Shown: piece after piece, positions 1-64,000 of the stretch
How the letters are laid out: each line of letters begins with the position of its first letter
Numbering within the stretch: position 1 is the first letter of the stretch
Source: Rhizobium leguminosarum
GTDB taxonomy: Bacteria; Pseudomonadota; Alphaproteobacteria; Rhizobiales; Rhizobiaceae
Length of the DNA stretch: 64,000 bases
Assembly (NCBI RefSeq): GCF_001652265.1
Contig: NZ_LWBS01000472.1
Coordinates: 141,111 to 205,110 of the forward strand
Direction of reading: 5' to 3'
Notes under the pieces: model-generated
Databases searched by the model: none
What the model was told of the DNA's origin: nothing
Seen by the model: the letters and a program-made list of their open reading frames with translations, nothing else
Position numbers and translations under genes: made by a program

Positions 1-74
1 CTTGAATTGTCGACGCCAAACCGTTGAAATATGATGAGTCGCCGTAGGATCGAGCCGCGAGGTCGCGTAGCAGT

Positions 75-614
75 ATGACGTTGGACAAGAGCCCCGATGC
101 CTTTCGCACCATCAGCGAAGTCGCAGACGATCTTGATCTGCCGCAGCATGTGCTGCGCTTCTGGGAGACGCGTTTTCCCCAGATAAAGCCGATGAAGCGC
201 GGCGGCGGCCGTCGCTACTACCGACCGGAGGATGTGGATCTTCTCAAGGGCATCCGGCATCTGCTCTATGATCACGGCTATACGATCAAGGGTGTGCAGA
301 AGCTTCTGAAGACCAACGGCAACAAGTTTGTCATATCAGTCGGCCACGGTGATCTTGCCAGCGTCGAGGCGCTTGCGTCGGGCGTGCAGGAGGTGGGTGC
401 CGGGGAACCGCGCGTCGGCATGGCTGATGAAGACCAGATTGTCGGCCGCGCCAAACCGCCGATCACCCGCAGGTTCTTCAATTTCGTCGCTGGAGACGAC
501 GAGCAGGAAGTCTCGATCGGCAAATCGAGCGTTGGCAAGGAAGACCGAGCGCTGCTGCAGGAGGCGCTCTACGACCTCCTGGAATGCAAGCGTCTGCTTG
601 ATCAGGTGCGTTGA
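75..614 (+). CDS. MerR family transcriptional regulator
   Basis: A 179-residue DNA-binding regulator. Residues about 11-78 form a MerR-type winged helix: '[20 protein letters not shown]' followed by the basic stretch '[20 protein letters not shown]'. The rest is low in recognisable motifs and has no cysteine cluster, so it is not a metal sensor of the classic MerR kind. In rhizobia a regulator like this usually follows ihfA in the fatty-acid gene cluster; only 74 bases upstream are visible, so that neighbour cannot be confirmed. The start at 75 gives a full N-terminal helix. It ends 8 bases from the convergent receiver gene. Its target is unknown. Confidence 0.85.
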
Positions 615-622
615 ACAGGAAC

Positions 623-982
623 TCAGGTTTCAGTAAGCCGCTTCATCGCCTGTTCGAGTTCGCTGAGCTGGAAGGGTTTTTGCAGCACGGGCAGCATGCT
701 TGGGCTGCTGCCATCAGGCGGCGCGCCATATCCCGTTGCATAGAGATAGGGTTTTCCGCGTTCGTCGAGCAGCTTTGCGACCGGCAGCGAACTCTGCCCG
801 GCAAGCGAAACGTCGAGGATTGCAGCGTCGAACTCAGTATCCCTGGCGGTTGCCAACGCCCGTTCCAGATCCGGCGCGCTGGCGCAGACCCGGTAACCCA
901 AATCGGCAAGCATGTCCTCGAGCAGCATGGCAATCAGCGTGTCGTCTTCGACGATGAATATGTCTTTTATGATCCCGTCCAC
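623..982 (-). CDS. Single-domain response regulator (receiver only)
   Basis: A 119-residue stand-alone receiver domain. It has the acidic pair Asp13-Asp14 ('IVEDD'), the phosphoacceptor Asp57 ('AAILDVSL') and the conserved lysine in 'VLQKPFQ', so it should accept phosphate from a histidine kinase. There is no output domain, so it probably works as a phosphate relay or sink or by binding a protein. The hybrid kinase at 1367 is the nearest possible partner but is divergently oriented and has its own receiver. Two repeat elements lie between the two genes. Confidence 0.85.
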   Translation of the reverse strand: MDGIIKDIFIVEDDTLIAMLLEDMLADLGYRVCASAPDLERALATARDTEFDAAILDVSLAGQSSLPVAKLLDERGKPYLYATGYGAPPDGSSPSMLPVLQKPFQLSELEQAMKRLTET

Positions 983-997
983 CCATTGCCCCCTTGC

Positions 998-1104
998 TAA
1001 AGCATGTCGCGCAAAAGTGTGCCGCGGTTTTGCGATAACGACATGCGTAATAACAAAGACCTAAAGCGCGAGGAGCGAATCTGAAAGATCGCGACGCGCT
1101 TTAG
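998..1104. repeat. RIME1-like intergenic palindromic repeat, copy 1
   Basis: About 107 bases made of two palindromes. The first pairs AAGCATGTCG with CGACATGCGT, the second pairs CTAAAGCGCG with CGCGCTTTAG around a short GATC-containing centre. A nearly identical copy lies at 40310-40415 and a degenerate one at 57772-57841. Size and two-palindrome design match the Rhizobium intergenic mosaic element RIME1 as I recall it; the name is from memory and was not checked by alignment. It sits in the 5' region of the receiver gene. Confidence 0.75.
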
Positions 1105-1230
1105 GCATGGAGATTTATGTGGACTGCTTGCACGGCTCGTCAAGACGTCGTGCCCGGCGGTACGAGAAACAGCATATTGCCGGTTGAAATTCGATGTGCA
1201 AAAGCTGGGATGCCGTTTTCCGCAACGGCT

Positions 1231-1354
1231 CCTGCATAATTCCTTAAACCGGCATAGATTCGAGGAATAGAATTGTGCAGCAATTCAAAGCGTTGCAGCG
1301 TCATTTGCGCGTCTGAAAAGACATGGCGGCGCTGTAAGATGGCGGCGCTGTAAG
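1231..1354. repeat. Second intergenic repeat-like element ending in a 16-bp tandem duplication
   Basis: The stretch starts with TGCATAATTCCTT and carries the imperfect reverse complement AGGAATAGAATTGTGCA, giving a long imperfect palindrome, followed by 'GCAGCAATTCAAAG'. I recall sequences of this form as common intergenic repeats in Rhizobiaceae; there is only one copy here, so this window does not prove it. It ends with a perfect tandem duplication of ATGGCGGCGCTGTAAG at 1323-1338 and 1339-1354, directly before the ribosome binding site of the histidine kinase. Confidence 0.5.
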
Positions 1355-1366
1355 AAGGGGTGTCGA

Positions 1367-3013
1367 ATGGATTTGCTGAGTGCCACGGATTGGCTGCGTC
1401 ACAGGCCGGGTTATACCTATCCGCTGGCCATTGCCTTCGTTGGCCTGACATTTCTTCTGAGGCTTGCCGCCAGTGACACTCTCTCCGAATTTCCCTTCCT
1501 GAGCTTTCTTCCGGCGATATTGCTCGCCAGTTTCATAGGCGGCGGGGGGCCGGGCCTTGTCGCGGCCTTGGTTGCCGGTTTCATAGTCCAGGAGTTTTTC
1601 GTCGAGCCGCACAATGTCTTCTGGCCGGTCAGCGCCGGCCAATGGGTCGGCCTTTCCACTTATTTCATCAATGCCGCGATCATCGTCGGCCTGATGGAGA
1701 TGATCATTATCGCACATGAGCGACAGAGCCGCCTTCGCAGCGAGCTCAACAGCTTCAACACGCGCCTCGAAGAGACGGTGGTCCAGCGCACTGCCGAGCT
1801 CAGGCATGAGATGGAAGAGAATGCTGCCGCTCAGGCGCAAGTCCGCCAGTTGCAGAAGATGGAGACGATCGGCCAGCTGACCGGCGGCGTCGCCCATGAT
1901 TTCAACAACATGTTGGCGATCATCATCGGCAACCTCGATCTCGCGCAGCGGCGGCTGAGCGGCAGCGAGGATCCCCGCCTGCCATACTCCATCCAGAATG
2001 CCAAAGACGGTGCGCAGAGGGCGGCGGTACTGACCGCGCGTCTTCTCGCTTTCTCGCGCCAGCAGCCGCTCGCCCCGGAGGTGATCGACCTCAACAAGCT
2101 GGTCGGCGGCATGTCTGAGCTGTTGCGGCGCACGCTCGGAGAGCAGATCCGCATCGAGACCGTGCTTGCCGGCGGTCTCTGGCCGAGCTTTGCCGATTTG
2201 AGCCAGCTCGAAAATGCCATCTTGAACCTTGCCGTCAACGCCCGCGATGCTATGCCGGGCGGCGGAAATCTAACGATCGAGACAGCCAATACCGAACTCG
2301 ACGAGCGATATTCGCGCATGCATTCGGAGGTCGAGCCGGGCCAATATGTGATGGTCAGCATCACTGACACCGGCACCGGCATGTCGCCGGAGGTGATCGA
2401 GCGCGCCTTCGACCCGTTCTATACGACCAAGGGACCCGGCAAAGGCACTGGCCTCGGTCTCAGCCAGGTCTATGGCTACGTCAAGCAGAGCGGCGGCCAC
2501 ATCAAGATCTATTCGGAGATCGACAGGGGCACGACGGTGAAGATCTATCTCCCCCGTCGTGTCGGCGTGACGGACGCCCGGTCGGGCGCAGCCGGCACCC
2601 AGCCGATTCCTCACGGCAGTCTCAACGATACGATCCTGGTGGTGGAGGACGATGAGCACGTCCGCACCATGACCGCCGAAAGCCTGCATGAACTCGGTTA
2701 CACCGTATTGCAGGCGGCAAGCGGCATCGAGGCGCTTCTGTTGCTCGAAGAAAATCCGGCAGTCGACCTGATCTTCACCGATATCGTCATGCCGCAGATG
2801 AGCGGACGCCAGCTTGCCGATGTCGTCCAGGAGAAATGGCCGACGATCCGGATCCTTTACACGACGGGATACACCCGAAATGCCATCGTCCACAATGGCG
2901 TGCTCGATCACGGCGTTTCCCTGCTCTCCAAGCCCTTCAGCCTGCAGCAGCTCGCTCATAAGATCCGCGAACTTCTGAATGTACCGGCGAGGGCGGGAGA
3001 CGAGCGGACGTGA
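1367..3013 (+). CDS. Hybrid sensor histidine kinase with C-terminal receiver
   Basis: A 548-residue membrane kinase. Residues about 17-118 hold four hydrophobic segments in a DUF4118-like arrangement, with 'FFVEPHNVFWP' typical of that module. A coiled stretch (120-165) leads to the H-box 'GGVAHDFNN' with His177. The HATPase region shows the N-box ('NAILNLAVNARDAM'), 'DTGTGM' and 'GTGLGLSQVYG'. The C-terminal receiver has Glu427/Asp428/Asp429 and phosphoacceptor Asp472 ('FTDIVMPQ'). No separate output gene is adjacent, so its phosphotransfer target is unknown. The ATG at 1367 follows an AAGAAGGGG ribosome binding site. Confidence 0.9.
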   Translation: MDLLSATDWLRHRPGYTYPLAIAFVGLTFLLRLAASDTLSEFPFLSFLPAILLASFIGGGGPGLVAALVAGFIVQEFFVEPHNVFWPVSAGQWVGLSTYFINAAIIVGLMEMIIIAHERQSRLRSELNSFNTRLEETVVQRTAELRHEMEENAAAQAQVRQLQKMETIGQLTGGVAHDFNNMLAIIIGNLDLAQRRLSGSEDPRLPYSIQNAKDGAQRAAVLTARLLAFSRQQPLAPEVIDLNKLVGGMSELLRRTLGEQIRIETVLAGGLWPSFADLSQLENAILNLAVNARDAMPGGGNLTIETANTELDERYSRMHSEVEPGQYVMVSITDTGTGMSPEVIERAFDPFYTTKGPGKGTGLGLSQVYGYVKQSGGHIKIYSEIDRGTTVKIYLPRRVGVTDARSGAAGTQPIPHGSLNDTILVVEDDEHVRTMTAESLHELGYTVLQAASGIEALLLLEENPAVDLIFTDIVMPQMSGRQLADVVQEKWPTIRILYTTGYTRNAIVHNGVLDHGVSLLSKPFSLQQLAHKIRELLNVPARAGDERT

Positions 3014-3052
3014 AGCCGGAATACGGCCGCACGTCCGCAAATCCAGACCGCG

Positions 3053-3367
3053 TTATTCCAGCACCTGAATGATGCGGTGGGTCTTCGGCTCGACGATCAC
3101 GCGCCGTTCATTGACGACGGTATAGCCGTAGCCGTCCATGTCCGGCACTGTGTGGACTTCGACGGTATCGGGCAGCGTCGCTCCGACCGCGATATCGCCG
3201 TCATAGACGACGGACGGCGTGTTTTGCTCCATCACATAGGTGCGCACCTCGCCGGGCAACACGACGGAGCCGGTTGGTGCGGGATCTGTGACAATGACGG
3301 TGCTCTGCGCGAAGGCGGCGGAGCTGATGGTCAGTATGGTGGCCGCAGCCAGCATGGTCTTGCGCAT
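3053..3367 (-). CDS. DUF1236-type secreted protein
   Basis: A 104-residue protein with a clear signal peptide ('MRKTMLAAATILTISSAAFAQ', cleavage after AFA). The mature part has the features of DUF1236: 'VMEQNTPSVVYDGDIAVGA' then 'VPDMDGYGYTVVNERRVIVEPKTHRII'. Such small periplasmic proteins are common in Rhizobiales; their function is unknown. It converges on the histidine kinase gene, 39 bases away. GGAGAA lies upstream of the ATG. Confidence 0.85.
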   Translation of the reverse strand: MRKTMLAAATILTISSAAFAQSTVIVTDPAPTGSVVLPGEVRTYVMEQNTPSVVYDGDIAVGATLPDTVEVHTVPDMDGYGYTVVNERRVIVEPKTHRIIQVLE

Positions 3368-3606
3368 GGGATGTTCTCCTTTCTACCCCAGACCTCAAGG
3401 CAACGCCGGCCATGCGGCATGGTTCCCCGCGAGCTTTTCGCCGCAGCGGAAGACAGGCGCATTGAGAGTAATTAAGTTGTTACTAAATTAATTTCTGCAT
3501 CATACGGTTGAGCTGCCTGAACAAAGTTCGAAAAGAGTCCATCCAGCGATGTTAGGGCTCGCTTGTTTACTTTTCGCTAACCATGTTGGACGTTTATTCC
3601 GAACGG

Positions 3607-3640
3607 ACGACCAACCGGTCGTTGATTCGACGATTCGTCG
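3607..3640. promoter_or_regulatory. Two adjacent inverted repeats in the cellulose operon leader
   Basis: ACGACC-AACC-GGTCGT (3607-3622) and CGACGA-T-TCGTCG (3628-3640) are two perfect 6-base inverted repeats set 5 bases apart, 53 bases before the bcsN start. They could be an operator pair or hairpins in the leader RNA. The stretch 3368-3606 before them is AT-rich (ATTAAGTTGTTACTAAATTAATT near 3471-3493) and probably contains the operon promoter; no gene is visible there. Confidence 0.4.
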
Positions 3641-3692
3641 CGTTTCGGCTTGCGAATGGATCTCTAGAAATACGATTTCGGCGGATCGAGAC

Positions 3693-4673
3693 ATGCGATT
3701 GCGGAAGACGATATCGCTGGTGGCAGTGGCGGGCATAATGGCCGGCTGCACATCGACAGGCGGTGTGCGCCAGCCTTCCGGGCCGGAGACGGTGACGCCT
3801 GAAAAGGCGCTGGTCCTGCCGCCGCCGGGCGGCCCGTCGATCGTCAGCGTCGTCGAGCGCAAGCGCGGCAACGGCGTCGAGCAGACGATCTCGCTATTTA
3901 CGTCATCCTCTGTGCTCGGTCAGAATTTCCTGAAGGTCCAATTCTTCGGCGCTTCCGGGGCCAATCCCGGTACCGGCAATGCCGGTTACAGCATGATCAA
4001 CGAGAGCGGCATTACCCGCGAGGTGGCGCGTTCGGCCCCCGGCGTGCCGATGGCGACGTCGGCGACCTTCCTGCAGAATGCCTATGGCCCTTTCGGTTAT
4101 GCCTCCGGCCGCAGTCGTGCCGGCGACACCTGCGTCTATGCCTGGCAGCAGATCCGCTCGAGCACTGCTGCCAATACCCAGGCGCGCAATTTCGGCATGA
4201 TCCAGCTGCGCCTGCGTCTTTGCGATGCCAGAGCGAGCGAGCGCCAGCTGCTCGGCATCGTCTATGGCTACACCATATCAGGCACCTTCGACGGCGCGGT
4301 CTGGAACCCTTACGGCAATCCGCCGCCCGCCGACGCAGCACTCGGGCGCACCGGCGAGCCGACCTATCCGGACGAGGGCGGCTATCGTGCCAGCCCGATG
4401 CCGATCGGTTACGAGCCGGCGCCTGCCATTGTCGGCCGGCCGCGGGCAGCTGCCGTTCGTAGCGCCTCATCGCCGCAACCGGCTCAAGGTGCCGCATCGG
4501 TGCCTGCACCCATCGGCCCGCGCGTGCCGCTGCCGGGCGAGGCTTCACAGACGAGTGCAAGGTCGGATGCGGCCGCCGCGCCAATCGAACAATCGGTAAG
4601 GGCAATCGGCGTCACCGTGCCTTCGCCGGACTGCATAGGCGACGCGGCCATGACGGCCGCCTGCCGGAGATAA
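3693..4673 (+). CDS. bcsN: Cellulose biosynthesis lipoprotein BcsN
   Basis: A 326-residue protein when read from the ATG at 3693, chosen because it gives a lipoprotein signal ('MRLRKTISLVAVAGIMAGC', acylated Cys19); the reading frame is open further upstream but without a signal. The middle part ('QTISLFTSSSVLGQNFLKVQFFG', 'CVYAWQQIR', 'QLRLRLCDAR') matches what I know of BcsN, a component found beside bcsA in Rhizobiales cellulose operons. The C-terminal third is Pro/Ala-rich. Likely an envelope protein helping cellulose secretion; its exact role is not established. It is the first gene of the operon, 58 bases before bcsA. Confidence 0.8.
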   Translation: MRLRKTISLVAVAGIMAGCTSTGGVRQPSGPETVTPEKALVLPPPGGPSIVSVVERKRGNGVEQTISLFTSSSVLGQNFLKVQFFGASGANPGTGNAGYSMINESGITREVARSAPGVPMATSATFLQNAYGPFGYASGRSRAGDTCVYAWQQIRSSTAANTQARNFGMIQLRLRLCDARASERQLLGIVYGYTISGTFDGAVWNPYGNPPPADAALGRTGEPTYPDEGGYRASPMPIGYEPAPAIVGRPRAAAVRSASSPQPAQGAASVPAPIGPRVPLPGEASQTSARSDAAAAPIEQSVRAIGVTVPSPDCIGDAAMTAACRR

Positions 4674-4731
4674 TGAGCATGCCCGCGGGCGCCAGTTGGT
4701 GCCCCGGTTGAGCAATTTCGAAGGAACGCCG

Positions 4732-6924
4732 ATGCGCAAAGCCCGCAGTGTCATCATATGGGCAGTGGTTTCGCTCTGCATGATCGTGCTGATCACGCTG
4801 CCGGTCAACCTGCAGACCCAGCTCATCACCAGCATCACGGTCGTGACTGTGATGGCGCTGATCAAGGTTCTGAAGGGCGAGGGGACGTGGCGCCTGGTGG
4901 CGCTCGCCTTCGGCACGTCGATCGTGCTGCGCTATGTTTACTGGCGCACCACCAATACGCTGCCGCCTCTGAATCAGCTGGAAAACTTTATTCCCGGCCT
5001 GCTGCTCTATCTTGCCGAAATGTATAGCGTCGCGATGCTGGCGCTCAGCCTGTTCATCGTCGCCACGCCGTTGCCGTCGCGCCCCTCGCGTGCCGCCAAT
5101 CCCGGGCGCCTTCCTCATGTCGACGTCTTCGTGCCATCCTACAATGAGGATGCCGGTCTTCTCGGAAACACGCTGGCCGCCGCCAAGGCCATGGACTATC
5201 CGGCCGAGAAACTGCATGTCTGGCTGCTCGACGACGGCGGCACCCTGCAGAAGCGCAATTCCGGCAAGCTGCTCGAAGCCCAGGCGGCGGCCGCCCGCCA
5301 TAGCGAACTGAAGCAGCTCTGCGACGATCTCGACGTCAGCTACCTTACGCGCGACCGCAACGAGCACGCCAAGGCCGGCAATCTCAACAATGGCATGAAA
5401 CATTCGACCGGCGAACTCATCGCCGTCTTCGATGCCGACCACGCGCCGGCCCGCGATTTCCTGCTCGAGACCGTCGGTTACTTCGAAGACGATCCGAAGC
5501 TCTTCCTCGTCCAGACTCCGCACTTCTTCATCAATCCCGATCCGCTGGAGCGCAACCTGCGCACCTTCGACAAGATGCCGAGCGAGAACGAGATGTTCTA
5601 CGGCATCATCCAGCGCGGCCTCGACAAATGGAACGCCGCCTTCTTCTGCGGCTCGGCCGCGGTTCTGAGCCGCAGGGCGCTCGAATCCCAGAACGGCTTT
5701 TCCGGCATCAGCATCACCGAGGATTGCGAGACGGCGCTGGCGCTCCATGGCAGCGGCTGGAACAGCATCTATGTCGACAAGCCGCTGATCGCCGGTCTGC
5801 AGCCGGCCACCTTCGCAAGCTTCATCGGCCAGCGCAGCCGCTGGGCGCAGGGCATGATGCAGATCCTGCGCTTCCGCTTTCCGCTTCTGAAGCGCGGCCT
5901 GACGATCCCGCAGCGCTTCTGCTACATGTCCTCCACGCTTTTCTGGCTCTTCCCGTTCCCGCGCACGATCTTCCTGTTTGCGCCGCTCTTCTACCTGTTC
6001 TTCGATCTGGAAATCTTCACCGCCTCGGGCGGCGAGTTTCTCGCCTATACGCTTGCCTATATGCTCGTGAATCTGATGATGCAGAACTACCTCTACGGGT
6101 CGTTCCGCTGGCCCTGGATTTCCGAGCTCTACGAATATGTCCAGACCGTGCATCTGCTGCCGGCCGTCGTCTCCGTCATGCTCAATCCGAGAAAGCCGAC
6201 CTTCAAGGTCACCGCCAAGGACGAATCGATCGCCGTCAGCCGACTGTCGGAGATCAGTCGTCCGTTCTTCGTCATCTTTGCGGTGCAGATCGTTGCGCTC
6301 GTCATCACCATCTACAAGATCTACGCCGAGCCCTATAAGGCCGACGTCACACTCGTCGTCGGCGGATGGAATGTCATCAACCTGATCATGGCCGGCTGCG
6401 CGCTTGGTGTCGTGTCGGAGCGCGGCGAGCGCGCCTCGTCCCGTCGCGTCCGCGTCAACCGGCGCTGCGAATTCGGCGCCAACGGCAAGTGGTACACGGC
6501 CTCGATCGAGGACGTCTCGGTTCACGGCGCAAGGCTTCACATCTTCAACAAGCATCTCGACGAGATGCTGGTCGGCGCCGTCGGCGAAATCCGCTTCCGG
6601 CCCTATAGCGGCGCGGATCTGGAAACCCTGCCGCTCATCGTCCGCAACATTGAGCCGTCGGGTGACATCAGCAATGTCGGTTGCCAGTACGTGCCGAAAA
6701 GCGCGCTCGACCATCGCCTGATCGCCGACCTGATGTTTGCCAATTCCGATCAGTGGACTGAGTTCCAGGCCTCGCGCCGCCGCAATCCGGGCCTGATCCG
6801 CGGCACCATCTGGTTTCTCGGCATGTCGTTCTACCAGACGAGCCGCGGCCTCGTTTACTTCTTCCGCAGTATGCGGCCGGAGCGGGAAGCCCAGCAGCAG
6901 GCGGCAAAGGTCAACGCCGGATGA
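4732..6924 (+). CDS. bcsA: Cellulose synthase catalytic subunit (UDP-forming)
   Basis: A 730-residue inner-membrane GT2 enzyme polymerising UDP-glucose into beta-1,4-glucan. All catalytic motifs are present: Asp167-Asp168 ('WLLDDGG'), the DxD at 234-236 ('FDADH'), the TED motif around residue 331 ('ITEDCE') and Q-x-x-R-W from 367 ('QRSRW'). Several membrane helices flank the catalytic domain. A PilZ domain starts near residue 571 with the arginine motif 'RRVRVNRR' and 'DVSVHGARL', so c-di-GMP should activate it. The ATG at 4732 is preceded by GAAGGAA and fits better than a TTG at 4696. It overlaps bcsB by 4 bases. Also called celA in rhizobia. Confidence 0.95.
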   Translation: MRKARSVIIWAVVSLCMIVLITLPVNLQTQLITSITVVTVMALIKVLKGEGTWRLVALAFGTSIVLRYVYWRTTNTLPPLNQLENFIPGLLLYLAEMYSVAMLALSLFIVATPLPSRPSRAANPGRLPHVDVFVPSYNEDAGLLGNTLAAAKAMDYPAEKLHVWLLDDGGTLQKRNSGKLLEAQAAAARHSELKQLCDDLDVSYLTRDRNEHAKAGNLNNGMKHSTGELIAVFDADHAPARDFLLETVGYFEDDPKLFLVQTPHFFINPDPLERNLRTFDKMPSENEMFYGIIQRGLDKWNAAFFCGSAAVLSRRALESQNGFSGISITEDCETALALHGSGWNSIYVDKPLIAGLQPATFASFIGQRSRWAQGMMQILRFRFPLLKRGLTIPQRFCYMSSTLFWLFPFPRTIFLFAPLFYLFFDLEIFTASGGEFLAYTLAYMLVNLMMQNYLYGSFRWPWISELYEYVQTVHLLPAVVSVMLNPRKPTFKVTAKDESIAVSRLSEISRPFFVIFAVQIVALVITIYKIYAEPYKADVTLVVGGWNVINLIMAGCALGVVSERGERASSRRVRVNRRCEFGANGKWYTASIEDVSVHGARLHIFNKHLDEMLVGAVGEIRFRPYSGADLETLPLIVRNIEPSGDISNVGCQYVPKSALDHRLIADLMFANSDQWTEFQASRRRNPGLIRGTIWFLGMSFYQTSRGLVYFFRSMRPEREAQQQAAKVNAG

Positions 6925-9313
6925 GAACGATCGTCGTCGCCTCGCTTCTCCTGCTGAATGCCTCCGCCTTCGTCCAGGCGCAGACGGCACCCTTCGACAT
7001 GTCCGGCGAACGGCCGCCCGGTGCGTCCGTTACCCCGAGATTGACGCCGCCCAAACCTCCCGCAACCACCGCGCCGGTTCCCGTCGCGCCTCCGGTTTCC
7101 GTCTTACCCGCACCTTCAACCCTGGCTGCTCCCCCTCCTTTTGCTCCGCCGGTCGCCACTCAGCCGCAGCCGGCGATGCCTACGCCCCAGTCTGCCGCAG
7201 CGGCAAACAGCGTTGGGCCGCCGCGTGCCGGCGATGGCCGTCGCTTCGTCGTGCCCTTTTCGAAACTTGGCCTCGCCGGTGAATACGACCGTCGGTCATG
7301 GTCGGTTTATCTGACGCCGGAACAGGCGGCGGCCAAGGCAAGCTTCACCTTCGCCTACCAGAATTCAATCGTCGTTGCGCCTGAGGCCTCGACGCTGACC
7401 GTCTATCTCAACAGCCGCCCGGTCTGCTGCAGCCGGGTGCCAACCTCGTCACTTTCGAAGCCAATCAGCGCCATCGCACCGATTGCAGCATCCAGTCCAC
7501 TTATGAACTGTGGTCGAATATCGATCCGGCCGGAACCTATCTGAGCTTTGCCGGCGGGGATGCCGCCCAGCTATCGAGCGCCGACGCAATCCGCGCCATC
7601 GGCGTCGACGGAGCCGGCAAGACGGAGTTCGACATCGTTGTCCCGGCGCTGGAGCAGCCGGGAACCACCAAGCCGCTGCTACGGCTGGCGCAGGGCCTGT
7701 CGGTGCTGAGCAGCATGCCGAACCAGATCTTTGCCTTCAACACCGCTTCGCTTCCGCCCGGCGGGCCTGGCAAGCTCAGCGTGCTCGTCGGTACCGCGGC
7801 GGAGTTGCGGCCGCTCTTTCCCGGCCTGCCGCCCGGCGCCGAAAGTGCAGCACTGGCCGCTTTCGTCACCGATCCGCGCAGCGGCTCGCCGGTGCTTCTG
7901 ATCAGCGGCCCCTCCTGGCAGGCGGTCTCCTCGGCGATCGATACCATCGTCTCGCCGACGGACAGGTCCTCGGATGTTCGCCGCGACGTGCTGACCACCG
8001 AGCGCTGGAGCGCGCCGAACGCGCCGCTGGTCTTTTCCGACACGAACATCGCCTTGTCTCAGCTCGGCGTGAAGACCGCCGAATTCTCTGGCAGGCGGTT
8101 GCGGACCAGTTTCAATATCGCCGTGCCGGCCGATTTTTATGCCAATGCCTATGGTGAGGCGAAGGTGCTGCTCGACGCTGCCTACACCGATAACGTGATG
8201 CCCGGCAGCCACATCGATATCTACGTCAACGACAACATCGCCTCCACCGTGCCGATCACCACGACATCGGGCGGCATTCTCCGTCATCTGCCGATCCGCG
8301 TGACGATGCGTCACTTCAAGCCAGGTCTCAATTCGGTGGCGGTCGAGGCGATCCTGATGACCAAGGACGATGCCGTCTGCGCGCCGGGCTCAACCGCCGG
8401 CGCCACCCCACGTTTTGCCCTGTTCGATACCTCCGAGCTGCAGATTCCGGATTTCGCCCGCGTCGGTCAGCGTCCGAATCTGGCCGCAATGGCCGGCACC
8501 GCCTATCCCTATGGTCGGGCCACGGAGCCGACGCCGCTCTTCATCGACCGCATCGACGCCGATACGCTTTCGGCCGCCGCCACGCTGCTCGGCCAGATGG
8601 CGATCACCGCCGGCCATCCAATCGCCGTCGAAACTGTCGCCTCGGCGAATACGATCGGCGATCGTGACGCGATCTTCATCGGCTCCATCTCGCAGATGCC
8701 GGCAACCGCGCTGTCGCAGACCAATATCGCCACGGCGAGCCAGGCCTCATGGCGTCCCGTGCCCGATGCGCAGGCGGGCGTCGTCGATACCGGTACTGCT
8801 TTCGAGGAGTGGAATTCCAAAGTCAGCGGCGGTGTCCTGCGCAACCGGGTCACTGCCTTCCGCGAGTGGCTGTCGCGCAATTTCGATATCTCCCGCAGCT
8901 CGCTGCAATTCATCCCCGGCGCCGAGCAGATTTTCACGCCGGCCAACGCCGACACGCTGCTGGTTGCCCAGGGCTCCAGCCCTGCGGGGGCTGGCGCCTG
9001 GACCGTGGTGGCGGCGCCGTCGGCAAAGGACCTGCGTGACGGGCTCGAGGTTCTGACCGCGCGGCTGAACTGGCCGCAGATGTCAGGCCACATCACCACC
9101 TATTCGAGCAAGACAGGCAAGATCGAAACCGTGCCCGTCACCCGTTTCGATTTCGTGCCGTCCACCCCCTGGTCGATCGCCAATTACCGCCTGATCGCCG
9201 CCAACTGGCTATCGACGAATATCCTCTCCTACGCCTTCCTGCTGGTCGTCTTCGTGCTGCTGATCGGGATCACCACCTCGAGCATGCTCAGAAAACTGGG
9301 CCGGTCCAAATGA
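6921..9313 (+). pseudogene. bcsB: Cellulose synthase regulatory subunit bcsB, broken by an internal deletion
   Basis: The 5' part (6921 to about 7423) encodes a signal peptide ('MRTIVVASLLLLNASAFVQA'), a Pro/Ala-rich linker and the start of the BcsB fold up to 'TVYLNSRPV'. Read on, this frame ends at 7544 with unrelated residues. From about 7421 the BcsB sequence continues in another frame ('LLQPGANLVTFEANQRHRTDC') without a stop to 9313, ending in the C-terminal membrane anchor ('ILSYAFLLVVFVLLIGITTS'). The connecting segment, roughly 15-25 residues in related proteins as I recall them, is missing. The junction falls at CCGGT, a sequence able to code both 'RPV' and 'AGL', so a microhomology deletion is likely. 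BcsB normally pairs with BcsA in the periplasm. Confidence 0.85.
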
Positions 9314-10356
9314 GGCGGTGGCGCGCGCTCCTGCTGGCGGCAACGGTCGCGCTTGCCCCGGCGGGCTCGCCCGCCGGGGCACAGCAGGCGATGATCAATG
9401 CTGGCGCATGGTCGGCCTACAAGGCGAAGTTTCTCGATGCGACCGGCCGCATCGTCGATAACGGCAACGGCAATATCAGCCACAGCGAAGGGCAGGGCTA
9501 TGGCATGCTGCTCGCCTATCTCTCAGCCAGCCCCGCCGATTTCGAACAGATCTGGTATTTTACCCGCACCGAACTGCTGCTGCGCGACGATGGCCTGGCC
9601 GTCTGGAAATGGGATCCGAACGGCAAGCCGCACGTCACCGACACCAACAACGCCTCGGACGGCGACATGCTGATCGCCTATGCGCTGGCGCTTGCCGGCA
9701 CGGCGTGGAAACGCAACGACTATATCCTCGCCGCCTCCCGAATGGCGCAGGCGCTGCTTGCCGAAACAGTCGTGCACTCGGCCGGCCACACACTCCTGTT
9801 GCCGGGGAGCCAGGGTTTTGCCGCTACCGACCGTGAGGATGGCCCCGTCGTCAACCCGTCCTACTGGATTTACGAGGCGATCCCGGTGATGGCGGCGCTC
9901 GCTCCGTCGGATGCCTGGCAAAAACTGACTGACGATGGCTTGGCGCTGTTGAAGACGATGCAGTTCGGCCCGCGCAAACTTCCAGCCGAATGGGTGAGTC
10001 TCAGCGGTCAGCCGCAGCCGGCGCAGGGTTTCGACGCCGAATTTGGCTATAACGCCATCCGCATCCCGCTCTATCTTGTTCGCGGCGGTGTCACCGACAA
10101 GACGCTGTTGACCCGTCTGCAGCAGGGGATGTCGCAAGATGGCGTTCCCGCCACCATCGATCTGACCACCGGCCGGACGAAGACCGTGTTGCCGGACCCA
10201 GGTTATCGAATTGTTAACGATGTTGTGGCCTGTGTAGTCGATGGGACCAAGTTGCCGATCTCGGCCCTGCAATTTGCGCCCGCACTCTATTATCCGTCCA
10301 CGCTTCAACTGTTGGGGCTGGCCTATATTGGGGAGAAGCATCCAGAGTGTCTGTGA
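9310..10356 (+). CDS. celC: Endo-beta-1,4-glucanase, glycoside hydrolase family 8 (CelC/BcsZ type)
   Basis: A 348-residue periplasmic or secreted cellulase with an N-terminal signal peptide ending near 'AGSPAGAQQ'. GH8 landmarks are present: the catalytic acid Glu60 in 'HSEGQGYGM' and the base in 'NASDGDMLIAYAL' (Asp117), plus 'NPSYWIYEAIPVMA'. In cellulose operons this enzyme trims nascent glucan; in R. leguminosarum bv. trifolii the homologue CelC2 also erodes the root hair tip during infection (known for the family, not shown here). The ATG overlaps the bcsB stop by 4 bases. It could stay functional even if bcsB is lost, provided transcription and re-initiation continue. Confidence 0.93.
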   Translation: MRRWRALLLAATVALAPAGSPAGAQQAMINAGAWSAYKAKFLDATGRIVDNGNGNISHSEGQGYGMLLAYLSASPADFEQIWYFTRTELLLRDDGLAVWKWDPNGKPHVTDTNNASDGDMLIAYALALAGTAWKRNDYILAASRMAQALLAETVVHSAGHTLLLPGSQGFAATDREDGPVVNPSYWIYEAIPVMAALAPSDAWQKLTDDGLALLKTMQFGPRKLPAEWVSLSGQPQPAQGFDAEFGYNAIRIPLYLVRGGVTDKTLLTRLQQGMSQDGVPATIDLTTGRTKTVLPDPGYRIVNDVVACVVDGTKLPISALQFAPALYYPSTLQLLGLAYIGEKHPECL

Positions 10357-12710
10357 AGTCTTCTCTCGTGGCGATTTCAGCGGCAGTCGTGGTGGCAACC
10401 CTCGTCACCGGGCTGAAAGATCGTGCCGCTCTGCAGGAAAAGTTCGGCCTTGGGTCTGCCGGCAAGCCGGCACCGGAGCTGATGATGATGGGCCGCATCA
10501 AGCCGACCGATGCTTCCGCCGGCAATCCTGAATTCAATGCGCAGCTGGTGGCCGACAAGATCGAGGCGATCACATCCCCGTCGCCGCCAGCACCGGGCGC
10601 GCGCGAGCCGGATGCCGCAGCATCGCAACCGGCGGCACCGCCCGCGGCACCTCAGACGGTCGCCCAGCCGGCGCCGGTCACACCCCCCATCGTTTCCGCG
10701 CCGCCAGCACCGCAACAGGCGGCCGCGCCTGCGCAGCCTGCAGTCGATGAAAGTGCGCTTCGTTATTTCGCCAGCCGCGGCGACAAGGTGCGCCTGCAGG
10801 CCGAAATCTCCCGCCTTCAGGCGCTCTACCCCAACTGGGTTCCGCCGGCCGATCCACTCGCCGTGCCGCAGAATGGCGACAAGCAGCTTGAGGCCATGTG
10901 GCAGCTCTATTCCGATGGTCGCTATGCGGAGTTGCGCAAGGCGGTCGCCGACCGCCAGGCAGCCGATGCCGGATGGCAGCCGCCGGCCGATCTGCTCGAC
11001 CGGCTCGACGTCGCCGAGGCCCGTGCCCGTCTCGTCAATGCGTCGGACCTCAAGCAATATGCGACTGTGGTCGATATCGCTGCTGCAACACCGAGCCTGC
11101 TCACCTGTAGCGAGGTCGATATTCTCTGGCGTGTCGCCGAAGCCTTCATCCGGACGGAGAGGGCGCAGCGCGGCCAGGATGCCTACGCTTATATCCTGAA
11201 GAACTGCACCAATCCCGCCGAGCGGCAGGCGACGGTCGAAAAAGCCTCGACGCTGCTTGCCTACCAGCCGATGCAGGCACTGCTCACGCTGGAGAGGCCT
11301 GCTGCCGACGGCAGCAAGGAATTCGATGCGATCCGCGACAATCTCACCCGACGCTTCATGGCCGAGGGCAATGACGATCCGAAGCTTGTTATCGCACCCG
11401 ACTACATCGCCCGTCTCGAAAAACTCGCCGAGACTGAGGGGCTCGCCTCCGACGCGTTGCTGCTCGGCTGGTATCAGCTTCGCCGCAACAACGATGCCGA
11501 TGCCGAGAAGTGGTTCCGCGCTGCCCGAGCCAAGCAAGATTCGGGGGCCGCTTCGCAGGGGCTGGCGCTGGCGCTAATCGCCCGCAAGGCGCCTGAGGAA
11601 GCCGAGGAGGTGATGTTCCGCTGGCGCGCCGATTCCGAGGATGCGACTTCAACCTATCTCGCCGCCACCGCCAACCTGATGGCATTGCAGCCGCCGGCCG
11701 ATCTGGCCGAAGACGTGCTGCACCGTATCGCCGCCGAGGTCATCGCCCGCAAATACGTGCCGACGGCGCAGCAGTTCGGCTGGTATGCCCGTTCCCTCAA
11801 CCAGTTCCAGACCGCCACGCGCTGGTTCGAGACGGCGCTTGCCTGGAAACCTGATGACGAACCGTCCGCCTATGGCCTTGTCGTCACCCGCGAGCAGTTG
11901 AGCGACCGCAAGGGCGTGCTCGACCTCCAGCGCGCCTGGGCCGGCCGGTCGAGCCGAATCACCAATCTTGAAGACACGTCCTCCCTGATACCGAATGCCG
12001 TTACGCCGCCGCCGGAGAAGGGTACGCTTGCCGCACGGCAACCATCGGCTCAGCCGACGCAAAATCCCCCGACCGAGCCGCTTCCGGCCGAGCGCCGCGT
12101 TATCCTGCAGCCGGGGTCGCAAGTGGTCGTTCGCGCCGCGAGCCCGGCGATGGAGACGGTGACCGTTCCGCGCGGCCCGCGCCAGACGCGCGGCTGCTCG
12201 ACGACAATCGATGCGGGGCAGCTTAAGCCGGCCGAGGCGCTGTCGCGCGGCTGGTGCCTGATGGATATCAACCGGCCGATGGAGGCGATCTCGGCCTTCG
12301 AGGCCGCATTGCAGAGCCCGACCCGCAAGGTCCGCGAAGACGCAGCCTACGGCCAGAGCCTTGCTTATCTGCGCGCCGGCCTCTCCGGCAATGCCGCCGT
12401 CGCGGCCACCAAGGCGCCGCAGAACCGCCAGCGCGCCGCCGAGCTTCAGGTGGCGATCCTCGCCGACCGTGCGCTTTCAGCCTTCGACGCTGGGCGTTAT
12501 CGCGACACGCTGATCTATCTCGATCAGCGCGCCCAGCTGCAGCAGGAACGCATCGACCTGATGGTTCTGCGCGGCTACTGCTACCTCAATCTCAAAATGT
12601 ACGATGATGCGACCCGCATCTTCGAAGCCGCTGCCGCGACCGGCAGCCGCGATGCTGCCCGCGGTCTTGCCGACGTCAGAAACGTCACGCACCCCGACGT
12701 CAACGACTGA
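10347..12710 (+). CDS. Cellulose operon tetratricopeptide-repeat protein
   Basis: A 787-residue protein starting at a GTG inside the celC end (10-base overlap), so it is translationally coupled. Residues 1-20 are hydrophobic and could be a signal or anchor. Residues about 70-135 form a Pro/Ala/Gln-rich linker. The remainder is helical with TPR-like pairs ('AISAFEAALQSP', 'LIYLDQRAQLQQERIDLMVLRGYCYLNLKMYDDATRIFEAAAA'). By position it may stand in for the TPR part of BcsC, but no outer-membrane beta-barrel follows: the protein ends with TPR-type helices. Alphabet and codon use match the neighbours. Function is inferred from the operon. Confidence 0.8.
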   Translation: MSVKSSLVAISAAVVVATLVTGLKDRAALQEKFGLGSAGKPAPELMMMGRIKPTDASAGNPEFNAQLVADKIEAITSPSPPAPGAREPDAAASQPAAPPAAPQTVAQPAPVTPPIVSAPPAPQQAAAPAQPAVDESALRYFASRGDKVRLQAEISRLQALYPNWVPPADPLAVPQNGDKQLEAMWQLYSDGRYAELRKAVADRQAADAGWQPPADLLDRLDVAEARARLVNASDLKQYATVVDIAAATPSLLTCSEVDILWRVAEAFIRTERAQRGQDAYAYILKNCTNPAERQATVEKASTLLAYQPMQALLTLERPAADGSKEFDAIRDNLTRRFMAEGNDDPKLVIAPDYIARLEKLAETEGLASDALLLGWYQLRRNNDADAEKWFRAARAKQDSGAASQGLALALIARKAPEEAEEVMFRWRADSEDATSTYLAATANLMALQPPADLAEDVLHRIAAEVIARKYVPTAQQFGWYARSLNQFQTATRWFETALAWKPDDEPSAYGLVVTREQLSDRKGVLDLQRAWAGRSSRITNLEDTSSLIPNAVTPPPEKGTLAARQPSAQPTQNPPTEPLPAERRVILQPGSQVVVRAASPAMETVTVPRGPRQTRGCSTTIDAGQLKPAEALSRGWCLMDINRPMEAISAFEAALQSPTRKVREDAAYGQSLAYLRAGLSGNAAVAATKAPQNRQRAAELQVAILADRALSAFDAGRYRDTLIYLDQRAQLQQERIDLMVLRGYCYLNLKMYDDATRIFEAAAATGSRDAARGLADVRNVTHPDVND

Positions 12711-12785
12711 CGTTGACGCCGCCGCAGCTCTCCGCTACTCGCCTGCGCAGGGGCTGCCCCGGCCTCATGCTGTAAGGAAACACCC

Positions 12786-13454
12786 GTGCCCGCTCTCCAT
12801 GACATCCTTGATAGGTCCTACGACGCTTTCCTTTTCGACATGGACGGAACGCTGCTGAATTCCATTGCCGTCGTCGAACGCGTCTGGAGCGAATGGGCAA
12901 GACGCCACGGCTTCGAGCCGGAGGTCTTCCTGAAGACGATCCACGGCATCCGCGCGTCCGACGTAATCCGCGGGCTCGGCCTGCCCGGCGTCGATCCGGC
13001 CCATGAGGCGGATCTGCTGCTCGCCGAGGAAATGGAGGATGTCTCCGGCATCGTCGAGATCCCCGGCGCCGTCCGCTTCCTCTCCGCCATCGCTGAGGGC
13101 CGGTGGGCAATCGTCACCTCGGCGCCGATCGAGCTCGCCAGGCGCCGCATGGCCGCCGCCGGCATCCCGATGCCGAAGGTCATCGTCAGCGGCCAGGAGG
13201 TCAAATCAGGCAAGCCCAGCCCCGAAGGTTATCTGCTCGGCGCAAGCCGCCTCGGCGTCGATCCGAAAAAATGCCTGGTCTTCGAAGATGCCGTCGCCGG
13301 CATTCTCGCCGGCGAAGCCGCCGGCGCCGGCGTTACCGTCATCACCGAAACCCACGCCACGCCGTTCGAAACACCGCATTTTTCGATCGCCAACTACCAG
13401 ACATGGCAGCCCCACCAGACCATCGAAGGCCGGCTGAAGCTCGCCGCGATCTGA
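12786..13454 (+). CDS. HAD-superfamily phosphatase (subfamily IA, sugar-phosphatase like)
   Basis: A 222-residue phosphatase. Motif I is 'FDMDGTLLNS' (nucleophile aspartate near residue 18), motif II 'IVTSAP', motif III lysine in 'SGQEVKSGKPSPEGY', motif IV 'LVFEDAVAGILAGEAAGAGV'. This matches the beta-phosphoglucomutase/sugar-phosphatase branch (YfbT/DOG1 type). The substrate cannot be told from sequence; a small sugar phosphate is likely. Translation starts at a GTG preceded by AAGGAA. It lies 75 bases after the cellulose operon on the same strand and may share read-through. Confidence 0.88.
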   Translation: MPALHDILDRSYDAFLFDMDGTLLNSIAVVERVWSEWARRHGFEPEVFLKTIHGIRASDVIRGLGLPGVDPAHEADLLLAEEMEDVSGIVEIPGAVRFLSAIAEGRWAIVTSAPIELARRRMAAAGIPMPKVIVSGQEVKSGKPSPEGYLLGASRLGVDPKKCLVFEDAVAGILAGEAAGAGVTVITETHATPFETPHFSIANYQTWQPHQTIEGRLKLAAI

Positions 13455-13552
13455 CCATTCGGGCAAACCGCTCCCTTTTTGTTGGAGGCAAGGTTTTTCC
13501 GCTTGCATTGCACGCGCTGAAAAACTAAACGAAGCAAGCCGTTTCGGCAGGT

Positions 13553-13629
<77 letters not shown>

Positions 13630-13772
13630 TTTAAATCCTTGAAAACCCTAGTCTTTCCGGAAAAAAGTAAAGCCTCGAAAGAGGCAAGTTGCGAAAATTG
13701 GGGCCATTCTGGGGCCATGACAGCCACGGCACCCTAGTGACGATTCGGCCCAGCTATGGCATTCTCCGCGAC

Positions 13773-14063
13773 ATGCCCACACCGAAGCTTCGCCCCACCC
13801 TCGTTGAGAATCCGTACTTCCCCCGCGCCCACCCGCCAGATGCGACGAACCCGCGCATGATTCCCGCGATGATGAACATCCGCGAAAGCGCGATCACGAC
13901 ATTGGCGGCGAGAGGTGTTCTCGATGCTGCTCAGGTGGCCGCCGCGACGCACTTCCGGGCGCTGTGGGAATCGATGGGTGGCAAAGGTGCTTCGGCCATC
14001 GAACTGGAGAGGTCGTGGGGGGGTCAAATTTCGGTTCGCTTGACGCATCTGAAGCCAACGTGA
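13773..14063 (+). pseudogene. Truncated phage-like hypothetical protein
   Basis: From the ATG at 13773 the frame encodes about 96 residues. The first 80 ('NPRMIPAMMNIRESAITTLAARG', 'AATHFRALWESMGGKGASAIELE') resemble a small protein I recall from rhizobial prophages and islands, usually longer. After that the frame runs into the 3' end of the convergent formylglycine-enzyme gene (40-base overlap), so the original C-terminus appears to be lost. Upstream (13630-13772) two GGGGCCAT direct copies and a GCCTC-GAAA-GAGGC hairpin are seen, typical of tRNA-adjacent island edges. The family assignment is weak. Confidence 0.4.
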
Positions 14064-14989
14064 CTGGTGGAGGTGTCCTCCGGTTCCGCATGACGGGCGG
14101 CGGGACGGTAGCGACGGCAGTAGTTCGGCGCACAGAGATGTGACCCGCCTTTCAGCACCCGTCTTGGGATTCGAACATTCGGTTCGCGGGGATCGAGGCT
14201 TGCTTCTCGGTCACCACCACGAGGGTTTTGACGAATGCAACACGATTTGGTCGCGGGTTGAGGATGGCGGGTTGACCAGTAGTCTGACGTCCACTCCCAG
14301 ACGTTGCCGATCATGTCGTAAAGACCGTACCCGTTCGCGGGGAAAGACCCAACCGGCGATGTCCTGTCGGCGCCGGGCCGCTTCGTGCTCATTGTGGGAA
14401 ACGTTCCCTGCCACGTATTGGCCATAAGCTTGCCATCTGGGTTGAATTCGTCGCCCCAGGCGAATTCGGCATCGTCAATCCCGCCACGCGCTGCCAGCTC
14501 CCACTCAGCTTCAGTTGGTAGATCCTTGCCAGCCCAATGGGCGTAAGCCAGGGCGTCGCGGTAGGCCACATGAACGACGGGATGGTCGAGCTTCCCACGA
14601 ATGTCACTGCGACCACCGTAGGGGTGTCGCCAGTCTGCGCCGAACTTGAACGACCACCATTGTGTTATGTCGGAGCCGATGACCGCCTTTGGTTGGGTGA
14701 ACACGAGCGAGCCGGCCCGCAGCATTCCGGGAAGTGCCCCTGGGTAGTCGGCAGCTTGTGGCGTCATTTCCGCGACGGTGACATGTCCGGTGGCTTTGAC
14801 GAAGGTGGCAAACTGGCGGTTTGTTACTGGCGTCGCGTCGATCCAGAAGCCGTCGACCTTGACCGGATGCGTAGGCGCTTCCTCCGGATAGTGCCTGTTC
14901 GATCCCATGGTGAACGTCCGTGCAGGCACCCAGGCCAGCCCGTCAAATGCGGGATCGTATGCATCTGCTGCGCTCATGGCCATGCCCAC
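14024..14989 (-). CDS. Formylglycine-generating enzyme (sulfatase maturase, SUMF1/FGE family)
   Basis: A 321-residue FGE-sulfatase domain protein. It shows 'VPARTFTMGSNRHYPEEAP' near the start, 'GNVWEWTSDYW' in the middle, and the C-terminal 'GGSHLCAPNYCRRYRPAAR' with the two active-site cysteines Cys286 and Cys291 spaced as in aerobic FGE, ending 'SHVGFRCVKR'. Such enzymes oxidise the sulfatase active-site cysteine to formylglycine. The divergent sulfatase at 15325 has exactly the required Cys-x-Ala-x-Arg site, so it is the natural substrate. No signal peptide is obvious; ATG codons at 14989, 14983 and 14977 are all possible starts. Confidence 0.92.
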   Translation of the reverse strand: MGMAMSAADAYDPAFDGLAWVPARTFTMGSNRHYPEEAPTHPVKVDGFWIDATPVTNRQFATFVKATGHVTVAEMTPQAADYPGALPGMLRAGSLVFTQPKAVIGSDITQWWSFKFGADWRHPYGGRSDIRGKLDHPVVHVAYRDALAYAHWAGKDLPTEAEWELAARGGIDDAEFAWGDEFNPDGKLMANTWQGTFPTMSTKRPGADRTSPVGSFPANGYGLYDMIGNVWEWTSDYWSTRHPQPATKSCCIRQNPRGGDREASLDPREPNVRIPRRVLKGGSHLCAPNYCRRYRPAARHAEPEDTSTSHVGFRCVKRTEI

Positions 14990-15324
14990 CTGAATGTCCC
15001 TGTGTGTATCTTTATGACATGCGGTTTCTGATCGTGCCTATTGTCCTTTAGGGAGGGTGTTCGCGACGGCTCCGATCGGTGGCAATTCGCAATCCCTCAC
15101 GGGGATTCCCCAAAGGGCAATATCTGCTTACGCTAATACAATGTAGAAAATGGATGGAAGAGTGGACATGCCCTCTTCGGCAAGTCGAGGGTGACCGCGC
15201 GCGCGGGTCGAGAGCCGCGTCTCTACCGAAATGATCTGTCGCCGACAAACCCTCTTTTGCTTCGACTCGTCTTTCAACCAACCTTGGTCGTCCATGTGGC
15301 GACCCCCTGAGGGAGGCATTCGAA
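14990..15324. other. Divergent intergenic region between maturase and sulfatase genes
   Basis: 335 bases without a gene. It must contain promoters for both directions. Visible signals are the palindrome GGGGA-T-TCCCC at 15101-15111, which is part of the 21-base motif annotated separately, the AT-rich stretch TTACGCTAATACAATGTAGAAAA at 15128-15150, and a GAGGGAGG ribosome binding site before the sulfatase. Confidence 0.6.
15104..15124 (-). promoter_or_regulatory. Shared island motif, copy 1 (upstream of maturase gene)
   Basis: On the minus strand this reads GATATTGC, then C, then CTTTGGGGAATC. The copy at 20631-20651 differs in one base only. It lies 114 bases before the maturase start and points toward it; the other copy lies 122 bases before the sensor-kinase remnant and points toward that. 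Equal orientation and spacing suggest a common promoter element or activator site. Confidence 0.6.
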
Positions 15325-17037
15325 ATGAGACGGACTACAAAGTTCATAACAGCAGCAATGGCGGTCGCCGGCAGCCTGTTGGCGAGCACGGCGGCAATAC
15401 ATGCGCAGGAGAACAGGAAGCCCAACATCCTGTTCATCATGGGTGACGACATCGGCTGGATGCAGCCGAGCATCTATCATGAGGGCCTGATGGTCGGGGA
15501 AACGCCCAACATCGATCGCATCGGCCACGAAGGCGCGAAGTTCATGACTTACTACGCCGAGCAGAGTTGCACGGCAGGGCGCACTGCCTTTATCACCGGC
15601 ATGCAGCCGGTGCGCGTCGGCATGGTTTTGCCGGAAATTCCCGGAAGCCCGTCCTACCTGCGGGCCGGCACGCCTCACCTCGCCAAGTTCCTGTACGATC
15701 TCGGCTACACGACAGGCGAGTTCGGCAAGAACCATCTCGGAGATACCACCGAATCCCTGCCGACGGCGCACGGCTTCCAGGAATATTGGGGCTACCTCTA
15801 CCACCTCGACGCCATGCAAGGGGTGAGCTTCCCCGACATCAACAAGACGGCGGTCGAGCAGGGGATCGCGCCGGCTTGCAAGAACACGCCGATCCCCGGA
15901 CTTGCGGAGAATCCCGCAGCCGTGGACCCGAAGACCACGACCTGCCTGACGCCGCCGCGTCCGATGCTGTCGTGCAAGTCGTCCGACGGATCCCCAGCCA
16001 ACCAGAGCTGCACCGACGAAGGTCCGCTGACGCTGGATCGCTCGAAGGGCATTGACGAGGAGATCTCGGCCAAGGTCATCGACTTCCTCGACCGCAACGA
16101 TCCCAAGAAGACCAACAAGCCGTTCTTTGTCTGGTACAACCCGGCGCGCATGCACATCACCACCGTGCTGCCGGACAAGTACCAGGCCATGGTGGGCGAG
16201 CCCGGCGGCAAGGACTGGGGCGTCAACGAAGCCGGCATGAAGCAGATGGACGACAATATCGGCTACGTCCTCAAGAAGCTCGAGGAGATGGGCCAGCTCG
16301 ACAACACCATCGTTGTCTTCACCACCGACAATGGCGCCGAGACGATCACCTTTCCCGATGGCGGCACCACCCCGTTCAAGGGCGGCAAGCTGAGCACCTG
16401 GGAGGGCGGCATGCGTGCGCCGCTGGTCGTTCGCTGGCCCGGGCACATCGAGCCCGGCACGGTCAAGAACGACATCTTCGCCTCGCTCGACTGGATGCCG
16501 ACATTGGTCGACATCGCTGGTGGACCCAAGGGTGATGGACTGAAGAAAGAGATCGAGGCGGGTGAGTATCCTGGGATCGTCAAGACCACGCTTGACGGGA
16601 TGGATCAGCGCGACTTCCTGGAAGGCAAGGCGCCATCCAAGCGCGACTCTTTCTTGTACTATTCCGGCAAGGACCCGTCGGCGGTCCGCTTCAAGAACTG
16701 GAAGATGTACTTCGCAATGGTGTCCGACGATCCGGCGGGCTTCATTCACGGAGTGCAGCCGTACTCGTGGACGCAGGTCGTCAACATCAAGCGCGATCCG
16801 TTCGAGACCTCGGTCGGAACACAGATCAAGACACTCTTCGGCATGGGCGGCGCCATTGCATCACCGTCCACCGCCTATGTCTATGACTGGAATATCCTGC
16901 CCATCGGCCAGCAGTTGTGGCTGAAACACCTCGAGAGCTACATCGACTTCCCGCCACTGCAGAACCCTGCAAGCTACAATCTGGAGCAAGTTATGCAGCA
17001 GGTAAAGGAGATGAAGACCTCTGGCGGCACCGACTGA
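15325..17037 (+). CDS. Type I sulfatase (arylsulfatase family), exported
   Basis: A 570-residue hydrolase of sulfate esters. Residues 1-28 are a signal peptide ('AVAGSLLASTAAIHAQ'), so it acts outside the cytoplasm. 'KPNILFIMGDDIGW' is the N-terminal metal-binding motif. 'SCTAGRTAFITG' contains Cys82 in the Cys-x-Ala-x-Arg signature, the residue converted to formylglycine. 'GKNHLGD' and 'VVFTTDNGAE' complete the active site. The maturase is encoded divergently 335 bases away. A fragment of a second sulfatase survives at 21826. Substrate unknown; an aryl sulfate or sulfated plant or soil compound is possible. Good ribosome binding site (GAGGGAGG). Confidence 0.93.
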   Translation: MRRTTKFITAAMAVAGSLLASTAAIHAQENRKPNILFIMGDDIGWMQPSIYHEGLMVGETPNIDRIGHEGAKFMTYYAEQSCTAGRTAFITGMQPVRVGMVLPEIPGSPSYLRAGTPHLAKFLYDLGYTTGEFGKNHLGDTTESLPTAHGFQEYWGYLYHLDAMQGVSFPDINKTAVEQGIAPACKNTPIPGLAENPAAVDPKTTTCLTPPRPMLSCKSSDGSPANQSCTDEGPLTLDRSKGIDEEISAKVIDFLDRNDPKKTNKPFFVWYNPARMHITTVLPDKYQAMVGEPGGKDWGVNEAGMKQMDDNIGYVLKKLEEMGQLDNTIVVFTTDNGAETITFPDGGTTPFKGGKLSTWEGGMRAPLVVRWPGHIEPGTVKNDIFASLDWMPTLVDIAGGPKGDGLKKEIEAGEYPGIVKTTLDGMDQRDFLEGKAPSKRDSFLYYSGKDPSAVRFKNWKMYFAMVSDDPAGFIHGVQPYSWTQVVNIKRDPFETSVGTQIKTLFGMGGAIASPSTAYVYDWNILPIGQQLWLKHLESYIDFPPLQNPASYNLEQVMQQVKEMKTSGGTD

Positions 17038-17121
17038 CCGCCACCTGGCGTGCGATACGGAGGGGCGGCCGGAAAGGCCGCCTCTCAAGACAAAATCCGA
17101 TATCCGACGAAGGGCGGGACG

Positions 17122-17781
17122 ATGAGCGATGTCATCCAAGCAGGTCGTGACGAAGCACGCTGGCCTCCGGTGATGGCGATCCTGGCGGTGTTCGCCCTTT
17201 TGGAGGTGCTGCCGCACCACGTCTATGCCATGCCGCGATGGGTGTCATACGCGGTCCTAGTAGCAGCTATCGTTCCAATGATCATGGTGACGGTGTCGAC
17301 CGACAAGGCCATGTGGCTGCGCATCGAGCATGTCGCCATCATGCTGCTTGCCAGTATCTACGCAGGCAATACGGCGGCGGAACTCGGAGATATGGTCGGG
17401 ATCATCACCGTGCATCCGCCCGAGACGCGATCAGTGTCGCTGTTGACGTCGTCATTTACCATCTGGATCACCAACGTTCTCACCTTCTCGCTGCTCTATT
17501 GGCAGATCGACGCGGATGGCCCCTCGCGCATCGCGCGTGGCATGGCGGGACAACCCGACTGGCTGTTTCCCCAGGCGTCGGCTCCCGAACTAGCGGCGCC
17601 AGACTGGCGGCCGCTCTACATCGATTATCTTTCCCTTGCGTTCAACACAGCGACCGCGTTCAGTCCCACCGACGTGCTGCCACTCGCCCGACGTGCGAAG
17701 GGGCTGATGATGCTCGAAAGTGCCATTTCATTGCTGACGCTCGTGCTCGTGGCCGCGCGTGCAGTCAATGTCATTCCGTAG
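17122..17781 (+). CDS. Small multi-pass membrane protein
   Basis: A 219-residue protein with five or six hydrophobic segments, including 'VMAILAVFALLEVLP', 'VSYAVLVAAIVPMIMVTV' and 'MLESAISLLTLVLVAARAVNVI'. The stretch 'YIDYLSLAFNTATAFSPTDVLPL' is a striking conserved-looking loop that I have seen in unnamed membrane proteins. The start at 17122 is preferred over 17050 because GGGCGGGACG precedes it and the extra residues have no protein character. It follows the sulfatase by 84 bases and is probably co-transcribed. Function unknown; transport or sensing linked to the sulfatase is only a guess. Confidence 0.7.
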   Translation: MSDVIQAGRDEARWPPVMAILAVFALLEVLPHHVYAMPRWVSYAVLVAAIVPMIMVTVSTDKAMWLRIEHVAIMLLASIYAGNTAAELGDMVGIITVHPPETRSVSLLTSSFTIWITNVLTFSLLYWQIDADGPSRIARGMAGQPDWLFPQASAPELAAPDWRPLYIDYLSLAFNTATAFSPTDVLPLARRAKGLMMLESAISLLTLVLVAARAVNVIP

Positions 17782-17836
17782 CGCCTCGCCGGCGCCGCGG
17801 TCGTCCGTTCGTGCCGAAAGGATCGAAGGTGCCCGT

Positions 17837-18268
17837 ATGTCAGTGGAAGCCGATCAGCTTTCAACAATGATCAATCACGCGGTCGCGCCGGCGTTCATGC
17901 TCAATGGCGTCGCGGCGATGGTGGCGGTTTTGGTCAATCGGATTTCCGGCGTCACCGAGCGGATCAGAAACCTCCGTGAGATCCACGAGAGTGACGTCGC
18001 CCGAGCCCCGCTGAAGAAGGGAATCGGGGAGCTGAGGCGGCGTGAGCGCCTATTGAACAGTGCATTGCACCTGGCTGTCCTGTCAGGGATAGGCGTGACG
18101 CTCCTACTCCTATTCGGCTTCGTCGTAGCCTTTTTGGGATACCGTCACGAACCAGGCGCCGCCGTACTATTTGTTGCGGCACTCTGCTTCCTGGCGGGGT
18201 CGCTCGTCCGATTCCTGCAGGACATCCGGCTGTCGCAAGGTGAGCACGACGACCGTCCGTTGCGCTGA
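17837..18268 (+). CDS. DUF2721-type membrane protein
   Basis: A 143-residue protein beginning at the ATG at 17837 (GAAGGTG upstream). It has an N-terminal amphipathic/hydrophobic segment ('APAFMLNGVAAMVAVLVNRISGVTERIRNL'), a charged middle ('ELRRRERLLNSALHLAVLSGI') and two C-terminal membrane helices, the layout of DUF2721. Function is unknown. It is 55 bases after the previous membrane gene and likely in the same transcript as the sulfatase. Confidence 0.75.
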   Translation: MSVEADQLSTMINHAVAPAFMLNGVAAMVAVLVNRISGVTERIRNLREIHESDVARAPLKKGIGELRRRERLLNSALHLAVLSGIGVTLLLLFGFVVAFLGYRHEPGAAVLFVAALCFLAGSLVRFLQDIRLSQGEHDDRPLR

Positions 18269-18321
18269 CCGCCGAATTGCTCAAGGCCCTCTCGCCTTCA
18301 CTAATCTAAAGCGTGTCTCAC

Positions 18322-18485
18322 TTATTCCGCCTCATAACCTGCTGTGAAGAAATTCAGTCATTCCTCGACGGAGAAGATGCCGACAATCTCACCCAGGGCT
18401 TTGTTATTGTATCTAAGCTTCGTGCGGCACGTTTTCGCAGTAAGGTCTTGAGCTTGGAGAATGCCATCTCGATGGGTTGAGGTCG
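18322..18485 (-). pseudogene. IS630-family transposase, 3' remnant
   Basis: Read on the minus strand, the piece encodes the end of an IS630-type DDE transposase: 'DLNP' then, after a one-base shift, 'IEMAFSKLKTLLRKRAARSLDTIT', then another frame with 'KALGEIVGIFSVEE' and finally 'FFTAGYEAE' and a stop. At least two frameshifts and loss of the whole N-terminal part show a dead remnant. The 'DLNPIE' glutamate is the third acidic residue of the DDE triad. The region 18269-18604 holds nothing else recognisable. Confidence 0.7.
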
Positions 18486-18604
18486 GATCAATAGCCCGGC
18501 AGGGCGCGGCAGAATGCCTGAAGCTGTGGCTCGTCGGCTTCAGTCTTGCCTGTCCTCCTGCTGGGAGGGACACGCCACGAAGGTGACGTTGTCCCTTCCT
18601 GAGA

Positions 18605-19423
18605 TCAATAGCAAGGCGGGTAGGGATAGTAGCCGCACTGCGGACCGTTGTAGTAGGAATTGTAGTAGGGCCGCGCTGCAGCGGCTCCAATGGCAGCACC
18701 GGCGACCACGCCCGCCGCGACGGGAGCGCCGCGATACCAGGCCCCGTGGTAGACGGGCGCATGCCAGTAGGTACCTCCGACACGGTTGATGTTCGTGTCG
18801 CCGATATGCACGTCGTCTCCACGGAAATCACCTCCCGCGAAGTCTCCGCCGCGGAAGCCGCCGCCGCCGAAGCTGCCGCCGCCAAAGCCGCCGCCATGGA
18901 AGCCCCCCCCTCCGCCGAAACTTCCACCGAAGTGATCGATGAAGAGGGCCGCGGGTCCGGTCGCACCGCTGAGGCTTCCCTCCAGAATGGCGATATCGAA
19001 TGTCAGTGTCGTGCCGTCGAGTTTCGGAGTCTTCAGCGTGACGACGGTGTCACTGACATCCGATCCGTCACCGCCCAGCACCGACACTGTTGCGTTCGGA
19101 GGATCGACGGCAAAATTGTCCTTGCCGTCGTCCCATTGCATAATGAACTGTTCAGTCTTCACATGCCCGGCAGCTCGCACCGGCCGGTCGGCGAAGACGA
19201 TCGAATTGGCCGAGACGCCAGTCAGAATGAGCTTTCCGTTTTCGATTTTGGCGCCAGCCGAATTGATCACTGCCAATGACGGCACCGGACCTGTTGGCGT
19301 GACTTGGCCAATTGCCTTTTCGAGCGGTACGTGCGGCTTCTTCGGGGCGTCCTGCGCAAAGCCAGCGGAGGCCAGGGCGAAACTTCCGGCGAAGATGAGC
19401 GTGGTGAAGCGGTCGACTTTCAT
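18605..19423 (-). CDS. Secreted protein with glycine-rich tail
   Basis: A 272-residue protein from the ATG at 19423, selected because GGAGGATATTCGCC precedes it and a signal peptide follows ('TTLIFAGSFALASAGFAQ'). Residues about 25-160 form a beta-rich domain ('NSIVFADRPVRAAGHVKTEQF', 'MQWDDGKDNFAVDPPNATVSVL'). Residues about 170-205 are runs of Gly with Phe, Ser and His ('GGGGFHGGGFGGGSFGGGG'). The tail is rich in Tyr, Pro and Gly. I do not recognise the family. It stands alone on the minus strand between a transposase remnant and the HAD pseudogene. Confidence 0.7.
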   Translation of the reverse strand: MKVDRFTTLIFAGSFALASAGFAQDAPKKPHVPLEKAIGQVTPTGPVPSLAVINSAGAKIENGKLILTGVSANSIVFADRPVRAAGHVKTEQFIMQWDDGKDNFAVDPPNATVSVLGGDGSDVSDTVVTLKTPKLDGTTLTFDIAILEGSLSGATGPAALFIDHFGGSFGGGGGFHGGGFGGGSFGGGGFRGGDFAGGDFRGDDVHIGDTNINRVGGTYWHAPVYHGAWYRGAPVAAGVVAGAAIGAAAARPYYNSYYNGPQCGYYPYPPCY

Positions 19424-19535
19424 GGCGAATATCCTCCCAGTTGGAACGGGCAGGAAGCCCGTCACCTTAATGCACGTTGTTGAAGTCTGATGTCACAAGC
19501 GTTAGGCACGCCGCCCAGCCGAGGCGCACACAGTC

Positions 19536-20545
19536 CTAGTTCTTGAAGATCTGCTTCCAGTCGTTCTTCATGTCGACGACGGTCCAGCCGGTGATCGCGG
19601 CCGCGTCCAGCGCCTTGTCGAGGCGTCCGAAATCGGTCTTACGGTCATAGGCGTATTCGCGCTCCGCATCGGTGTGATGAACAAGCATCCCGAGGCGCGC
19701 CGGCGCACCCGCCATCGTCGTCCATTGGAGCATTTCGAGATCGCCGTCGGAATTGCCGAACGCTGCGATGGGGCGGCGGCCGATCTCCTGGTTGATCCCG
19801 ACAGGCTTGCCTGCCTTGTCGTCGATGAAGTTGACTTCCGGCAGACGGAACAGGGTCGGCGTGTCGTCCTGCATCTTGAACTCGGTCTTGATTGAGGAGC
19901 CGACAACCTGCTCTGGCGGGACGCCGTAGACCTTCTCCGTCCATGGCCGCATGAACTCTACGCCGCCACCCGACACGATGTAGGTCTTGAAGCCGTTGGC
20001 GCGCAAATAGGACAGCAGTTCGACCATCGGCTGGTAGACGAGCTCGGCGTAGGGCCGCTTGAATCGAGGGTCGCGTGCCGTGGAAAGCCAGTCGGTCACG
20101 ACCTTCTGGAAATCCTCAGTCGTCATTCCCGCATGGGTGACCATGATGAGTTCCAGAAGGCCTTTTTCGCCCGATGCGGCAAGGGTTTTCATGTCGCCGT
20201 CGAGCACCGCCTTGAACGGCTGGACGTTTTTCCATTCAGGATGCTGCGGCGCGAGCGTCTTCACGCGGTCCAAGGCGAAGGCAAGTTGGGTGTACATGGG
20301 ATGCTCGACCCAAAGGGTCCCATCATTGTCGAATACTGCAATCCGTTCGGGCTCCGGGACGAAATCGGTCGAGCCCTGTTGGACACTCTCTCGACGAAGG
20401 AGACTATCGCCTGTTTCGGACCGGTGTCGTTCCAGGAGGGCAGAGGATCGCTTTGTGCATACGCGGACGCCGTGAGGAAAAGTGCTGCGATGACGACCGA
20501 AATCACATCGCGTGCCGATTTGATGAGGTGGCGGATAGTGAACAT
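19536..20545 (-). pseudogene. HAD-family acid phosphatase-like protein, frameshifted
   Basis: The gene starts at the ATG at 20545 (GAGGGT upstream) with a signal peptide ('VISVVIAALFLTASAYAQ') and 'DPLPSWNDTGPKQAIVSFVERVS'. One base appears lost between 20379 and 20378, and the rest continues in another frame: 'GSTDFVPEPERIAVFDNDGTLWVEHP' (motif I, DxD), then 'YIVSGGGVEFMRPW' (motif II), 'GRRPIAAFGNSDGDLEMLQW' (motif IV) to 'WKQIFKN'. Apart from that base the protein is complete. It would be an exported phosphatase; relatives often sit near sulfatases, as I recall. A sequencing error would look the same. Confidence 0.75.
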
Positions 20546-20630
20546 TGGGTGTACCCTCAAGTGAGAGAGCGCCCAGCGAATTGCACTCCGACCCGGCGCC
20601 GCCCAACTCTAGCGAATGTGATCGCCCTCC

Positions 20631-20651
20631 GATATTGCACTTTGGGGAATC
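20631..20651 (+). promoter_or_regulatory. Shared island motif, copy 2 (upstream of sensor-kinase remnant)
   Basis: GATATTGC, then A, then CTTTGGGGAATC; 20 of 21 bases match the minus-strand copy at 15104-15124. It lies 85 bases upstream of the HAD start on the other strand and 122 bases before the sensor-kinase start, in the orientation matching copy 1. Confidence 0.6.
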
Positions 20652-20773
20652 GTCGGGATCCTAAGGCAATCAATAGTGGTGTTTGCAACGGATGACATAC
20701 ACCAAGAAGGTGTTGTCGTCGCAAAGCTTTGAGGGTGGACCAATGGCCTTGGGCAAGGGGAAGGTCGATTGCG

Positions 20774-21175
20774 ATGGGTTGGTCCTTGCTGGCGTCGCTC
20801 CTGCGAATTGCTTCGAATTCCTACGGTGTCACTGCCGATACGTCGCCCGCACTCCTCGATCGGCCGCCGCGGGTTCTAATACTTTATGCCTATGATGAGC
20901 GGATCGCGGCAACAACCACTGCCGGAGAAGCGTTGCGCAGCCGCCTGCTGGAAGCGACAGATGGCAAGATCGATCTGTTTTCAGAGTTTCTGGATCTGTC
21001 GAGGTTTCCGGAAGCCGATCATGTCGCACGCATAGGACGATACCTGGCGCAGAAGTACGCCCCTCGTCGCCCGGATGTGATCGTCGCACTCGGCAAGGAG
21101 TCTGCCAGCTTCATATCGACGAACCGCAGCGCGATCGCTCCCGATGCGCGGGCGAAGCGGAAGTCTTCGGGCTGA
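20774..21175 (+). pseudogene. Sensor kinase N-terminal fragment
   Basis: Starting at the ATG at 20774, about 130 residues remain. The part 'RPPRVLILYAYDERIAATTTAGEALRSRLLEATDGKIDLFSEFLDLSRFP' followed by 'RPDVIVALGKESASFI' looks like the periplasmic-binding-protein-like sensor region that opens some rhizobial histidine kinases. After about 'SAIAPDA' (21149) the sequence jumps to the end of a LuxR-type regulator in another frame, and this frame closes at 21175. The kinase core is absent, so the protein cannot signal. Confidence 0.7.
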
Positions 21176-21354
21176 TCGTCCGTGGCAAGCTCAACAAGCA
21201 GATCGCCTATACCCTTGGCATATCGGAGAGGAGGGTGAAGGTGCACCGCCATCAGGTTATGGAGAAGCTCGGAGTAGGATCGCTGGCCGAGGCAGTGTCC
21301 ATAGCCGCGAGTATCGATCTCACCGGTCGGGGCGCATCGTGGCCTGGGATTTGA
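21151..21354 (+). pseudogene. LuxR/FixJ-type response regulator, C-terminal fragment
   Basis: The frame from 21151 reads 'GEAEVFGLIVRGKLNKQIAY', then 'LGISERRVKVHRHQVMEKLGVGSLAEAV' and stops at 21354. This is a complete LuxR-type helix-turn-helix without the receiver half or a start codon. It directly abuts the sensor-kinase fragment, so one deletion took the end of the kinase and the front of its regulator. The regulator was probably the partner acting on this island. Confidence 0.75.
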
Positions 21355-21442
21355 TTGGGCGACCTTCCCCTTAGGACAATATGAATCGAGATCTAGCAGG
21401 CCTACTGTGCCGAGGAGCCCGTAATCACGAGGGAGGCTTGAG

Positions 21443-21826
21443 GTGGGCGACCTGCGCCGCACGATCGCTGTCGTTGATGATGACGCAAGCATACGTCGAA
21501 GCGTCGGGCGGTTGGTCAACGCTTACGGGTTCGCGAACGTAGAGTATGCATCCGCAGAAGCCTTTCTCGTTCGCGATCCAGCGGTGGCGATCGACTGTCT
21601 TGTTCTGGACATCGGTCTCGGCGGCATCGCAGGCATCGAATTGCAGCGCAGGCTGAAAGAGGCTGGGGTGAACTTGCCGGTGATCTTCATCACGGCGCTC
21701 GAAGATGAGCGGCTGAGGGCCGAAGCAGAGCGGGAGGGGTGTATCGCGTATCTGCGAAAGCCCTTCGCGGGATCCGTGCTCATCGCGGCGATCAAAAAAG
21801 CGCTCGAGCGAGCGCTGCACATATGA
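21443..21826 (+). CDS. Single-domain response regulator (FixJ-like receiver)
   Basis: A 127-residue receiver. 'IAVVDDDASIRRSVGRLVNAYG' supplies the acidic cluster, 'CLVLDIGLGGIAGIEL' the phosphoacceptor aspartate, and 'AYLRKPFAGSVLI' the lysine. There is no DNA-binding domain. It starts at a GTG preceded by GAGGGAGG. It belongs to the same two-component group as the fragments just upstream and may have lost its cognate kinase. It could be a leftover relay protein. Confidence 0.8.
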   Translation: MGDLRRTIAVVDDDASIRRSVGRLVNAYGFANVEYASAEAFLVRDPAVAIDCLVLDIGLGGIAGIELQRRLKEAGVNLPVIFITALEDERLRAEAEREGCIAYLRKPFAGSVLIAAIKKALERALHI

Positions 21827-21992
21827 ATGGGTATCCAAAGGTCTTCAATATCGAGTCCGATCCGCAGGAGGATCACAATATCGGCGAGAATACAACTGGG
21901 TCCTTGGGCCGATACTGAAGACGGTCGAGGAATACAAGAAGACCCTTGTCCGGTCACCCAATCCACCTGCGGCCAACATGACCAAATTTTGA
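21826..21992 (+). pseudogene. Sulfatase C-terminal fragment
   Basis: Directly after the receiver gene the sequence encodes 'NGYPKVFNIESDPQEDHNIGE' in one frame and then, shifted by one base, 'YNWVLGPILKTVEEYKKT' and 'PNPPAANMTKF' followed by a stop. 'VFNIESDPQEDHNIG' corresponds to the typical 'LYDLEtDPgE.~N' end of arylsulfatases. About 55 residues are left, and the N-terminal catalytic part is missing. It shows the island once carried at least two sulfatases. No start codon or ribosome binding site fits. Confidence 0.65.
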
Positions 21993-22061
21993 ATTCAAGC
22001 ACCGCGATCTTTTGGCACGTTGAGCTGACGGGTGGCGCTAACCAAAAGGAAAGGAACGACA

Positions 22062-22523
22062 ATGTTCAGACACTTGATTGCCGCATGCTCGGTATTTCTC
22101 ATTCCAGTCGCAGCAGGCGCTGCAAAGCTCGAGGTCGGAAAACTGGAGTGCGATATTTCCAAAGGCGTCGGGATGATCATCGAAACCAAGCAGACCGTCT
22201 CGTGCACATTCACGCCATCGCCCTCGGGCCCGACGCAGACTTACAAGGGTTCGATCGACGAGTTCGGCCTCGCCGTCGGCGACGTCAAGGCTGGGAGGAT
22301 GGTCTGGCTGGTCTCGAGCGTTAGTGGCAAGCCGGCTTTGGGCTTGCAGGGGACCTATCGAGGTGTCGAGGCCGATGCCAGCCTTGGCCTCGGCGGCGGC
22401 GCCAAGGTTCTGGTTGGCGGAAGCCGCGACAGCGTTTCCCTTCAACCGTTGTCGCTGGAAGGCGAAGAAGGCGTCAACGTTGCGATTGGTGTCGCTTCGT
22501 TGAAACTGAGTGCAGTTGACTGA
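22062..22523 (+). CDS. DUF992-type secreted protein
   Basis: A 153-residue protein read from the ATG at 22062 (AAAGGAACGAC upstream). A signal peptide ('MFRHLIAACSVFLIPVAAGAA') is followed by the DUF992 pattern: 'VGKLECDISKGVGMIIETKQTVSCTF', 'GSIDEFGLAVGDVKAGRMVW' and a glycine-rich C-terminal part ending 'VNVAIGVASLKL'. Such proteins are common in Rhizobiales and are thought to be periplasmic; the function is unknown. Two cysteines near residues 33 and 51 could form a disulfide. Confidence 0.85.
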   Translation: MFRHLIAACSVFLIPVAAGAAKLEVGKLECDISKGVGMIIETKQTVSCTFTPSPSGPTQTYKGSIDEFGLAVGDVKAGRMVWLVSSVSGKPALGLQGTYRGVEADASLGLGGGAKVLVGGSRDSVSLQPLSLEGEEGVNVAIGVASLKLSAVD

Positions 22524-22585
22524 GACATCCGCATCCTGCTGATCGCGGTGTGGGACTTCGTCGACACGCCAGGTCTTGTCTCTGA

Positions 22586-23447
22586 TCAGTCGCGCGTTGG
22601 GGCCGAGAATGGAATATTCACCGTCAGAAACACGCTGCCGCCGCTAGTTCGGTTCTCGACCCCGAACACCTCGCTCAGTTCGCTGGCTGCCTCCCGCTCG
22701 CCCGTGCCGGTCGCATGCGTCACCGCGCCGTCGACCACAAGTCCATTGCGGTTCTCCATCAGCGCATGCCCCAGATAGGCCAGCCGGCTCTCCTGGCCCT
22801 TGCTCTTGCGGTAGAGCCGGGCATCCTGGTCGGTGGTCGAGGCGTGCGTCTCGTTCGAGCGCTTCTCCTTGCGGAAGTCACGCTCGCCATTGCGCCCGCC
22901 CTCCGGTGGCTCGCCATCGTCGCCACCTGCGCCATCCTTGGCGCGAAAGCTCTTCATCGAGGCAAACGCCTTCAGCATCGTCCCGTCGACCGAGAAGTGC
23001 TCTGCGCTCGAAAGCTTCTTCACCGCCGGCTGTGCAAGCAGCGCCGACAGGAAGCCTTGCGCCACCTCCGTCGTCAGAACCCGGTCGCGATTATGCGTGA
23101 ACACCGTCGGATGCCACACCGCATCATCGATCCTAAGACCCACGAAACCAGCGGAACAACAGGTCGAACTCAAGCCGTTCCATCAATTGCCGCTCAGAGC
23201 GGATCGAATACAGCATCTGCAGCAGCACCGCCCGCAACAGCCGTTCCGGCGCGATCGACGGCCGACCCGTCTTGGCATAGAGCCCATCGAACGACCCATC
23301 CAGCGCCGCAAGCGATGCATTCACCAACCGGAGCATCGCACGAAGCCGGTGCCCTGCCGGAACCCGTGCCTCAAGGTCGACATACGAAAACAGCGATCCC
23401 GTCCGCTCATCCCCGCCACGCATGCAAATCAATCCCCGCTGTTGCAA
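22586..23447 (-). pseudogene. IS5-family transposase, frameshifted and truncated
   Basis: The N-terminal part (23447 to about 23150) reads 'MRGGDERTGSLFSYVDLEARVPAGH' and 'SERQLMERLEFDLLFRWF'. A one-base shift then gives 'VGLRIDDAVWHPTVFTHNRDR', 'KKLSSAEHFSVDGTMLKAFASMKSF' (first DDE aspartate) and 'GLVVDGAVTHATGTGEREAA' (second). After about 22690 the homology stops, so the last third with the catalytic glutamate is missing. Not able to transpose. Confidence 0.8.
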
Positions 23448-23498
23448 CCGCAGGGAATCATGGCTTCAACTCAAAAGCCAGAGAGTTTTTCAGCAGCC
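22690..23498 (-). mobile_element. IS5-type insertion sequence, left end lost
   Basis: The right terminal repeat GAGTTTTTCAGCAGCC (23483-23498) is intact and typical of this IS5 subgroup. No reverse copy is found near 22550-22700, which agrees with loss of the 3' end of the transposase. The right end sits one base from the stop codon of the methyltransferase gene. The stretch 22524-22690 contains no recognisable gene. Confidence 0.7.
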
Positions 23499-23499
23499 T

Positions 23500-24132
23500 T
23501 CAGTGCGGTTTTTGAGCGATCGCGATCATCGATTTCGCCAGCAGTGGAATTCTCCCGACATATTCGAAGTCGACGCCTTCGAAGCCTGTTTCGACGAGCA
23601 GCGTGCTGAGCGTTTCGGGAGACCAGAACTTGATATGGCCATTGTCCTTGAGGGGCATAAAATGGTCGTCCATCTTTCCGCTCACGGCCAGAGCCAGATT
23701 TTTCCAGTAGCCGTGAAACGGCGTCGATACGACCGCGATGCCGCCGGGCTTCACCAGATCGTAAATGGTCGTCGAGAAAGCCTTGGGATCATAGACATGT
23801 TCCACCACTTCAAGACTGATGACCGCATCGAAGGTCCCATACCGGCTGGATAGATCTTCGTAACCGGAACCGATTTCCAGCGGAAGATCGGGGTGGGCCA
23901 TTCTCGCTTTCGCGATGCCGTCCTTCGAGGGATCGACACCGACGACGTCATAGCCTTTTTCCGCAAGCACGGCTGCAGCGCCGCCGGTGCCGCAACCGAG
24001 GTCGAAGACTGCCGTTTCATTTGCCTCCTGGAAACTGTTCTCGAGAACATCGACAACGGCCGGCAAAATATAGGAATGGGCGGTCGCCGGCTTGGCGTGT
24101 ACATAGGTAGTAGCGTCTAGTTCGATAGACAT
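23500..24132 (-). CDS. Class I SAM-dependent methyltransferase (UbiG-like)
   Basis: A 210-residue methyltransferase starting at the ATG at 24132 (CAGGAGGTAAA before it). Motif I is 'VFDLGCGTGGAAAVLAEKG', motif II 'VVGVDPSKDGI', followed by 'FDAVISLEVVEHVYDP' and 'LVKPGGIAVVSTPFHGYW', the pattern of UbiG/methyltransf_11-23 enzymes. The substrate is unknown; a surface sugar, lipid or small metabolite are all possible. Its stop codon lies one base from the terminal repeat of an IS5-type element, so the last residues may have changed. It has no operon partner. Confidence 0.88.
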   Translation of the reverse strand: MSIELDATTYVHAKPATAHSYILPAVVDVLENSFQEANETAVFDLGCGTGGAAAVLAEKGYDVVGVDPSKDGIAKARMAHPDLPLEIGSGYEDLSSRYGTFDAVISLEVVEHVYDPKAFSTTIYDLVKPGGIAVVSTPFHGYWKNLALAVSGKMDDHFMPLKDNGHIKFWSPETLSTLLVETGFEGVDFEYVGRIPLLAKSMIAIAQKPH

Positions 24133-24671
24133 TTTACCTCCTGAAAAGCTGAAGAAGTGAGCCGCCAATGGTACGGCGGACTTTGACCGGAGTGTGGTGT
24201 CGTTGTGGTATTAAGGTGATTAACGCCAGAGGCGTTCGCGGCGGTTAGGGCCTGCCAGCCGATTGGCTCTACCGACTGCGCGCGACATCCTCCAGCGAGC
24301 CCGACGCTCACCCCATCCAAGATGACGAAGCTGATTGACAGGGTGTCAAGAAGATGTTGAAAACGGGCCGCATTCGGATTTGCCGCATTCTTGTGGTCCG
24401 TGGGCCGCTGCATCGGCTCCGGCCGCCTTGACCATTTAAAATAAATAACGCGATGAAATACGCTTAGAGAGTGCATCGCAAATAGATCCTTTAGTTCTTT
24501 TTGGTACTGCCTCAGTTGTGGAGGTGGTATTTGTTGCATTTTGTTAAGGCTATACCCAGTTTTGGCGTTATCAACCCGATTTTGAATTGAAAAATATCTG
24601 CAACCTCTTCGCATTCTCGCGAACTTGTGTAAATTAACATTATCCCTGTCACAGTAGCCTAGTGCGAGCGC
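24133..24671. other. Long intergenic region with inverted repeat and candidate right attachment site
   Basis: About 540 bases without a convincing gene and more AT-rich after 24440. At 24335-24349 a perfect inverted repeat TTGACA-GGG-TGTCAA contains a -35-like hexamer on both strands. At 24424-24440 CGCCTTGACCATTTAAA copies the end of tRNA-Pro with two mismatches. After this point the sequence returns to genes widely found in rhizobia, which fits an island border. Confidence 0.5.
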
Positions 24672-24890
24672 ATGGCGGATATGAAGCACAATCTAACTTG
24701 CAGGCAGAGCCTCGCCAACGCGTTCCAGGCTCTGTCGGACGAGGCCGTCAAAGCCGGCTGGTCGGAGGGCGATGTCGCCCTCGCGCTCGCCGACCTCGCC
24801 GAGGAGCGGGTGATCGAAGTTACCGCCAAGGTGATCATGGAAGGTTCCATCCATCCTCAGCTCATCGCCGCCGGCGGCCGTAACGGCTAA
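24672..24890 (+). CDS. Small conserved rhizobial protein
   Basis: A 72-residue, mostly helical acidic protein: 'SLANAFQALSDEAVKAGWSEGDVALALADLAEERVIEV'. I recognise it as a frequent small protein in Rhizobium genomes but know no function. No signal peptide or membrane segment is present. It converges on the DUF982 gene with 6 bases between. The frame's amino-acid composition and closed length argue for a real gene. Confidence 0.65.
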   Translation: MADMKHNLTCRQSLANAFQALSDEAVKAGWSEGDVALALADLAEERVIEVTAKVIMEGSIHPQLIAAGGRNG

Positions 24891-24896
24891 TCGATC

Positions 24897-25157
24897 TTAA
24901 ACCAGCAATCCTGCCGTTTTCGCTGCCGTGACGAAGGAAGCCTGCGCTGCGCGCGGGCTGCGCAGTCCGTCGAGCGCATCCAGGCAGTGCTGGCGGGCAA
25001 TGCGATAATCGCGCCCACGCTTGCTCGGCCACCTTTTCAGATACTCGACGGCCTCCCAGACAGTCGAAACGATCAGGCTGTTGTTTGGAGAAAGGACCCG
25101 GACGGGGGAGGGAAAGCGTTTTTCACTCACGTCTGCACTCACTGATTCCTGCCACAA
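24897..25157 (-). CDS. DUF982 protein
   Basis: An 86-residue protein with the DUF982 pattern: 'FPSPVRVLSPNNSLIVSTVWEAVEYLKRWPSKRGRDYRIARQHCLDALDGLRSPRAAQASFVTAAKTAGLLV', shown here in outline by the blocks 'VWEAVEYLKRWP', 'ARQHCLDALDG' and 'FVTAAKTAGLLV'. These small proteins occur in many copies in rhizobia, often on plasmids; function unknown. The N-terminal 12 residues are not conserved, and the true start may be a few codons later. Confidence 0.8.
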   Translation of the reverse strand: MWQESVSADVSEKRFPSPVRVLSPNNSLIVSTVWEAVEYLKRWPSKRGRDYRIARQHCLDALDGLRSPRAAQASFVTAAKTAGLLV

Positions 25158-25326
25158 AACGCGGACACAGCGCGCGCGACAAAATTTTGTTCCACAATTT
25201 TATCCCGCTGAAATTTGCGCAGTTGCTAAAGTTCAGGCCCTCGCGCATAATGGCTTTATGACGGTTGCGGAGGGCGGCCGGCGATGCAAGCGTGGATGCG
25301 TTTGCCCTCGGAGGATATGCGGCGTG

Positions 25327-25539
25327 ATGTTACGATCATCAATTCATCCGCATGATTTACCGCTATTTTCGGAAGATCTCGATCTGCTTTCGCAGGTGCT
25401 CGACAAGGTCTGCGACGAACGCGGGCTCGTCAAAACGACGCCGGAGGCCGAGCGGATCGGTGCGGTCATCATTCAGCTCTACAGGCAGGGCGTGAAGGAT
25501 GGCGGCAAACTCGCGGATCTTGCAAAAACTTATCTTTGA
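25327..25539 (+). CDS. Small hypothetical protein (about 70 residues)
   Basis: From the ATG at 25327 (GGAGG 13 bases upstream; a GTG at 25324 is also possible) the frame gives 'SSIHPHDLPLFSEDLDLLSQ', 'LDKVCDERGLVKTTPEAERIGAVIIQLYRQGVKDGGKLADLAKTYL'-type helices; key blocks are 'LDKVCDERGL' and 'AVIIQLYRQGV'. It resembles an unnamed short protein widespread in Rhizobiales. The frame extends further upstream, but that part has no protein character. It converges on the small membrane protein 3 bases away. Confidence 0.65.
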   Translation: MLRSSIHPHDLPLFSEDLDLLSQVLDKVCDERGLVKTTPEAERIGAVIIQLYRQGVKDGGKLADLAKTYL

Positions 25540-25542
25540 CGA

Positions 25543-25692
25543 TCAGTTCTGCTCGATCGAGACGCCGTTCTTACCGATGCTCATCTCAATGCCCTGCGGC
25601 TTGCTTTCCTCGTGGAAGATATAGGCGCCAAGGCCGATGACCGCGACGACAAGAACGCCGATGATGACGTAGAGACCAGTGCTGCGGTTCAA
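25543..25692 (-). CDS. Small single-pass membrane protein
   Basis: A 49-residue frame starting at TTG (25692, GGGGGCA upstream). It reads 'NRSTGLYVIIGVLVVAVIGL', then 'GAYIFHEESKPQG' and 'EMSIGKNGVSIEQN'. One membrane helix spans about residues 6-25, followed by a short hydrophilic tail that would face the periplasm. Short membrane proteins with an 'IGVLVVAVIG' helix are common in rhizobia and unannotated in many genomes. The three 17-base tandem repeats lie directly upstream in its promoter region. Confidence 0.6.
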   Translation of the reverse strand: MNRSTGLYVIIGVLVVAVIGLGAYIFHEESKPQGIEMSIGKNGVSIEQN

Positions 25693-25700
25693 GAGACTGC

Positions 25701-25751
25701 CCCCGATATGTTATGGGCCCCGATATGTTATGGGCCCCGATATGTTATGGG
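25701..25751. repeat. Three perfect 17-bp tandem repeats
   Basis: The unit CCCCGATATGTTATGGG occurs three times without gap or mismatch at 25701-25717, 25718-25734 and 25735-25751. It lies 8 bases upstream of the small membrane protein, in its promoter or leader. Read on the minus strand each unit contains CATAACAT. Copy number could vary by slippage and change expression. Confidence 0.95.
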
Positions 25752-25784
25752 ACAGCAAAACGCTCGGGCGACCGACTGGTTCCG

Positions 25785-26078
25785 TCAGTCGTCGTTGGCG
25801 GCGTTGAGGTTTTCCGGCCGGATGCCGTCATCGGTGGAACTGCGGGCGCGTAACCGTATGCCGGGGCCGCCTTCATCCTGATTGCCGCTCGACAGGAAGA
25901 TGATGCCGTTCGCCTCGAGCGTGCTGCGCACATCGAACAGCGCGTGCGGCTCGCCGGCAAATTCGCCGTTTTCCAGCGCTCTCACGGTCTCGACCGGCAG
26001 ACCGCTGGCGGCGGCGAGCTCTTCGATACTCATTCCGATCATGGCGCGCGCGCCGCGTATCTGCGTTGCTGTTATCAT
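25785..26078 (-). CDS. XRE-type helix-turn-helix regulator
   Basis: A 97-residue protein from the ATG at 26078. 'ATQIRGARAMIGMSIEELAAASGLPVETVRALENGEF' is a typical Cro/CI-type HTH; the stretch 'LEANGIIFLSSGNQDEGGPGIRLR' is a common ending of short rhizobial XRE proteins. It is probably a small DNA-binding regulator of unknown target. The frame is open 17 codons further upstream, but those residues lie before the HTH and lack support. It lies beyond the tandem repeat from the small membrane protein gene. Confidence 0.8.
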   Translation of the reverse strand: MITATQIRGARAMIGMSIEELAAASGLPVETVRALENGEFAGEPHALFDVRSTLEANGIIFLSSGNQDEGGPGIRLRARSSTDDGIRPENLNAANDD

Positions 26079-26174
26079 GATGGAAAATCTAGCGCATTTC
26101 CTGCGCTTCTCAAGTGGCGGCGCTCTCACGTTGGCCGGTTTCGCTACCAGGAAAGGCTCTAAGGCGCGCGCTCT

Positions 26175-27389
26175 TCAAACTTCCCTCAATTTTACACCAA
26201 ATAGATCGTCATGCATGCGTTCGACCGCGATCCCCATTCCTCCCATCAGGGCGGCCCGGTTCCCAAAGCGACTGATCTCGATGCGCGGCGGATAAGGCGT
26301 ACAACGCGGCAGGAAACCGCGGATGGCGTTTACGAGTTCCGGTCTTGCGCCGATGCTGCCGCCGGTGATCACCAGTTCAGGATCGAGAGCCGCACCGATT
26401 GCCGCAATGGCGACTGCGACCAGCCTTGCCGTCTCTTCGATGGCAGCCGCGGCGCTTGTTTCTCCTGCATTAAAAGCAGCGAAGAGATCCGCCACGGTGG
26501 ATGCGTTGCGCCCGCCGAAACCGACGTAGCGGCGCAGCATCGCGACGCTGCCGACCGCACTCTCAAAGGTTCCAAGCGTAAATCCGCCAGGATCAAAGGC
26601 ATCTCCGCCGATCGGAAGATAGGCGATTTCGCCGGCCGCCCCACGCGCGCCGCGCAACAGAGTTCCGTTGGCGATGATGCCCATGCCGACGCCCGTGCCG
26701 AGAGCAACGAAAGCAAAATTGCTGGTTTCGATACCGTGTCCCCGCCATCTCTCCCCTTGCGCGGCCAGGTTGACGTCATTTTCAACGATCACGGGTATAC
26801 CCATTCTGTCGCTGAAGACTTGCCGCAGATTGATTGCGTCGATGCCGGGGATGCTTGGCGCTACGTTGATATGTCCGGTGGCTGGATCGAGCACACCGGG
26901 ACTGCCCAGAACGACGAGACGGAGTTTGTCGGCACTCGTCCCGGCCGCAAACGCGAGTTCCACGATAAGATCGCTGAACTGATTGACGAGATGCATTCCG
27001 CCGCGCGGGTCGGTGGATACTTTGGTTTCAGCAACCACGTTCCCCAACAGATCGCAAATAGCCGCAGCAATCTTGGTGCTCCCGAGATCGATGGAGACGG
27101 CCAGTCCCGCCCTGGCATTGATTTCATAGGTGATCGCATTCCGGCCCGGGCGGCCATCAGTCTGCCCGACTGGTTTCAGCCAGCCGTCATCCTCAAGGTC
27201 GCGCACCACGTCGGAAATCGTCTGCTTTGACAAGCCGGTCAGCTTGGCAATATCGGCGCGAGAGATCGATCCGTTCGCGAACACAGTTCGGATGACGGCA
27301 TTGGTTGAAATTTTTCGTGCGATCGGAGTCTGTGCGACAGAAGATGTCATTGCCATCCGGCCAGCTAGTCCAATTAGTTCGGAGCGCAT
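26175..27389 (-). CDS. ROK-family transcriptional repressor
   Basis: A 404-residue NagC/XylR-type regulator. Residues about 25-85 form a winged HTH ('NAVIRTVFANGSISRADIAKLTGLSKQTISDVVRDL'). The ROK sugar-binding domain follows: 'AVSIDLGSTKIAAAICDLLG' (phosphate loop), 'VENDVNLAAQGE', 'ALGTGVGMGIIANG', 'LRGARGAAGEIAYLPIG'. The zinc cysteine motif of sugar kinases of this family is missing, as in several regulators. It probably controls the nearby sugar importer in response to its substrate. Starts at 27389, 27356 or 27350 are all possible. A 23-base palindrome lies 69 bases upstream. Confidence 0.88.
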   Translation of the reverse strand: MRSELIGLAGRMAMTSSVAQTPIARKISTNAVIRTVFANGSISRADIAKLTGLSKQTISDVVRDLEDDGWLKPVGQTDGRPGRNAITYEINARAGLAVSIDLGSTKIAAAICDLLGNVVAETKVSTDPRGGMHLVNQFSDLIVELAFAAGTSADKLRLVVLGSPGVLDPATGHINVAPSIPGIDAINLRQVFSDRMGIPVIVENDVNLAAQGERWRGHGIETSNFAFVALGTGVGMGIIANGTLLRGARGAAGEIAYLPIGGDAFDPGGFTLGTFESAVGSVAMLRRYVGFGGRNASTVADLFAAFNAGETSAAAAIEETARLVAVAIAAIGAALDPELVITGGSIGARPELVNAIRGFLPRCTPYPPRIEISRFGNRAALMGGMGIAVERMHDDLFGVKLREV

Positions 27390-27457
27390 ACTTAATGGGG
27401 CGATATTGAGTTCACAACTACCGCGACCAACGGGAATTCAATACATCGGAGCAGGCA

Positions 27458-27480
27458 ATTTGTCTATGTCCTTGACAAAT
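27458..27480 (+). promoter_or_regulatory. Candidate ROK operator overlapping a promoter
   Basis: ATTTGTC-N9-GACAAAT is a perfect 7-base inverted repeat with 23 bases overall, a size usual for NagC-type operators. The right arm contains TTGACA (27472-27477), which with TAGGCT 16 bases further on forms a plus-strand promoter. The next plus-strand gene is the sugar-binding protein at 28694, with the oppositely oriented GNAT gene in between. Confidence 0.5.
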
Positions 27481-27499
27481 GGGGGGCCAGCTGTAGGCT

Positions 27500-27901
27500 T
27501 TGGATTAACGTGCGATGAAAATGCGCGATGAAATAAAGAGGGTCGAGTAGAAGTATGCGCCATACGTATCGTCTGGTTAGCCGTGCGCCCGCCAAGATCG
27601 CACAAAGAGGAACCGGCCTAGGCTTCCCTGGCTATCTCCTTATTCGCGTTCCGCCGACTCCTTGAACCTAGCTGCCGAGGATTTGCTCATGATGAAGCCC
27701 TCGATTGATAGAGCCGCCGAGCAACCTGTTTTACTGCCGATAACGGCGCCACGCCTTCCGGCGGAGGTTCATCCAGACGGGTCCGCTGATCTCGCCTTGT
27801 GCGGGGCAGGCAGCTTTGGGCGTGTGAGATTTTCGCCGATCAAGGGTTGTCATACTTATGAGATAGGGCCTTTCCGTACCTCGGAGAAACCAGGAAATGC
27901 T
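27500..27901. other. Intergenic region without a supported gene
   Basis: About 400 bases downstream of the candidate operator/promoter. Only short open stretches are present, for example 36 codons from the ATG at 27555, with no ribosome binding site worth naming. A long plus-strand frame starting at 27662 runs antisense through the GNAT gene and looks like its shadow. The segment may be a long leader or a degenerate gene. Confidence 0.4.
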
Positions 27902-28516
27902 TCAACCCAATCCCTGATCAATCCGCATAGCAAAGGCGACGGAGCCGTCCCGCTCGAATTGGGAAAAGCCAAGGTGACGGTAAAAACCTTTGGCGCGTTC
28001 GTTGTTTGGGTCGACCCCGAGATGCACGGCTCCGACCCCGTGATTCCGAAGCGCTTGAAGCTCCGTGTCGATCATCCTGCGCCCCCAACCGCTTGCCTGA
28101 AGTCCGGGAAGGATGTTGATGTGAAGATGCGCCGGGTACTGGTCTTGAAGCCACCCCGTTCCGCTGCGCGGATTTTGGATTCGTTCCATCACGTCGGCGT
28201 CGCGCGGACGGGTGGGTGCCAATCCCGCAATCTGCTGGCGGACGAACGGCCACCAGTTTGTTTGCAAGTCTTTGTCGAACCCGCCGGTGTCCGGCACCCC
28301 TACAACATAGCCGACCGTCCGGTCGTCCTGAACGAGAACAAAGGCAAAGTCTTTGGCGAATTTGAGGTAGGGTACCGACCAGATGTAGCCGGGCAGATGC
28401 GGGTCGCTATAAAGCGCGCTGGCATCCTGACCGCCATTCGCGGTTTTCAGGCAGATGTCGAAAAGGGCGTCGATATCCGCTTCAATCGCGGGGCGGATGA
28501 AGCAGCTGGTGTCCAT
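27902..28516 (-). CDS. GNAT family N-acetyltransferase
   Basis: A 204-residue acetyltransferase starting at the ATG at 28516 (GGAGG 10 bases upstream). The N-terminal half ('FIRPAIEADIDALFDICLKTANGG') and the acetyl-CoA motif ('LQASGWGRRMIDTELQALRN', 'HLGVDPNNERAKGFYRHLGF') are classic GNAT. 'YIWSVPYLKFAKDFAFVLVQDDRTVGYVVG' resembles the branch related to bacterial O-GlcNAcase-associated acetyltransferases. Substrate unknown. It lies between the ROK regulator and the sugar importer, but on the opposite strand to the importer. Confidence 0.85.
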   Translation of the reverse strand: MDTSCFIRPAIEADIDALFDICLKTANGGQDASALYSDPHLPGYIWSVPYLKFAKDFAFVLVQDDRTVGYVVGVPDTGGFDKDLQTNWWPFVRQQIAGLAPTRPRDADVMERIQNPRSGTGWLQDQYPAHLHINILPGLQASGWGRRMIDTELQALRNHGVGAVHLGVDPNNERAKGFYRHLGFSQFERDGSVAFAMRIDQGLG

Positions 28517-28693
28517 CACTTTGCCACCTCCAGCGTGGCGCTTTGTCATTTTAGGTCGCGAGAGGAGCGGATGCATTGACGATTACCTCAGATTCGCCAG
28601 CCAGGCAAAGCTCTGGGGGAAGAAAACGGTCGGCCGGTGCTTGGCGCAAGGCCTGAGCGGGGAGTGGAGAATAAACCAGATGAGGTGGAGCAG

Positions 28694-30031
28694 ATGACAA
28701 GAACTGTGAAATCGATCAGCATACTGCCGGCATACCGATTGAAAGCAGCTGTCGCGCTTGCGGGCGCGGCGCTTTTGAGTTTTGGCCTTTCGGCAGCCGC
28801 GCGCGCTGACGATCTGGCCGTGTGGGATGACCAAACCTATGAAGGCCAGAGTGCGGTCATAGAGCAGCTGAACAAGGAGTTCGAAGCTGCCCATCCCGGC
28901 GTCACGATCAAGCGCACCGCCCGCACCTTTGATGACATGAAGTTGACGTTGAAGCTTGCGGTTTCGGCAGGTGATGGCCCGGTCATCACGAAGGTCAACC
29001 AGGGTGCTGGTGACATGGGGGCAATGGTCAAGGAGGGATTGCTCCTGCCGGTCGACGACTACATCAAACAATATGGCTGGGATAAGCTCCAGTCGGATTC
29101 CGTGCTTGCTCGAGACCGCTGGGAAGATGGAAAATTTGGGGTCGGTAAGACCTACGGCATATCAGGCCTCGGCGAGATCGTTGGCCTCTACTACAATAAA
29201 AAGATCCTCGGCGATGCGGGAGTAGCGCTGCCGCAAACCTTCGAGGAGCTTCTAGCCGATCTCGACAAGCTGAAGGAAAAGGGCATTGCGCCCTTCATGA
29301 TGGGCTCGGCAAAGCAGCATCTGGCCTTGCACATGATCGGCGCCATCGACCAAGCGCATATCGACGCGAGCAATCGCGCCGAGCTTGACGACCTGATTTA
29401 CGGCCGGGGCGGCTCCTGGAACACCAAGGGGAACATCGAATCCGCCAAACTCGTGCAGCAGTGGGCACAGGGCGGTTATTTTTTCCCCGGTTTCGAAGGC
29501 ATCTCGGGTGATGACGCCGTCCAGCTTTTCATTTCCGGGCAGGGCGCGTTCCTTATCTCCGGGACCTGGTATTTCGGTGACATGCAGCACAATCCGGATA
29601 TCGGCTTCATGGCCATTCCCGCCCCGAAAGGTATTTCCAAGCCCATGAGTGTCGGGGGCGTGGATCTTGCCTGGGCGATAACGAGTCTTGCCAAAACGAA
29701 GCCGACACAGGACCTAGCCGGCGCATATATCGACTATATGGTCTCAGAAAAGGCTGCTGAAACCTGGGCCAATGCTGGCTATCTCCCGGCAACTTCGCTC
29801 GCGGCTGACGCAAAGCCAAAGCTGACGCCGCTCCTCAGCTCCGGCATCGAAATGTGGAAGACACTCAACGCAAACGACGCTCTCGGCCATTACCCCGATT
29901 GGTCGAGCCCAACGATGCTGAAGACAATAGACGACAATACGCCGCTTCTTCTGTCCGGCAATATCACGCCCGAAGCCTTTGTCGATACTATGGACAAGGA
30001 CTATCAGGCCTACCTGAAGGATAAGAAATAA
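28694..30031 (+). CDS. Sugar ABC transporter, periplasmic binding protein (CUT1 family)
   Basis: A 445-residue extracellular solute-binding protein, family 1. The start at 28694 (GGTGGAGCAG before the ATG) gives a signal peptide ending near 'LSAAARA'. The mature part has 'QLNKEFEAAHPGVTIKRTARTF', 'GLYYNKKILGDAGVALPQTFEELLADLDKLK' and 'AFLISGTWYFGDM', typical of family 1 proteins for oligosaccharides. The substrate is not predictable from sequence. It is the first gene of the operon and is followed by a strong hairpin, which could keep its mRNA more abundant than that of the permeases. Confidence 0.92.
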   Translation: MTRTVKSISILPAYRLKAAVALAGAALLSFGLSAAARADDLAVWDDQTYEGQSAVIEQLNKEFEAAHPGVTIKRTARTFDDMKLTLKLAVSAGDGPVITKVNQGAGDMGAMVKEGLLLPVDDYIKQYGWDKLQSDSVLARDRWEDGKFGVGKTYGISGLGEIVGLYYNKKILGDAGVALPQTFEELLADLDKLKEKGIAPFMMGSAKQHLALHMIGAIDQAHIDASNRAELDDLIYGRGGSWNTKGNIESAKLVQQWAQGGYFFPGFEGISGDDAVQLFISGQGAFLISGTWYFGDMQHNPDIGFMAIPAPKGISKPMSVGGVDLAWAITSLAKTKPTQDLAGAYIDYMVSEKAAETWANAGYLPATSLAADAKPKLTPLLSSGIEMWKTLNANDALGHYPDWSSPTMLKTIDDNTPLLLSGNITPEAFVDTMDKDYQAYLKDKK

Positions 30032-30046
30032 AGATTGCGGGTGCAC

Positions 30047-30073
30047 GTCACGGCCGTCCCCTGCGGTCGTGAC
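30047..30073 (+). promoter_or_regulatory. Intercistronic hairpin after the binding-protein gene
   Basis: GTCACGGCCG and CGGTCGTGAC (one G-T pair) form a 10-pair stem around a 7-base loop, 15 bases after the binding-protein stop. No T-run follows, so it is more likely an mRNA-stabilising or partial-termination structure than a full terminator. Such hairpins commonly separate binding-protein and permease messages. Confidence 0.6.
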
Positions 30074-30156
30074 CTGCGTCTCGTCGATCGAGATAAATGA
30101 ACATTGCGGTCTGCTTGCTGCGCGATGACCACAGCTTTGGCTTTATGGAGTACTGG

Positions 30157-31050
30157 ATGAAACGCTCCGCACTTGATGGCTCGCAACATACCAATTTTAT
30201 CTATTTATTGCCTGGATTGCTGTTTTACGCGGCTTTTGTCTTTGGACCGATCCTCGCGGCTTTGGGATTGAGCCTGACCAGCTGGGACGGCTTGACCATG
30301 CCCAAATGGGTTGGTTTGGGCAATTACGCCGATCTCTTTTCTGACAATCGTTTTTATATAGCCTTGCGTAACAATGCCGAGCTTATGATCTTCTACTGCG
30401 TCCTGCCGCTCGTGCTCGGTATCGCTCTTGCTGCTTGCGTCTGGAATCTAAAGCAACGAGAACAACTCGCCCTGCGCACGTTCTTGTTCCTGCCTTACAT
30501 CATGCCGACTGCCGTGTTGGGCATCATCTGGGCGTGGCTCTACAATCCTGCATTCGGCCCGTTCAATCAGTTTCTGAGAGCAGCAGGGTTAGGCGCCTTC
30601 GCACTCCCGTGGCTGGGAGATTTCAATTTTGTCCTTCCCGCGGTCGGGATCGTTGCCACTTGGTATTTCTTCGGCTTTTGCATGGTCATCTTCCTGACCG
30701 GAATCCAGCGCATCGACCCGTCGCTTTTCGACGCTGCCAAGGTCGATGGTGCTTCGGCGCGAAAAACCTTCTTCTGGATAACGCTGCCGCTTCTATTGCC
30801 GGAAATAAGGGTGGTTTTGCTTTTGACGGTCATAGCGTCGATTAAAAGCTTCGACCTGATTTTTACAATGACCCGGGGCGGACCCGCCAACGCTACGCTC
30901 GTGCCCAACATCTACATGTATCAGCTCGGCTTCGAGCTCAATCGGTTCGGCGCCGCGGCGGCCATCGCCATTGTCGGCGCGATACTCACATTCGTCATCA
31001 ACTATGCAATTCACCGATTTGTAGGATCGCAGCATAAAGGATTGGCTTGA
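30157..31050 (+). CDS. Sugar ABC transporter permease (MalF type)
   Basis: A 297-residue inner-membrane protein with six predicted helices ('FIYLLPGLLFYAAFVFGPILAAL' first). The EAA loop that contacts the ATPase reads 'DAAKVDGASARKTFFWITLPLLLPEI'. The ATG at 30157 follows GGAG at the right distance and gives the usual family length; starts at 30097 or 30145 are possible. It overlaps the next permease at TGATG. Partner of the binding protein at 28694. Confidence 0.92.
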   Translation: MKRSALDGSQHTNFIYLLPGLLFYAAFVFGPILAALGLSLTSWDGLTMPKWVGLGNYADLFSDNRFYIALRNNAELMIFYCVLPLVLGIALAACVWNLKQREQLALRTFLFLPYIMPTAVLGIIWAWLYNPAFGPFNQFLRAAGLGAFALPWLGDFNFVLPAVGIVATWYFFGFCMVIFLTGIQRIDPSLFDAAKVDGASARKTFFWITLPLLLPEIRVVLLLTVIASIKSFDLIFTMTRGGPANATLVPNIYMYQLGFELNRFGAAAAIAIVGAILTFVINYAIHRFVGSQHKGLA

Positions 31051-31883
31051 TGAGCCGTTCATTTAACATTTCCGCCGGTCCGCTATTCCTCCGCATTGTC
31101 CTCTGGCTTCTTGCTTTCGTCACGATCATCCCCTTCCTGCTCCTGCTTCTAACCTCAATAAAGAGCAAGGCTGACGTTCTGCAGGGTGCATTCGCGTTGC
31201 CGGCATATCCACATTTCGAAAATTACGTCGATGCTTGGAATGCCGGACATTTCAACATTTACTTCTGGAATTCGATTATCGTTGTCATACCGGTCGTTGC
31301 TGCAAGCGTCTTTTTAGGCCTGCTGACCGGTTTTGCCTTCGCATACCTGTCGTTTCCGCTGCGGCGTACGCTGTTCGCTATCCTGACGCTCGGCATGATG
31401 GTGCCGGCGGAAGCCTTCATCATCCCACTTTATTATGAAATGCGGTATCTCGGACTGATCAATACCTATGCGGCTCTGATTGTGCCGCAGATCGCGATGT
31501 CGATACCATTCTCGACGATCTTCCTCGCCAGCGCGATGCAGCAACTGCCGGAAGAAGTTCTCGAAGCGGCGGTTCTCGATGGCGCCGGACGATTCTCTAT
31601 CCTGCGCAAGATCGTTATCCCGCTCATGGTGCCGGCAATGTCGACACTGGCGCTGTTTTTGTTCATATGGACCTGGAACGAGTTTCTGATCCCGTTCATT
31701 CTGGTCAACGACGACGCCTATCGGACGCTGCCCCTCGGCATGCTGTTTTTCCAAGGGCGTTATACCGTCAACACGCCGGTTCTGACCGCCGGCGCGGTGA
31801 TCGTGATTTTCCCGCTCATCGTGACTTATCTGGTTTTCCAGCGACGGTTCATTGCCGGACTGACGGCAGGAGCGACGAAATAG
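31050..31883 (+). CDS. Sugar ABC transporter permease (MalG type)
   Basis: A 277-residue inner-membrane protein with six helices. The EAA motif is 'EAAVLDGAGRFSILRKIVIPLMVPA', followed by 'IWTWNEFLIPFILV', a hallmark of CUT1 MalG-like permeases. Start ATG overlaps the stop of the first permease. No ATP-binding gene follows; the operon ends here and the next gene is on the opposite strand. The transporter must therefore borrow an ATPase (MsmK/UgpC-like) from elsewhere in the genome, a known arrangement for this family. Confidence 0.92.
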   Translation: MSRSFNISAGPLFLRIVLWLLAFVTIIPFLLLLLTSIKSKADVLQGAFALPAYPHFENYVDAWNAGHFNIYFWNSIIVVIPVVAASVFLGLLTGFAFAYLSFPLRRTLFAILTLGMMVPAEAFIIPLYYEMRYLGLINTYAALIVPQIAMSIPFSTIFLASAMQQLPEEVLEAAVLDGAGRFSILRKIVIPLMVPAMSTLALFLFIWTWNEFLIPFILVNDDAYRTLPLGMLFFQGRYTVNTPVLTAGAVIVIFPLIVTYLVFQRRFIAGLTAGATK

Positions 31884-31940
31884 ACAGCCATATGCGAAGG
31901 TGTCGTTTCGGAGCCGCACGCCTACTTGGACAGCAAGACG

Positions 31941-33182
31941 TCACGCTGCCCTTAGTCTTTGTTCGCGCTTGTGGCGCACTTCCAGCGCCGCGCAGCCCCA
32001 GACCGTGCCAAGCAGCAGATAGACATGGCGCCAGTGGTCGATGTCGATGACGTTGCCGATTGTCGCATGGCCGAGAACCGAGATCCAGGCGATCATCAGG
32101 AAGGGCTGCCACGGCCGGTCGAGCAGCAGGTTTCGGAAGCCGAGAGCCAGTGTCCAGAGAAGCATGCCGATATAGCTGACGAAGCCGATCCAGCCATAGG
32201 AGGTGAGCGATTTCAGCCAGATATTATGCTCGTCCTCGGGAAACATCGTGCCGAACACCAGCGGCCCGATGCCGAGCGGGCGCTCCATCATCATAGTGAA
32301 GCCGATCCGATGGCGCTCGAAGCGGCCGAGATGTTCGCCGTCATATTGCTGCACCAGTTGAGCGCGCGCCGAAAACAGTTCGGCGACCTTCGGGATCTGC
32401 AGCGCCACCAGCAGCGAGGCGACCAACATGATGATCGCCGCCAGCGACAGGACCAGGACTCGCAGGCGAAAGGCGCCGCTGCGCTCCTTCAGCAGCATGA
32501 TGAAGATCAGCAGTACCACGCCAAGCGCGAAGAGCCCCCAGGCGGCGCGGGAGAAGGAGAGGAAGATGCCGAGCGCAAGCACGAGCAGGGCGGCGGCCTT
32601 TAGCGGCGATTTCTTCAGGTCGCCGGCCAGGATACCGTGGACGAGATAGAGCGATGGCGGCACCAGGAAGGGGCCGAAGACGTTGGGGTCCTGGAAGGCG
32701 CCCTTGGCGCGGTCGTAGAGCGTGAAGATTTCCGCGCCCGGAAAGGCGTGGAAATAGCCGAGTATGCCGAGCGCGGAGGTGGCGACGGCGGCGAAGGTCC
32801 ATGCATTGAATATCAGCGGCAGCCGCTTGTGGCTGTCCTCGATGATTGCCGCGTAGAACACCGCCGTCAGCGCCAGGAAGGTCGACACCGCGATATACAT
32901 CGGCGCCGTTGCCAGGTCCTTCATCTGCGTCAGCGACAGCATGCCGCCGATATTGAAGGTCAACAGCAGGGCGAGCAGTGGCGCCACGCCGCGCGAAATC
33001 CTGAGGCCCAGGATGAACCAGAGGCCGATCAGCCCCGCCATCCAGAGTTCATAGGGCGCCGGCTCGTCGATCACGAAACCGGAGAGGAACACACCGAAGG
33101 CGACAAAAGCCGAGCCGATCAGGCGCAGCGTCATCCGCTGCGGTTGGGCGACACGGGGATATGTCGCCTCGATCGCGCTCAA
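31941..33182 (-). CDS. O-antigen ligase/polymerase family membrane protein (Wzy-C)
   Basis: A 413-residue protein with 10-12 membrane helices and the Wzy_C-type periplasmic loop: 'LSFSRAAWGLFALGVVLLIF' then 'MMERPLGIGPLVFGTMFPEDEHNIWLKSLTSYG'. The 'G.G......EDEHN' histidine region is typical of polymerases and ligases joining repeat units on the lipid carrier. In this locus it is most likely the polymerase of the surface polysaccharide. It overlaps the phosphotransferase gene by 4 bases, so the two are coupled. It ends convergent with the sugar permease gene. Confidence 0.85.
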   Translation of the reverse strand: MSAIEATYPRVAQPQRMTLRLIGSAFVAFGVFLSGFVIDEPAPYELWMAGLIGLWFILGLRISRGVAPLLALLLTFNIGGMLSLTQMKDLATAPMYIAVSTFLALTAVFYAAIIEDSHKRLPLIFNAWTFAAVATSALGILGYFHAFPGAEIFTLYDRAKGAFQDPNVFGPFLVPPSLYLVHGILAGDLKKSPLKAAALLVLALGIFLSFSRAAWGLFALGVVLLIFIMLLKERSGAFRLRVLVLSLAAIIMLVASLLVALQIPKVAELFSARAQLVQQYDGEHLGRFERHRIGFTMMMERPLGIGPLVFGTMFPEDEHNIWLKSLTSYGWIGFVSYIGMLLWTLALGFRNLLLDRPWQPFLMIAWISVLGHATIGNVIDIDHWRHVYLLLGTVWGCAALEVRHKREQRLRAA

Positions 33183-34765
33183 TACGCGTTTTCCGTGTTA
33201 AGCAGCCGGATCGGCGTCAGGAACAGGATCTTGAGATCGAACCAGAGCGACCAGTTCTCGATGTAATAGAGGTCGTAGGCGGTGCGGAACTTGATCTTCT
33301 CGTCATTGTCCACTTCGCCGCGCCAGCCGTTGATCTGGGCCCAGCCTGTGACGCCGGGCTTGACGCGGTGGCGGGCGAAATAGCCCTCGACGACGTCGCC
33401 GAAGGCGCGATCGCGCGCCTGGGCGAGAACGGCATGCGGGCGTGGGCCGACGAGCGAGAGATCGCCTCTCAGCACGTTGAAGAGCTGCGGTAGCTCGTCG
33501 ATCGAGGTCTTGCGGATGAAGCGGCCGACGCGGGTGACGCGCAAATCGCCCTTGGTGACTGCGGCCTTGCCTGTGGGGTCGGCCATGTTGGTGTACATCG
33601 ACCGAAACTTGAAGACGTTGATGATTTCGTTGTTGAAGCCGTGGCGCTTCTGCATGAAGAAGATCGGGCCTTCGGAGGTCGCCTTGATGGCGATCGCGGT
33701 CGCGACCATGATCGGCCAGAGCAGCGCCAGTGCGACGATCGTGAAGAAGATGTCGAAGCCGCGCTTGGCAACGGAATCCCAGTCGCGGATCGGCTTCTTG
33801 AAAATGTCGAGCATCGGCACCGAGCCGACATGCGAATAGGCGCGCGGCCGGAAGCGCAGCCGGTTGGCATGCGCGGCAAGGCGGATATCGACCGGCAGAA
33901 CCCAGAGCTTCTTCAAAAGGTCGTAGATGCGGGCCTCGGCCGAAAGCGGCAGGGCGATGATCAGCATGTCGATGCGCGTCAGCCGCACGAATTCGACGAG
34001 TTCGGTTACGGTGCCGAGTTTCGGATAACCGGCGACCATGATCGGCGAGCGCTTTTCGCCGCGGTCGTCGAAGATGCCGCAGATGCGGATGTCGTTGTCG
34101 TCCTGCTGTTCGAGGATGCGGATCAGGTCCTTGGCCGGCTCGCCGCCGCCGACGATGACGGCGCGGCGTTCCATGATGCCGTTGCGCGCCCAGTTGCGGA
34201 TGCCGTAGGCGACGACAAAGCGTTCGGCTGCAAGGAAGAGCGCGCCTGCGACGAACCAAGGGATGTAGGCGTCGACCATCGCCCACGTGGTGCCGCGAAT
34301 GAGCCCGAACAGGCCGACGGTCAGGAGAAGCGCGATCGTCCAAGCGGCGACGATGCGCGGCATCAGCCGCAGCTTCGCTCGAAGCGCGGGAATGGTGTAA
34401 GTGTCGGCAAGCTGCAGGCCGATAACGGTCAAGGCCGAAGCGATCACCGCCATGCCCGCCCGCACCAGCATGAAATCGTTGCCTTCGCCGGGCCAGAAAT
34501 AGTGAATGGTCAGGGCGATCGCAAAGAGTGCCAGGAATTCCAGCAGCCGCAATTGCCCGATGATGATCGCGGGCGAATGAGTTCCGTCGCGGAACTGTTC
34601 GGCGATCTGGCGGGCATAGGGATTAATTTCGGTCGGGTCGGAGGAATTCTCCTGAACCGCGTCGCCGCGAACCTCGATGTCGGAGACCTGCTTGCGCAGT
34701 GCTTCCACGTCGAATTGGTCGCCTTTTTCCAGCTTGTTCATGGGGCCAGTTTGTTCATGGGGCAT
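33179..34765 (-). CDS. Undecaprenyl-phosphate hexose-1-phosphate transferase (polyprenyl glycosylphosphotransferase)
   Basis: A 528-residue initiating enzyme that loads the first sugar onto the lipid carrier. The N-terminal half has several membrane helices and a CoA-binding-like domain ('RRAVIVGGGEPAKDLIRILEQ'). The C-terminal bacterial-sugar-transferase domain has 'KRGFDIFFTIVALALLWPIM', 'FFMQKRHGFNNEIINVFKFRSM', 'SIDELPQLFNVLRGDLSLVGPRPHA' and 'GVTGWAQINGWRGE'. It is homologous to WbaP/ExoY-type enzymes and, by context, similar to UppE of Agrobacterium or the glucomannan locus of R. leguminosarum (inference). Starts at 34765 and 34741 are both possible because the first codons are duplicated (GGGGCCAGTTTGTTCATG). 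Confidence 0.9.
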   Translation of the reverse strand: MPHEQTGPMNKLEKGDQFDVEALRKQVSDIEVRGDAVQENSSDPTEINPYARQIAEQFRDGTHSPAIIIGQLRLLEFLALFAIALTIHYFWPGEGNDFMLVRAGMAVIASALTVIGLQLADTYTIPALRAKLRLMPRIVAAWTIALLLTVGLFGLIRGTTWAMVDAYIPWFVAGALFLAAERFVVAYGIRNWARNGIMERRAVIVGGGEPAKDLIRILEQQDDNDIRICGIFDDRGEKRSPIMVAGYPKLGTVTELVEFVRLTRIDMLIIALPLSAEARIYDLLKKLWVLPVDIRLAAHANRLRFRPRAYSHVGSVPMLDIFKKPIRDWDSVAKRGFDIFFTIVALALLWPIMVATAIAIKATSEGPIFFMQKRHGFNNEIINVFKFRSMYTNMADPTGKAAVTKGDLRVTRVGRFIRKTSIDELPQLFNVLRGDLSLVGPRPHAVLAQARDRAFGDVVEGYFARHRVKPGVTGWAQINGWRGEVDNDEKIKFRTAYDLYYIENWSLWFDLKILFLTPIRLLNTENAY

Positions 34766-34814
34766 TGTCGCTCGTTGTCACCAAGCGAAATACCAGAAAG
34801 CCCCTAAGAAATAT

Positions 34815-35984
34815 TTACGAGGCGACGGGCATAGCTTGGCCGGCAGCCGGGCTGACGAGCTCATGGTACAATTTCAGGACATCACGCGCCATGACGGCGG
34901 ACGAAAACACCGCCTTCACCGCCTCGGGCTTCGGCATCGTCCTGGCGTGCCAATCGGGTGTGCTCAGCGTTTCCGCCATGACGCGGGCGAGATCGTCGGA
35001 ATTGCCGGGCTCCACCAGCGCTGCGCTATCCGCGCCGAGGACCTCGGGAATGCCGCCGACACGGCTGGCGATGATCGTCTTGCCGGCGCCGAGCCCTTCG
35101 AGCACGATATAGGGCATGGCTTCGGCGCGCGAGGGAACGACGAGGTTCTGCGCCATCGAGAAGGCTTCGTGGACCCGCATTGCCGGCAGCATGCCGATGC
35201 GTTTGCCAAGGCCGCGTTCGACCATCATCTCGCGGTAGCGGTCGCGATCCGGCCCGTCGCCGATCATCAGCGCCGATAGTGGCCTGCCGAGCAGCCGCTC
35301 GGTCTTGGCGAAGGCATCGACAAACAGATCGGGACCCTTGAGATCCCGCAGCATTCCCACATAGATGAAATGCACGGCATCCGAGCGGGTCGGGATCGCC
35401 TCGAAATCGCGCTCGCTGATACCGTTGTAGATCAGCCTCGTCTTCGTCCGCGGTCGCCCGACCTTGCGCGCATAGGTATCGCGCTCATATTCGCAGATGA
35501 AGACCAGCGCATCGGTGAAATATTCCTGCAGGCGCTCCATTCTGAGGACGAACTGTCCGCTGAGCGAGGAGCGCGAATAATGCAGGCTTCCACCATGCGC
35601 GGTATAGAGGCGGGCTACGCGATACCTGTTCACCCGCAACGCTGAGCCGGCAAGTCGCGCGAGCACGCCGCCCTTGGCGCCGTGTCCGTGCAGCACATCC
35701 GGCCGCAAACTTTTGATTTTCTTATATGTATCCCACATCGTCGCAATGTCGGACGGGCTGATCGAGCGCCGGATCGGCACGCGTGTCAGGCCGAGCGAGA
35801 GATAGGGACGGATATCGTCGAATAGGCTGTCCTCGTACTCGCCGCCGGTCGAGCTGTCGCAGAGGATGCCGATTTCATGGCCGGCCTTGCTGTGCTCCTC
35901 GACGAGATCACGGACATGGCGGAAAATTCCGCCGATCGGCGACCTGAAGCAATGGAGGATGCGGAGCGCCTGCTGTTTTGCCAT
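34815..35984 (-). CDS. Glycosyltransferase family 4
   Basis: A 389-residue GT-B enzyme adding a sugar to the lipid-linked repeat unit. The acceptor half begins 'RILHCFRSPIGGIFRHVRDLVEEH' and has 'DVLHGHGAKGGVLARLAG'. The donor half has 'HFIYVGMLRDLKGPDLFVDAF', 'LMIGDGPDRDRY' and the E-x7-E motif in 'SRAEAMPYIVLEGLGAGKTIIAS'. It lies between the initiating transferase and the wza gene and is separated from each by only a few bases to 50 bases, so it belongs to the same operon. A cytoplasmic enzyme acting at the inner leaflet. Confidence 0.9.
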   Translation of the reverse strand: MAKQQALRILHCFRSPIGGIFRHVRDLVEEHSKAGHEIGILCDSSTGGEYEDSLFDDIRPYLSLGLTRVPIRRSISPSDIATMWDTYKKIKSLRPDVLHGHGAKGGVLARLAGSALRVNRYRVARLYTAHGGSLHYSRSSLSGQFVLRMERLQEYFTDALVFICEYERDTYARKVGRPRTKTRLIYNGISERDFEAIPTRSDAVHFIYVGMLRDLKGPDLFVDAFAKTERLLGRPLSALMIGDGPDRDRYREMMVERGLGKRIGMLPAMRVHEAFSMAQNLVVPSRAEAMPYIVLEGLGAGKTIIASRVGGIPEVLGADSAALVEPGNSDDLARVMAETLSTPDWHARTMPKPEAVKAVFSSAVMARDVLKLYHELVSPAAGQAMPVAS

Positions 35985-35987
35985 CGC

Positions 35988-36563
35988 TCAGAAAAGCCGT
36001 TCGCGAACGTAGATCGTGTCACCTGCGATGATCGGCCCTGATATGTTGATGCGGCCGGTCAGCACCTGTCCATTGATCTTGCGGGTGACATCGACCATGC
36101 GCTGGTTGGCGCGGCTGGTGAAGCCGCCGGCAACCGCGATGGCATTCTGCACTGTCATGCCGGGAACATAGGCATACTGGCCGGGCTGGCCGACTTCACC
36201 CATGATGAAGACCGAACGGTAGCGATCGACATCGATAGTGACGTCGGGATCGCGAAGATAGCCCTGCTGCAGTTTTTGGGCGATCTGCCCCGAGAGTTGC
36301 TGCAGGGTTCGTCCGCGGGCAGGGACCTGCCCGATGAGCGGGAAGGCGACATAGCCGGCCTGATCCAGCGTATAGGTGTTGGTCAGACTCTGCTGGTCGA
36401 AGACGGTGATGCGCAGTCGATCGCCGCTGTCCAGCGTATAAGGCTGAATGGTCGCCTCGTTGAAGGCCTTCGGCGCAGGCTTGTACGTCGTGCAGCCGCC
36501 CAATGCTGCGGTCATGGCTGCAAGGCTCAGGGCCAAAAGGATCTTGGGCTGGACGACAGACAT
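35988..36563 (-). CDS. Polysaccharide export lipoprotein (Wza family)
   Basis: A 191-residue outer-membrane export protein. The lipobox is 'LAAMTAALGGC' with acylated Cys24. The poly-export domain follows ('YTLDSGDRLRITVFDQQSLTNTYTLDQAGYVAFPLIGQV', 'YLRDPDVTIDV'), then a SLBB domain ('VFIMGEVGQPGQYAYVPGMTVQNAIAVAGGFT'). It is shorter than E. coli Wza because it lacks the C-terminal amphipathic helix region, as in many rhizobial homologues. First gene of the minus-strand operon, divergent from the Wzz-like gene. Confidence 0.92.
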   Translation of the reverse strand: MSVVQPKILLALSLAAMTAALGGCTTYKPAPKAFNEATIQPYTLDSGDRLRITVFDQQSLTNTYTLDQAGYVAFPLIGQVPARGRTLQQLSGQIAQKLQQGYLRDPDVTIDVDRYRSVFIMGEVGQPGQYAYVPGMTVQNAIAVAGGFTSRANQRMVDVTRKINGQVLTGRINISGPIIAGDTIYVRERLF

Positions 36564-36753
36564 CCGCTTGTGCTCACAAAAATGAACTCGGTGCAGTCGT
36601 TATCGATCCGTTAGGGTTAATGCCCGGTAAAGGGCGCTTGCAATTTCCCGGTTTCCTTGATCGATCATCGCTCATTTCTTGGCGAGCTTGTCATTAACCG
36701 TTGAGTTACCATGGTCGTTTACGCTTACGGCACCTTTGTTGTGGAGTAAGAGC

Positions 36754-38946
36754 ATGTCCGGCGTAGCTCGTGATCAGGATGTGGACATAGACCTTGGCCA
36801 GTTGGTTCGTGCGGTCTGGGCGCGCCGTCTGCGGATTTTGACAATCATGCTCGTGGGGGCGGGCGTCGCCCTTGCCGGCGCCAAGATCATGTCGCCGCAA
36901 TATCGCAGCGAAACACGCATCCTTATCGAACCCCGTGCGCCGGCCTTCGCCAGCACCCAGCAGATCAACGACGCCAGCGCCGGTCCGCTGATGGACGAAC
37001 TGAACATCGCCAGCCAGGTGCAGCTTCTGCAATCGGCCGATCTCCTCAAGAAGGTCATCAACGACCTGAAGCTTTATAACCTGCCGGAATTCGACGATGC
37101 CGCCAGCGGCTCGGCGATGAGCAGTATCCTGGTGAAGCTGCATCTGAAGAAGAACCCGCTGGAGAATCCGCCGGAAGAGCGCGTCATCGACGCGTTCGTC
37201 GAACGCCTGCAGGTCTATCAGGTGCCGGGTTCGCGCGTCATCGGCATCAATTTCACCTCCAAGGACCCGAAGCTCGCGGCCGCCATCCCGAATGCCATGG
37301 CGAACGTCTATCTTTCGACCCAGAGCGGCGCCAAGCTCGATTCCAACTCCGAGGCGACCCGCTGGCTGGAGCCGGAGATCGAGGGCTTGCGCCAGAAGGT
37401 CAGCGAAGCCGAGAAGAAGGTCGCCGAATATCGCACGTCCCACGGGCTGTTGCAGACGAACGGCACGACCACTTTTCCGGCCCAACAATTGAACGATATC
37501 TCCGCCGAGCTGACCCGCGTGCGGGGCGATAAGGCCAATGCCGAGGCGCGGGCGCAGGCGGTGCGAAACGCATTGTCCTCGGGCGAGGCCTTCGATACGC
37601 TGCCGGACATCATGTCCTCACAGGCGATCCAGCGGCTGAAGGGGACGGAATCCGGCCTGCAGTCGCAGATCTCCGATCTGCAGACCAGCCTTCTCAACAA
37701 CCATCCGCGGCTGAAAAGCCTGCGCGCTCAGCTCTCCGATATCCGCACCCAGATCCGCCAGGAGACGCAGAAGATCCTGGCGAGCATCGAGAATGAATCC
37801 AAGGTTGCGGATCTGAGGGCAAACGAACTGGAGCGCCAGTCCGACACTGCGCAAGCCAACAGCGCCCGCGCCGGCGAGGACGAGGTCGGTCTGAATGCGC
37901 TGGAGCGCGAGGCGAACGCCCAGCGCCAGTTGCTCGAAACCTATCTGGTGCGCTACCGTGAGGCCGCCTCCCGCGCCGACAGCAATTCGAGCCCGGCGGA
38001 CGCCCGTATCGTTTCCAAGGCTATCGAGCCGGTCGATCCCTATTTCCCGAAAGTGGTGCCGATCGTCGTCGTCGCTGCCGTCGCGACGCTGATCATCAGC
38101 GCCATCGTCATCATGCTGTCCGAACTCTTCAGCGGCCGGGCACTCCGCCCGACAGATGCGGCTCCGGAGACAATCGAGGCAGAAGCGGTCGTCGAGGAGA
38201 AGCATGTGTCGCAGGCCGCTCCGACCGTCGCTGCCGCCAAAAAGCCCGTCCAGCCGAGCATGCTTGCCGTTGTCGCGGACGAAGAGGATGTGATCGAGGA
38301 CGTGAAGGCTGCCGAGGAGGCGCCAAAGGACGAGCCGGAGGACGAGCCAGAGGACGAGAATGAATTCTCCGTCGCCTCAGTTGCAGACTATCTCACTGGC
38401 AGCCGCGCACCACTTGCTATCGCGATATCTCCGACCGGTGACAATGGCTCGGCGGCGACGGTTTCGCTGACACGCATGCTCGCCGACGCCGGCCGTCGCG
38501 TCATCCTGATCGACATGACCGGTTCCGGCTACCCCACAGAACTGATGGCCGAGGACCAAGCCGCTCTCGGTGTCACCGATCTGCTTTGCGGCGAGGCTGC
38601 CTTCGGCGATACGATCCACGGCGACCGCCTTTCCGATGCCCATCTCATCCCTCAAGGCCAGAGCGACGTCCGCCGCGCCATGCGCGGTGTCGACCGGCTG
38701 TCATTGCTGCTCGATGCACTCGCCGCCGCCTACGACCTCGTGGTGGTCGAATGCGGTTCGGCCGATGTCGCCGGCGTCTCGCGGCTGACGCGCAGCCGGG
38801 ACATCGAGATCATCCTCTCGCTGCCTGAGGTCGAGGAGACCATCTTCGTTGCGCTGATGACGGAATTCCAGGCTGCAGGCTACGAGCGCGTCGTGCTGAT
38901 GTCGGGCGGCGAAGGGGCCGAGCAGACGCTCGGCCGGGCTGCTTGA
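36754..38946 (+). CDS. Polysaccharide co-polymerase (Wzz/GumC type) with degenerate tyrosine-kinase-like domain
   Basis: A 730-residue inner-membrane protein controlling chain length and export. The first membrane helix lies near residues 32-52 after the Wzz motif 'DIDLGQLVRAVWARRLRILT', a long coiled coil spans about 200-400, and the second helix is near 433-458 ('VVPIVVVAAVATLIISAIVI'). The C-terminal domain (about 545-730) resembles BY-kinases, but the Walker A position reads 'ISPTGDNGSAATVS' without the Gly-Lys-Ser/Thr core, while Walker A' is 'VILIDMTGSG'. There is no tyrosine cluster at the end, so kinase activity is unlikely. ATG 36754 has GGAG upstream and is preferred over 36679. Confidence 0.88.
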   Translation: MSGVARDQDVDIDLGQLVRAVWARRLRILTIMLVGAGVALAGAKIMSPQYRSETRILIEPRAPAFASTQQINDASAGPLMDELNIASQVQLLQSADLLKKVINDLKLYNLPEFDDAASGSAMSSILVKLHLKKNPLENPPEERVIDAFVERLQVYQVPGSRVIGINFTSKDPKLAAAIPNAMANVYLSTQSGAKLDSNSEATRWLEPEIEGLRQKVSEAEKKVAEYRTSHGLLQTNGTTTFPAQQLNDISAELTRVRGDKANAEARAQAVRNALSSGEAFDTLPDIMSSQAIQRLKGTESGLQSQISDLQTSLLNNHPRLKSLRAQLSDIRTQIRQETQKILASIENESKVADLRANELERQSDTAQANSARAGEDEVGLNALEREANAQRQLLETYLVRYREAASRADSNSSPADARIVSKAIEPVDPYFPKVVPIVVVAAVATLIISAIVIMLSELFSGRALRPTDAAPETIEAEAVVEEKHVSQAAPTVAAAKKPVQPSMLAVVADEEDVIEDVKAAEEAPKDEPEDEPEDENEFSVASVADYLTGSRAPLAIAISPTGDNGSAATVSLTRMLADAGRRVILIDMTGSGYPTELMAEDQAALGVTDLLCGEAAFGDTIHGDRLSDAHLIPQGQSDVRRAMRGVDRLSLLLDALAAAYDLVVVECGSADVAGVSRLTRSRDIEIILSLPEVEETIFVALMTEFQAAGYERVVLMSGGEGAEQTLGRAA

Positions 38947-38950
38947 ACGG

Positions 38951-40189
38951 CTAGCCGATCCGTGCCCGAATGCCTTGGGCGAATTTATAGAGCTTCGGGC
39001 GCGCCTTGATGTGTGCCTTGCCGCGGGTGACGATCCGGTGTGCGGCGCCGGCGATCACACCGAACGGCGAAACCGGCAGCACCACGTCGTAGTGTGCGGT
39101 CTCGACCGGCGCCCAGGAACGCTTGTAGGTCTGGTCGCCGAGGCCAAAATCGAACAGCGCGACACCCTTGCCATGCAATCCCGAGATGGTCTGCCAATAG
39201 AGGAATTCGCCGGGGCTCGTATCCGGCACGAGCTCTTCATCGATCGCCGCGAACTGGCAGATGATGTGGTCGCCCTTGCGCGAAATGCCTGAAATCGCGG
39301 CGATCTTACCCTCAAGCTCGCCCTTGAGCCGGAGCATATGCATCTGCAGCCCGAAGTACTGCCTGGTGTCATCCCGCTTGTCGATGAGACCGTGCAGGAA
39401 GGCCTGCGTTTCCCTGTCGGCAAAGACGTCGGGCAGGCCGAGGCTGGCGAAGCGGGCGCTCTTCAGCCGGAAGAAGATATCGAGCAGGCTATGCTGTTCT
39501 TCTGGTGTCTCGGGAATGACGTATTCGAAGCCGCCGGCCGCCTCGAAGCGCTTCGACTGAACACGGAATTTCTTGCGCCGGTTCTTGGCATTGAGCTGCT
39601 TCAGCGTGTCCTCGAAAGCGGGAAGGAACGGCAGCTGATAGGCGTGATTCTGGTTGTGCACCATCGGCAGCCCCGCGAGCGGGCTCTCGCGCCCGCGCCA
39701 TTCCAGCGGAATGTTCTGCAGCAGCAGGAGATCGGCGCGGCCCTTCAGTGCATGCTGGAGCTGGCCGGCGAACTCATGGGGCTCGCTGGTTCTGCCGGCT
39801 TCGGCAAAGCTTTCCGCGAACAGGCCGGTATTGATATTGCTGTGATCGGCGGCGATGAATTTCGCTGTCGTGAGCCCGCGAGACTTGACGATCTCGACCG
39901 GCAAAATGAAGGCGGTCTGACCCGCATGAGTGGCTTTGAGGATCGCAAGCGGCCGCCGAAAGGCGCTCACCCAGGCGGCGCACCAGTCGTAGCTCTGATG
40001 CAGAGACTGGAGATTGTCGCGCTCCAGCGCCCGCCAGTCATCTTCTAGCGGCTGCATCGTCTCGAAGACTTCGATGTCGAGTTCGGCCATGGTGAGTTTC
40101 ATGCTCAGTTGGCGCAGGCGCGAAATGGCCGTATCGGCCAGCGCCTTGTCGGACGGCTGTTCATGGACATCGAGCTTTTGCGTCTGCAC
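38951..40189 (-). CDS. CelD/BioF2-like acetyltransferase (GNAT fold)
   Basis: A 412-residue cytoplasmic protein of the PF13480 type, often annotated as cellulose biosynthesis protein CelD. Typical blocks are 'LEDDWRALERDNLQSLHQSYDWCAAWVSAF', 'LNAKNRRKKFRVQSKRFEAAGGFEY' and 'SPGEFLYWQTISGLHGKGVALFDFGLGDQTYKRSWAP'. It probably acylates a sugar or lipid-linked intermediate of the neighbouring polysaccharide. Translation starts at a GTG preceded by CGGAGAAAA. It converges on the Wzz-like gene with only 4 bases between. Upp and gms loci also contain an acyltransferase, which fits. Confidence 0.82.
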   Translation of the reverse strand: MQTQKLDVHEQPSDKALADTAISRLRQLSMKLTMAELDIEVFETMQPLEDDWRALERDNLQSLHQSYDWCAAWVSAFRRPLAILKATHAGQTAFILPVEIVKSRGLTTAKFIAADHSNINTGLFAESFAEAGRTSEPHEFAGQLQHALKGRADLLLLQNIPLEWRGRESPLAGLPMVHNQNHAYQLPFLPAFEDTLKQLNAKNRRKKFRVQSKRFEAAGGFEYVIPETPEEQHSLLDIFFRLKSARFASLGLPDVFADRETQAFLHGLIDKRDDTRQYFGLQMHMLRLKGELEGKIAAISGISRKGDHIICQFAAIDEELVPDTSPGEFLYWQTISGLHGKGVALFDFGLGDQTYKRSWAPVETAHYDVVLPVSPFGVIAGAAHRIVTRGKAHIKARPKLYKFAQGIRARIG

Positions 40190-40309
40190 GGTTTTCTCCG
40201 GTCAAGAATGCTGAACGGGAAAGTAGGTATGCCAGACGTATATTTGGTTTAACCGCAGGCGATGGGCGAGGTTTTCCGCAGATCACGGTTATTCGGCCGT
40301 TAATGGCCC

Positions 40310-40415
40310 TAAAGCATGTCGCGCAAAAGTGTGCAGCGGTTTTGCGACAACGACATGCGTAAAAGCAAAGACCTAAAGCGCGACAAGCGAATCTGAAAGA
40401 TCGCGACGCGCTTTA
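40310..40415. repeat. RIME1-like intergenic palindromic repeat, copy 2
   Basis: About 106 bases nearly identical to 998-1104: the first palindrome has CATGTCGCGCAAAAGTGTGC on the left arm and CGACATGCGT on the right, the second has CTAAAGCGCG and CGCGCTTTAG. Its right end overlaps the last codon of the DUF2842 gene by 3 bases, so it can act as the 3' hairpin of that transcript. Confidence 0.8.
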
Positions 40416-40622
40416 GCGCTGCGGGGGGCCGGCCATCCATTTGATGATCACCATCGCCGGCAAGACCCAGAGCAGGCCGGTGAGCAGGAAGTAGAGGAGA
40501 TGTCCCCACCACGGCGCGTTGCCGAGCGTTGCCACTGCGATCGTATTCGCCACCAGCGCATAGACGAGCACGAGCACGATGATGAGGATCGTGCCGATGA
40601 ATTTGCGGAGGCGGACGGGCAT
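40413..40622 (-). CDS. DUF2842 small membrane protein
   Basis: A 69-residue protein with two membrane helices ('[27 protein letters not shown]' and '[22 protein letters not shown]') joined by a short loop with 'PWWGH', the DUF2842 pattern. It is widespread in Alphaproteobacteria; function unknown. It is divergent from ctaA, 115 bases apart, and may be functionally linked to respiration by this common neighbourhood. A RIME1-like repeat marks its 3' end. Confidence 0.85.
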
Positions 40623-40737
40623 CGGTTATCTCTCGGCATGGACGGGTCGAACCGGCGCGACGGCATGCCGCAAAGGTTCGGGGCTTGTTTTGCATGAGCC
40701 GGTGGGGCAAATCAACTGCCGGATAGAAGGAGACATC

Positions 40738-41841
40738 ATGGCCGTCGCAAACCCGACCACGGAACAGGCGATCCTGAGCGAAGTGCGCAAGCAGAACCGC
40801 GACCGCCGCGCCTTGCGCCTCTGGCTCGGTTTCGTGCTTTTGGCGCTCTTCTGTCTCGTGCTCGTCGGAGGCGCCACGCGGCTGACCAATTCCGGCCTGT
40901 CGATCACGGAATGGAAGCCGATCCACGGCGTCATCCCGCCGCTGTCGGCTGCCGAATGGGAGGAGGAATTCCGCCTCTACCAGCGTATTCCCGAATTTCA
41001 GCAGCTGAACGACTCCATGACCGTCGATGAGTTCAAAGGCATCTTCTGGTGGGAATGGGCGCACCGGCTGATCGCCCGCGGCATCGGCGTGATCTTCGCG
41101 CTGCCGCTCATCTATTTCTGGCTGACGGGGCGGATCGAAAAACGTCTGCGCTGGCCGCTCGTCGGCATCCTGGCGCTCGGCGGCCTGCAGGGTTTTATCG
41201 GTTGGTGGATGGTGTCCTCGGGCCTGTCCGTCCGCACCGACGTCAGCCAGTACAGGCTCGCAACGCATCTCGTCATGGCCTGCCTGATCTTTGCCGGCTG
41301 CATGTGGATCATGCGCGGTCTCTCCAGACATTCCGATGATCCGGCGCCGGCACGAAGCTCGCGCGGTTTTGCCGCCGCGATCGCCATTTTCGCGCTGTTC
41401 CAGATCTATCTTGGCGCGCTGGTGGCGGGCCTCGACGCCGGTTTTTCCTACAATACCTGGCCGCTGATGGATGGCGCCGTCATTCCCTCCGATCTGCTGA
41501 TCCAGCAGCCCTTCTGGATCAATGCCTTCGAGAACCCGAAGACGGTGCAGTTCATCCATCGCATCGGCGCCTATACGCTGTTCGCACTGACGCTGATCAA
41601 CATGGTGATCGCCCTTCGCGCAGCACCTTGGACCACCCATGCACGCCGCGCGATCCTGCTTTTCGCACTGGTGACGCTGCAGGCAGCGATCGGCATCGCC
41701 ACGCTGCTGATGCAGGTGCCGCTTCACTGGGGCCTGCTGCACCAGGCCGGTGCGCTTGTGGTTTTCGGCTTCGCCGTCGCCAACTGGCGCGGCTTTTACG
41801 GCGAATATCCGCACGGGACGATGATCGCCGAACGCGACTGA
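40738..41841 (+). CDS. ctaA: Heme A synthase (COX15/CtaA)
   Basis: A 367-residue inner-membrane enzyme that oxidises the C8 methyl of heme O to make heme A for cytochrome aa3 oxidase. It has eight membrane helices and the conserved histidines in '[13 protein letters not shown]', '[13 protein letters not shown]', '[12 protein letters not shown]' and '[14 protein letters not shown]'. '[26 protein letters not shown]' is the diagnostic first-loop motif of alphaproteobacterial COX15. The ATG at 40738 follows AGAAGGAGA. It stands alone. Confidence 0.95.
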
Positions 41842-41865
41842 AGCGAGCGGCCTCTCGGGACGGAT

Positions 41866-42657
41866 CTACCGCAGCACGCTGTCGAGCAGCGGCATACCGA
41901 TGATCGCGGCGGCGGCGATCAGGATGTAGCAGGCGATGCGGAAGGTCCGCTCCTCGGCAAGCCCAAACAGTTTCGAGCCGCCGTAGAGCCCGACCGCATA
42001 ACTCGGCAGGATGACGGCGGTGAGCGCGAAGACGGCAGGCACGAACAGTCCGCCGACATAATAGCTGATGGCGCTGAAAACAGACGAGATCGAGAAATAG
42101 AGAACGACATTCGCCCTGACGCGGGTGAAGTCGCTTCTGCCGCCAAGCCAGTAGGCGACGACCGGCGGTCCGCCGAGCTGCGCGGCGCCGCTGAAAAGCC
42201 CGGCGATCAGGCCGATGCCGCTGGTGAGCGGTGCGGACGCCTCCCCGCGATATCGCCATCCCGATACCAGCAGCGCAAGCAGGCAGATGGCGATGATCGT
42301 GATACTCCAGCGCAAGAGCATCGGGTCGAGCAGCGCCAGCATCGCCGTGCCGGCCGGCACGCCCAGGGCGGCCCCCGCCGCCATGACGAAGACCTCGGGC
42401 CGGTTGGCGCCGCGCCAGGCGGAAGGGATCATCCCAAGCGCCGCAATGCCGTCGATGACGAGCAGGATCGGCGAGATCAGCTTCGGCCCAACGATCGCGC
42501 CACCGAGTGGAATGAAGATCAATGCGGCGCCAAAGCCCGAAAAGCCGCGGGCAAGCCCGGCGACGAAGGCAAACGCCATCAGCGCATAGATGCCGTGATC
42601 GGGCAGGGCGGCGGCAAACCATGCGCCTACGCCAGCGATAAGCGCATCGAGCGTCAT
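41866..42657 (-). CDS. TauE/SafE family membrane exporter
   Basis: A 263-residue protein with eight predicted helices, of the sulfite/organosulfonate exporter family. 'FVAGLARGFSGFGAALIFIPLGGAIVGPKLISPIL' and 'GLIAGLFSGAAQLGGPPVVAYWLGG' are the two inverted halves with the family glycine motifs. The ATG at 42657 follows GGAGCCGATG and is preferred to 42708. Substrate is not known; sulfite or a sulfonate is suggested by the family only. It converges on ctaA with 24 bases between. Confidence 0.88.
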   Translation of the reverse strand: MTLDALIAGVGAWFAAALPDHGIYALMAFAFVAGLARGFSGFGAALIFIPLGGAIVGPKLISPILLVIDGIAALGMIPSAWRGANRPEVFVMAAGAALGVPAGTAMLALLDPMLLRWSITIIAICLLALLVSGWRYRGEASAPLTSGIGLIAGLFSGAAQLGGPPVVAYWLGGRSDFTRVRANVVLYFSISSVFSAISYYVGGLFVPAVFALTAVILPSYAVGLYGGSKLFGLAEERTFRIACYILIAAAAIIGMPLLDSVLR

Positions 42658-42839
42658 AACATCGGCTCCGTGATTCGGGATTAGTAGCGAGGAAGGGTCC
42701 GTTTTCATAACCCAATCGTCATCTATGATCGAGCGCGAAAGCGATGCTGCGGCCGCCGATGCAAGCGGCCGCAGGAAAGATCATGATGAGGAGATCGACA
42801 CAAAGCTCGAGCGGCATCCATGTCGCCGCCGATCGCGCC

Positions 42840-43772
42840 TTACGAGGCGAGCATCAGGTCCATATTCTGGACGGCGGCGCCCGAGGCGCCCTTGCCGAGA
42901 TTGTCGAGCAGAGCCACGAGGTTCACCTGCGATGCACCTGATGTGCCGAAGACGAAGAGCTTCATCGTGTCCTTGCCTTCGAGCTCGACGGCGTTGACGC
43001 GGGGCAGGGCCTTGCTTTCGGCCAGCGGCACGACACTGACGATATCCTGGCCGGCATAATGGGCGACGAGTGCGGCATGAATGCTTTCCATCGTCGTGCC
43101 CTCGGCGAGATCGTCGAGATGCAGTGGCACCTGCACGATCATGCCCTGCGCGAACTTGCCGACCGACGGCGAGAAAATCGGTGCGCGATCAAGCAAGCCG
43201 TGCACCGTCATCTCGGGCACGTGTTTATGGGTGAGCGGCAGGCCGTAGAGGAAATGCGGCGCGGTGATCGCATCCGGGTGATCCGGGTTTTCCATCTGCG
43301 CGATCATCTGCTTGCCGCCGCCGGTATAGCCGGAGACCGCGTTGACCGTGATCGGATAACCGTCCGGCAGAATGCCGGCGGCCCGCAGCGGCCGGATGAG
43401 GCCGATCGCTCCCGTGGGATAGCAGCCGGGATTGGCGACGAAACGGGCAGCCCTGATCCTGTCGGCCTGCGCACCGTCCATTTCGGCAAAGCCATAGGCC
43501 CAGCCGGGATTGACGCGGAAGGCAGTCGAGGTGTCTATAACGCGCACATTGTTGTTGGCTGAAACCATCTGCACCGCTTCCTTCGACGCATCGTCGGGCA
43601 GGCAGAGAATGGCGATATCGGCGCTGTTCAGCATGTCCTCGCGCATGGCGGCGTTGCGCCGCTCTGCTTCGGGTATGGACAGAAGCTCGACATCGCGGCG
43701 GCCGGCCATGCGCGTGCGGATCTGCAGACCCGTCGTGCCGTGTTCGCCGTCGATGAAGATTTTCGGTGCCAT
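42840..43772 (-). CDS. argC: N-acetyl-gamma-glutamyl-phosphate reductase (type 2)
   Basis: A 310-residue NADPH-dependent enzyme, third step of arginine biosynthesis. '[18 protein letters not shown]' is the nucleotide-binding start and '[18 protein letters not shown]' contains catalytic Cys117. '[11 protein letters not shown]' follows, and the length of about 310 is typical of the short type 2 ArgC. It lies after speB and the rplM-rpsI genes on the same strand, the normal rhizobial order. Starts at ATG 43772 with AGGTTT upstream. Cytoplasmic. Confidence 0.95.
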
Positions 43773-43832
43773 GTTAAACCTGCGCTTTCAATGGGTTCTG
43801 AAGGTTTCCGGATTCAGTTTGAGGATGATAAG

Positions 43833-44795
43833 TCAGCCTTGTGACACGGCGATGGCGCGTCGCTCGGCATGAAGTCCCAGCATATACATCGCCACCGTTG
43901 CCCCCGCAATGGCGGTGATATCGGCATGATCGTAGGGCGGCGAAACCTCGACGACGTCGGCGCCGCGGATATCGAGCTGGTGCAGACGCTGCAGCACCGA
44001 GAGGATCTTGGCGCTCGACGGTCCGCCTGAAACCGGCGTGCCGGTGCCCGGCGCAAAGGCAGGATCGAGGCAATCGATATCGAAGGTGAGATAGGCCGGC
44101 GCCCCGCGCGTGTGGGAGATGATGGCGGAGGCAATATCGCTGGCGCTCATCTCCTCGACCTGGTGACCGTAAAGAATATTGACGCCGCAATCCTCCGGCG
44201 CATGGGTGCGGATACCGATCTGGATCGAGCGGTCGGGATCGATAATGCCCTCGCGGGTGGCCCGCGCCACGAAAGAGCCATGGTCGATGCGCCGTTCCTC
44301 GTCGAACCAGGTGTCCTGGTGCGCGTCGAACTGCACGAGCGCCAGCGGCCCATGTTTTGCCACATGGGCTTTCAGCAGCGGCCAGGTGACGTAGTGATCG
44401 CCGCCGAGCGTCAGCAGGAAGGCACCGCTGTCGAGGATGACATTCGCCTGGCGTTCGATAGCGGCTGGCGTGTCCTGATGATTGCCATAGTCGAGCAGGC
44501 AATCGCCATAGTCGATCACGGCCATTTCGGCGAAGAGATCGCGGTTGAAGGGATATTGCGCATCATTGTCGAAGATCGCCGAGGCGCGCCGGATCGCCTG
44601 CGGCCCGAACCGTGTGCCCGGCCTGTTCGATGTCGCGGCATCGAAAGGAATACCCCAGACGGCGACGTCGACGCCGGCGAGCTCCTTGGTGAAGCGCCGG
44701 CGCATGAAGGACAGAGCGCCGGCAAAGGTCGGGTCGCTGGCGGCGGAGGTGAGGCTGGTCGCCGTGAAGGCGTGGTCAATCGATCTGTTCGCCAA
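43833..44795 (-). CDS. speB: Agmatinase / ureohydrolase
   Basis: A 320-residue manganese enzyme that splits agmatine into putrescine and urea. Metal ligands are visible in 'LTLGGDHYVTWPLL', 'VQFDAHQDTW' and 'TFDIDCLDPAFAPGTGTPVSGG'. Family members also include other guanidino hydrolases, so the substrate is likely but not certain. Translation begins at a TTG preceded by GGAG 7 bases away; no ATG fits. 60 bases separate it from argC downstream. It follows the rpsI terminator, so it probably has its own promoter at 44796-44940. Confidence 0.9.
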   Translation of the reverse strand: MANRSIDHAFTATSLTSAASDPTFAGALSFMRRRFTKELAGVDVAVWGIPFDAATSNRPGTRFGPQAIRRASAIFDNDAQYPFNRDLFAEMAVIDYGDCLLDYGNHQDTPAAIERQANVILDSGAFLLTLGGDHYVTWPLLKAHVAKHGPLALVQFDAHQDTWFDEERRIDHGSFVARATREGIIDPDRSIQIGIRTHAPEDCGVNILYGHQVEEMSASDIASAIISHTRGAPAYLTFDIDCLDPAFAPGTGTPVSGGPSSAKILSVLQRLHQLDIRGADVVEVSPPYDHADITAIAGATVAMYMLGLHAERRAIAVSQG

Positions 44796-44943
44796 GGGGG
44801 GCTCCTTTTTCAGTCGTGAAAGGTCAAGGCGTCGACAACGGGTAGGCGACCGAGCCGCGAATTACAAGCGATCGGGGATGGAGCGGCGGGCAAAAGCACG
44901 TCGCGATGCGGCGCCTTGGCAATGACGTATACGAGCGCAAAGC

Positions 44944-44968
44944 AAAAAGGCCGGGTTGCCCCGGCCTT
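44944..44968 (-). terminator. Rho-independent terminator of rplM-rpsI
   Basis: On the minus strand AAGGCCGGG and CCCGGCCTT form a 9-pair stem with a 4-base loop, followed by TTTTTGC. It starts 26 bases after the rpsI stop codon and ends the ribosomal-protein transcript before speB. Confidence 0.9.
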
Positions 44969-44993
44969 CGTAAATTCCGTCTGTCCGAAGCGA

Positions 44994-45461
44994 TTAACGC
45001 TTGGAGAACTGGAACGAGCGGCGGGCCTTTGCCTTGCCGTATTTCTTGCGTTCGACGACGCGGCTGTCGCGGGTCAGGAAGCCGCCCTTCTTCAGCACCG
45101 CGCGCAGGCCCGGTTCGAAGTAGGTGAGCGCCTTGGACACGCCATGGCGAACGGCACCGGCCTGGCCAGAGAGGCCGCCGCCGGCAACGGTTGCGACGAT
45201 GTCGAACTGGCCGTCACGGGCAGCCGCAACGATCGGTTGGCGCAGGATCATCTGCAGCACCGGACGTGCGAAATATTCCGCGAATTCCTTGCCGTTGACG
45301 GTGATCTTGCCGGAGCCCGGCTTGACCCAGACGCGGGCGACTGCGTTTTTGCGCTTGCCAGTCGCGTAGGAGCGGCCGAGCGAATCGACCTTGCGGACGT
45401 GGGCCGGAGCAGCAGCTTCGGAAGCTGTGCCGAGATCCTTCAGGGAGGAGAGGTCAGCCAT
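44994..45461 (-). CDS. rpsI: 30S ribosomal protein S9
   Basis: A 155-residue protein with an N-terminal alphaproteobacterial extension of about 28 residues, followed by the S9 core: '[36 protein letters not shown]' and the C-terminal '[23 protein letters not shown]', whose last Ser-Lys-Arg reaches the decoding P site. Located one base after the rplM stop, as one transcript. A strong terminator follows. Confidence 0.98.
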
Positions 45462-45462
45462 A

Positions 45463-45927
45463 TCAGGCGCTCCTTACGTTCTTTTTGTTGAGCGCGGCAA
45501 CGTCGAGGGCGACCGGCTGCTGGGCTTCATGGGGATGGTTGGAGCCGGCGTAAACGCGCAGGTTCTTCATCTGGCGACGGCCGAGCGGGCCACGCGGAAC
45601 CATACGTTCGACGGCCTTTTCGAGGACGCGCTCCGGGAAGCGGCCTTCGATGATCTGGCGTGCGCTGCGTTCCTTGATGCCGCCGGCATAACCGGTGTGC
45701 CAGTAGTAGACCTTGTCGGAATACTTCTTGCCGGTGAAAACGACCTTTTCAGCATTGATGACGATGACGTTGTCGCCGTCGTCAACGTGAGGCGTGAAGG
45801 TTGCCTTGTGCTTGCCGCGCAGGCGCATAGCGATGATGGAAGCGAGACGGCCAACGACCAGCCCTTCGGCGTCGATGATCACCCACTTCTTCTCCACCTC
45901 TGCAGGCTTCTGGGAGAAGGTTGCCAT
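45463..45927 (-). CDS. rplM: 50S ribosomal protein L13
   Basis: A 154-residue protein. '[47 protein letters not shown]', in outline '[10 protein letters not shown]' and '[15 protein letters not shown]', and '[25 protein letters not shown]' are L13 signatures. The start at 45927 matches the known N-terminus ('[15 protein letters not shown]'). A terminator-like hairpin lies in the leader at 46012-46038. First gene of the rplM-rpsI operon. Confidence 0.98.
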
Positions 45928-46011
45928 AGTGAATACTCTCTTTTGGGACCCTTGGCCCGAGGGCTTGAAGGGCGTTTCTTGTTGCTTGGATTGGCAGGCT
46001 AAAGGCATGCC

Positions 46012-46038
46012 AAAAAGAAAGCAGCCCGGATAGGCTGC
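46012..46038 (-). terminator. Terminator-like hairpin in the rplM leader
   Basis: Read on the minus strand, GCAGCC-TATCCG-GGCTGC is a perfect 6-pair stem followed by TTTCTTTTT. It lies 85 bases before the rplM start. It could be an attenuator that tunes ribosomal-protein synthesis, or a leftover terminator of an upstream unit; no gene is visible on this strand between 46039 and 46242 to need one. The LysR gene ends at 46243 on the same strand, so it could also terminate LysR transcripts. Confidence 0.6.
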
Positions 46039-46242
46039 GTTCCGGTGCGGTGTATAAAGGGAATGTGACATCGGGTCAATATCGACTTCCCGAAGGATTG
46101 GAAAAATTTTGAAGTAAAAACAAATACTTATATATGTGGTATTTTGATACCTCATATTTTCTCGGTCGCGGACTGCTGCGCCTGACGTTTTTCACGTCGT
46201 CTCTGCCAGTTTGAAATCGCGTCCCACTGTCGAAAGCGGCTC

Positions 46243-47121
46243 TTAACCTTTGAACGCGCGCAGGCATTTCATCATTTCGCGAAGGCCGCGCGTCAGATGT
46301 TTGTCCCGGCGCAGAACCATGCCGAGGCGGCGCGTGAGCCGCGGGTTCAGCGATGATGTCGTGACCAGGCCGGCGCGCTCGCGCTTCAGCGCCAGCCCCG
46401 GCAGGATCGACCAGCCGAGCCCCACGGCCACCAGTTCCTTGATCGCCTCGATGCTGCCGAACTCCATCGCAGGTCGGATCCTGGTATCCGGGGCGGCCAG
46501 CCATGCGTCGATCGCCCGCCTGGTATTGCCGCCCTCATAAAGCAGCAGCGTCCTGTCGCGCATGAAGGCGGCGTCCGGTCCGCCGTCGGGCATAAGGCTG
46601 CCCGCGGGGGCGACGGCCAGCAATTCCTCCTCGTAGAACGGTTCGATCTCGAAGTTGCGTCCCGAGGCGGGCAGGGCGACGACGGCGATATCGAGGCTGT
46701 TGGCCTCCAGATCACGCAGAATGTCGTCGGCATCGCCGATGCGCACGGTGACTTCGAGGCCGGGCATGGATTTTCTGGCAACGGCGATGGCGCGAGGAAG
46801 CAGATGGATTGATGCCGTGCCGCCGCTGCCGATGCGCACGCGGCCGCTGGCTCCATCTCTGTACGGCATCATCGCTTCTTCCGCGGCGGCCGATTCCTGG
46901 AGCAGCCGCCTTGCATGCACGAGCAGGTCGAGGCCTGCCGCGGTCGGCTGCGCCCGACGCCCGACGCGTTCGACCAGCCGGACGCCGAGCCGTTGTTCGA
47001 GCCCCTTGACCTGCAGGCTGACGGCCGGTTGCGTCAGGCCTTCCTTGTCGGCTGCAGCCGTAAAGCTTCCGAGATCGGCGACATTGACGAAGGTGGCGAG
47101 CTGATCGAGGTGGAGAGGCAT
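46243..47121 (-). CDS. LysR-family transcriptional regulator
   Basis: A 292-residue regulator when started at the ATG at 47121 ('MPLHLDQLATFVNVADLGSF'). The winged HTH covers residues 1-65 ('AAADKEGLTQPAVSLQVKGLEQRLGVRLVER'). The effector domain contains 'PGLEVTVRIGDADDILRDLEANSLDIAVVALP'. The effector is unknown. It is divergent from the DUF1127 gene with 96 bases between, so it may regulate it, following the usual LysR pattern. The upstream 22 codons of open frame are AT-rich non-coding sequence. Confidence 0.92.
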   Translation of the reverse strand: MPLHLDQLATFVNVADLGSFTAAADKEGLTQPAVSLQVKGLEQRLGVRLVERVGRRAQPTAAGLDLLVHARRLLQESAAAEEAMMPYRDGASGRVRIGSGGTASIHLLPRAIAVARKSMPGLEVTVRIGDADDILRDLEANSLDIAVVALPASGRNFEIEPFYEEELLAVAPAGSLMPDGGPDAAFMRDRTLLLYEGGNTRRAIDAWLAAPDTRIRPAMEFGSIEAIKELVAVGLGWSILPGLALKRERAGLVTTSSLNPRLTRRLGMVLRRDKHLTRGLREMMKCLRAFKG

Positions 47122-47217
47122 ACAAAAAGAAATCCTTATGCATATCATAATATCCATAAGCTTCTTTCGCGGCATCTTCCAGCGCATCTTTCATCCGTTG
47201 AAGAAAAGGACGAAGAG

Positions 47218-47448
47218 ATGGCTCTGGAATTAAGCGGGATCTTTGAAACACCTCGCGATGTCGTTCGGTCGAAACTTCGCGGCATGGCGCGATGGAGCCT
47301 GCGGCTGCTGGCGGCCATCGAGCATCACCTCGAAAAGCGCCGCAGCCGCCGCACGCTCTTAGAACTCACCGACGACGAGCTTTCTGATGTCGGTCTGACC
47401 CGTGCGCAGGCGAAGGCCGAGACATCGAAGTCGTGGTTCTGGTCCTGA
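47218..47448 (+). CDS. DUF1127 small protein (YjiS-like)
   Basis: A 76-residue basic protein ending in the DUF1127 motif 'LLELTDDELSDVGLTRAQAKAE'. Such short proteins bind RNA or help adjust phosphate and carbon metabolism in related bacteria; the best-studied examples are in Agrobacterium and Rhodobacter. AAAAGGACGAAGAG precedes the ATG at 47218. It is divergent from the LysR gene and 96 bases before the enoyl-CoA hydratase. Confidence 0.88.
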   Translation: MALELSGIFETPRDVVRSKLRGMARWSLRLLAAIEHHLEKRRSRRTLLELTDDELSDVGLTRAQAKAETSKSWFWS

Positions 47449-47544
47449 CGTCCCGCGGCTACGCCGGGAGTGCGGATCCTGCTCGAAATTGCCGGTGCCT
47501 TGTGGCAAAACGTCTGCCTGGAATCGAGCGCAGGGAGCAGCATC

Positions 47545-48375
47545 ATGGCCGAAATCGTATCCTTCCCGGACGCAGCCAGAGCGGAGGGGGGCGGACTGTT
47601 GACCCGCTCTCTGCGCGACGGCGTGCTGCGGCTCGTGCTCGACAACCCGCCGGCCAATGTGCTTTCGATCGCGCTTCTCGAAGCGCTGATGCAAGAGCTC
47701 GAGACGGCCGGAGCGGAGCCGGATGTGCGTGTCGTCGTCATCGCCTCGACCGGCAATGTCTTTTCCGCGGGACATGATCTGAAAGAGCTGACGGCCCATC
47801 GCGCCGATGAAGATCAGGGTGCCGGTTTCTTCGAAAAGACCTTTCGGCTCTGCGCCGATCTGATGCTGAAGATCGCCCATCTGCCGAAGCCCGTCATTGC
47901 CGAGATCGATGGGCTGGCGACGGCTGCAGGCTGCCAGCTCGCTGCCTCCTGCGATCTGGCGATTTGCACGGATAGTTCGACATTCTGCACGCCGGGCGTC
48001 AACATCGGCCTGTTCTGTTCGACGCCGATGGTGGCCGTTTCGCGTGCCGCGCACCGCAAGCAGGCAATGGAGATGCTGCTGACCGGCGAGACGATCGACG
48101 CCTCGACCGCCAAGGATTTCGGCCTCGTCAACCGTATCGTGCCGAAGCAGTATCTGGCGCAGGTGGTTTCCAAATATGCGGCTGTGATCGCCAGCAAGTC
48201 GCCATTGATCCTGAGGATCGGCAAGGAAGCCTTCAACCGGCAGCTCGAACTGCCGGTGGAGGCGGCCTATGACTATACCGCCAAAGTGATGGTCGAGAAC
48301 ATGCTGACGCAGGATGCGCAGGAAGGAATCGGCGCTTTCTTGGGCAAGCGTATGCCGGAATGGAAGGGCGAGTGA
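47545..48375 (+). CDS. Enoyl-CoA hydratase/isomerase family protein
   Basis: A 276-residue crotonase-fold enzyme. 'NVLSIALLEALMQELE', the oxyanion block 'FSAGHDLKELTAHRADE' and 'IDGLATAAGCQLAASCDLAICTDSSTFCTPGVNIGLFCS' are present. The sequence is close to the ECHDC3-type branch; the catalytic glutamate seen in true enoyl-CoA hydratases is not obvious at its usual position, so the reaction is uncertain. ATG at 47545 follows CAGGGAG. It stands alone; it meets the convergent EamA gene end to end with no gap. Confidence 0.88.
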   Translation: MAEIVSFPDAARAEGGGLLTRSLRDGVLRLVLDNPPANVLSIALLEALMQELETAGAEPDVRVVVIASTGNVFSAGHDLKELTAHRADEDQGAGFFEKTFRLCADLMLKIAHLPKPVIAEIDGLATAAGCQLAASCDLAICTDSSTFCTPGVNIGLFCSTPMVAVSRAAHRKQAMEMLLTGETIDASTAKDFGLVNRIVPKQYLAQVVSKYAAVIASKSPLILRIGKEAFNRQLELPVEAAYDYTAKVMVENMLTQDAQEGIGAFLGKRMPEWKGE

Positions 48376-49212
48376 CTACGCCAGTTTCAGAACCAGCCCG
48401 CCGATCGCGATGACGACGCCGGCGACGTAGCGCCAGATGCTGGCTTTTTCCTTGAAGACGGTGATCGAGATCACCAGCGCAAAGAGGATCGCGGTTTCGC
48501 GCAGGGCTGCAACGGTCGCGACCGGGGCTTTCGTCATTGCCCAGAGTGCCAGCCCGTAGGAAGCGATCGAGCCGGCGCCGCCGATGAGACCGCGCCACCA
48601 GTTGCGGCGAACGTGACGCACTACTGCGAAAGCGCCGCGCTGCGACACCGCCCAGGAAAACAGCAGTACCGGCGGCAGCAGCGACATCCACAAAGTGTAG
48701 GAAACCGCATTGCCGGAGATGCGCGCGCCGATGCCGTCGACATAGGTGTAGCTGGCGATGACGCAGGCATTGGCAAGCGAGAGGACGACGGCGCGGCGGC
48801 TGCCGCGCCGCGCCTCCAAGGCGAGCGTCAGCACACCGGCGCAGATTGTCATCGTGCCGGCAAGAGCGCCGCCGGAAAGATTTTCCGTGAGGATGAAACC
48901 GCTTGTCGCGGCGATCAGGAGAGGAGCACAGCCACGCATCAGCGGATAGACGAGGCCGATATCGCCGGCCCGATAGGCGGCGGCGACCAGCTGGAAATAA
49001 GCGAATTGCAGGATAGCCGAGGCGCCGATGAACGGCCATGCCGAGGCGTGTGGCAGCGGCAGGAACGCCAGGAACGGCAGTGCCGAAACGGCGCCACCGG
49101 CAGAGATCAGCGCCGCATCCAGGGATTTATCGCTCCCTGCCTTGACGATGGCGTTCCATGTCGCGTGCAGCAATGCGCCGAAGAGAACGAGCAGGATAAC
49201 GTCGAGAGGCAA
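48376..49212 (-). CDS. EamA/DMT-superfamily transporter
   Basis: A 278-residue protein with ten predicted membrane helices in two repeats of five, the EamA (RhaT/YdcZ-like) layout. Examples are 'ILLVLFGALLHATWNAIVKAG' at the start, 'LVYPLMRGCAPLLIAATSGFILTENLSG' at the end of the first repeat and 'VATVAALRETAILFALVISITVFKEK' in the second. Probable exporter of a small metabolite. The first available start is a TTG at 49212 without a strong ribosome binding site. No operon partner. Confidence 0.85.
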   Translation of the reverse strand: MPLDVILLVLFGALLHATWNAIVKAGSDKSLDAALISAGGAVSALPFLAFLPLPHASAWPFIGASAILQFAYFQLVAAAYRAGDIGLVYPLMRGCAPLLIAATSGFILTENLSGGALAGTMTICAGVLTLALEARRGSRRAVVLSLANACVIASYTYVDGIGARISGNAVSYTLWMSLLPPVLLFSWAVSQRGAFAVVRHVRRNWWRGLIGGAGSIASYGLALWAMTKAPVATVAALRETAILFALVISITVFKEKASIWRYVAGVVIAIGGLVLKLA

Positions 49213-49689
49213 GGGAGTAAAGTCCGGATAGGATGAGAGGAAGCGGGAATACGCCTCGCCTTCGGCGTCTCAAATTCCTGAAAAGACAACTGGGATTTGC
49301 ACGAAAACGTGCGGCTGCGGTCGTTTATGCGTTCATATGTCGAATAGCATCCTTTCAGGATGTGAACAATGGTGGGCATTGGAGCAATTTTTACGTGCGC
49401 GCGATATACGTTCAATCCACGCGACGCTTTCAACTATGAGATGTTTCTAATGGATGAGGGAACAAATGGCGGAATTATCACGAACAGAAAGAGAAAATAC
49501 CTGTGGGAACTCGGGAGGTGATTATTCTATGCTGCTGAAATATAGATATTATTCTATAGCTTTGACATATGGAAAAATTAAAGCCTTTGGTTGTGCAATC
49601 TTAAGAAATCGCAGCGCGGAATTGAGTCCCAAACCTTTCGCAAACGCGAAAGACGTACCGTTTCGGCGGCTGTCACGACGGCGAAAAAA
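49213..49689. other. Intergenic region, AT-rich, no supported gene
   Basis: About 480 bases. The segment 49430-49620 is clearly more AT-rich than the surroundings, with TATAGATATTATTCTATAG near 49541-49559 and TTGACATATGG at 49562-49572. Short open frames exist but none has a ribosome binding site or protein-like composition. It could hold promoters or a small RNA; nothing decides it. Confidence 0.4.
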
Positions 49690-50013
49690 TCAAAGCTGAT
49701 GATGCGGAACGAAGAACATCCCGTCAAGGTTGTCTATGCTCTGGCAGTTCAGTACCTGGCAGCGGGGATTGTCTTTCGAGGGGATATGCGTCCATTCCGC
49801 ATAATCGGTCGCGTCGCAATAATTGCTGTTGCGGACATAGCGATCATAGAGCGGCAAGCCTCGCGGAGACTGGTAGCGGAAGATGACGGCGCCTTGATTG
49901 TGGATGGCAGCGCGCACGCTGGCACAGTTCATGACGAGCGGATTGTAACGCGAGATTGCCAGCGCCGACGATGCGGCGAACACGAGCATGAGGGCAAGAG
50001 CGATTTTTTTCAT
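49690..50013 (-). CDS. Small secreted protein
   Basis: A 107-residue protein from the ATG at 50013 (TGAGGATGATT upstream). The signal peptide is 'MKKIALALMLVFAASSALA'. The mature part has four cysteines: in 'LVMNCASVRAAIHNQGAVIF', 'NSNYCDATDYAEW' and 'NPRCQVLNCQSIDN', which could form two disulfides. The family is a common unnamed secreted protein in Rhizobium. It overlaps nothing and is divergent from the CoA-binding gene. Confidence 0.75.
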   Translation of the reverse strand: MKKIALALMLVFAASSALAISRYNPLVMNCASVRAAIHNQGAVIFRYQSPRGLPLYDRYVRNSNYCDATDYAEWTHIPSKDNPRCQVLNCQSIDNLDGMFFVPHHQL

Positions 50014-50131
50014 CGAATCATCCTCAGAGAGTAGCCAATCATATATACGAAAGAGACACGCCGCCGGTTTCACGAAAACGCAAAAAACATGTCGGCTGTG
50101 CCGAAGGGCTTTCGGGAATGGAGAAGTGGAC

Positions 50132-50560
50132 ATGACACACGACGCCTACACGGATGAATACCTCGCCGGAATTCTGCATTCGGTAAAAACCATCGCGCTG
50201 ACCGGCGCTTCGCCCAATCCGGCCCGGCCGAGCAACGGCGTCATGGGCTATCTGCTGTCGCGTGGATACGAGGTCATTCCTGTCAATCCGGGGCAGGCGG
50301 GCAAACAGATCCAAGGCCGTACCGTTTATGCCCGGCTCGCCGACATTCCCGTGCCGATCGACATGGTTGACGTATTTCGCGCCTCCGAATATCTGGATGG
50401 CGTCGTCGAGGAGGCGCTGGCGCTGAAGCCACTGCCGAAGATCATCTGGGCCCAGCTTGGTGTCCGCGACGATGCGGCTGCGGCAAAGGCGGAGGCTGCC
50501 GGCATCCAGGTAGTGATGAACCGCTGCCCTGCGATCGAGTATCCTCGTCTTATTGCCTGA
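50132..50560 (+). CDS. CoA-binding domain protein (YccU family)
   Basis: A 142-residue Rossmann-fold protein. 'KTIALTGASPNPARPSNGVMGYLLSRGYEVIPVNPG', in outline 'TGASPNPARPS' and 'GYEVIPVNPGQ', and 'IIWAQLGVRDDAAAAKAEAAGIQVVMNRCPAIEYPRL' mark the CoA_binding_2 family. Function is unproven; it may bind CoA or nucleotides. ATG at 50132 follows GAGAAGTGG. It precedes metY by 117 bases on the same strand, and this pairing is common in rhizobia. Confidence 0.9.
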   Translation: MTHDAYTDEYLAGILHSVKTIALTGASPNPARPSNGVMGYLLSRGYEVIPVNPGQAGKQIQGRTVYARLADIPVPIDMVDVFRASEYLDGVVEEALALKPLPKIIWAQLGVRDDAAAAKAEAAGIQVVMNRCPAIEYPRLIA

Positions 50561-50677
50561 GTTGCGGTCCGCTGAGACGGATTTTCCACCGAACGCCCAT
50601 GGGTTGAAACGGATCGCGATTAACTTTCGCAAGCGACAGGCTATGATCCTGCCCGTCAGCAATAACGGGAGGACGAC

Positions 50678-51961
50678 ATGGCCAAGAACGATCCGGGATT
50701 CAACACGTTGGCGATCCACGCCGGCGCACAGCCCGACCCGGCGACTGGGGCGCGTATAACGCCGATCTACCAGACGACCGCTTTCGTCTTCAATGATTCC
50801 GATCATGCCGCCGCCCTCTTCGGGCTGCAGGCCTTCGGCAACATCTACACCCGCATCATGAACCCGACGCAGGCCGTGCTTGAGGAGCGCGTCGCAGCGC
50901 TCGAGGGCGGCACGGCAGCCCTTGCCGTTGCTTCCGGCCATGCGGCGCAGGTGATCGTCTTCCACAACATCATGCGCCCCGGCGAGAATTTCATCGCTGC
51001 CCGCCAGCTCTATGGCGGCTCGGTCAACCAGTTCGGCCATGCCTTCGAGAATTTTGGCTGGCAGGTGCGTTGGGCCGATGCCGCCGATCCGGCGAGCTTC
51101 GAAAGCCAGATCGACGACAAGACGCGCGGTATCTTCATCGAAAGCCTGGCCAATCCCGGCGGTACCTTCGTTGATATCGCGGCGATTGCCGACGTCGCAC
51201 ATCGCCACGGCCTGCCGCTGATCGTCGACAACACGATGGCGACACCCTATCTCATCCGCCCGATCGAGCACGGTGCGGACATCGTCGTGCATTCGCTGAC
51301 GAAATTTCTCGGCGGCCACGGCAATTCCATGGGTGGCCTCATCGTTGACGGCGGCACCTTCGACTGGTCGAAATCCGGCAATTATCCGATGCTGTCGAGT
51401 CCTCGGCCGGAATATAACGGCATGGTGCTTCACGCGACCTTCGGCAATTTTGCCTTCGCGATCGCCGCCCGCGTGCTTGGCCTGCGCGACCTCGGGCCGG
51501 CGATCTCGCCCTTCAATGCCTTCCTGATCCTGACCGGTATCGAGACGCTGCCGCTCAGAATGCAGCGCCACAGCGACAATGCGATCGCCGTCGCCAAATG
51601 GCTGAAGGCACACAGCAAGATCGCCTGGGTGAATTATGCCGGCCTCGACGACGACCCGAACTACGCCCTGCAGCAGCGCTATTCGCCGAAGGGCGCCGGC
51701 TCCGTCTTCACCTTCGGCGTCAAGGGCGGCTATGAGGCGGGCAAGACGCTGGTCGAGGGGCTGGAACTCTTCTCCCACCTCGCCAATATCGGCGACACCC
51801 GCTCGCTCGTCATCCATCCGGCCTCGACGACGCACCGGCAGTTGACCGACGAGCAAAGGATCGCTGCCGGCGCCGGCCCCGATGTGGTCCGCCTTTCCGT
51901 CGGCATCGAGGACGTCAAAGACATCATCGCCGATCTCGAACAGGCGCTTTCGAAGATCTGA
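50678..51961 (+). CDS. metY: O-acetylhomoserine aminocarboxypropyltransferase (sulfhydrylase)
   Basis: A 427-residue PLP enzyme making homocysteine from O-acetylhomoserine and sulfide. The cofactor lysine is Lys209 in '[11 protein letters not shown]'. '[22 protein letters not shown]', 'NPGGTFVDI' and '[13 protein letters not shown]' are Cys/Met-metabolism PLP family signatures; the length fits MetY rather than MetB/MetC (about 390). GGGAGG precedes the ATG. The 117-base leader was checked for a SAM-II-type riboswitch and none was convincing. Confidence 0.93.
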
Positions 51962-51984
51962 GATCAGAGGGATCTACGGCGACC

Positions 51985-52332
51985 ATGACAAATTTTTTCA
52001 TCACCTTCGATATCGACGGCGTCGAACCCGAGATCGGTGCCCCGGAGCCCGGCCGGATCATTTCCGGCGATCCGCATTTCCGCACCTGGAATCTGGAGGA
52101 AGCCGAAGGCGGCCTCTATTCCGGCATTTGGGAGGCGACGCCGGGCAAGTGGCGGATCACCTACGAGGAATGGGAATATTTCAGTCTGCTGTCAGGCCAT
52201 TCGATCGTGACGGAGGATGGCGGTGAGCCGGTTCATCTGAAGACGGGCGACCGGATGATCCTCAGGCCCGGCTTCAAGGGAACGTGGGAAGTCGTTGAAA
52301 CGACTCGCAAGGATTATGTGATCAAGGTTTGA
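51985..52332 (+). CDS. Cupin-fold protein (Cupin_3/DUF861)
   Basis: A 115-residue single-domain cupin. 'GLYSGIWEATPGKWRITYEEWEYFSLLSGHSIVTEDGG' and 'LKTGDRMILRPGFKGTWEVVE', in outline 'EEWEYFSLLSG' and 'GDRMILRPGFKGTWEV', are the beta-barrel blocks. The function is unknown; related proteins include ureidoglycolate enzymes. It lies 23 bases after metY and is probably in the same transcript, with a hairpin after it. Confidence 0.85.
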   Translation: MTNFFITFDIDGVEPEIGAPEPGRIISGDPHFRTWNLEEAEGGLYSGIWEATPGKWRITYEEWEYFSLLSGHSIVTEDGGEPVHLKTGDRMILRPGFKGTWEVVETTRKDYVIKV

Positions 52333-52343
52333 GCGGGGGCGAA

Positions 52344-52374
52344 CGAAGCCGAGCCTGTCCCGTTTTCGGCTTCG
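52344..52374 (+). terminator. Hairpin after the metY-cupin unit
   Basis: CGAAGCCGA and TCGGCTTCG form a perfect 9-pair stem with a 13-base loop, 11 bases after the cupin stop. Only a weak pyrimidine stretch follows (CCTTTGTCG), so termination strength is uncertain. Confidence 0.45.
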
Positions 52375-52587
52375 CCTTTGTCGTCACTTTCACGGCGATG
52401 AGCCGCGACGGCAAGCAGGCAACGACCGTGTTCGTGACACGTTGTCCCGGATTGAAATGTTTTTAACCAATCCCATTAATCGTGCCTACATCGACAAATG
52501 CTAAACCTTATTTGCAGCGCATTGCGGACATGATGTCTCCTGCCGTCCCACAGACATGGCCTTGCAATTAAACTTTCCGGAATTTGC

Positions 52588-54717
52588 ATGTCGTCGAATC
52601 TTGCAGGTAGGTACGTTCGGACCCAGACGTCTTCCATCATCGCGACAACGGTCTTCTTCCTTGTCGTCGCCCTCGTCCTGACCGGCCTGGTGGCACATGT
52701 TGTCATTACGATGACCCGGTCGGCGAACGAGATCGACGATGCCAGGGCCAGTCGCGCCGCCCGCGCGGCAATGGGTGCCTTTGTGGGTCGCTTGAGCGGG
52801 ACAACGACGGACAATGCCATATGGGATGATGCCTATAGTGCTGTCTCATCTCCGGCCGCCGCGGATTGGGCCTATGAGAATTGGGGAAAAACCAGCGAGG
52901 ATTACGCGCTTTATGACGGCGCGATCGTGATTGGCCCTGACCGGTCTTCGATCGTCTCGGCCTATGCCAAAGGCAAGCCCTTCCAGCCGAGCGCGTTTTT
53001 CGGGCAAGGTTTTTATCAGCAGATCAATGTGGCTGCCGATCCGGGGCGGGCGCCAGTGATCAATTTCATCAAGACTGAAAGCGGTATCGCGCTGATCGCA
53101 TCGCAGGCAATCCAGCCTTTCGAGGCGACCGCCGAGCTTCCGAAGCTTAGCACGCTGAGTTTCTACAAGGAATTTACATCGGAAGTTATCGACACGCTCT
53201 CGAACGAACATGAACTTGAAGGCTTGCGACTTGAGACGACGCCGAAGCCGGATTTCCTGAACACGCCGATCACCGACATGAAGGGGGCAGTCATCGGCTA
53301 TCTCGTCTGGCCCAGCAAAGCGCCGGGCAGCGCCGTGTTTCATCAGGTCTACCCCTATATTGCAGCCGCTATCGTCATCCTCGCGCTGTTCCTGATCGGC
53401 GTTCTGCTGGTTGGTGCGTCCGAGGCGCGGCGCCTGCGCCAATTGGCGCAAACAGCGATTTTCGAAGCCGACCACGATAGCCTGAGCGGTCTGTTGAACA
53501 GACACGGGCTTCTCAACCTGTTGGAAGGGCTGGGGAATTCGGCTACCTCGCCACATCGGCTTTATCTGGTCGACCTTGATGGCTTCAAGGCCGTCAACGA
53601 TGCCTGGGGCCATGCGGTGGGGGACGATTTGATCCGGCTGGTCTCGAAGGCGCTGACCGCCTGCCACCCCGAAATCATTGCCACGGCGCGGCTCGGGGGC
53701 GACGAATTTGCGCTGGCGCACGTCGGTTCTGCCACGTGCGGAGAGATGGAAAAGACGATTCTGGCGCTGTTTGCCGAGCCCTTCAAAATCGACGGACGAA
53801 CGATCGAAGTTGGCGCAAGCATCGGAGCGGCTGGTCGCAACGGCGACGTCCCGCCCTTGGAGCTTCTCCGCAGAGCGGACATGGCCCTCTACCGTGCCAA
53901 GGCAAATGGCAGAGGCCAGGCGATCGAATACGACCCCGAACTGGACCGGGAACGCCAACGGGTCGCCGAACTGGAAGGCCAGTTGAAGAACGCCATCAGC
54001 AGTGGCGCAATCGAAGCCGTTTTCCAACCTCTCGTCTCTGCTTCGACCGGCGCTGTGACCGGTCTTGAAGCACTAGCGCGCTGGCGAACTGCAACGGGAA
54101 ACATCAGCCCGGAGATTTTCATCCCTCTTGCCGAGAGGTGCGGCCTCATCGATGCGCTCGGCGTTCATATGCTGAGAACATCGATCGAGCACGCCAAGAG
54201 CTGGCCCGATCTGGCATTGTCGGTGAACGTGTCGCCAATCCAGCTCTGCAATCCGGAGTTTGCCGCCGAAGTGATCTCGGTCCTGCAGGAGCTCGATTTT
54301 AATCCCAACCGCCTGACATTGGAAATCACCGAAGGCGTTCTGATGACAAATCCGGATCAGGCCCGGCGGTCGATAGACCAGCTCAAACGCGTCGGCATCA
54401 AGTTCGCGCTTGACGACTTTGGCTGCGGTTACGCAAGCATTGGTGCATTGCGGCAGTTCGGGTTTGATCGCATGAAGATCGACCGCTCGCTCGTGTCTGC
54501 TCTCGACGAAGGCGCAAATGGCGCCGATGTTCTGCGGGCAACCATCTCGCTCGCGACCGCGCTGCGGATCCCCGTGACCGCGGAAGGTATCGAGACTGCT
54601 CGCCAGGCGGCGATCTTGCGCGACGCCGGCTGCGATCAGCTTCAAGGATATCTGATGGGAAAACCCATGTCGGCATATGACATATCCAGCAGGCTGGAAG
54701 AAGAGTCAGTCGCATGA
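52588..54717 (+). CDS. c-di-GMP cyclase/phosphodiesterase with CHASE4 sensor (GGDEF-EAL)
   Basis: A 709-residue membrane protein. A membrane helix (about residues 15-45) and another near 255-275 flank a periplasmic CHASE4 domain ('[30 protein letters not shown]'). The GGDEF motif is intact at 370-374 ('[13 protein letters not shown]'). The EAL domain has Glu494-Ala-Leu ('GLEALARW') and '[26 protein letters not shown]'. Both activities are possible; the balance cannot be told from sequence. Its signal may affect the PilZ-containing cellulose synthase. The ATG at 52588 has only a weak ribosome binding site. The final codons abut a pstB-like fragment. Confidence 0.93.
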
Positions 54718-54754
54718 TGCCGCCAAGATCGTGGCATATGCTCGGTACGGCGGC

Positions 54755-54904
54755 ACCCAAAACATGCAGCACGCGAGCCGCATCTCTGACAACACGGCCT
54801 TCACGTCTCTGGGCGAGCTGATCGAATACGGCCCGACCGCTGAGATTTTCCAGTCGCCGAAGGTCAAGCACACGGAAGACTATATTACCAGCCGTTACGG
54901 CTGA
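54755..54904 (+). pseudogene. PstB-like ABC ATPase, C-terminal fragment
   Basis: About 49 residues from '[16 protein letters not shown]' through '[18 protein letters not shown]' to '[10 protein letters not shown]' match the last quarter of phosphate-transport ATPase PstB (compare the family pattern 'HNMQQA.R.SD.TAF...GE..E.G.T...F..P....T.dYI.GRfG'). No Walker motifs, signature motif or start codon remain. It is a relic starting within 40 bases of the EAL gene stop, so a rearrangement placed it here. Confidence 0.75.
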
Positions 54905-54950
54905 TCCGCGATCCCGGGATCGCTTCAGCGATGCCCGAAGGAGGAATCGA

Positions 54951-56195
54951 TCACCATTGCAGATCCAGCCGGTCCAGCCCGTGGAAATGGTAGACGTCCT
55001 TGACCACGGGTGTCTTTGCCAGCTTGAAGCTGGCCAGCCGTTCGAACAGGATCGGCAGCAAGACGTTGAGCTCCAGCCGTGCCAACGGCGCGCCGATGCA
55101 GAAATGGATGCCGGCGCCGAAGGAGAGGTTTGCCGCCTCGTTGCGGTCGGGCTTGAAGGTGAGGGGATCGGTGAATTTCGCCGGGTCGAGATTGGCGGCG
55201 GCGAGGATGAGGCTCACCTTGTCGCCGCGCTTGAAGGAGACGCCGTCGATTTCGGCAGGCTCAAGGGCCCAGCGCTGGAAGATGTGGACCGGCGCGCAGA
55301 TGCGCAAGGTTTCCTCGACGGTGCGCTCCGTCGTCGCCTCGTCCCGGAAGAGTTTCGCCGGATCGCAGCCGCTGTCGAGGATGGTGCGTACGGAATTGCC
55401 GATCTGGTGCACGGTCGCCTCATGCCCGGCATTGAGCAGCACGATCGTCGTCGAGACGAGCTCCTCTTCGGTCAGATACTGGCCCTTGTGCTCGGTATGG
55501 ATCATGTGGGTCAGCAGGTCGTCGCGTGGTTCGGCGCGGCGTTCTGTGATGACCGTTTTGACGTAGTCGGAAAATTCCTTCGCCGCCCGTTCGGCCTCGT
55601 CCTCCTGCTCGCGCGTACGGCCAAACATGTACATGCGGACATAGGCGTGCGACCAGGCGAGAAGTTGCGGTCCCATCTCTTCGGGAATACCGATCATCCG
55701 GGCGATCATCGTCACGGGGATGATGTCGGCAAAGGCCGAGAGCAGCTCGACCTCACGCTTCTCCGCGAAACCGTCGATCAGCCGATTGGCGAGTTCGGCA
55801 AGCTCCGGTTTCATCTTCTCGACATGGCGGGAAACGAAGGCGCGGTTGACGAGCGTACGCAGCCGCGTGTGCTCCGGCGGTTCGAGTTCGAGCAGGGAAT
55901 AACGTTCCGAGAGATCGAAGCTGGCAAGATGCGGCATCGGCTCGGCAAGGCCGAGCTCCTCGCGGCTGGCGATATGCAGGATCTGCCGGCCAAAGCGGCG
56001 GTCGCGCAGCAGACCATTCACATGGTCGTAACCCGTGAAGAACCACTGCTTCTGCTCACGCCAGTAGAAGGTCGGGCAATGGGCGTGAAGTGCGTCATAG
56101 ACGGCATTCGGGTTGCTGTAGAAGGCCGGGTTGCGGCCGTCCAGCGACACATGACGGTTGGCGCGGTCGATCGAAAGAAAGGATGGGATCATCAT
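54951..56195 (-). CDS. Cytochrome P450
   Basis: A 414-residue soluble bacterial P450. The I-helix motif is 'LLNAGHEATVHQIGN', the K-helix ExxR is in 'VEETLRICAPVHIF', and the heme loop 'FGAGIHFCIGAPLARLEL' has the ligand Cys366. 'LLELEPPEHTRLRTLVNRAFVSRHVEKMK' is typical of class I bacterial enzymes. Redox partners (ferredoxin and reductase) are not encoded nearby. The substrate is unknown. Gene stands alone; 60 bases separate it from the next gene on the same strand. Confidence 0.93.
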   Translation of the reverse strand: MMIPSFLSIDRANRHVSLDGRNPAFYSNPNAVYDALHAHCPTFYWREQKQWFFTGYDHVNGLLRDRRFGRQILHIASREELGLAEPMPHLASFDLSERYSLLELEPPEHTRLRTLVNRAFVSRHVEKMKPELAELANRLIDGFAEKREVELLSAFADIIPVTMIARMIGIPEEMGPQLLAWSHAYVRMYMFGRTREQEDEAERAAKEFSDYVKTVITERRAEPRDDLLTHMIHTEHKGQYLTEEELVSTTIVLLNAGHEATVHQIGNSVRTILDSGCDPAKLFRDEATTERTVEETLRICAPVHIFQRWALEPAEIDGVSFKRGDKVSLILAAANLDPAKFTDPLTFKPDRNEAANLSFGAGIHFCIGAPLARLELNVLLPILFERLASFKLAKTPVVKDVYHFHGLDRLDLQW

Positions 56196-56254
56196 GCCCC
56201 GAGGCTTAGCGGATTTGCCGAGCCTCGGAAAGATGCGGGGTGAGGGATCCCGGA

Positions 56255-57508
56255 CTACCCCGCCCGTGACAGCGTCCCCATGCGTCTGAGCGCCTCGACC
56301 TGGTCGTCGACCGTCGGCACGAGTTCGCCGGCGGTGCTGGTCGGCGTGGCCGGTGCAGGGGCTGCGGCCTCCGCTTCGCCGAAGGTGACCGTGCAGTTAC
56401 GGCCGGCGGCCTTCGCCGCATAGAGCGCCCGGTCGGCGGCCGAGATCAGTTTGTCGATATTGGCTTCGATCGAGGAGGCGAGCGCGATGCCGATGCTGAC
56501 CGTGACCGGAACGATCGCTTCGCCGGTGCTGACGGGAAGACGGCAGAATTCGGTGCGGATCGCTTCGGCGATCGCCTCGGCTTCGCTCTGATCCGTGACC
56601 GCGGCGAAGGCGGCGAATTCCTCGCCGCCCATGCGGCCGAAGATGTTGTTCGGAATATACTGGCGGGCCATGCGCGCGAATGCGGTCAGCACGGCGTCGC
56701 CGGACTGGTGGCCGAAACGGTCGTTGACGCGCTTGAAATGGTCGAGATCGAAAAGCATGACCGCGACCTGGCGCCGGTCGTCATGGGCCTTTTCCTGGGT
56801 GGCGTCGAAATAGCCGAGCAGGCCGCGGCGGTTGAGCACGCCGGTCAGCGAATCGGTCAGGGTGAGCGCACGCAGGTGCCGTTCGGAACGCTCCATGATC
56901 AGCCGGCAGGTGAACGCGAAGGCGATGGTGAGCAGGAAGGCGCTGGCCATGGCGGAAGCGCCGCCGAGATTGGTCGCTTCGATATCGCTCGGCAGCGTCA
57001 GCGCCATCATCAGCGCCGAGCCGAAGCACAGGCAGCCCTGGATGACGAACACGCCCATCAGCTTGACGCGGGTGCGCTCGCGGCGCATGTCGCCGGCGGC
57101 GACTGCCATGGCAAGTGCCGTCGCACCCGTCGCCGAAGCAAGGTTATAGAGCACCACGCGGTTTGAATAATCGCTGTTGACCCAAGGCAGGAAGACCCCG
57201 GCGAGCCAGATGACCGGCGGCAGCAGCGCCCACCATTCGATCCGCTTGCGGTCGAGCGCCAGAAAACCCGCCACCCAGGCGCTCTGGCCGAGCAGGGCAA
57301 TGGCGTTGCCCGCCTCTACGGAAAGCACGCTGGGGATTTCGCCGCGCAGCGCGACCATCGCAAAGCCAATGCCGGTCAGGAGGAAGCCCAAGCCCCAATA
57401 GAGATAGGCCTCGTTCCTGACGTTATGGCGCCAGGCGACGAACAGCACCAAAGCGAGCGTCATGGCCTCTGAACACCAGATGGCGAGACCTGTAGCAATA
57501 TTGAACAC
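56255..57508 (-). CDS. Membrane diguanylate cyclase (GGDEF domain)
   Basis: A 417-residue protein if started at the GTG at 57508, chosen because AAGGGG lies 8 bases upstream and the first helix begins there; a GTG at 57574 would add 22 residues. About seven membrane helices fill the first 200 residues ('LALVLFVAWRH', 'YLYWGLGFLLTGIGFAMVAL'). The GGDEF domain has 'LTDSLTGVLNRRGL', 'LFDLDHFKRVNDRFGHQSGD' and the active site 'GRMGGEEFAAFA' near residue 293. An RxxD inhibitory site was not found. It should make c-di-GMP. Confidence 0.9.
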   Translation of the reverse strand: MFNIATGLAIWCSEAMTLALVLFVAWRHNVRNEAYLYWGLGFLLTGIGFAMVALRGEIPSVLSVEAGNAIALLGQSAWVAGFLALDRKRIEWWALLPPVIWLAGVFLPWVNSDYSNRVVLYNLASATGATALAMAVAAGDMRRERTRVKLMGVFVIQGCLCFGSALMMALTLPSDIEATNLGGASAMASAFLLTIAFAFTCRLIMERSERHLRALTLTDSLTGVLNRRGLLGYFDATQEKAHDDRRQVAVMLFDLDHFKRVNDRFGHQSGDAVLTAFARMARQYIPNNIFGRMGGEEFAAFAAVTDQSEAEAIAEAIRTEFCRLPVSTGEAIVPVTVSIGIALASSIEANIDKLISAADRALYAAKAAGRNCTVTFGEAEAAAPAPATPTSTAGELVPTVDDQVEALRRMGTLSRAG

Positions 57509-57771
57509 GGCAGCAACCCCTTGTCTGTCCGCCCTTTTCTGTTGGCTTGCATCCTTGCCGAGGAAGCTCGCCACTTCCTTAATTTCGCTGCGCTGCGGCT
57601 TTGTTTCGGGCCGATATCTGCCGGTAGGCTTTCCGTTGGGTAAACGTGTATGAGTTTTATCGAATAGAGTAAGCCTTCCTTCATCCTGTCATGGAGAAAA
57701 GCGGGGGAGATCATACAGAGGGCTCGCCGTTAACGGGCGTTTGAGGGAAAGACGCTACCAGGAGCCGAAAC

Positions 57772-57841
57772 TTAATGCATGTCGGTCGGAAGTGTGCAGC
57801 GGTTCCCGGATAGCGACATGCATGAAGAAGGCGCTAAAGCA
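57772..57841. repeat. Degenerate RIME1-like repeat, copy 3
   Basis: The left palindrome is recognisable: ATGCATGTCG, AAGTGTGCAGCGGTT and CGACATGCAT, followed by GGCGCTAAAGC. The second palindrome is missing. It lies in the clpP upstream region, about 130 bases before the start. Stretch 57575-57771 otherwise contains nothing recognised. Confidence 0.6.
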
Positions 57842-57879
57842 GCCTGGCCCCGCCTTCTTAACGTTATCCTCATGCGTGT

Positions 57880-57909
57880 CTTGAAGAGGAGGGTCGGGAC
57901 ACTCTATGT
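57880..57909 (+). promoter_or_regulatory. Candidate clpP promoter
   Basis: TTGAAG (57881-57886) and CTATGT (57904-57909), 17 bases apart, fit a sigma-70 promoter. The same bases read CTTG-N19-TCTATGT, close to the alphaproteobacterial heat-shock (RpoH) pattern CTTG-N17/18-CYTATNT. Which sigma factor is used is inference; heat-shock control of clpP would be usual. Confidence 0.4.
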
Positions 57910-57972
57910 AGGGGTAAGATATTTTTCTTTGATTCCCGGCGCCGGCCGGCGAGACGTTGACAAAGGACGCAC

Positions 57973-58608
57973 ATGAGAAACCCAGTCGATACCGCAATGG
58001 CCCTCGTGCCGATGGTCGTGGAACAGACCAACCGCGGTGAACGCTCTTACGACATCTATTCCCGCCTGTTGAAGGAACGCATCATCTTCCTGACGGGCGC
58101 CGTCGAAGACCATATGGCGACGCTCGTCTGCGCCCAGCTGCTCTTCCTCGAGGCCGAAAACCCGAAGAAGGAAATCGCCCTCTACATCAATTCGCCCGGT
58201 GGCGTCGTCACCGCCGGCATGGCGATCTACGATACGATGCAGTTCATCAAGCCCGCGGTTTCAACGCTCTGCATCGGCCAGGCCGCATCCATGGGCTCGC
58301 TGCTGCTGGCGGCCGGTCACCAGGACATGCGCTTTGCGACGCCGAATTCCCGCATCATGGTGCACCAGCCCTCGGGCGGCTTCCAGGGGCAGGCCTCGGA
58401 CATCGAGCGGCACGCCCGCGACATCCTCAAAATGAAGCGCCGCCTGAACGAGGTCTACGTCAAGCACACCGGCCGCACCTATGAGGAAGTTGAAAAGACG
58501 CTCGATCGTGACCATTTCATGGATGCGGACGAAGCCCAGAGCTGGGGCGTGATCGACAAGGTTCTGACGTCGCGCCTCGAAATGGAAGGCGAGCAGGCTA
58601 GTAATTAA
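57973..58608 (+). CDS. clpP: ATP-dependent Clp protease proteolytic subunit
   Basis: A 211-residue serine protease subunit that forms two stacked heptameric rings and degrades proteins fed by ClpX or ClpA. Catalytic Ser106 is in '[14 protein letters not shown]' and His131 in '[18 protein letters not shown]'; the aspartate is near residue 180 ('[12 protein letters not shown]'). '[19 protein letters not shown]' is the substrate-channel block. AAAGGACGC precedes the ATG. The clpX gene follows 296 bases later and clearly has its own promoter region. Confidence 0.97.
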
Positions 58609-58685
58609 TAGGGATGGTGTTTTCCTCGCCACAGTTCTATCCCATTTGTGATTGAACAAGGGCTTTCATCCGGCGACGAAGACGC

Positions 58686-58730
58686 TAATAGTAACTATTA
58701 ATGCTATGTTGAATTTTTATGACATAGCAT
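58686..58730. promoter_or_regulatory. Two back-to-back palindromes between clpP and clpX
   Basis: TAATAGT-A-ACTATTA (58686-58700) is directly followed by ATGCTATGT-N12-ACATAGCAT (58701-58730), perfect inverted repeats of 7 and 9 bases in an AT-rich patch. They lie about 175-220 bases before clpX. Possible roles are the clpP terminator, an operator or a promoter region of clpX. The rest of 58609-58904 is GC-rich and has no gene. Confidence 0.5.
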
Positions 58731-58904
58731 TCGGCATTCGAAGGGGAACTCGTTGCCGCCGGGGCCAGGACATGATTGGTTGGGCCTGGTTCGTAGCCCC
58801 TGAAGCCCTTCTCGGCAAAGGCTCCGGAAACGGAGTGCCGCCAGGAGCTGATAGAGTGGACCGCGATTTCGCCTTGAAATGCGGCGTGCTGGAAGGAAAG
58901 TGAT

Positions 58905-60182
58905 ATGAGCAAGGTCAGCGGCAGCAACGGCGGCGACTCCAAGAACACTCTTTATTGTTCGTTCTGCGGAAAGAGCCAGCACGAAGTCCGGAAACTGATT
59001 GCCGGACCGACCGTCTTCATCTGCGATGAATGCGTCGAATTGTGCATGGACATCATCCGCGAGGAGAACAAGTCCTCGATGGTCAAGTCCCGCGACGGCG
59101 TTCCGACGCCCCAGGACATCATCAAGGTCCTCGACGAATACGTCATCGGCCAGCGGCAGGCGAAGAAGATCCTGTCGGTTGCCGTTCACAACCATTACAA
59201 GCGCCTGGCGCACGCCTCCAAGAACGGCGAAGTCGAGCTGGCGAAGTCGAACATCATGCTCGTCGGCCCGACCGGCTGCGGCAAGACCTATCTTGCCCAG
59301 ACGCTCGCCCGCATCATCGACGTTCCCTTCACCATGGCCGATGCGACGACGCTGACCGAGGCCGGTTATGTCGGCGAGGATGTCGAAAACATCATCCTGA
59401 AGCTCCTGCAGTCGGCCGACTACAATGTCGAGCGTGCGCAGCGCGGCATCGTCTACATCGACGAAGTCGACAAGATTTCGCGCAAGTCCGACAATCCGTC
59501 GATCACCCGCGACGTCTCGGGCGAGGGCGTGCAGCAGGCGCTGCTGAAGATCATGGAAGGCACGGTCGCTTCCGTTCCGCCGCAGGGCGGCCGCAAGCAC
59601 CCGCAGCAGGAATTCCTGCAGGTCGACACGACGAACATCCTGTTCATCTGCGGCGGCGCTTTTGCCGGCCTCGACAAGATCATCTCTGCCCGTGGCGAGA
59701 AGACCTCGATCGGCTTTGGCGCTAGCGTCAAGTCGCAGGATGACCGCCGCGTCGGCGAGGTCCTGCGCGAACTGGAGCCGGAAGATCTGGTCAAGTTCGG
59801 CCTCATCCCCGAGTTCATCGGCCGTCTGCCGGTTCTGGCGACGCTCGAGGACCTCGATGAGGACGCGCTGATCCAGATCCTGTCCGAGCCGAAGAATGCG
59901 CTGATCAAGCAGTATCAGCGCCTGTTCGAGATGGAAGACGTGGAACTGAACTTCCACGAGGACGCTCTTCGCGAAATCGCCCGCAAGGCGATCGTGCGCA
60001 AGACCGGCGCCCGCGGCCTTCGCTCGATCATGGAGAAGATCCTGCTCGACACGATGTTCGAGCTGCCGACGCTGGAAGGCGTGCGCGAGGTCGTCATCTC
60101 CGAGGAAGTGGTGCGCGGTTCGGCCCGTCCGCTTTACATCTATGCCGATCGCCAGGAAGAAAAGGCCAACGCTTCGGCGTGA
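58905..60182 (+). CDS. clpX: ATP-dependent Clp protease ATPase subunit
   Basis: A 425-residue unfoldase that delivers substrates to ClpP. The N-terminal zinc domain has four cysteines ('LYCSFCGKS' and '[10 protein letters not shown]'). Walker A begins at residue 121 ('GPTGCGKT') and Walker B is '[11 protein letters not shown]'. The ClpP-docking loop 'IGFGA' (ClpX-type IGF) is present. AAGGAAAGTGAT precedes the ATG. A terminator follows at 60211. In alphaproteobacteria ClpXP degrades cell-cycle regulators such as CtrA. Confidence 0.98.
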
Positions 60183-60210
60183 GCTTAATGGCTTTCGGGT
60201 GATTATTTTG

Positions 60211-60236
60211 GGGGCTTGCCATAGGCAGGCCCCTTT
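60211..60236 (+). terminator. Rho-independent terminator after clpX
   Basis: GGGGCTTGCC and GGCAGGCCCC form a 10-pair stem (one G-T) with a 3-base loop followed by TTT. It lies 29 bases after the clpX stop codon. Confidence 0.85.
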
Positions 60237-60585
60237 CTATTTGAAAAACCATGCGAAGCGCTGTTAGTATTTGCCGGTGGGAACCGAAATTGCCTTTGCC
60301 GACGTTGCGCAAGGGGTCGTGATTGGCAATGATGCAATGATCCGTAAGCCTCTTGCTGGCGTTTGCATTTTAGCCGGGTCGGAAGTGGTAAGCGCCGGTC
60401 CAGCCACGCGCTTCATAGTGTTGGCGTTCCGTTGTAATAAAGCTGTCATATCCGAGGGACGCGGGCGTTAGCGTGGCTTGAAAAGCGTAGTCAGAACCTC
60501 CACTTGTAGCAACAAGTGAGATTGCCGGCCGGTCCCAAGCGGCCGTGCAGAGAGCCCGGCAACGGGACGATGGAAAGGACATAAA
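60237..60585. other. lon upstream region with inverted repeat
   Basis: About 350 bases without a gene. CACTTGT-AGCA-ACAAGTG at 60501-60518 is a perfect 7-base inverted repeat, 68 bases before lon, and may be an operator or part of a promoter (it contains CTTG). A TTGAAA-N18-TAGTAT pair at 60241-60270 could be a promoter far upstream. GGAAAGGACAT is the lon ribosome binding site. Confidence 0.45.
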
Positions 60586-63003
60586 ATGACGAAGAAAACG
60601 TCTGTAGCGAGCAGCACTGCCTACCCTGTTCTGCCCCTGCGCGACATCGTGGTTTTCCCGCATATGATCGTGCCGCTGTTCGTCGGACGGGAAAAGTCGA
60701 TCCGTGCGCTCGAAGAGGTCATGGGTTCCGACAAGCAGATCATGCTGGTGACGCAGATCAATGCTAGCGACGACGATCCGGATCCTTCCGCGATCCACAA
60801 TGTCGGCACCGTGGCGAACGTGCTGCAGCTCTTGAAGCTGCCCGACGGCACCGTGAAGGTTCTGGTCGAAGGCCGCGCCCGCGCCGAGATCGACACCTAT
60901 ACCAGCCGCGAGGATTTCTATGAGGCGCTCGGCCATGTGCTCGAGGAGCCGCACGACGATCCGGTCGAACTGGAAGCCTTGTCGCGTTCGGTCGTCTCCG
61001 AATTCGAGAGCTATGTGAAGCTCAACAAGAAGATTTCGCCCGAAGTGGTCGGCGCCGCCAGCCAGATCGACGACTATTCCAAGCTCGCCGATACGGTCGC
61101 CTCGCATCTGTCGATCAAGATCACCGAGAAGCAGGAGATGCTGGAGACCACCAGCGTCAAGCAGCGCCTCGAAAAGGCCCTCGGCTTCATGGAAGGCGAG
61201 ATCTCGGTCCTTCAGGTCGAAAAGCGCATCCGCTCGCGCGTCAAGCGCCAGATGGAGAAGACCCAGCGCGAATATTACCTCAATGAACAGATGAAGGCGA
61301 TCCAGAAGGAACTCGGCGACGGCGAGGAAGGCCGCGACGAGATGAGCGAACTGGAAGAGCGCATCTCCAAGACCAAGCTGTCCAAGGAAGCCCGTGAAAA
61401 GGCCGATGCGGAGCTGAAGAAGCTGCGCCAGATGAGCCCGATGTCGGCGGAAGCCACTGTCGTGCGCAATTATCTGGACTGGTTGCTCGGCATTCCCTGG
61501 GGCAAGAAGTCGAAGATCAAGGCCGACCTCAACAATGCCGAGAAGATCCTCGAAGCCGATCACTTCGGTCTCGACAAGGTCAAGGAGCGCATAGTCGAAT
61601 ATCTGGCCGTGCAGGCCCGTGCCACCAAGATCAAGGGCCCGATCCTCTGCCTCGTCGGTCCTCCGGGTGTCGGCAAGACCTCGCTCGCCCAGTCGATCGC
61701 CAAGGCGACCGGCCGCGAGTATGTCCGCATGGCGCTTGGCGGCGTTCGTGACGAAGCCGAAATCCGCGGTCACCGCCGCACCTATATCGGCTCGATGCCC
61801 GGCAAGGTCATCCAGTCGATGAAGAAGGCGAAGAAGTCCAACCCGCTCTTCCTGCTCGACGAGATCGACAAGCTCGGCCAGGACTATCGCGGCGATCCGT
61901 CCTCGGCCCTGCTCGAAGTGCTCGATCCGGCGCAGAACATGACCTTCATGGATCACTATCTGGAAGTCGAATACGACCTGTCGGATGTGATGTTCATCAC
62001 GACGGCGAACACGCTGAACATTCCAGCGCCTCTGATGGACCGCATGGAGATCATCCGTATCGCCGGCTACACCGAGGATGAAAAGCGCGAAATCGCCAAG
62101 CGGCACCTGCTGCCGAAGGCCATCAAGGAACATGCGTTGCAGCCGGAGGAATTCTCAGTCAGCGACGACGCCCTGATGGCGATCAGCCAGCAGTACACCC
62201 GCGAAGCCGGCGTCCGCAACTTCGAACGCGAACTGATGAAACTCGCCCGCAAGGCGGTCACCGAGATCATCAAGGGCAAGACGAAGGCCGTTCACGTGAC
62301 GGCTGCCAACATCTCCGACTATCTGGGCGTCCCGCGCTTCCGCCATGGCGAAGCCGAGGGCGAGGATCAGGTCGGCGTCGTGACCGGTCTTGCCTGGACG
62401 GAAGTCGGTGGCGAGCTACTGACCATCGAAGGCGTGATGATGCCGGGCAAGGGCCGCATGACGGTCACCGGCAATCTGAAGGAAGTCATGAAGGAATCGA
62501 TCTCGGCAGCGGCCTCCTATGTCCGCTCGCGCGCTGTCGATTTCGGCATCGAGCCGCCGCGCTTCGACAAGAGCGATATCCACGTGCACGTGCCGGAAGG
62601 CGCAACGCCGAAGGATGGTCCCTCGGCCGGCGTCGCCATGGCAACCGCGATCGTCTCGATCATGACCGGCATCCCGGTGGACAGGCATGTGGCCATGACC
62701 GGTGAAATCACCCTTCGTGGCCGTGTGCTGCCGATCGGTGGTCTCAAGGAAAAGCTGCTCGCAGCGCTTCGCGGCGGCATCAAGAAGGTGCTGATTCCGG
62801 AGGAAAACGCCAAGGACCTGGCGGAGATTCCTGATAACGTGAAGAACAACATGGAGATCATCCCGGTATCCCGCATGGGCGAGGTGATCAAGCATGCGCT
62901 GATCCGGCGGCCGGAGCCGATCGAATGGGATGGTACGGTGGAAACGCCGGTCATCGCAACGGTCGAAGGCCTCGATGAGACAGGCGCAACCATAGCGCAT
63001 TGA
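60586..63003 (+). CDS. lon: ATP-dependent Lon protease
   Basis: An 805-residue AAA+ serine protease. The N-terminal LAN domain begins '[31 protein letters not shown]'. Walker A starts at residue 358 ('GPPGVGKTS'), Walker B is '[11 protein letters not shown]'. The protease dyad is Ser680 ('[17 protein letters not shown]') and Lys723 ('[14 protein letters not shown]'). It degrades misfolded and short-lived regulatory proteins, in rhizobia including effects on exopolysaccharide. Followed by a strong terminator, then hupB. Confidence 0.98.
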
Positions 63004-63050
63004 GTGGCCTTTGCCACATTTATGCCCCATTGGGACAAAACACGCAAAAA

Positions 63051-63076
63051 GGCTGGCGGAAACGCCAGCCTTTTTT
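63051..63076 (+). terminator. Rho-independent terminator after lon
   Basis: GGCTGGCG-GAAA-CGCCAGCC is a perfect 8-pair stem followed by six T, with five A before it, 47 bases after the lon stop codon. The GAAA tetraloop and the T-run make it a very good terminator, and the A-run may make it work in both directions. Confidence 0.95.
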
Positions 63077-63209
63077 GTGAAAACGTCATGTAGACGCTTG
63101 CTTTTCCTTGATTTGCAGGGCTTTTGGGTTTTCGGCGGGCCTGATGAAACCTATTCTGCGCCTAGCTTACTTTTGAGTCGTTTCATACCATTTAGAAAGG
63201 GGTGGAAAC

Positions 63210-63485
63210 ATGAACAAGAATGAACTCGTGTCCGCAGTAGCCGAAAAGGCAGGACTGACGAAGTCTGACGCGGCTTCCGCTGTTGACGCGGTTTTCGACG
63301 TTGTCCAGGCTGAGCTCAAGAACAAGGGCGACATCCGCCTCGCGGGTTTCGGCAGCTTCACCGTTTCTCATCGTGCCGCAACGAAGGGCCGTAATCCGTC
63401 GACGGGCGCTGAAGTCGACATTCCGGCTCGCAACGTGCCGAAATTCACGCCCGGCAAGGGCCTGAAGGACGCCGTCAACGGCTGA
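63210..63485 (+). CDS. hupB: DNA-binding protein HU
   Basis: A 91-residue histone-like protein. 'MNKNELVSAVAEKAGLTKSDAASAVDAVFDVVQ' are the dimer helices and 'RLAGFGSFTVSHRAATKGRNPSTGAEVDIPARNVPKFTPGKGLKDAV' is the beta-arm and HU signature ('GFGSF', 'GRNPSTG', 'PKFTPGK'). It bends and packs DNA. Its place after lon is conserved in many proteobacteria. Ribosome binding site AAAGGGGTGG. Confidence 0.98.
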   Translation: MNKNELVSAVAEKAGLTKSDAASAVDAVFDVVQAELKNKGDIRLAGFGSFTVSHRAATKGRNPSTGAEVDIPARNVPKFTPGKGLKDAVNG

Positions 63486-63535
63486 TCTGAGATTATCCAC
63501 CAGTCGGAAACGAGACCGGCTGTGCAGGATTTGAG

Positions 63536-63563
63536 AGGGGTTCGGCTTTGCCGGACCCCTTTT
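63536..63563 (+). terminator. Rho-independent terminator after hupB
   Basis: AGGGGTTCGGC and GCCGGACCCCT form an 11-pair stem (one G-T) with a TTT loop and a TTT tail, 50 bases after the hupB stop. Confidence 0.9.
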
Positions 63564-63571
63564 GCTTTAGG

Positions 63572-64000
63572 TGTTTAGTCCCGGCATTTGATGGTGCACT
63601 ATTTTCCTTAGAATGGAGGGAGGCACTATGGGCCAGGTTCTACACGGGAGCGCCACAACGACAGAGGCAATCCGTCGAGCAATACAAAATAGTGAAGAGA
63701 GCCTGAGAGCGCTTTCAAAGCGGTGTGGGGTCAATCAGAAGACGATAGCCAAATGGAAGAGACGGACGTCATTGGCCGATGTTCCGACAGGCCCGAAGGA
63801 CCCGCATTCGACAATCCTCTCTCTTGAAGAAGAAGCCGTCATCGTCGCCTTTCGCAGGCATACATTGCTGCCCCTTGATGACTGCCTCTATGCCCTTCAA
63901 CCGACGATCCCGCATCTGACACGTTCGTCCCTGCACAGGTGTCTGCAGCGCCACGGCATTTCACGCCTGCCGGAAGTGAAAGGCGACAAAGAACCGAAGA
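63572..64000 (+). mobile_element. IS481-family insertion sequence, cut by the window end
   Basis: The element probably begins at TGTTTAGTCCCGGCATTTG (63572), as IS481 ends start with TGT; the other end lies outside the window, so the terminal repeat could not be paired. It sits 9 bases after the hupB terminator stem. The transposase starts at 63628. Confidence 0.7.
63628..64000 (+). CDS. IS481-family transposase, N-terminal part
   Basis: The first 124 residues are visible and the frame is open to the window end. 'MGQVLHGSATTTEAIRRAIQ' is the typical start of this IS481 group, followed by an HTH ('LRALSKRCGVNQKTIAKWKRR'), 'TGPKDPHSTILSLEEEAVIVAFRRHTLLPLDDCLYALQ' and 'LTRSSLHRCLQRHGISRLPEV'. 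The DDE catalytic domain would follow. No frameshift is seen so far, so the element may be intact. GGAGGGAGG precedes the ATG. Confidence 0.92.
   Translation, partial: MGQVLHGSATTTEAIRRAIQNSEESLRALSKRCGVNQKTIAKWKRRTSLADVPTGPKDPHSTILSLEEEAVIVAFRRHTLLPLDDCLYALQPTIPHLTRSSLHRCLQRHGISRLPEVKGDKEPK

Follow-up and report, generated by a model that had tools for sequence, protein, structure and literature searches.

The sulfatase locus and its repeated element

The window, a 64,000-nucleotide stretch of Rhizobium leguminosarum DNA, contains genes for a sulfatase, a formylglycine-generating maturase, a HAD-family hydrolase and a receiver-only response regulator, together with remnants of a sensor kinase and of a FixJ/LuxR-type regulator (Table 1). 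The HAD gene appears to be frameshifted near residue 57-60; set against its copy on contig C426 of the same genome, it is matched by tblastn in two frames (q1-60 and q57-336), with a break at that point.

Table 1. Genes, predicted activator sites and -10-like hexamers of the locus (window coordinates)
Feature	Position	Strand	Details
Weak -10-like hexamer TCATAA	15012..15017	-	At fixed spacing
Formylglycine-generating maturase, 321 aa	14024..14989	-	Pfam PF03781, 2.7e-79
Activator site 2 (predicted)	15039..15055	-	CTCCCTAAAGGACAATA; would serve maturase
Activator site 1 (predicted)	15106..15122	+	TTCCCCAAAGGGCAATA; first copy of the first-pass annotation; would serve sulfatase
-10-like hexamer TAGAAA	15144..15149	+	At fixed spacing; predicted transcription start near 15156
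Sulfatase SulfA, 570 aa	15325..17037	+	Pfam PF00884, 7.2e-42; formylglycine-type motif CTAGR
HAD-family hydrolase	19536..20545 (start about 20545)	-	PF12710 on 19536-20363
-10-like hexamer TAGAGT	20606..20611	-	At fixed spacing
Activator site 3 (predicted)	20633..20649	-	TTCCCCAAAGTGCAATA; second copy of the first-pass annotation; would serve HAD gene
Sensor kinase remnant	20774..21150	+	Part of periplasmic sensor domain only; matches intact kinase q41-137
FixJ/LuxR-type regulator remnant	21151..21339	+	C-terminal DNA-binding part only; 73% to intact q144-206
Activator site 4 (predicted)	21365..21381	+	TTCCCCTTAGGACAATA; would serve receiver-only regulator
-10-like hexamer TACTGT	21403..21408	+	At fixed spacing
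Receiver-only response regulator, 127 aa	21443..21826	+	PF00072, 8.7e-20

The first-pass annotation had described a 21-base motif, GATATTGC-C/A-CTTTGGGGAATC, at 15104-15124 (minus strand) and 20631-20651 (plus strand); the maturase start (14989) is 114 bases away from the former copy, and the ATG at 20774 is 122 bases away from the latter. This motif is real. The two copies differ at the single n position only, and their recurrence is beyond chance: at up to three mismatches the 64 kb contain two matches, whereas 100 shuffles gave 0.01 on average and none of them held two. Its core, TCCCNNNAGNNCAATA, has seven exact copies in the genome, four of them inside the window, two on C426 and one on contig C327, and all seven adjoin one gene set, consisting of sulfatases, the maturase, the HAD hydrolase and two-component genes. 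Two of the four window copies are weaker against the 21-mer (sites 2 and 4 in Table 1) and had previously been overlooked. Looser patterns applied to the same genome, RATATTGNNCTNNNGGGRATC with two mismatches and NTCCCNNNAGNNCAATAN with one, recovered C426:38501 and the maturase site, and beyond these gave background-level matches only.

Predicted promoter architecture

The consensus TTCCCCAAAGGNCAATA(T/G)C was derived from 42 sites at 30 hand-picked loci, mostly from Rhizobium and Mesorhizobium and nearly all chosen for system genes, with the scan loci L167-L201 left out. Three of an original 45 sites (L081, L101 and L151) had been dropped for lack of any system gene observed next to them; L081 was later found behind the gene of a 53.5% identical regulator in genome G456, and L101 ahead of a DUF1254/DUF1214 gene. 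A -10-like TANNNT begins 38 bases past the first T of the site. Of the 42 sites, 30 have TA at column 39 and 12 do not, and none of 5,000 shuffles reached this count. The same dinucleotide is present in six of the seven own-genome sites, again unmatched by any shuffle, and this is the cleaner test of the two since the 42 sites share descent. With regard to the site itself, the right half-site GGNCA-ATA is strong and the left one, TTCCC, is an imperfect and poor mirror of it; two loci of a sister clade carry a perfect TGTCC-N4-GGACA. Judged from the sequence, the element would abut or overlap the -35 region at a constant distance from a sigma-70-like -10, which is the arrangement of a class II activator promoter.

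Occurrence in other genomes

The search of this genome and other rhizobia that the first-pass annotation had proposed found the motif tracking with its gene set, as the site recurs next to the same sulfatase, maturase, HAD and two-component genes in other rhizobia. An initial search of 247 genomes of the family gave 30 matches, half of them (15) without a system gene inside the 3-kb locus. Across the order, TTCCCYWWAGGNCAATA was found at nine sites in 4 of 397 genomes (four in the own genome, three in G128 and one each in G067 and G456), and its reversed control gave one match. A genome-wide scan, for which all 115 stretches were annotated, returned at least 120 sites; 91 of the 120 listed were without a system gene inside 1.5 kb. 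The majority of these 91 lie outside the rhizobia and look like chance matches, TA being present at column 39 in four of the 91; exceptions are L101 and L168, which adjoin DUF1254/DUF1214 genes, and L151, whose target side lies beyond the locus. The variant TTCCCGAAAGGGCAATC, found in 5 of 12 genomes, was set aside because its final base breaks the core. Within the loci retrieved, the site variants of G151, G213 and G238 showed no system gene and no good -10.

The candidate regulator and its kinase

The LuxR-type regulator fragmented at 21151 had been named as the obvious candidate for the controller. The class of the regulator is borne out by an unbiased protein search, in which a site was found near all five close regulators and near none of the 15 distant ones; labels in the regulator tree mix motif-found and protein-found regulators, a bias from which these 20 matches are free. 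The fragment itself cannot act, since the C-terminal DNA-binding part alone is left, and the candidate is instead its intact homologue on C426 (L005, 6529-7161, minus strand, 210 aa). The regulator (P0002) carries Response_reg and GerE domains, and its closest solved relative, over nearly the whole length, is 1yio (E 6.2e-46). This linked FixJ-subfamily (LuxR-type) protein is likely to be the binder of the site. With the whole kinase model as query, the Foldseek listing was filled by kinase domains; a second look (VIA-align) points to a substrate-binding-protein fold for the modelled sensor.

Proposed mechanism and alternative readings

The computed sites, with their orientation, spacing and association with the gene set and with regulator identity, make it probable that the motif forms the operator part of a promoter that depends on a class II activator, and that the FixJ-type regulator of the cluster binds it. 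In the mechanism that we infer, a kinase with a periplasmic part of predicted substrate-binding-protein fold would, upon a presumed signal, phosphorylate the FixJ-type response regulator, which would bind the imperfect inverted repeat TTCCC-N4-GGNCA-ATA. From this site, centred near -43.5 and overlapping the -35 region, the bound regulator would recruit RNA polymerase to the TANNNT element, with starts predicted about 7 nt past the -10, near 15005, 20599 and 21415 for sites 2, 3 and 4. A single regulator would thereby switch on the sulfatase, its maturase, the HAD hydrolase and the receiver-only regulator jointly. As the kinase and regulator genes of the window have collapsed, its four sites would need the intact pair on C426, presumably expressed, to act in trans. 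These scattered genes are probably under the common control of one sensor system, because the repeated sequence before sulfatase-related genes looks like an activator docking site.

In the first-pass annotation, each copy was read as pointing to its gene, the maturase in one case and the kinase remnant in the other, and as suggesting a dedicated activator or sigma factor that controls both the sulfatase system and its own sensor. Two copies do lie between divergent genes, the core is quasi-palindromic and some effect on the kinase promoter may exist, all of which would suit a site that drives kinase and maturase, perhaps bidirectionally. Such a role is nonetheless improbable, as no -10 at fixed spacing was found on that side (the best TA counts, 2 of 7 and 6 of 42, are shuffle-like), the maturase has a forward site of its own, and of the 42 sites 11 have the kinase immediately behind them and none has it ahead. 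What survives of the claim is a dedicated activator site for sulfatase and two-component genes; the kinase as a target is unsupported. From the -10 register and gene order, the element is directional, with sites 1 and 3 predicted to serve the sulfatase and the HAD gene. A promoter for an alternative sigma factor, ECF or sigma-54, would likewise account for strong sequence conservation at a constant distance from a -10-like hexamer, and is very improbable: the first T lies 38 bp upstream of the -10, farther than a -35 element would be, CAATATC is separated from it by 19 bp, and no second sigma element is visible because columns 20-38 hold at most 0.26 bit each. The sigma-54 consensus TGGCACG-N4-TTGCW, as given in excerpts of PMC4999443, has no conserved counterpart between columns -12 and 59.

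The seven copies of this genome might also be the residue of duplication or a dispersed repeat of no regulatory role, a reading that we find scarcely credible. The many unrelated copies expected of an ordinary repeat were not seen, as no exact core copy stands away from the gene set in the own genome; the flanks upstream of the seven copies are 14-51% identical in pairwise comparison, spacer identity exceeds 0.5 only for two pairs of homologous promoters (0.68 and 0.63; the next is 0.47), and the element is found ahead of five gene classes in relatives. A REP- or MITE-like repeat was rejected given the lack of unrelated copies and of flank similarity. Somewhat better placed, if still unlikely, is the view that the operator is real and is bound by another regulator encoded elsewhere, with the linked FixJ-type protein a mere neighbour. 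Mesorhizobium sp. L-8-3 (G064) has two good sites ahead of sulfatases and a best regulator match of 43% identity, and Mesorhizobium sp. YM1C-6-2 (G067) has one site and regulators of 44-45% only, so either a more distant regulator uses the site or the genes moved without theirs. Furthermore, a second regulator of G456, which is 50% identical and falls in the same clade, lacks a good site in its vicinity (score 13.2), and three rhizobia carry sites ahead of DUF1254/DUF1214 genes apart from the cluster within the loci seen. Against this view stand the association with regulator identity described above, the different operator form that L245 and L246, loci of a neighbouring regulator subclade, show in the equivalent gene position, and G456, which lies outside the family and again has its site just behind the gene of the 53.5% regulator.

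A tentative wider picture

The element could tentatively be placed in an undescribed rhizobial FixJ-type regulon, in which sulfatases, the maturase and the HAD hydrolase, together with DUF1254/DUF1214 proteins in certain strains, are under the command of a kinase whose sensor is a captured ABC-binding protein. Sulfatase genes would have spread between genera together with the operator, and decayed or transplanted copies, as in this window and in Mesorhizobium L-8-3 and YM1C-6-2, would therefore stay wired to a related regulator elsewhere in the host. The outcome is a closely defined putative operator, one candidate for its regulator, predicted starts and a list of genes, along with a case of an operator apparently changing form with the regulator subclade and one of a cluster that has lost its regulators yet kept functional-looking sites.

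Comparison with known systems

In searches of the open-licence literature, no dedicated activator of rhizobial sulfatase genes was found, nor a description of a common activator promoter for a sulfatase/maturase pair, nor any mention of TTCCCCAAAGG together with sulfatase. The solved relative 1yio is, we presume, StyR, the response regulator of styrene degradation. StyR acts on different genes through a different operator. The locus resembles known sulfatase/maturase pairs in having a type I sulfatase with CTAGR next to a formylglycine-generating maturase, and differs from them in that each gene has its own copy of a common predicted activator promoter. In excerpts of PMC4999443, FixJ-dependent fixK and nifA promoters have an AATWT element near -33 preceded by a site containing TTTCCC, and a FixJ-type regulator occupies -69 to -44 and -57 to -31 there. 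As far as those excerpts go, the promoters described here resemble them in having a FixJ-subfamily protein as their likely regulator and a TTTCCC-containing site upstream of AATWT. A FixLJ system proper was rejected, as both proteins score under the cut-offs of the curated models (regulator against FixJ model NF006900, 180.4 versus 255 bits; kinase against FixL model NF041777, 160.4 versus 850 bits). Unlike FixLJ, the present system has sulfatase genes rather than fixK as its predicted targets, and a sensor that is predicted to adopt a substrate-binding-protein fold.

Distribution of the site

The 21-base element first noticed in the window appears to be a promoter site: the observation holds and extends to a predicted regulon. 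Both copies (15104-15124 and 20631-20651) are present as the first-pass annotation had described them, and they are the only window matches at up to three mismatches, against 0.01 expected. At the same tolerance the strain's own genome (8.18 Mb, 472 contigs) yields two more copies: the one on contig C426 differs by one mismatch, and the one on contig C327 by three. The core pattern TTCCCNNNAGNNCAATAT finds six sites there, and TCCCNNNAGNNCAATA has seven exact matches, four of them within the window, all seven adjoining genes of one set, which comprises sulfatase, maturase, HAD hydrolase, sensor kinase, FixJ/LuxR-type regulator and receiver-only regulator (the system genes). With one mismatch allowed, TCCCNNNAGNNCAATA gives 46 matches including the seven exact ones, against 50 for the reversed pattern. 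Across 247 genomes of the family, TTCCCNNNAGNNCAATAT has 30 matches in 19 genomes, compared with one for the reversed control, and system genes lie inside the 3-kb locus for 15 of the 30.

Sites and cluster genes in the window
Feature	Position	Strand	Remark
Site	15039	-	exact TCCCNNNAGNNCAATA match
Site	15106	+	exact TCCCNNNAGNNCAATA match
Site	20633	-	exact TCCCNNNAGNNCAATA match
Site	21365	+	exact TCCCNNNAGNNCAATA match
Maturase			PF03781
Sulfatase			PF00884, motif CTAGR
HAD hydrolase	19536-20545
DUF2721 protein
DUF992 protein
Two unassigned proteins
Kinase remnant
Regulator remnant
Receiver-only regulator

Gene clusters

A related neighbourhood on C426 has an intact kinase, regulator and HAD gene, a receiver-only regulator, a multihaem cytochrome/TPR protein and a DUF481-like protein, with the sulfatase present only as a stub. 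This N-terminal stub (about 9350-9640 of locus L005) adjoins the intact kinase and terminates at a stop codon short of the HAD gene. C327 holds a second sulfatase with a site and a receiver remnant. The window cluster looks like a decayed homologue of that on C426, since its kinase retains about 100 matched residues of the sensor part, followed directly by the DNA-binding end of the regulator.

The C426 HAD protein is matched in two frames in the window, over residues 1-60 in one and 57-336 in the other. This suggests a frameshift in a gene whose promoter nevertheless looks intact. The window ORFs at 22586-23515 resemble a broken insertion-sequence transposase; a Pfam scan of ORF 22586-23173 gave no match. 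Rhizobium sp. CF122 (genome G128) has two clusters, in one of which (L069, 6492-7089) the regulator match is split into three pieces, which suggests decay there too.

Predicted promoter anatomy and genes served

From 30 hand-picked loci (window, own genome and relatives), nearly all picked for system genes, 45 non-redundant sites were collected, and the 42 flanked by system genes were retained. Their consensus, numbered from the first T, is TTCCCCAAAGGNCAATA(T/G)C, followed by columns of little information (20-38) and then by T39 (32/42), A40 (36/42) and T44 (31/42). TA at column 39 occurs in 30 of the 42 sites (6/7 in the own genome alone) and TANNNT in 25 (5/7), counts reached by none of 5000 and 20000 shuffles; on the opposite side of the motif the same test found nothing exceeding the shuffles. 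In a genome-wide scan (at least 115 stretches, at least 120 sites), TA at column 39 was found, among the matches listed, in 19 of 29 near system genes versus 4 of 91 elsewhere. If transcription starts at column 51, TTCCC spans -50 to -46 and CAATAT spans -38 to -33, with the dyad centred near -43.5. A class II activator usually binds close to this position.

In the reading sense, the first gene ahead is a receiver gene at 11 of the 42 sites, SulfA (the window's sulfatase) at eight, another sulfatase at eight, HAD at seven and maturase at four; three sites have none and one an antisense gene. The kinase, previously proposed as a target, is ahead of none and directly behind 11. On these counts, the sulfatase is the predicted target of site 15104-15124, and the HAD gene that of site 20631-20651, rather than the maturase and kinase towards which the two copies had been said to point. 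A separate site, 15039-15055, belongs to the maturase and resembles maturase sites in loci L099 and L160.

Outside the system genes, a site lies ahead of DUF1254/DUF1214 genes in R. leguminosarum USDA 2370 (L168, TA shifted one base further on) and Rhizobium sp. CF122 (L294, TACCAT at column 39), and ahead of a different member of these genes in Ensifer sp. IC3342 (L101, CACGTT). These genes are a possible extra target class in three rhizobia. The four DUF1254 matches of the own genome have no site within the loci analysed (L302, L308, L316, L321), with a best score of 7.9 versus at least 24.5 for its seven sites.

Candidate regulator

With the intact C426 regulator as query, a protein search of 247 family genomes (E <= 1e-45) gave 20 matches. 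Five of them (in genomes G000, G128, G147, G043 and G175) are at least 57% identical, and each has a site scoring at least 26 within 1.5 kb. The remaining 15 are at most 47% identical and have no nearby site scoring above 7. A tree of 44 regulators places every one of the 13 whose site score is at least 20 inside one supported 19-row clade (100/99), which is weaker evidence because several of those regulators had been picked up via the motif. Its other six rows are a 50% regulator (score 13.2) of G456, a genome outside the family, and a five-row subclade. A full site also occurs in G456, about 25 bases beyond the point where its 53.5% regulator gene ends. Within the subclade, L245 and L246 carry TGTCC-N4-GGACA-ATA between the regulator and receiver genes, L247 and L255 carry similar dyads adjoining the regulator gene, and L256 has none. 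Those of L247 (18868-18887) and L255 (4261-4280), by sister-clade regulators, are near-perfect palindromes around TTGTCC-N4-GGACAA.

The earlier proposal of a dedicated activator appears right in outline, but its choice of the window's regulator fragment finds no support. Against the C426-type regulator as the binder, Mesorhizobium sp. L-8-3 and YM1C-6-2 have sites ahead of sulfatase genes, among them SulfA copies that share 88-89% identity with the one in the window, and their closest regulators are only 43-45% identical; either recent transfer of sulfatase and promoter or a looser regulator would explain this. In genome G156 a truncated regulator is flanked by two sites, and the best full regulator there is 45% identical.

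Comparison with FixJ

Published FixJ sites include TAAGTAATTTCCCTTA and GTAGTTTCCC, and fixK promoters carry a CSNAATWT element at -33 (PMC4999443). These sites and the element have a layout similar to that of the present sites.
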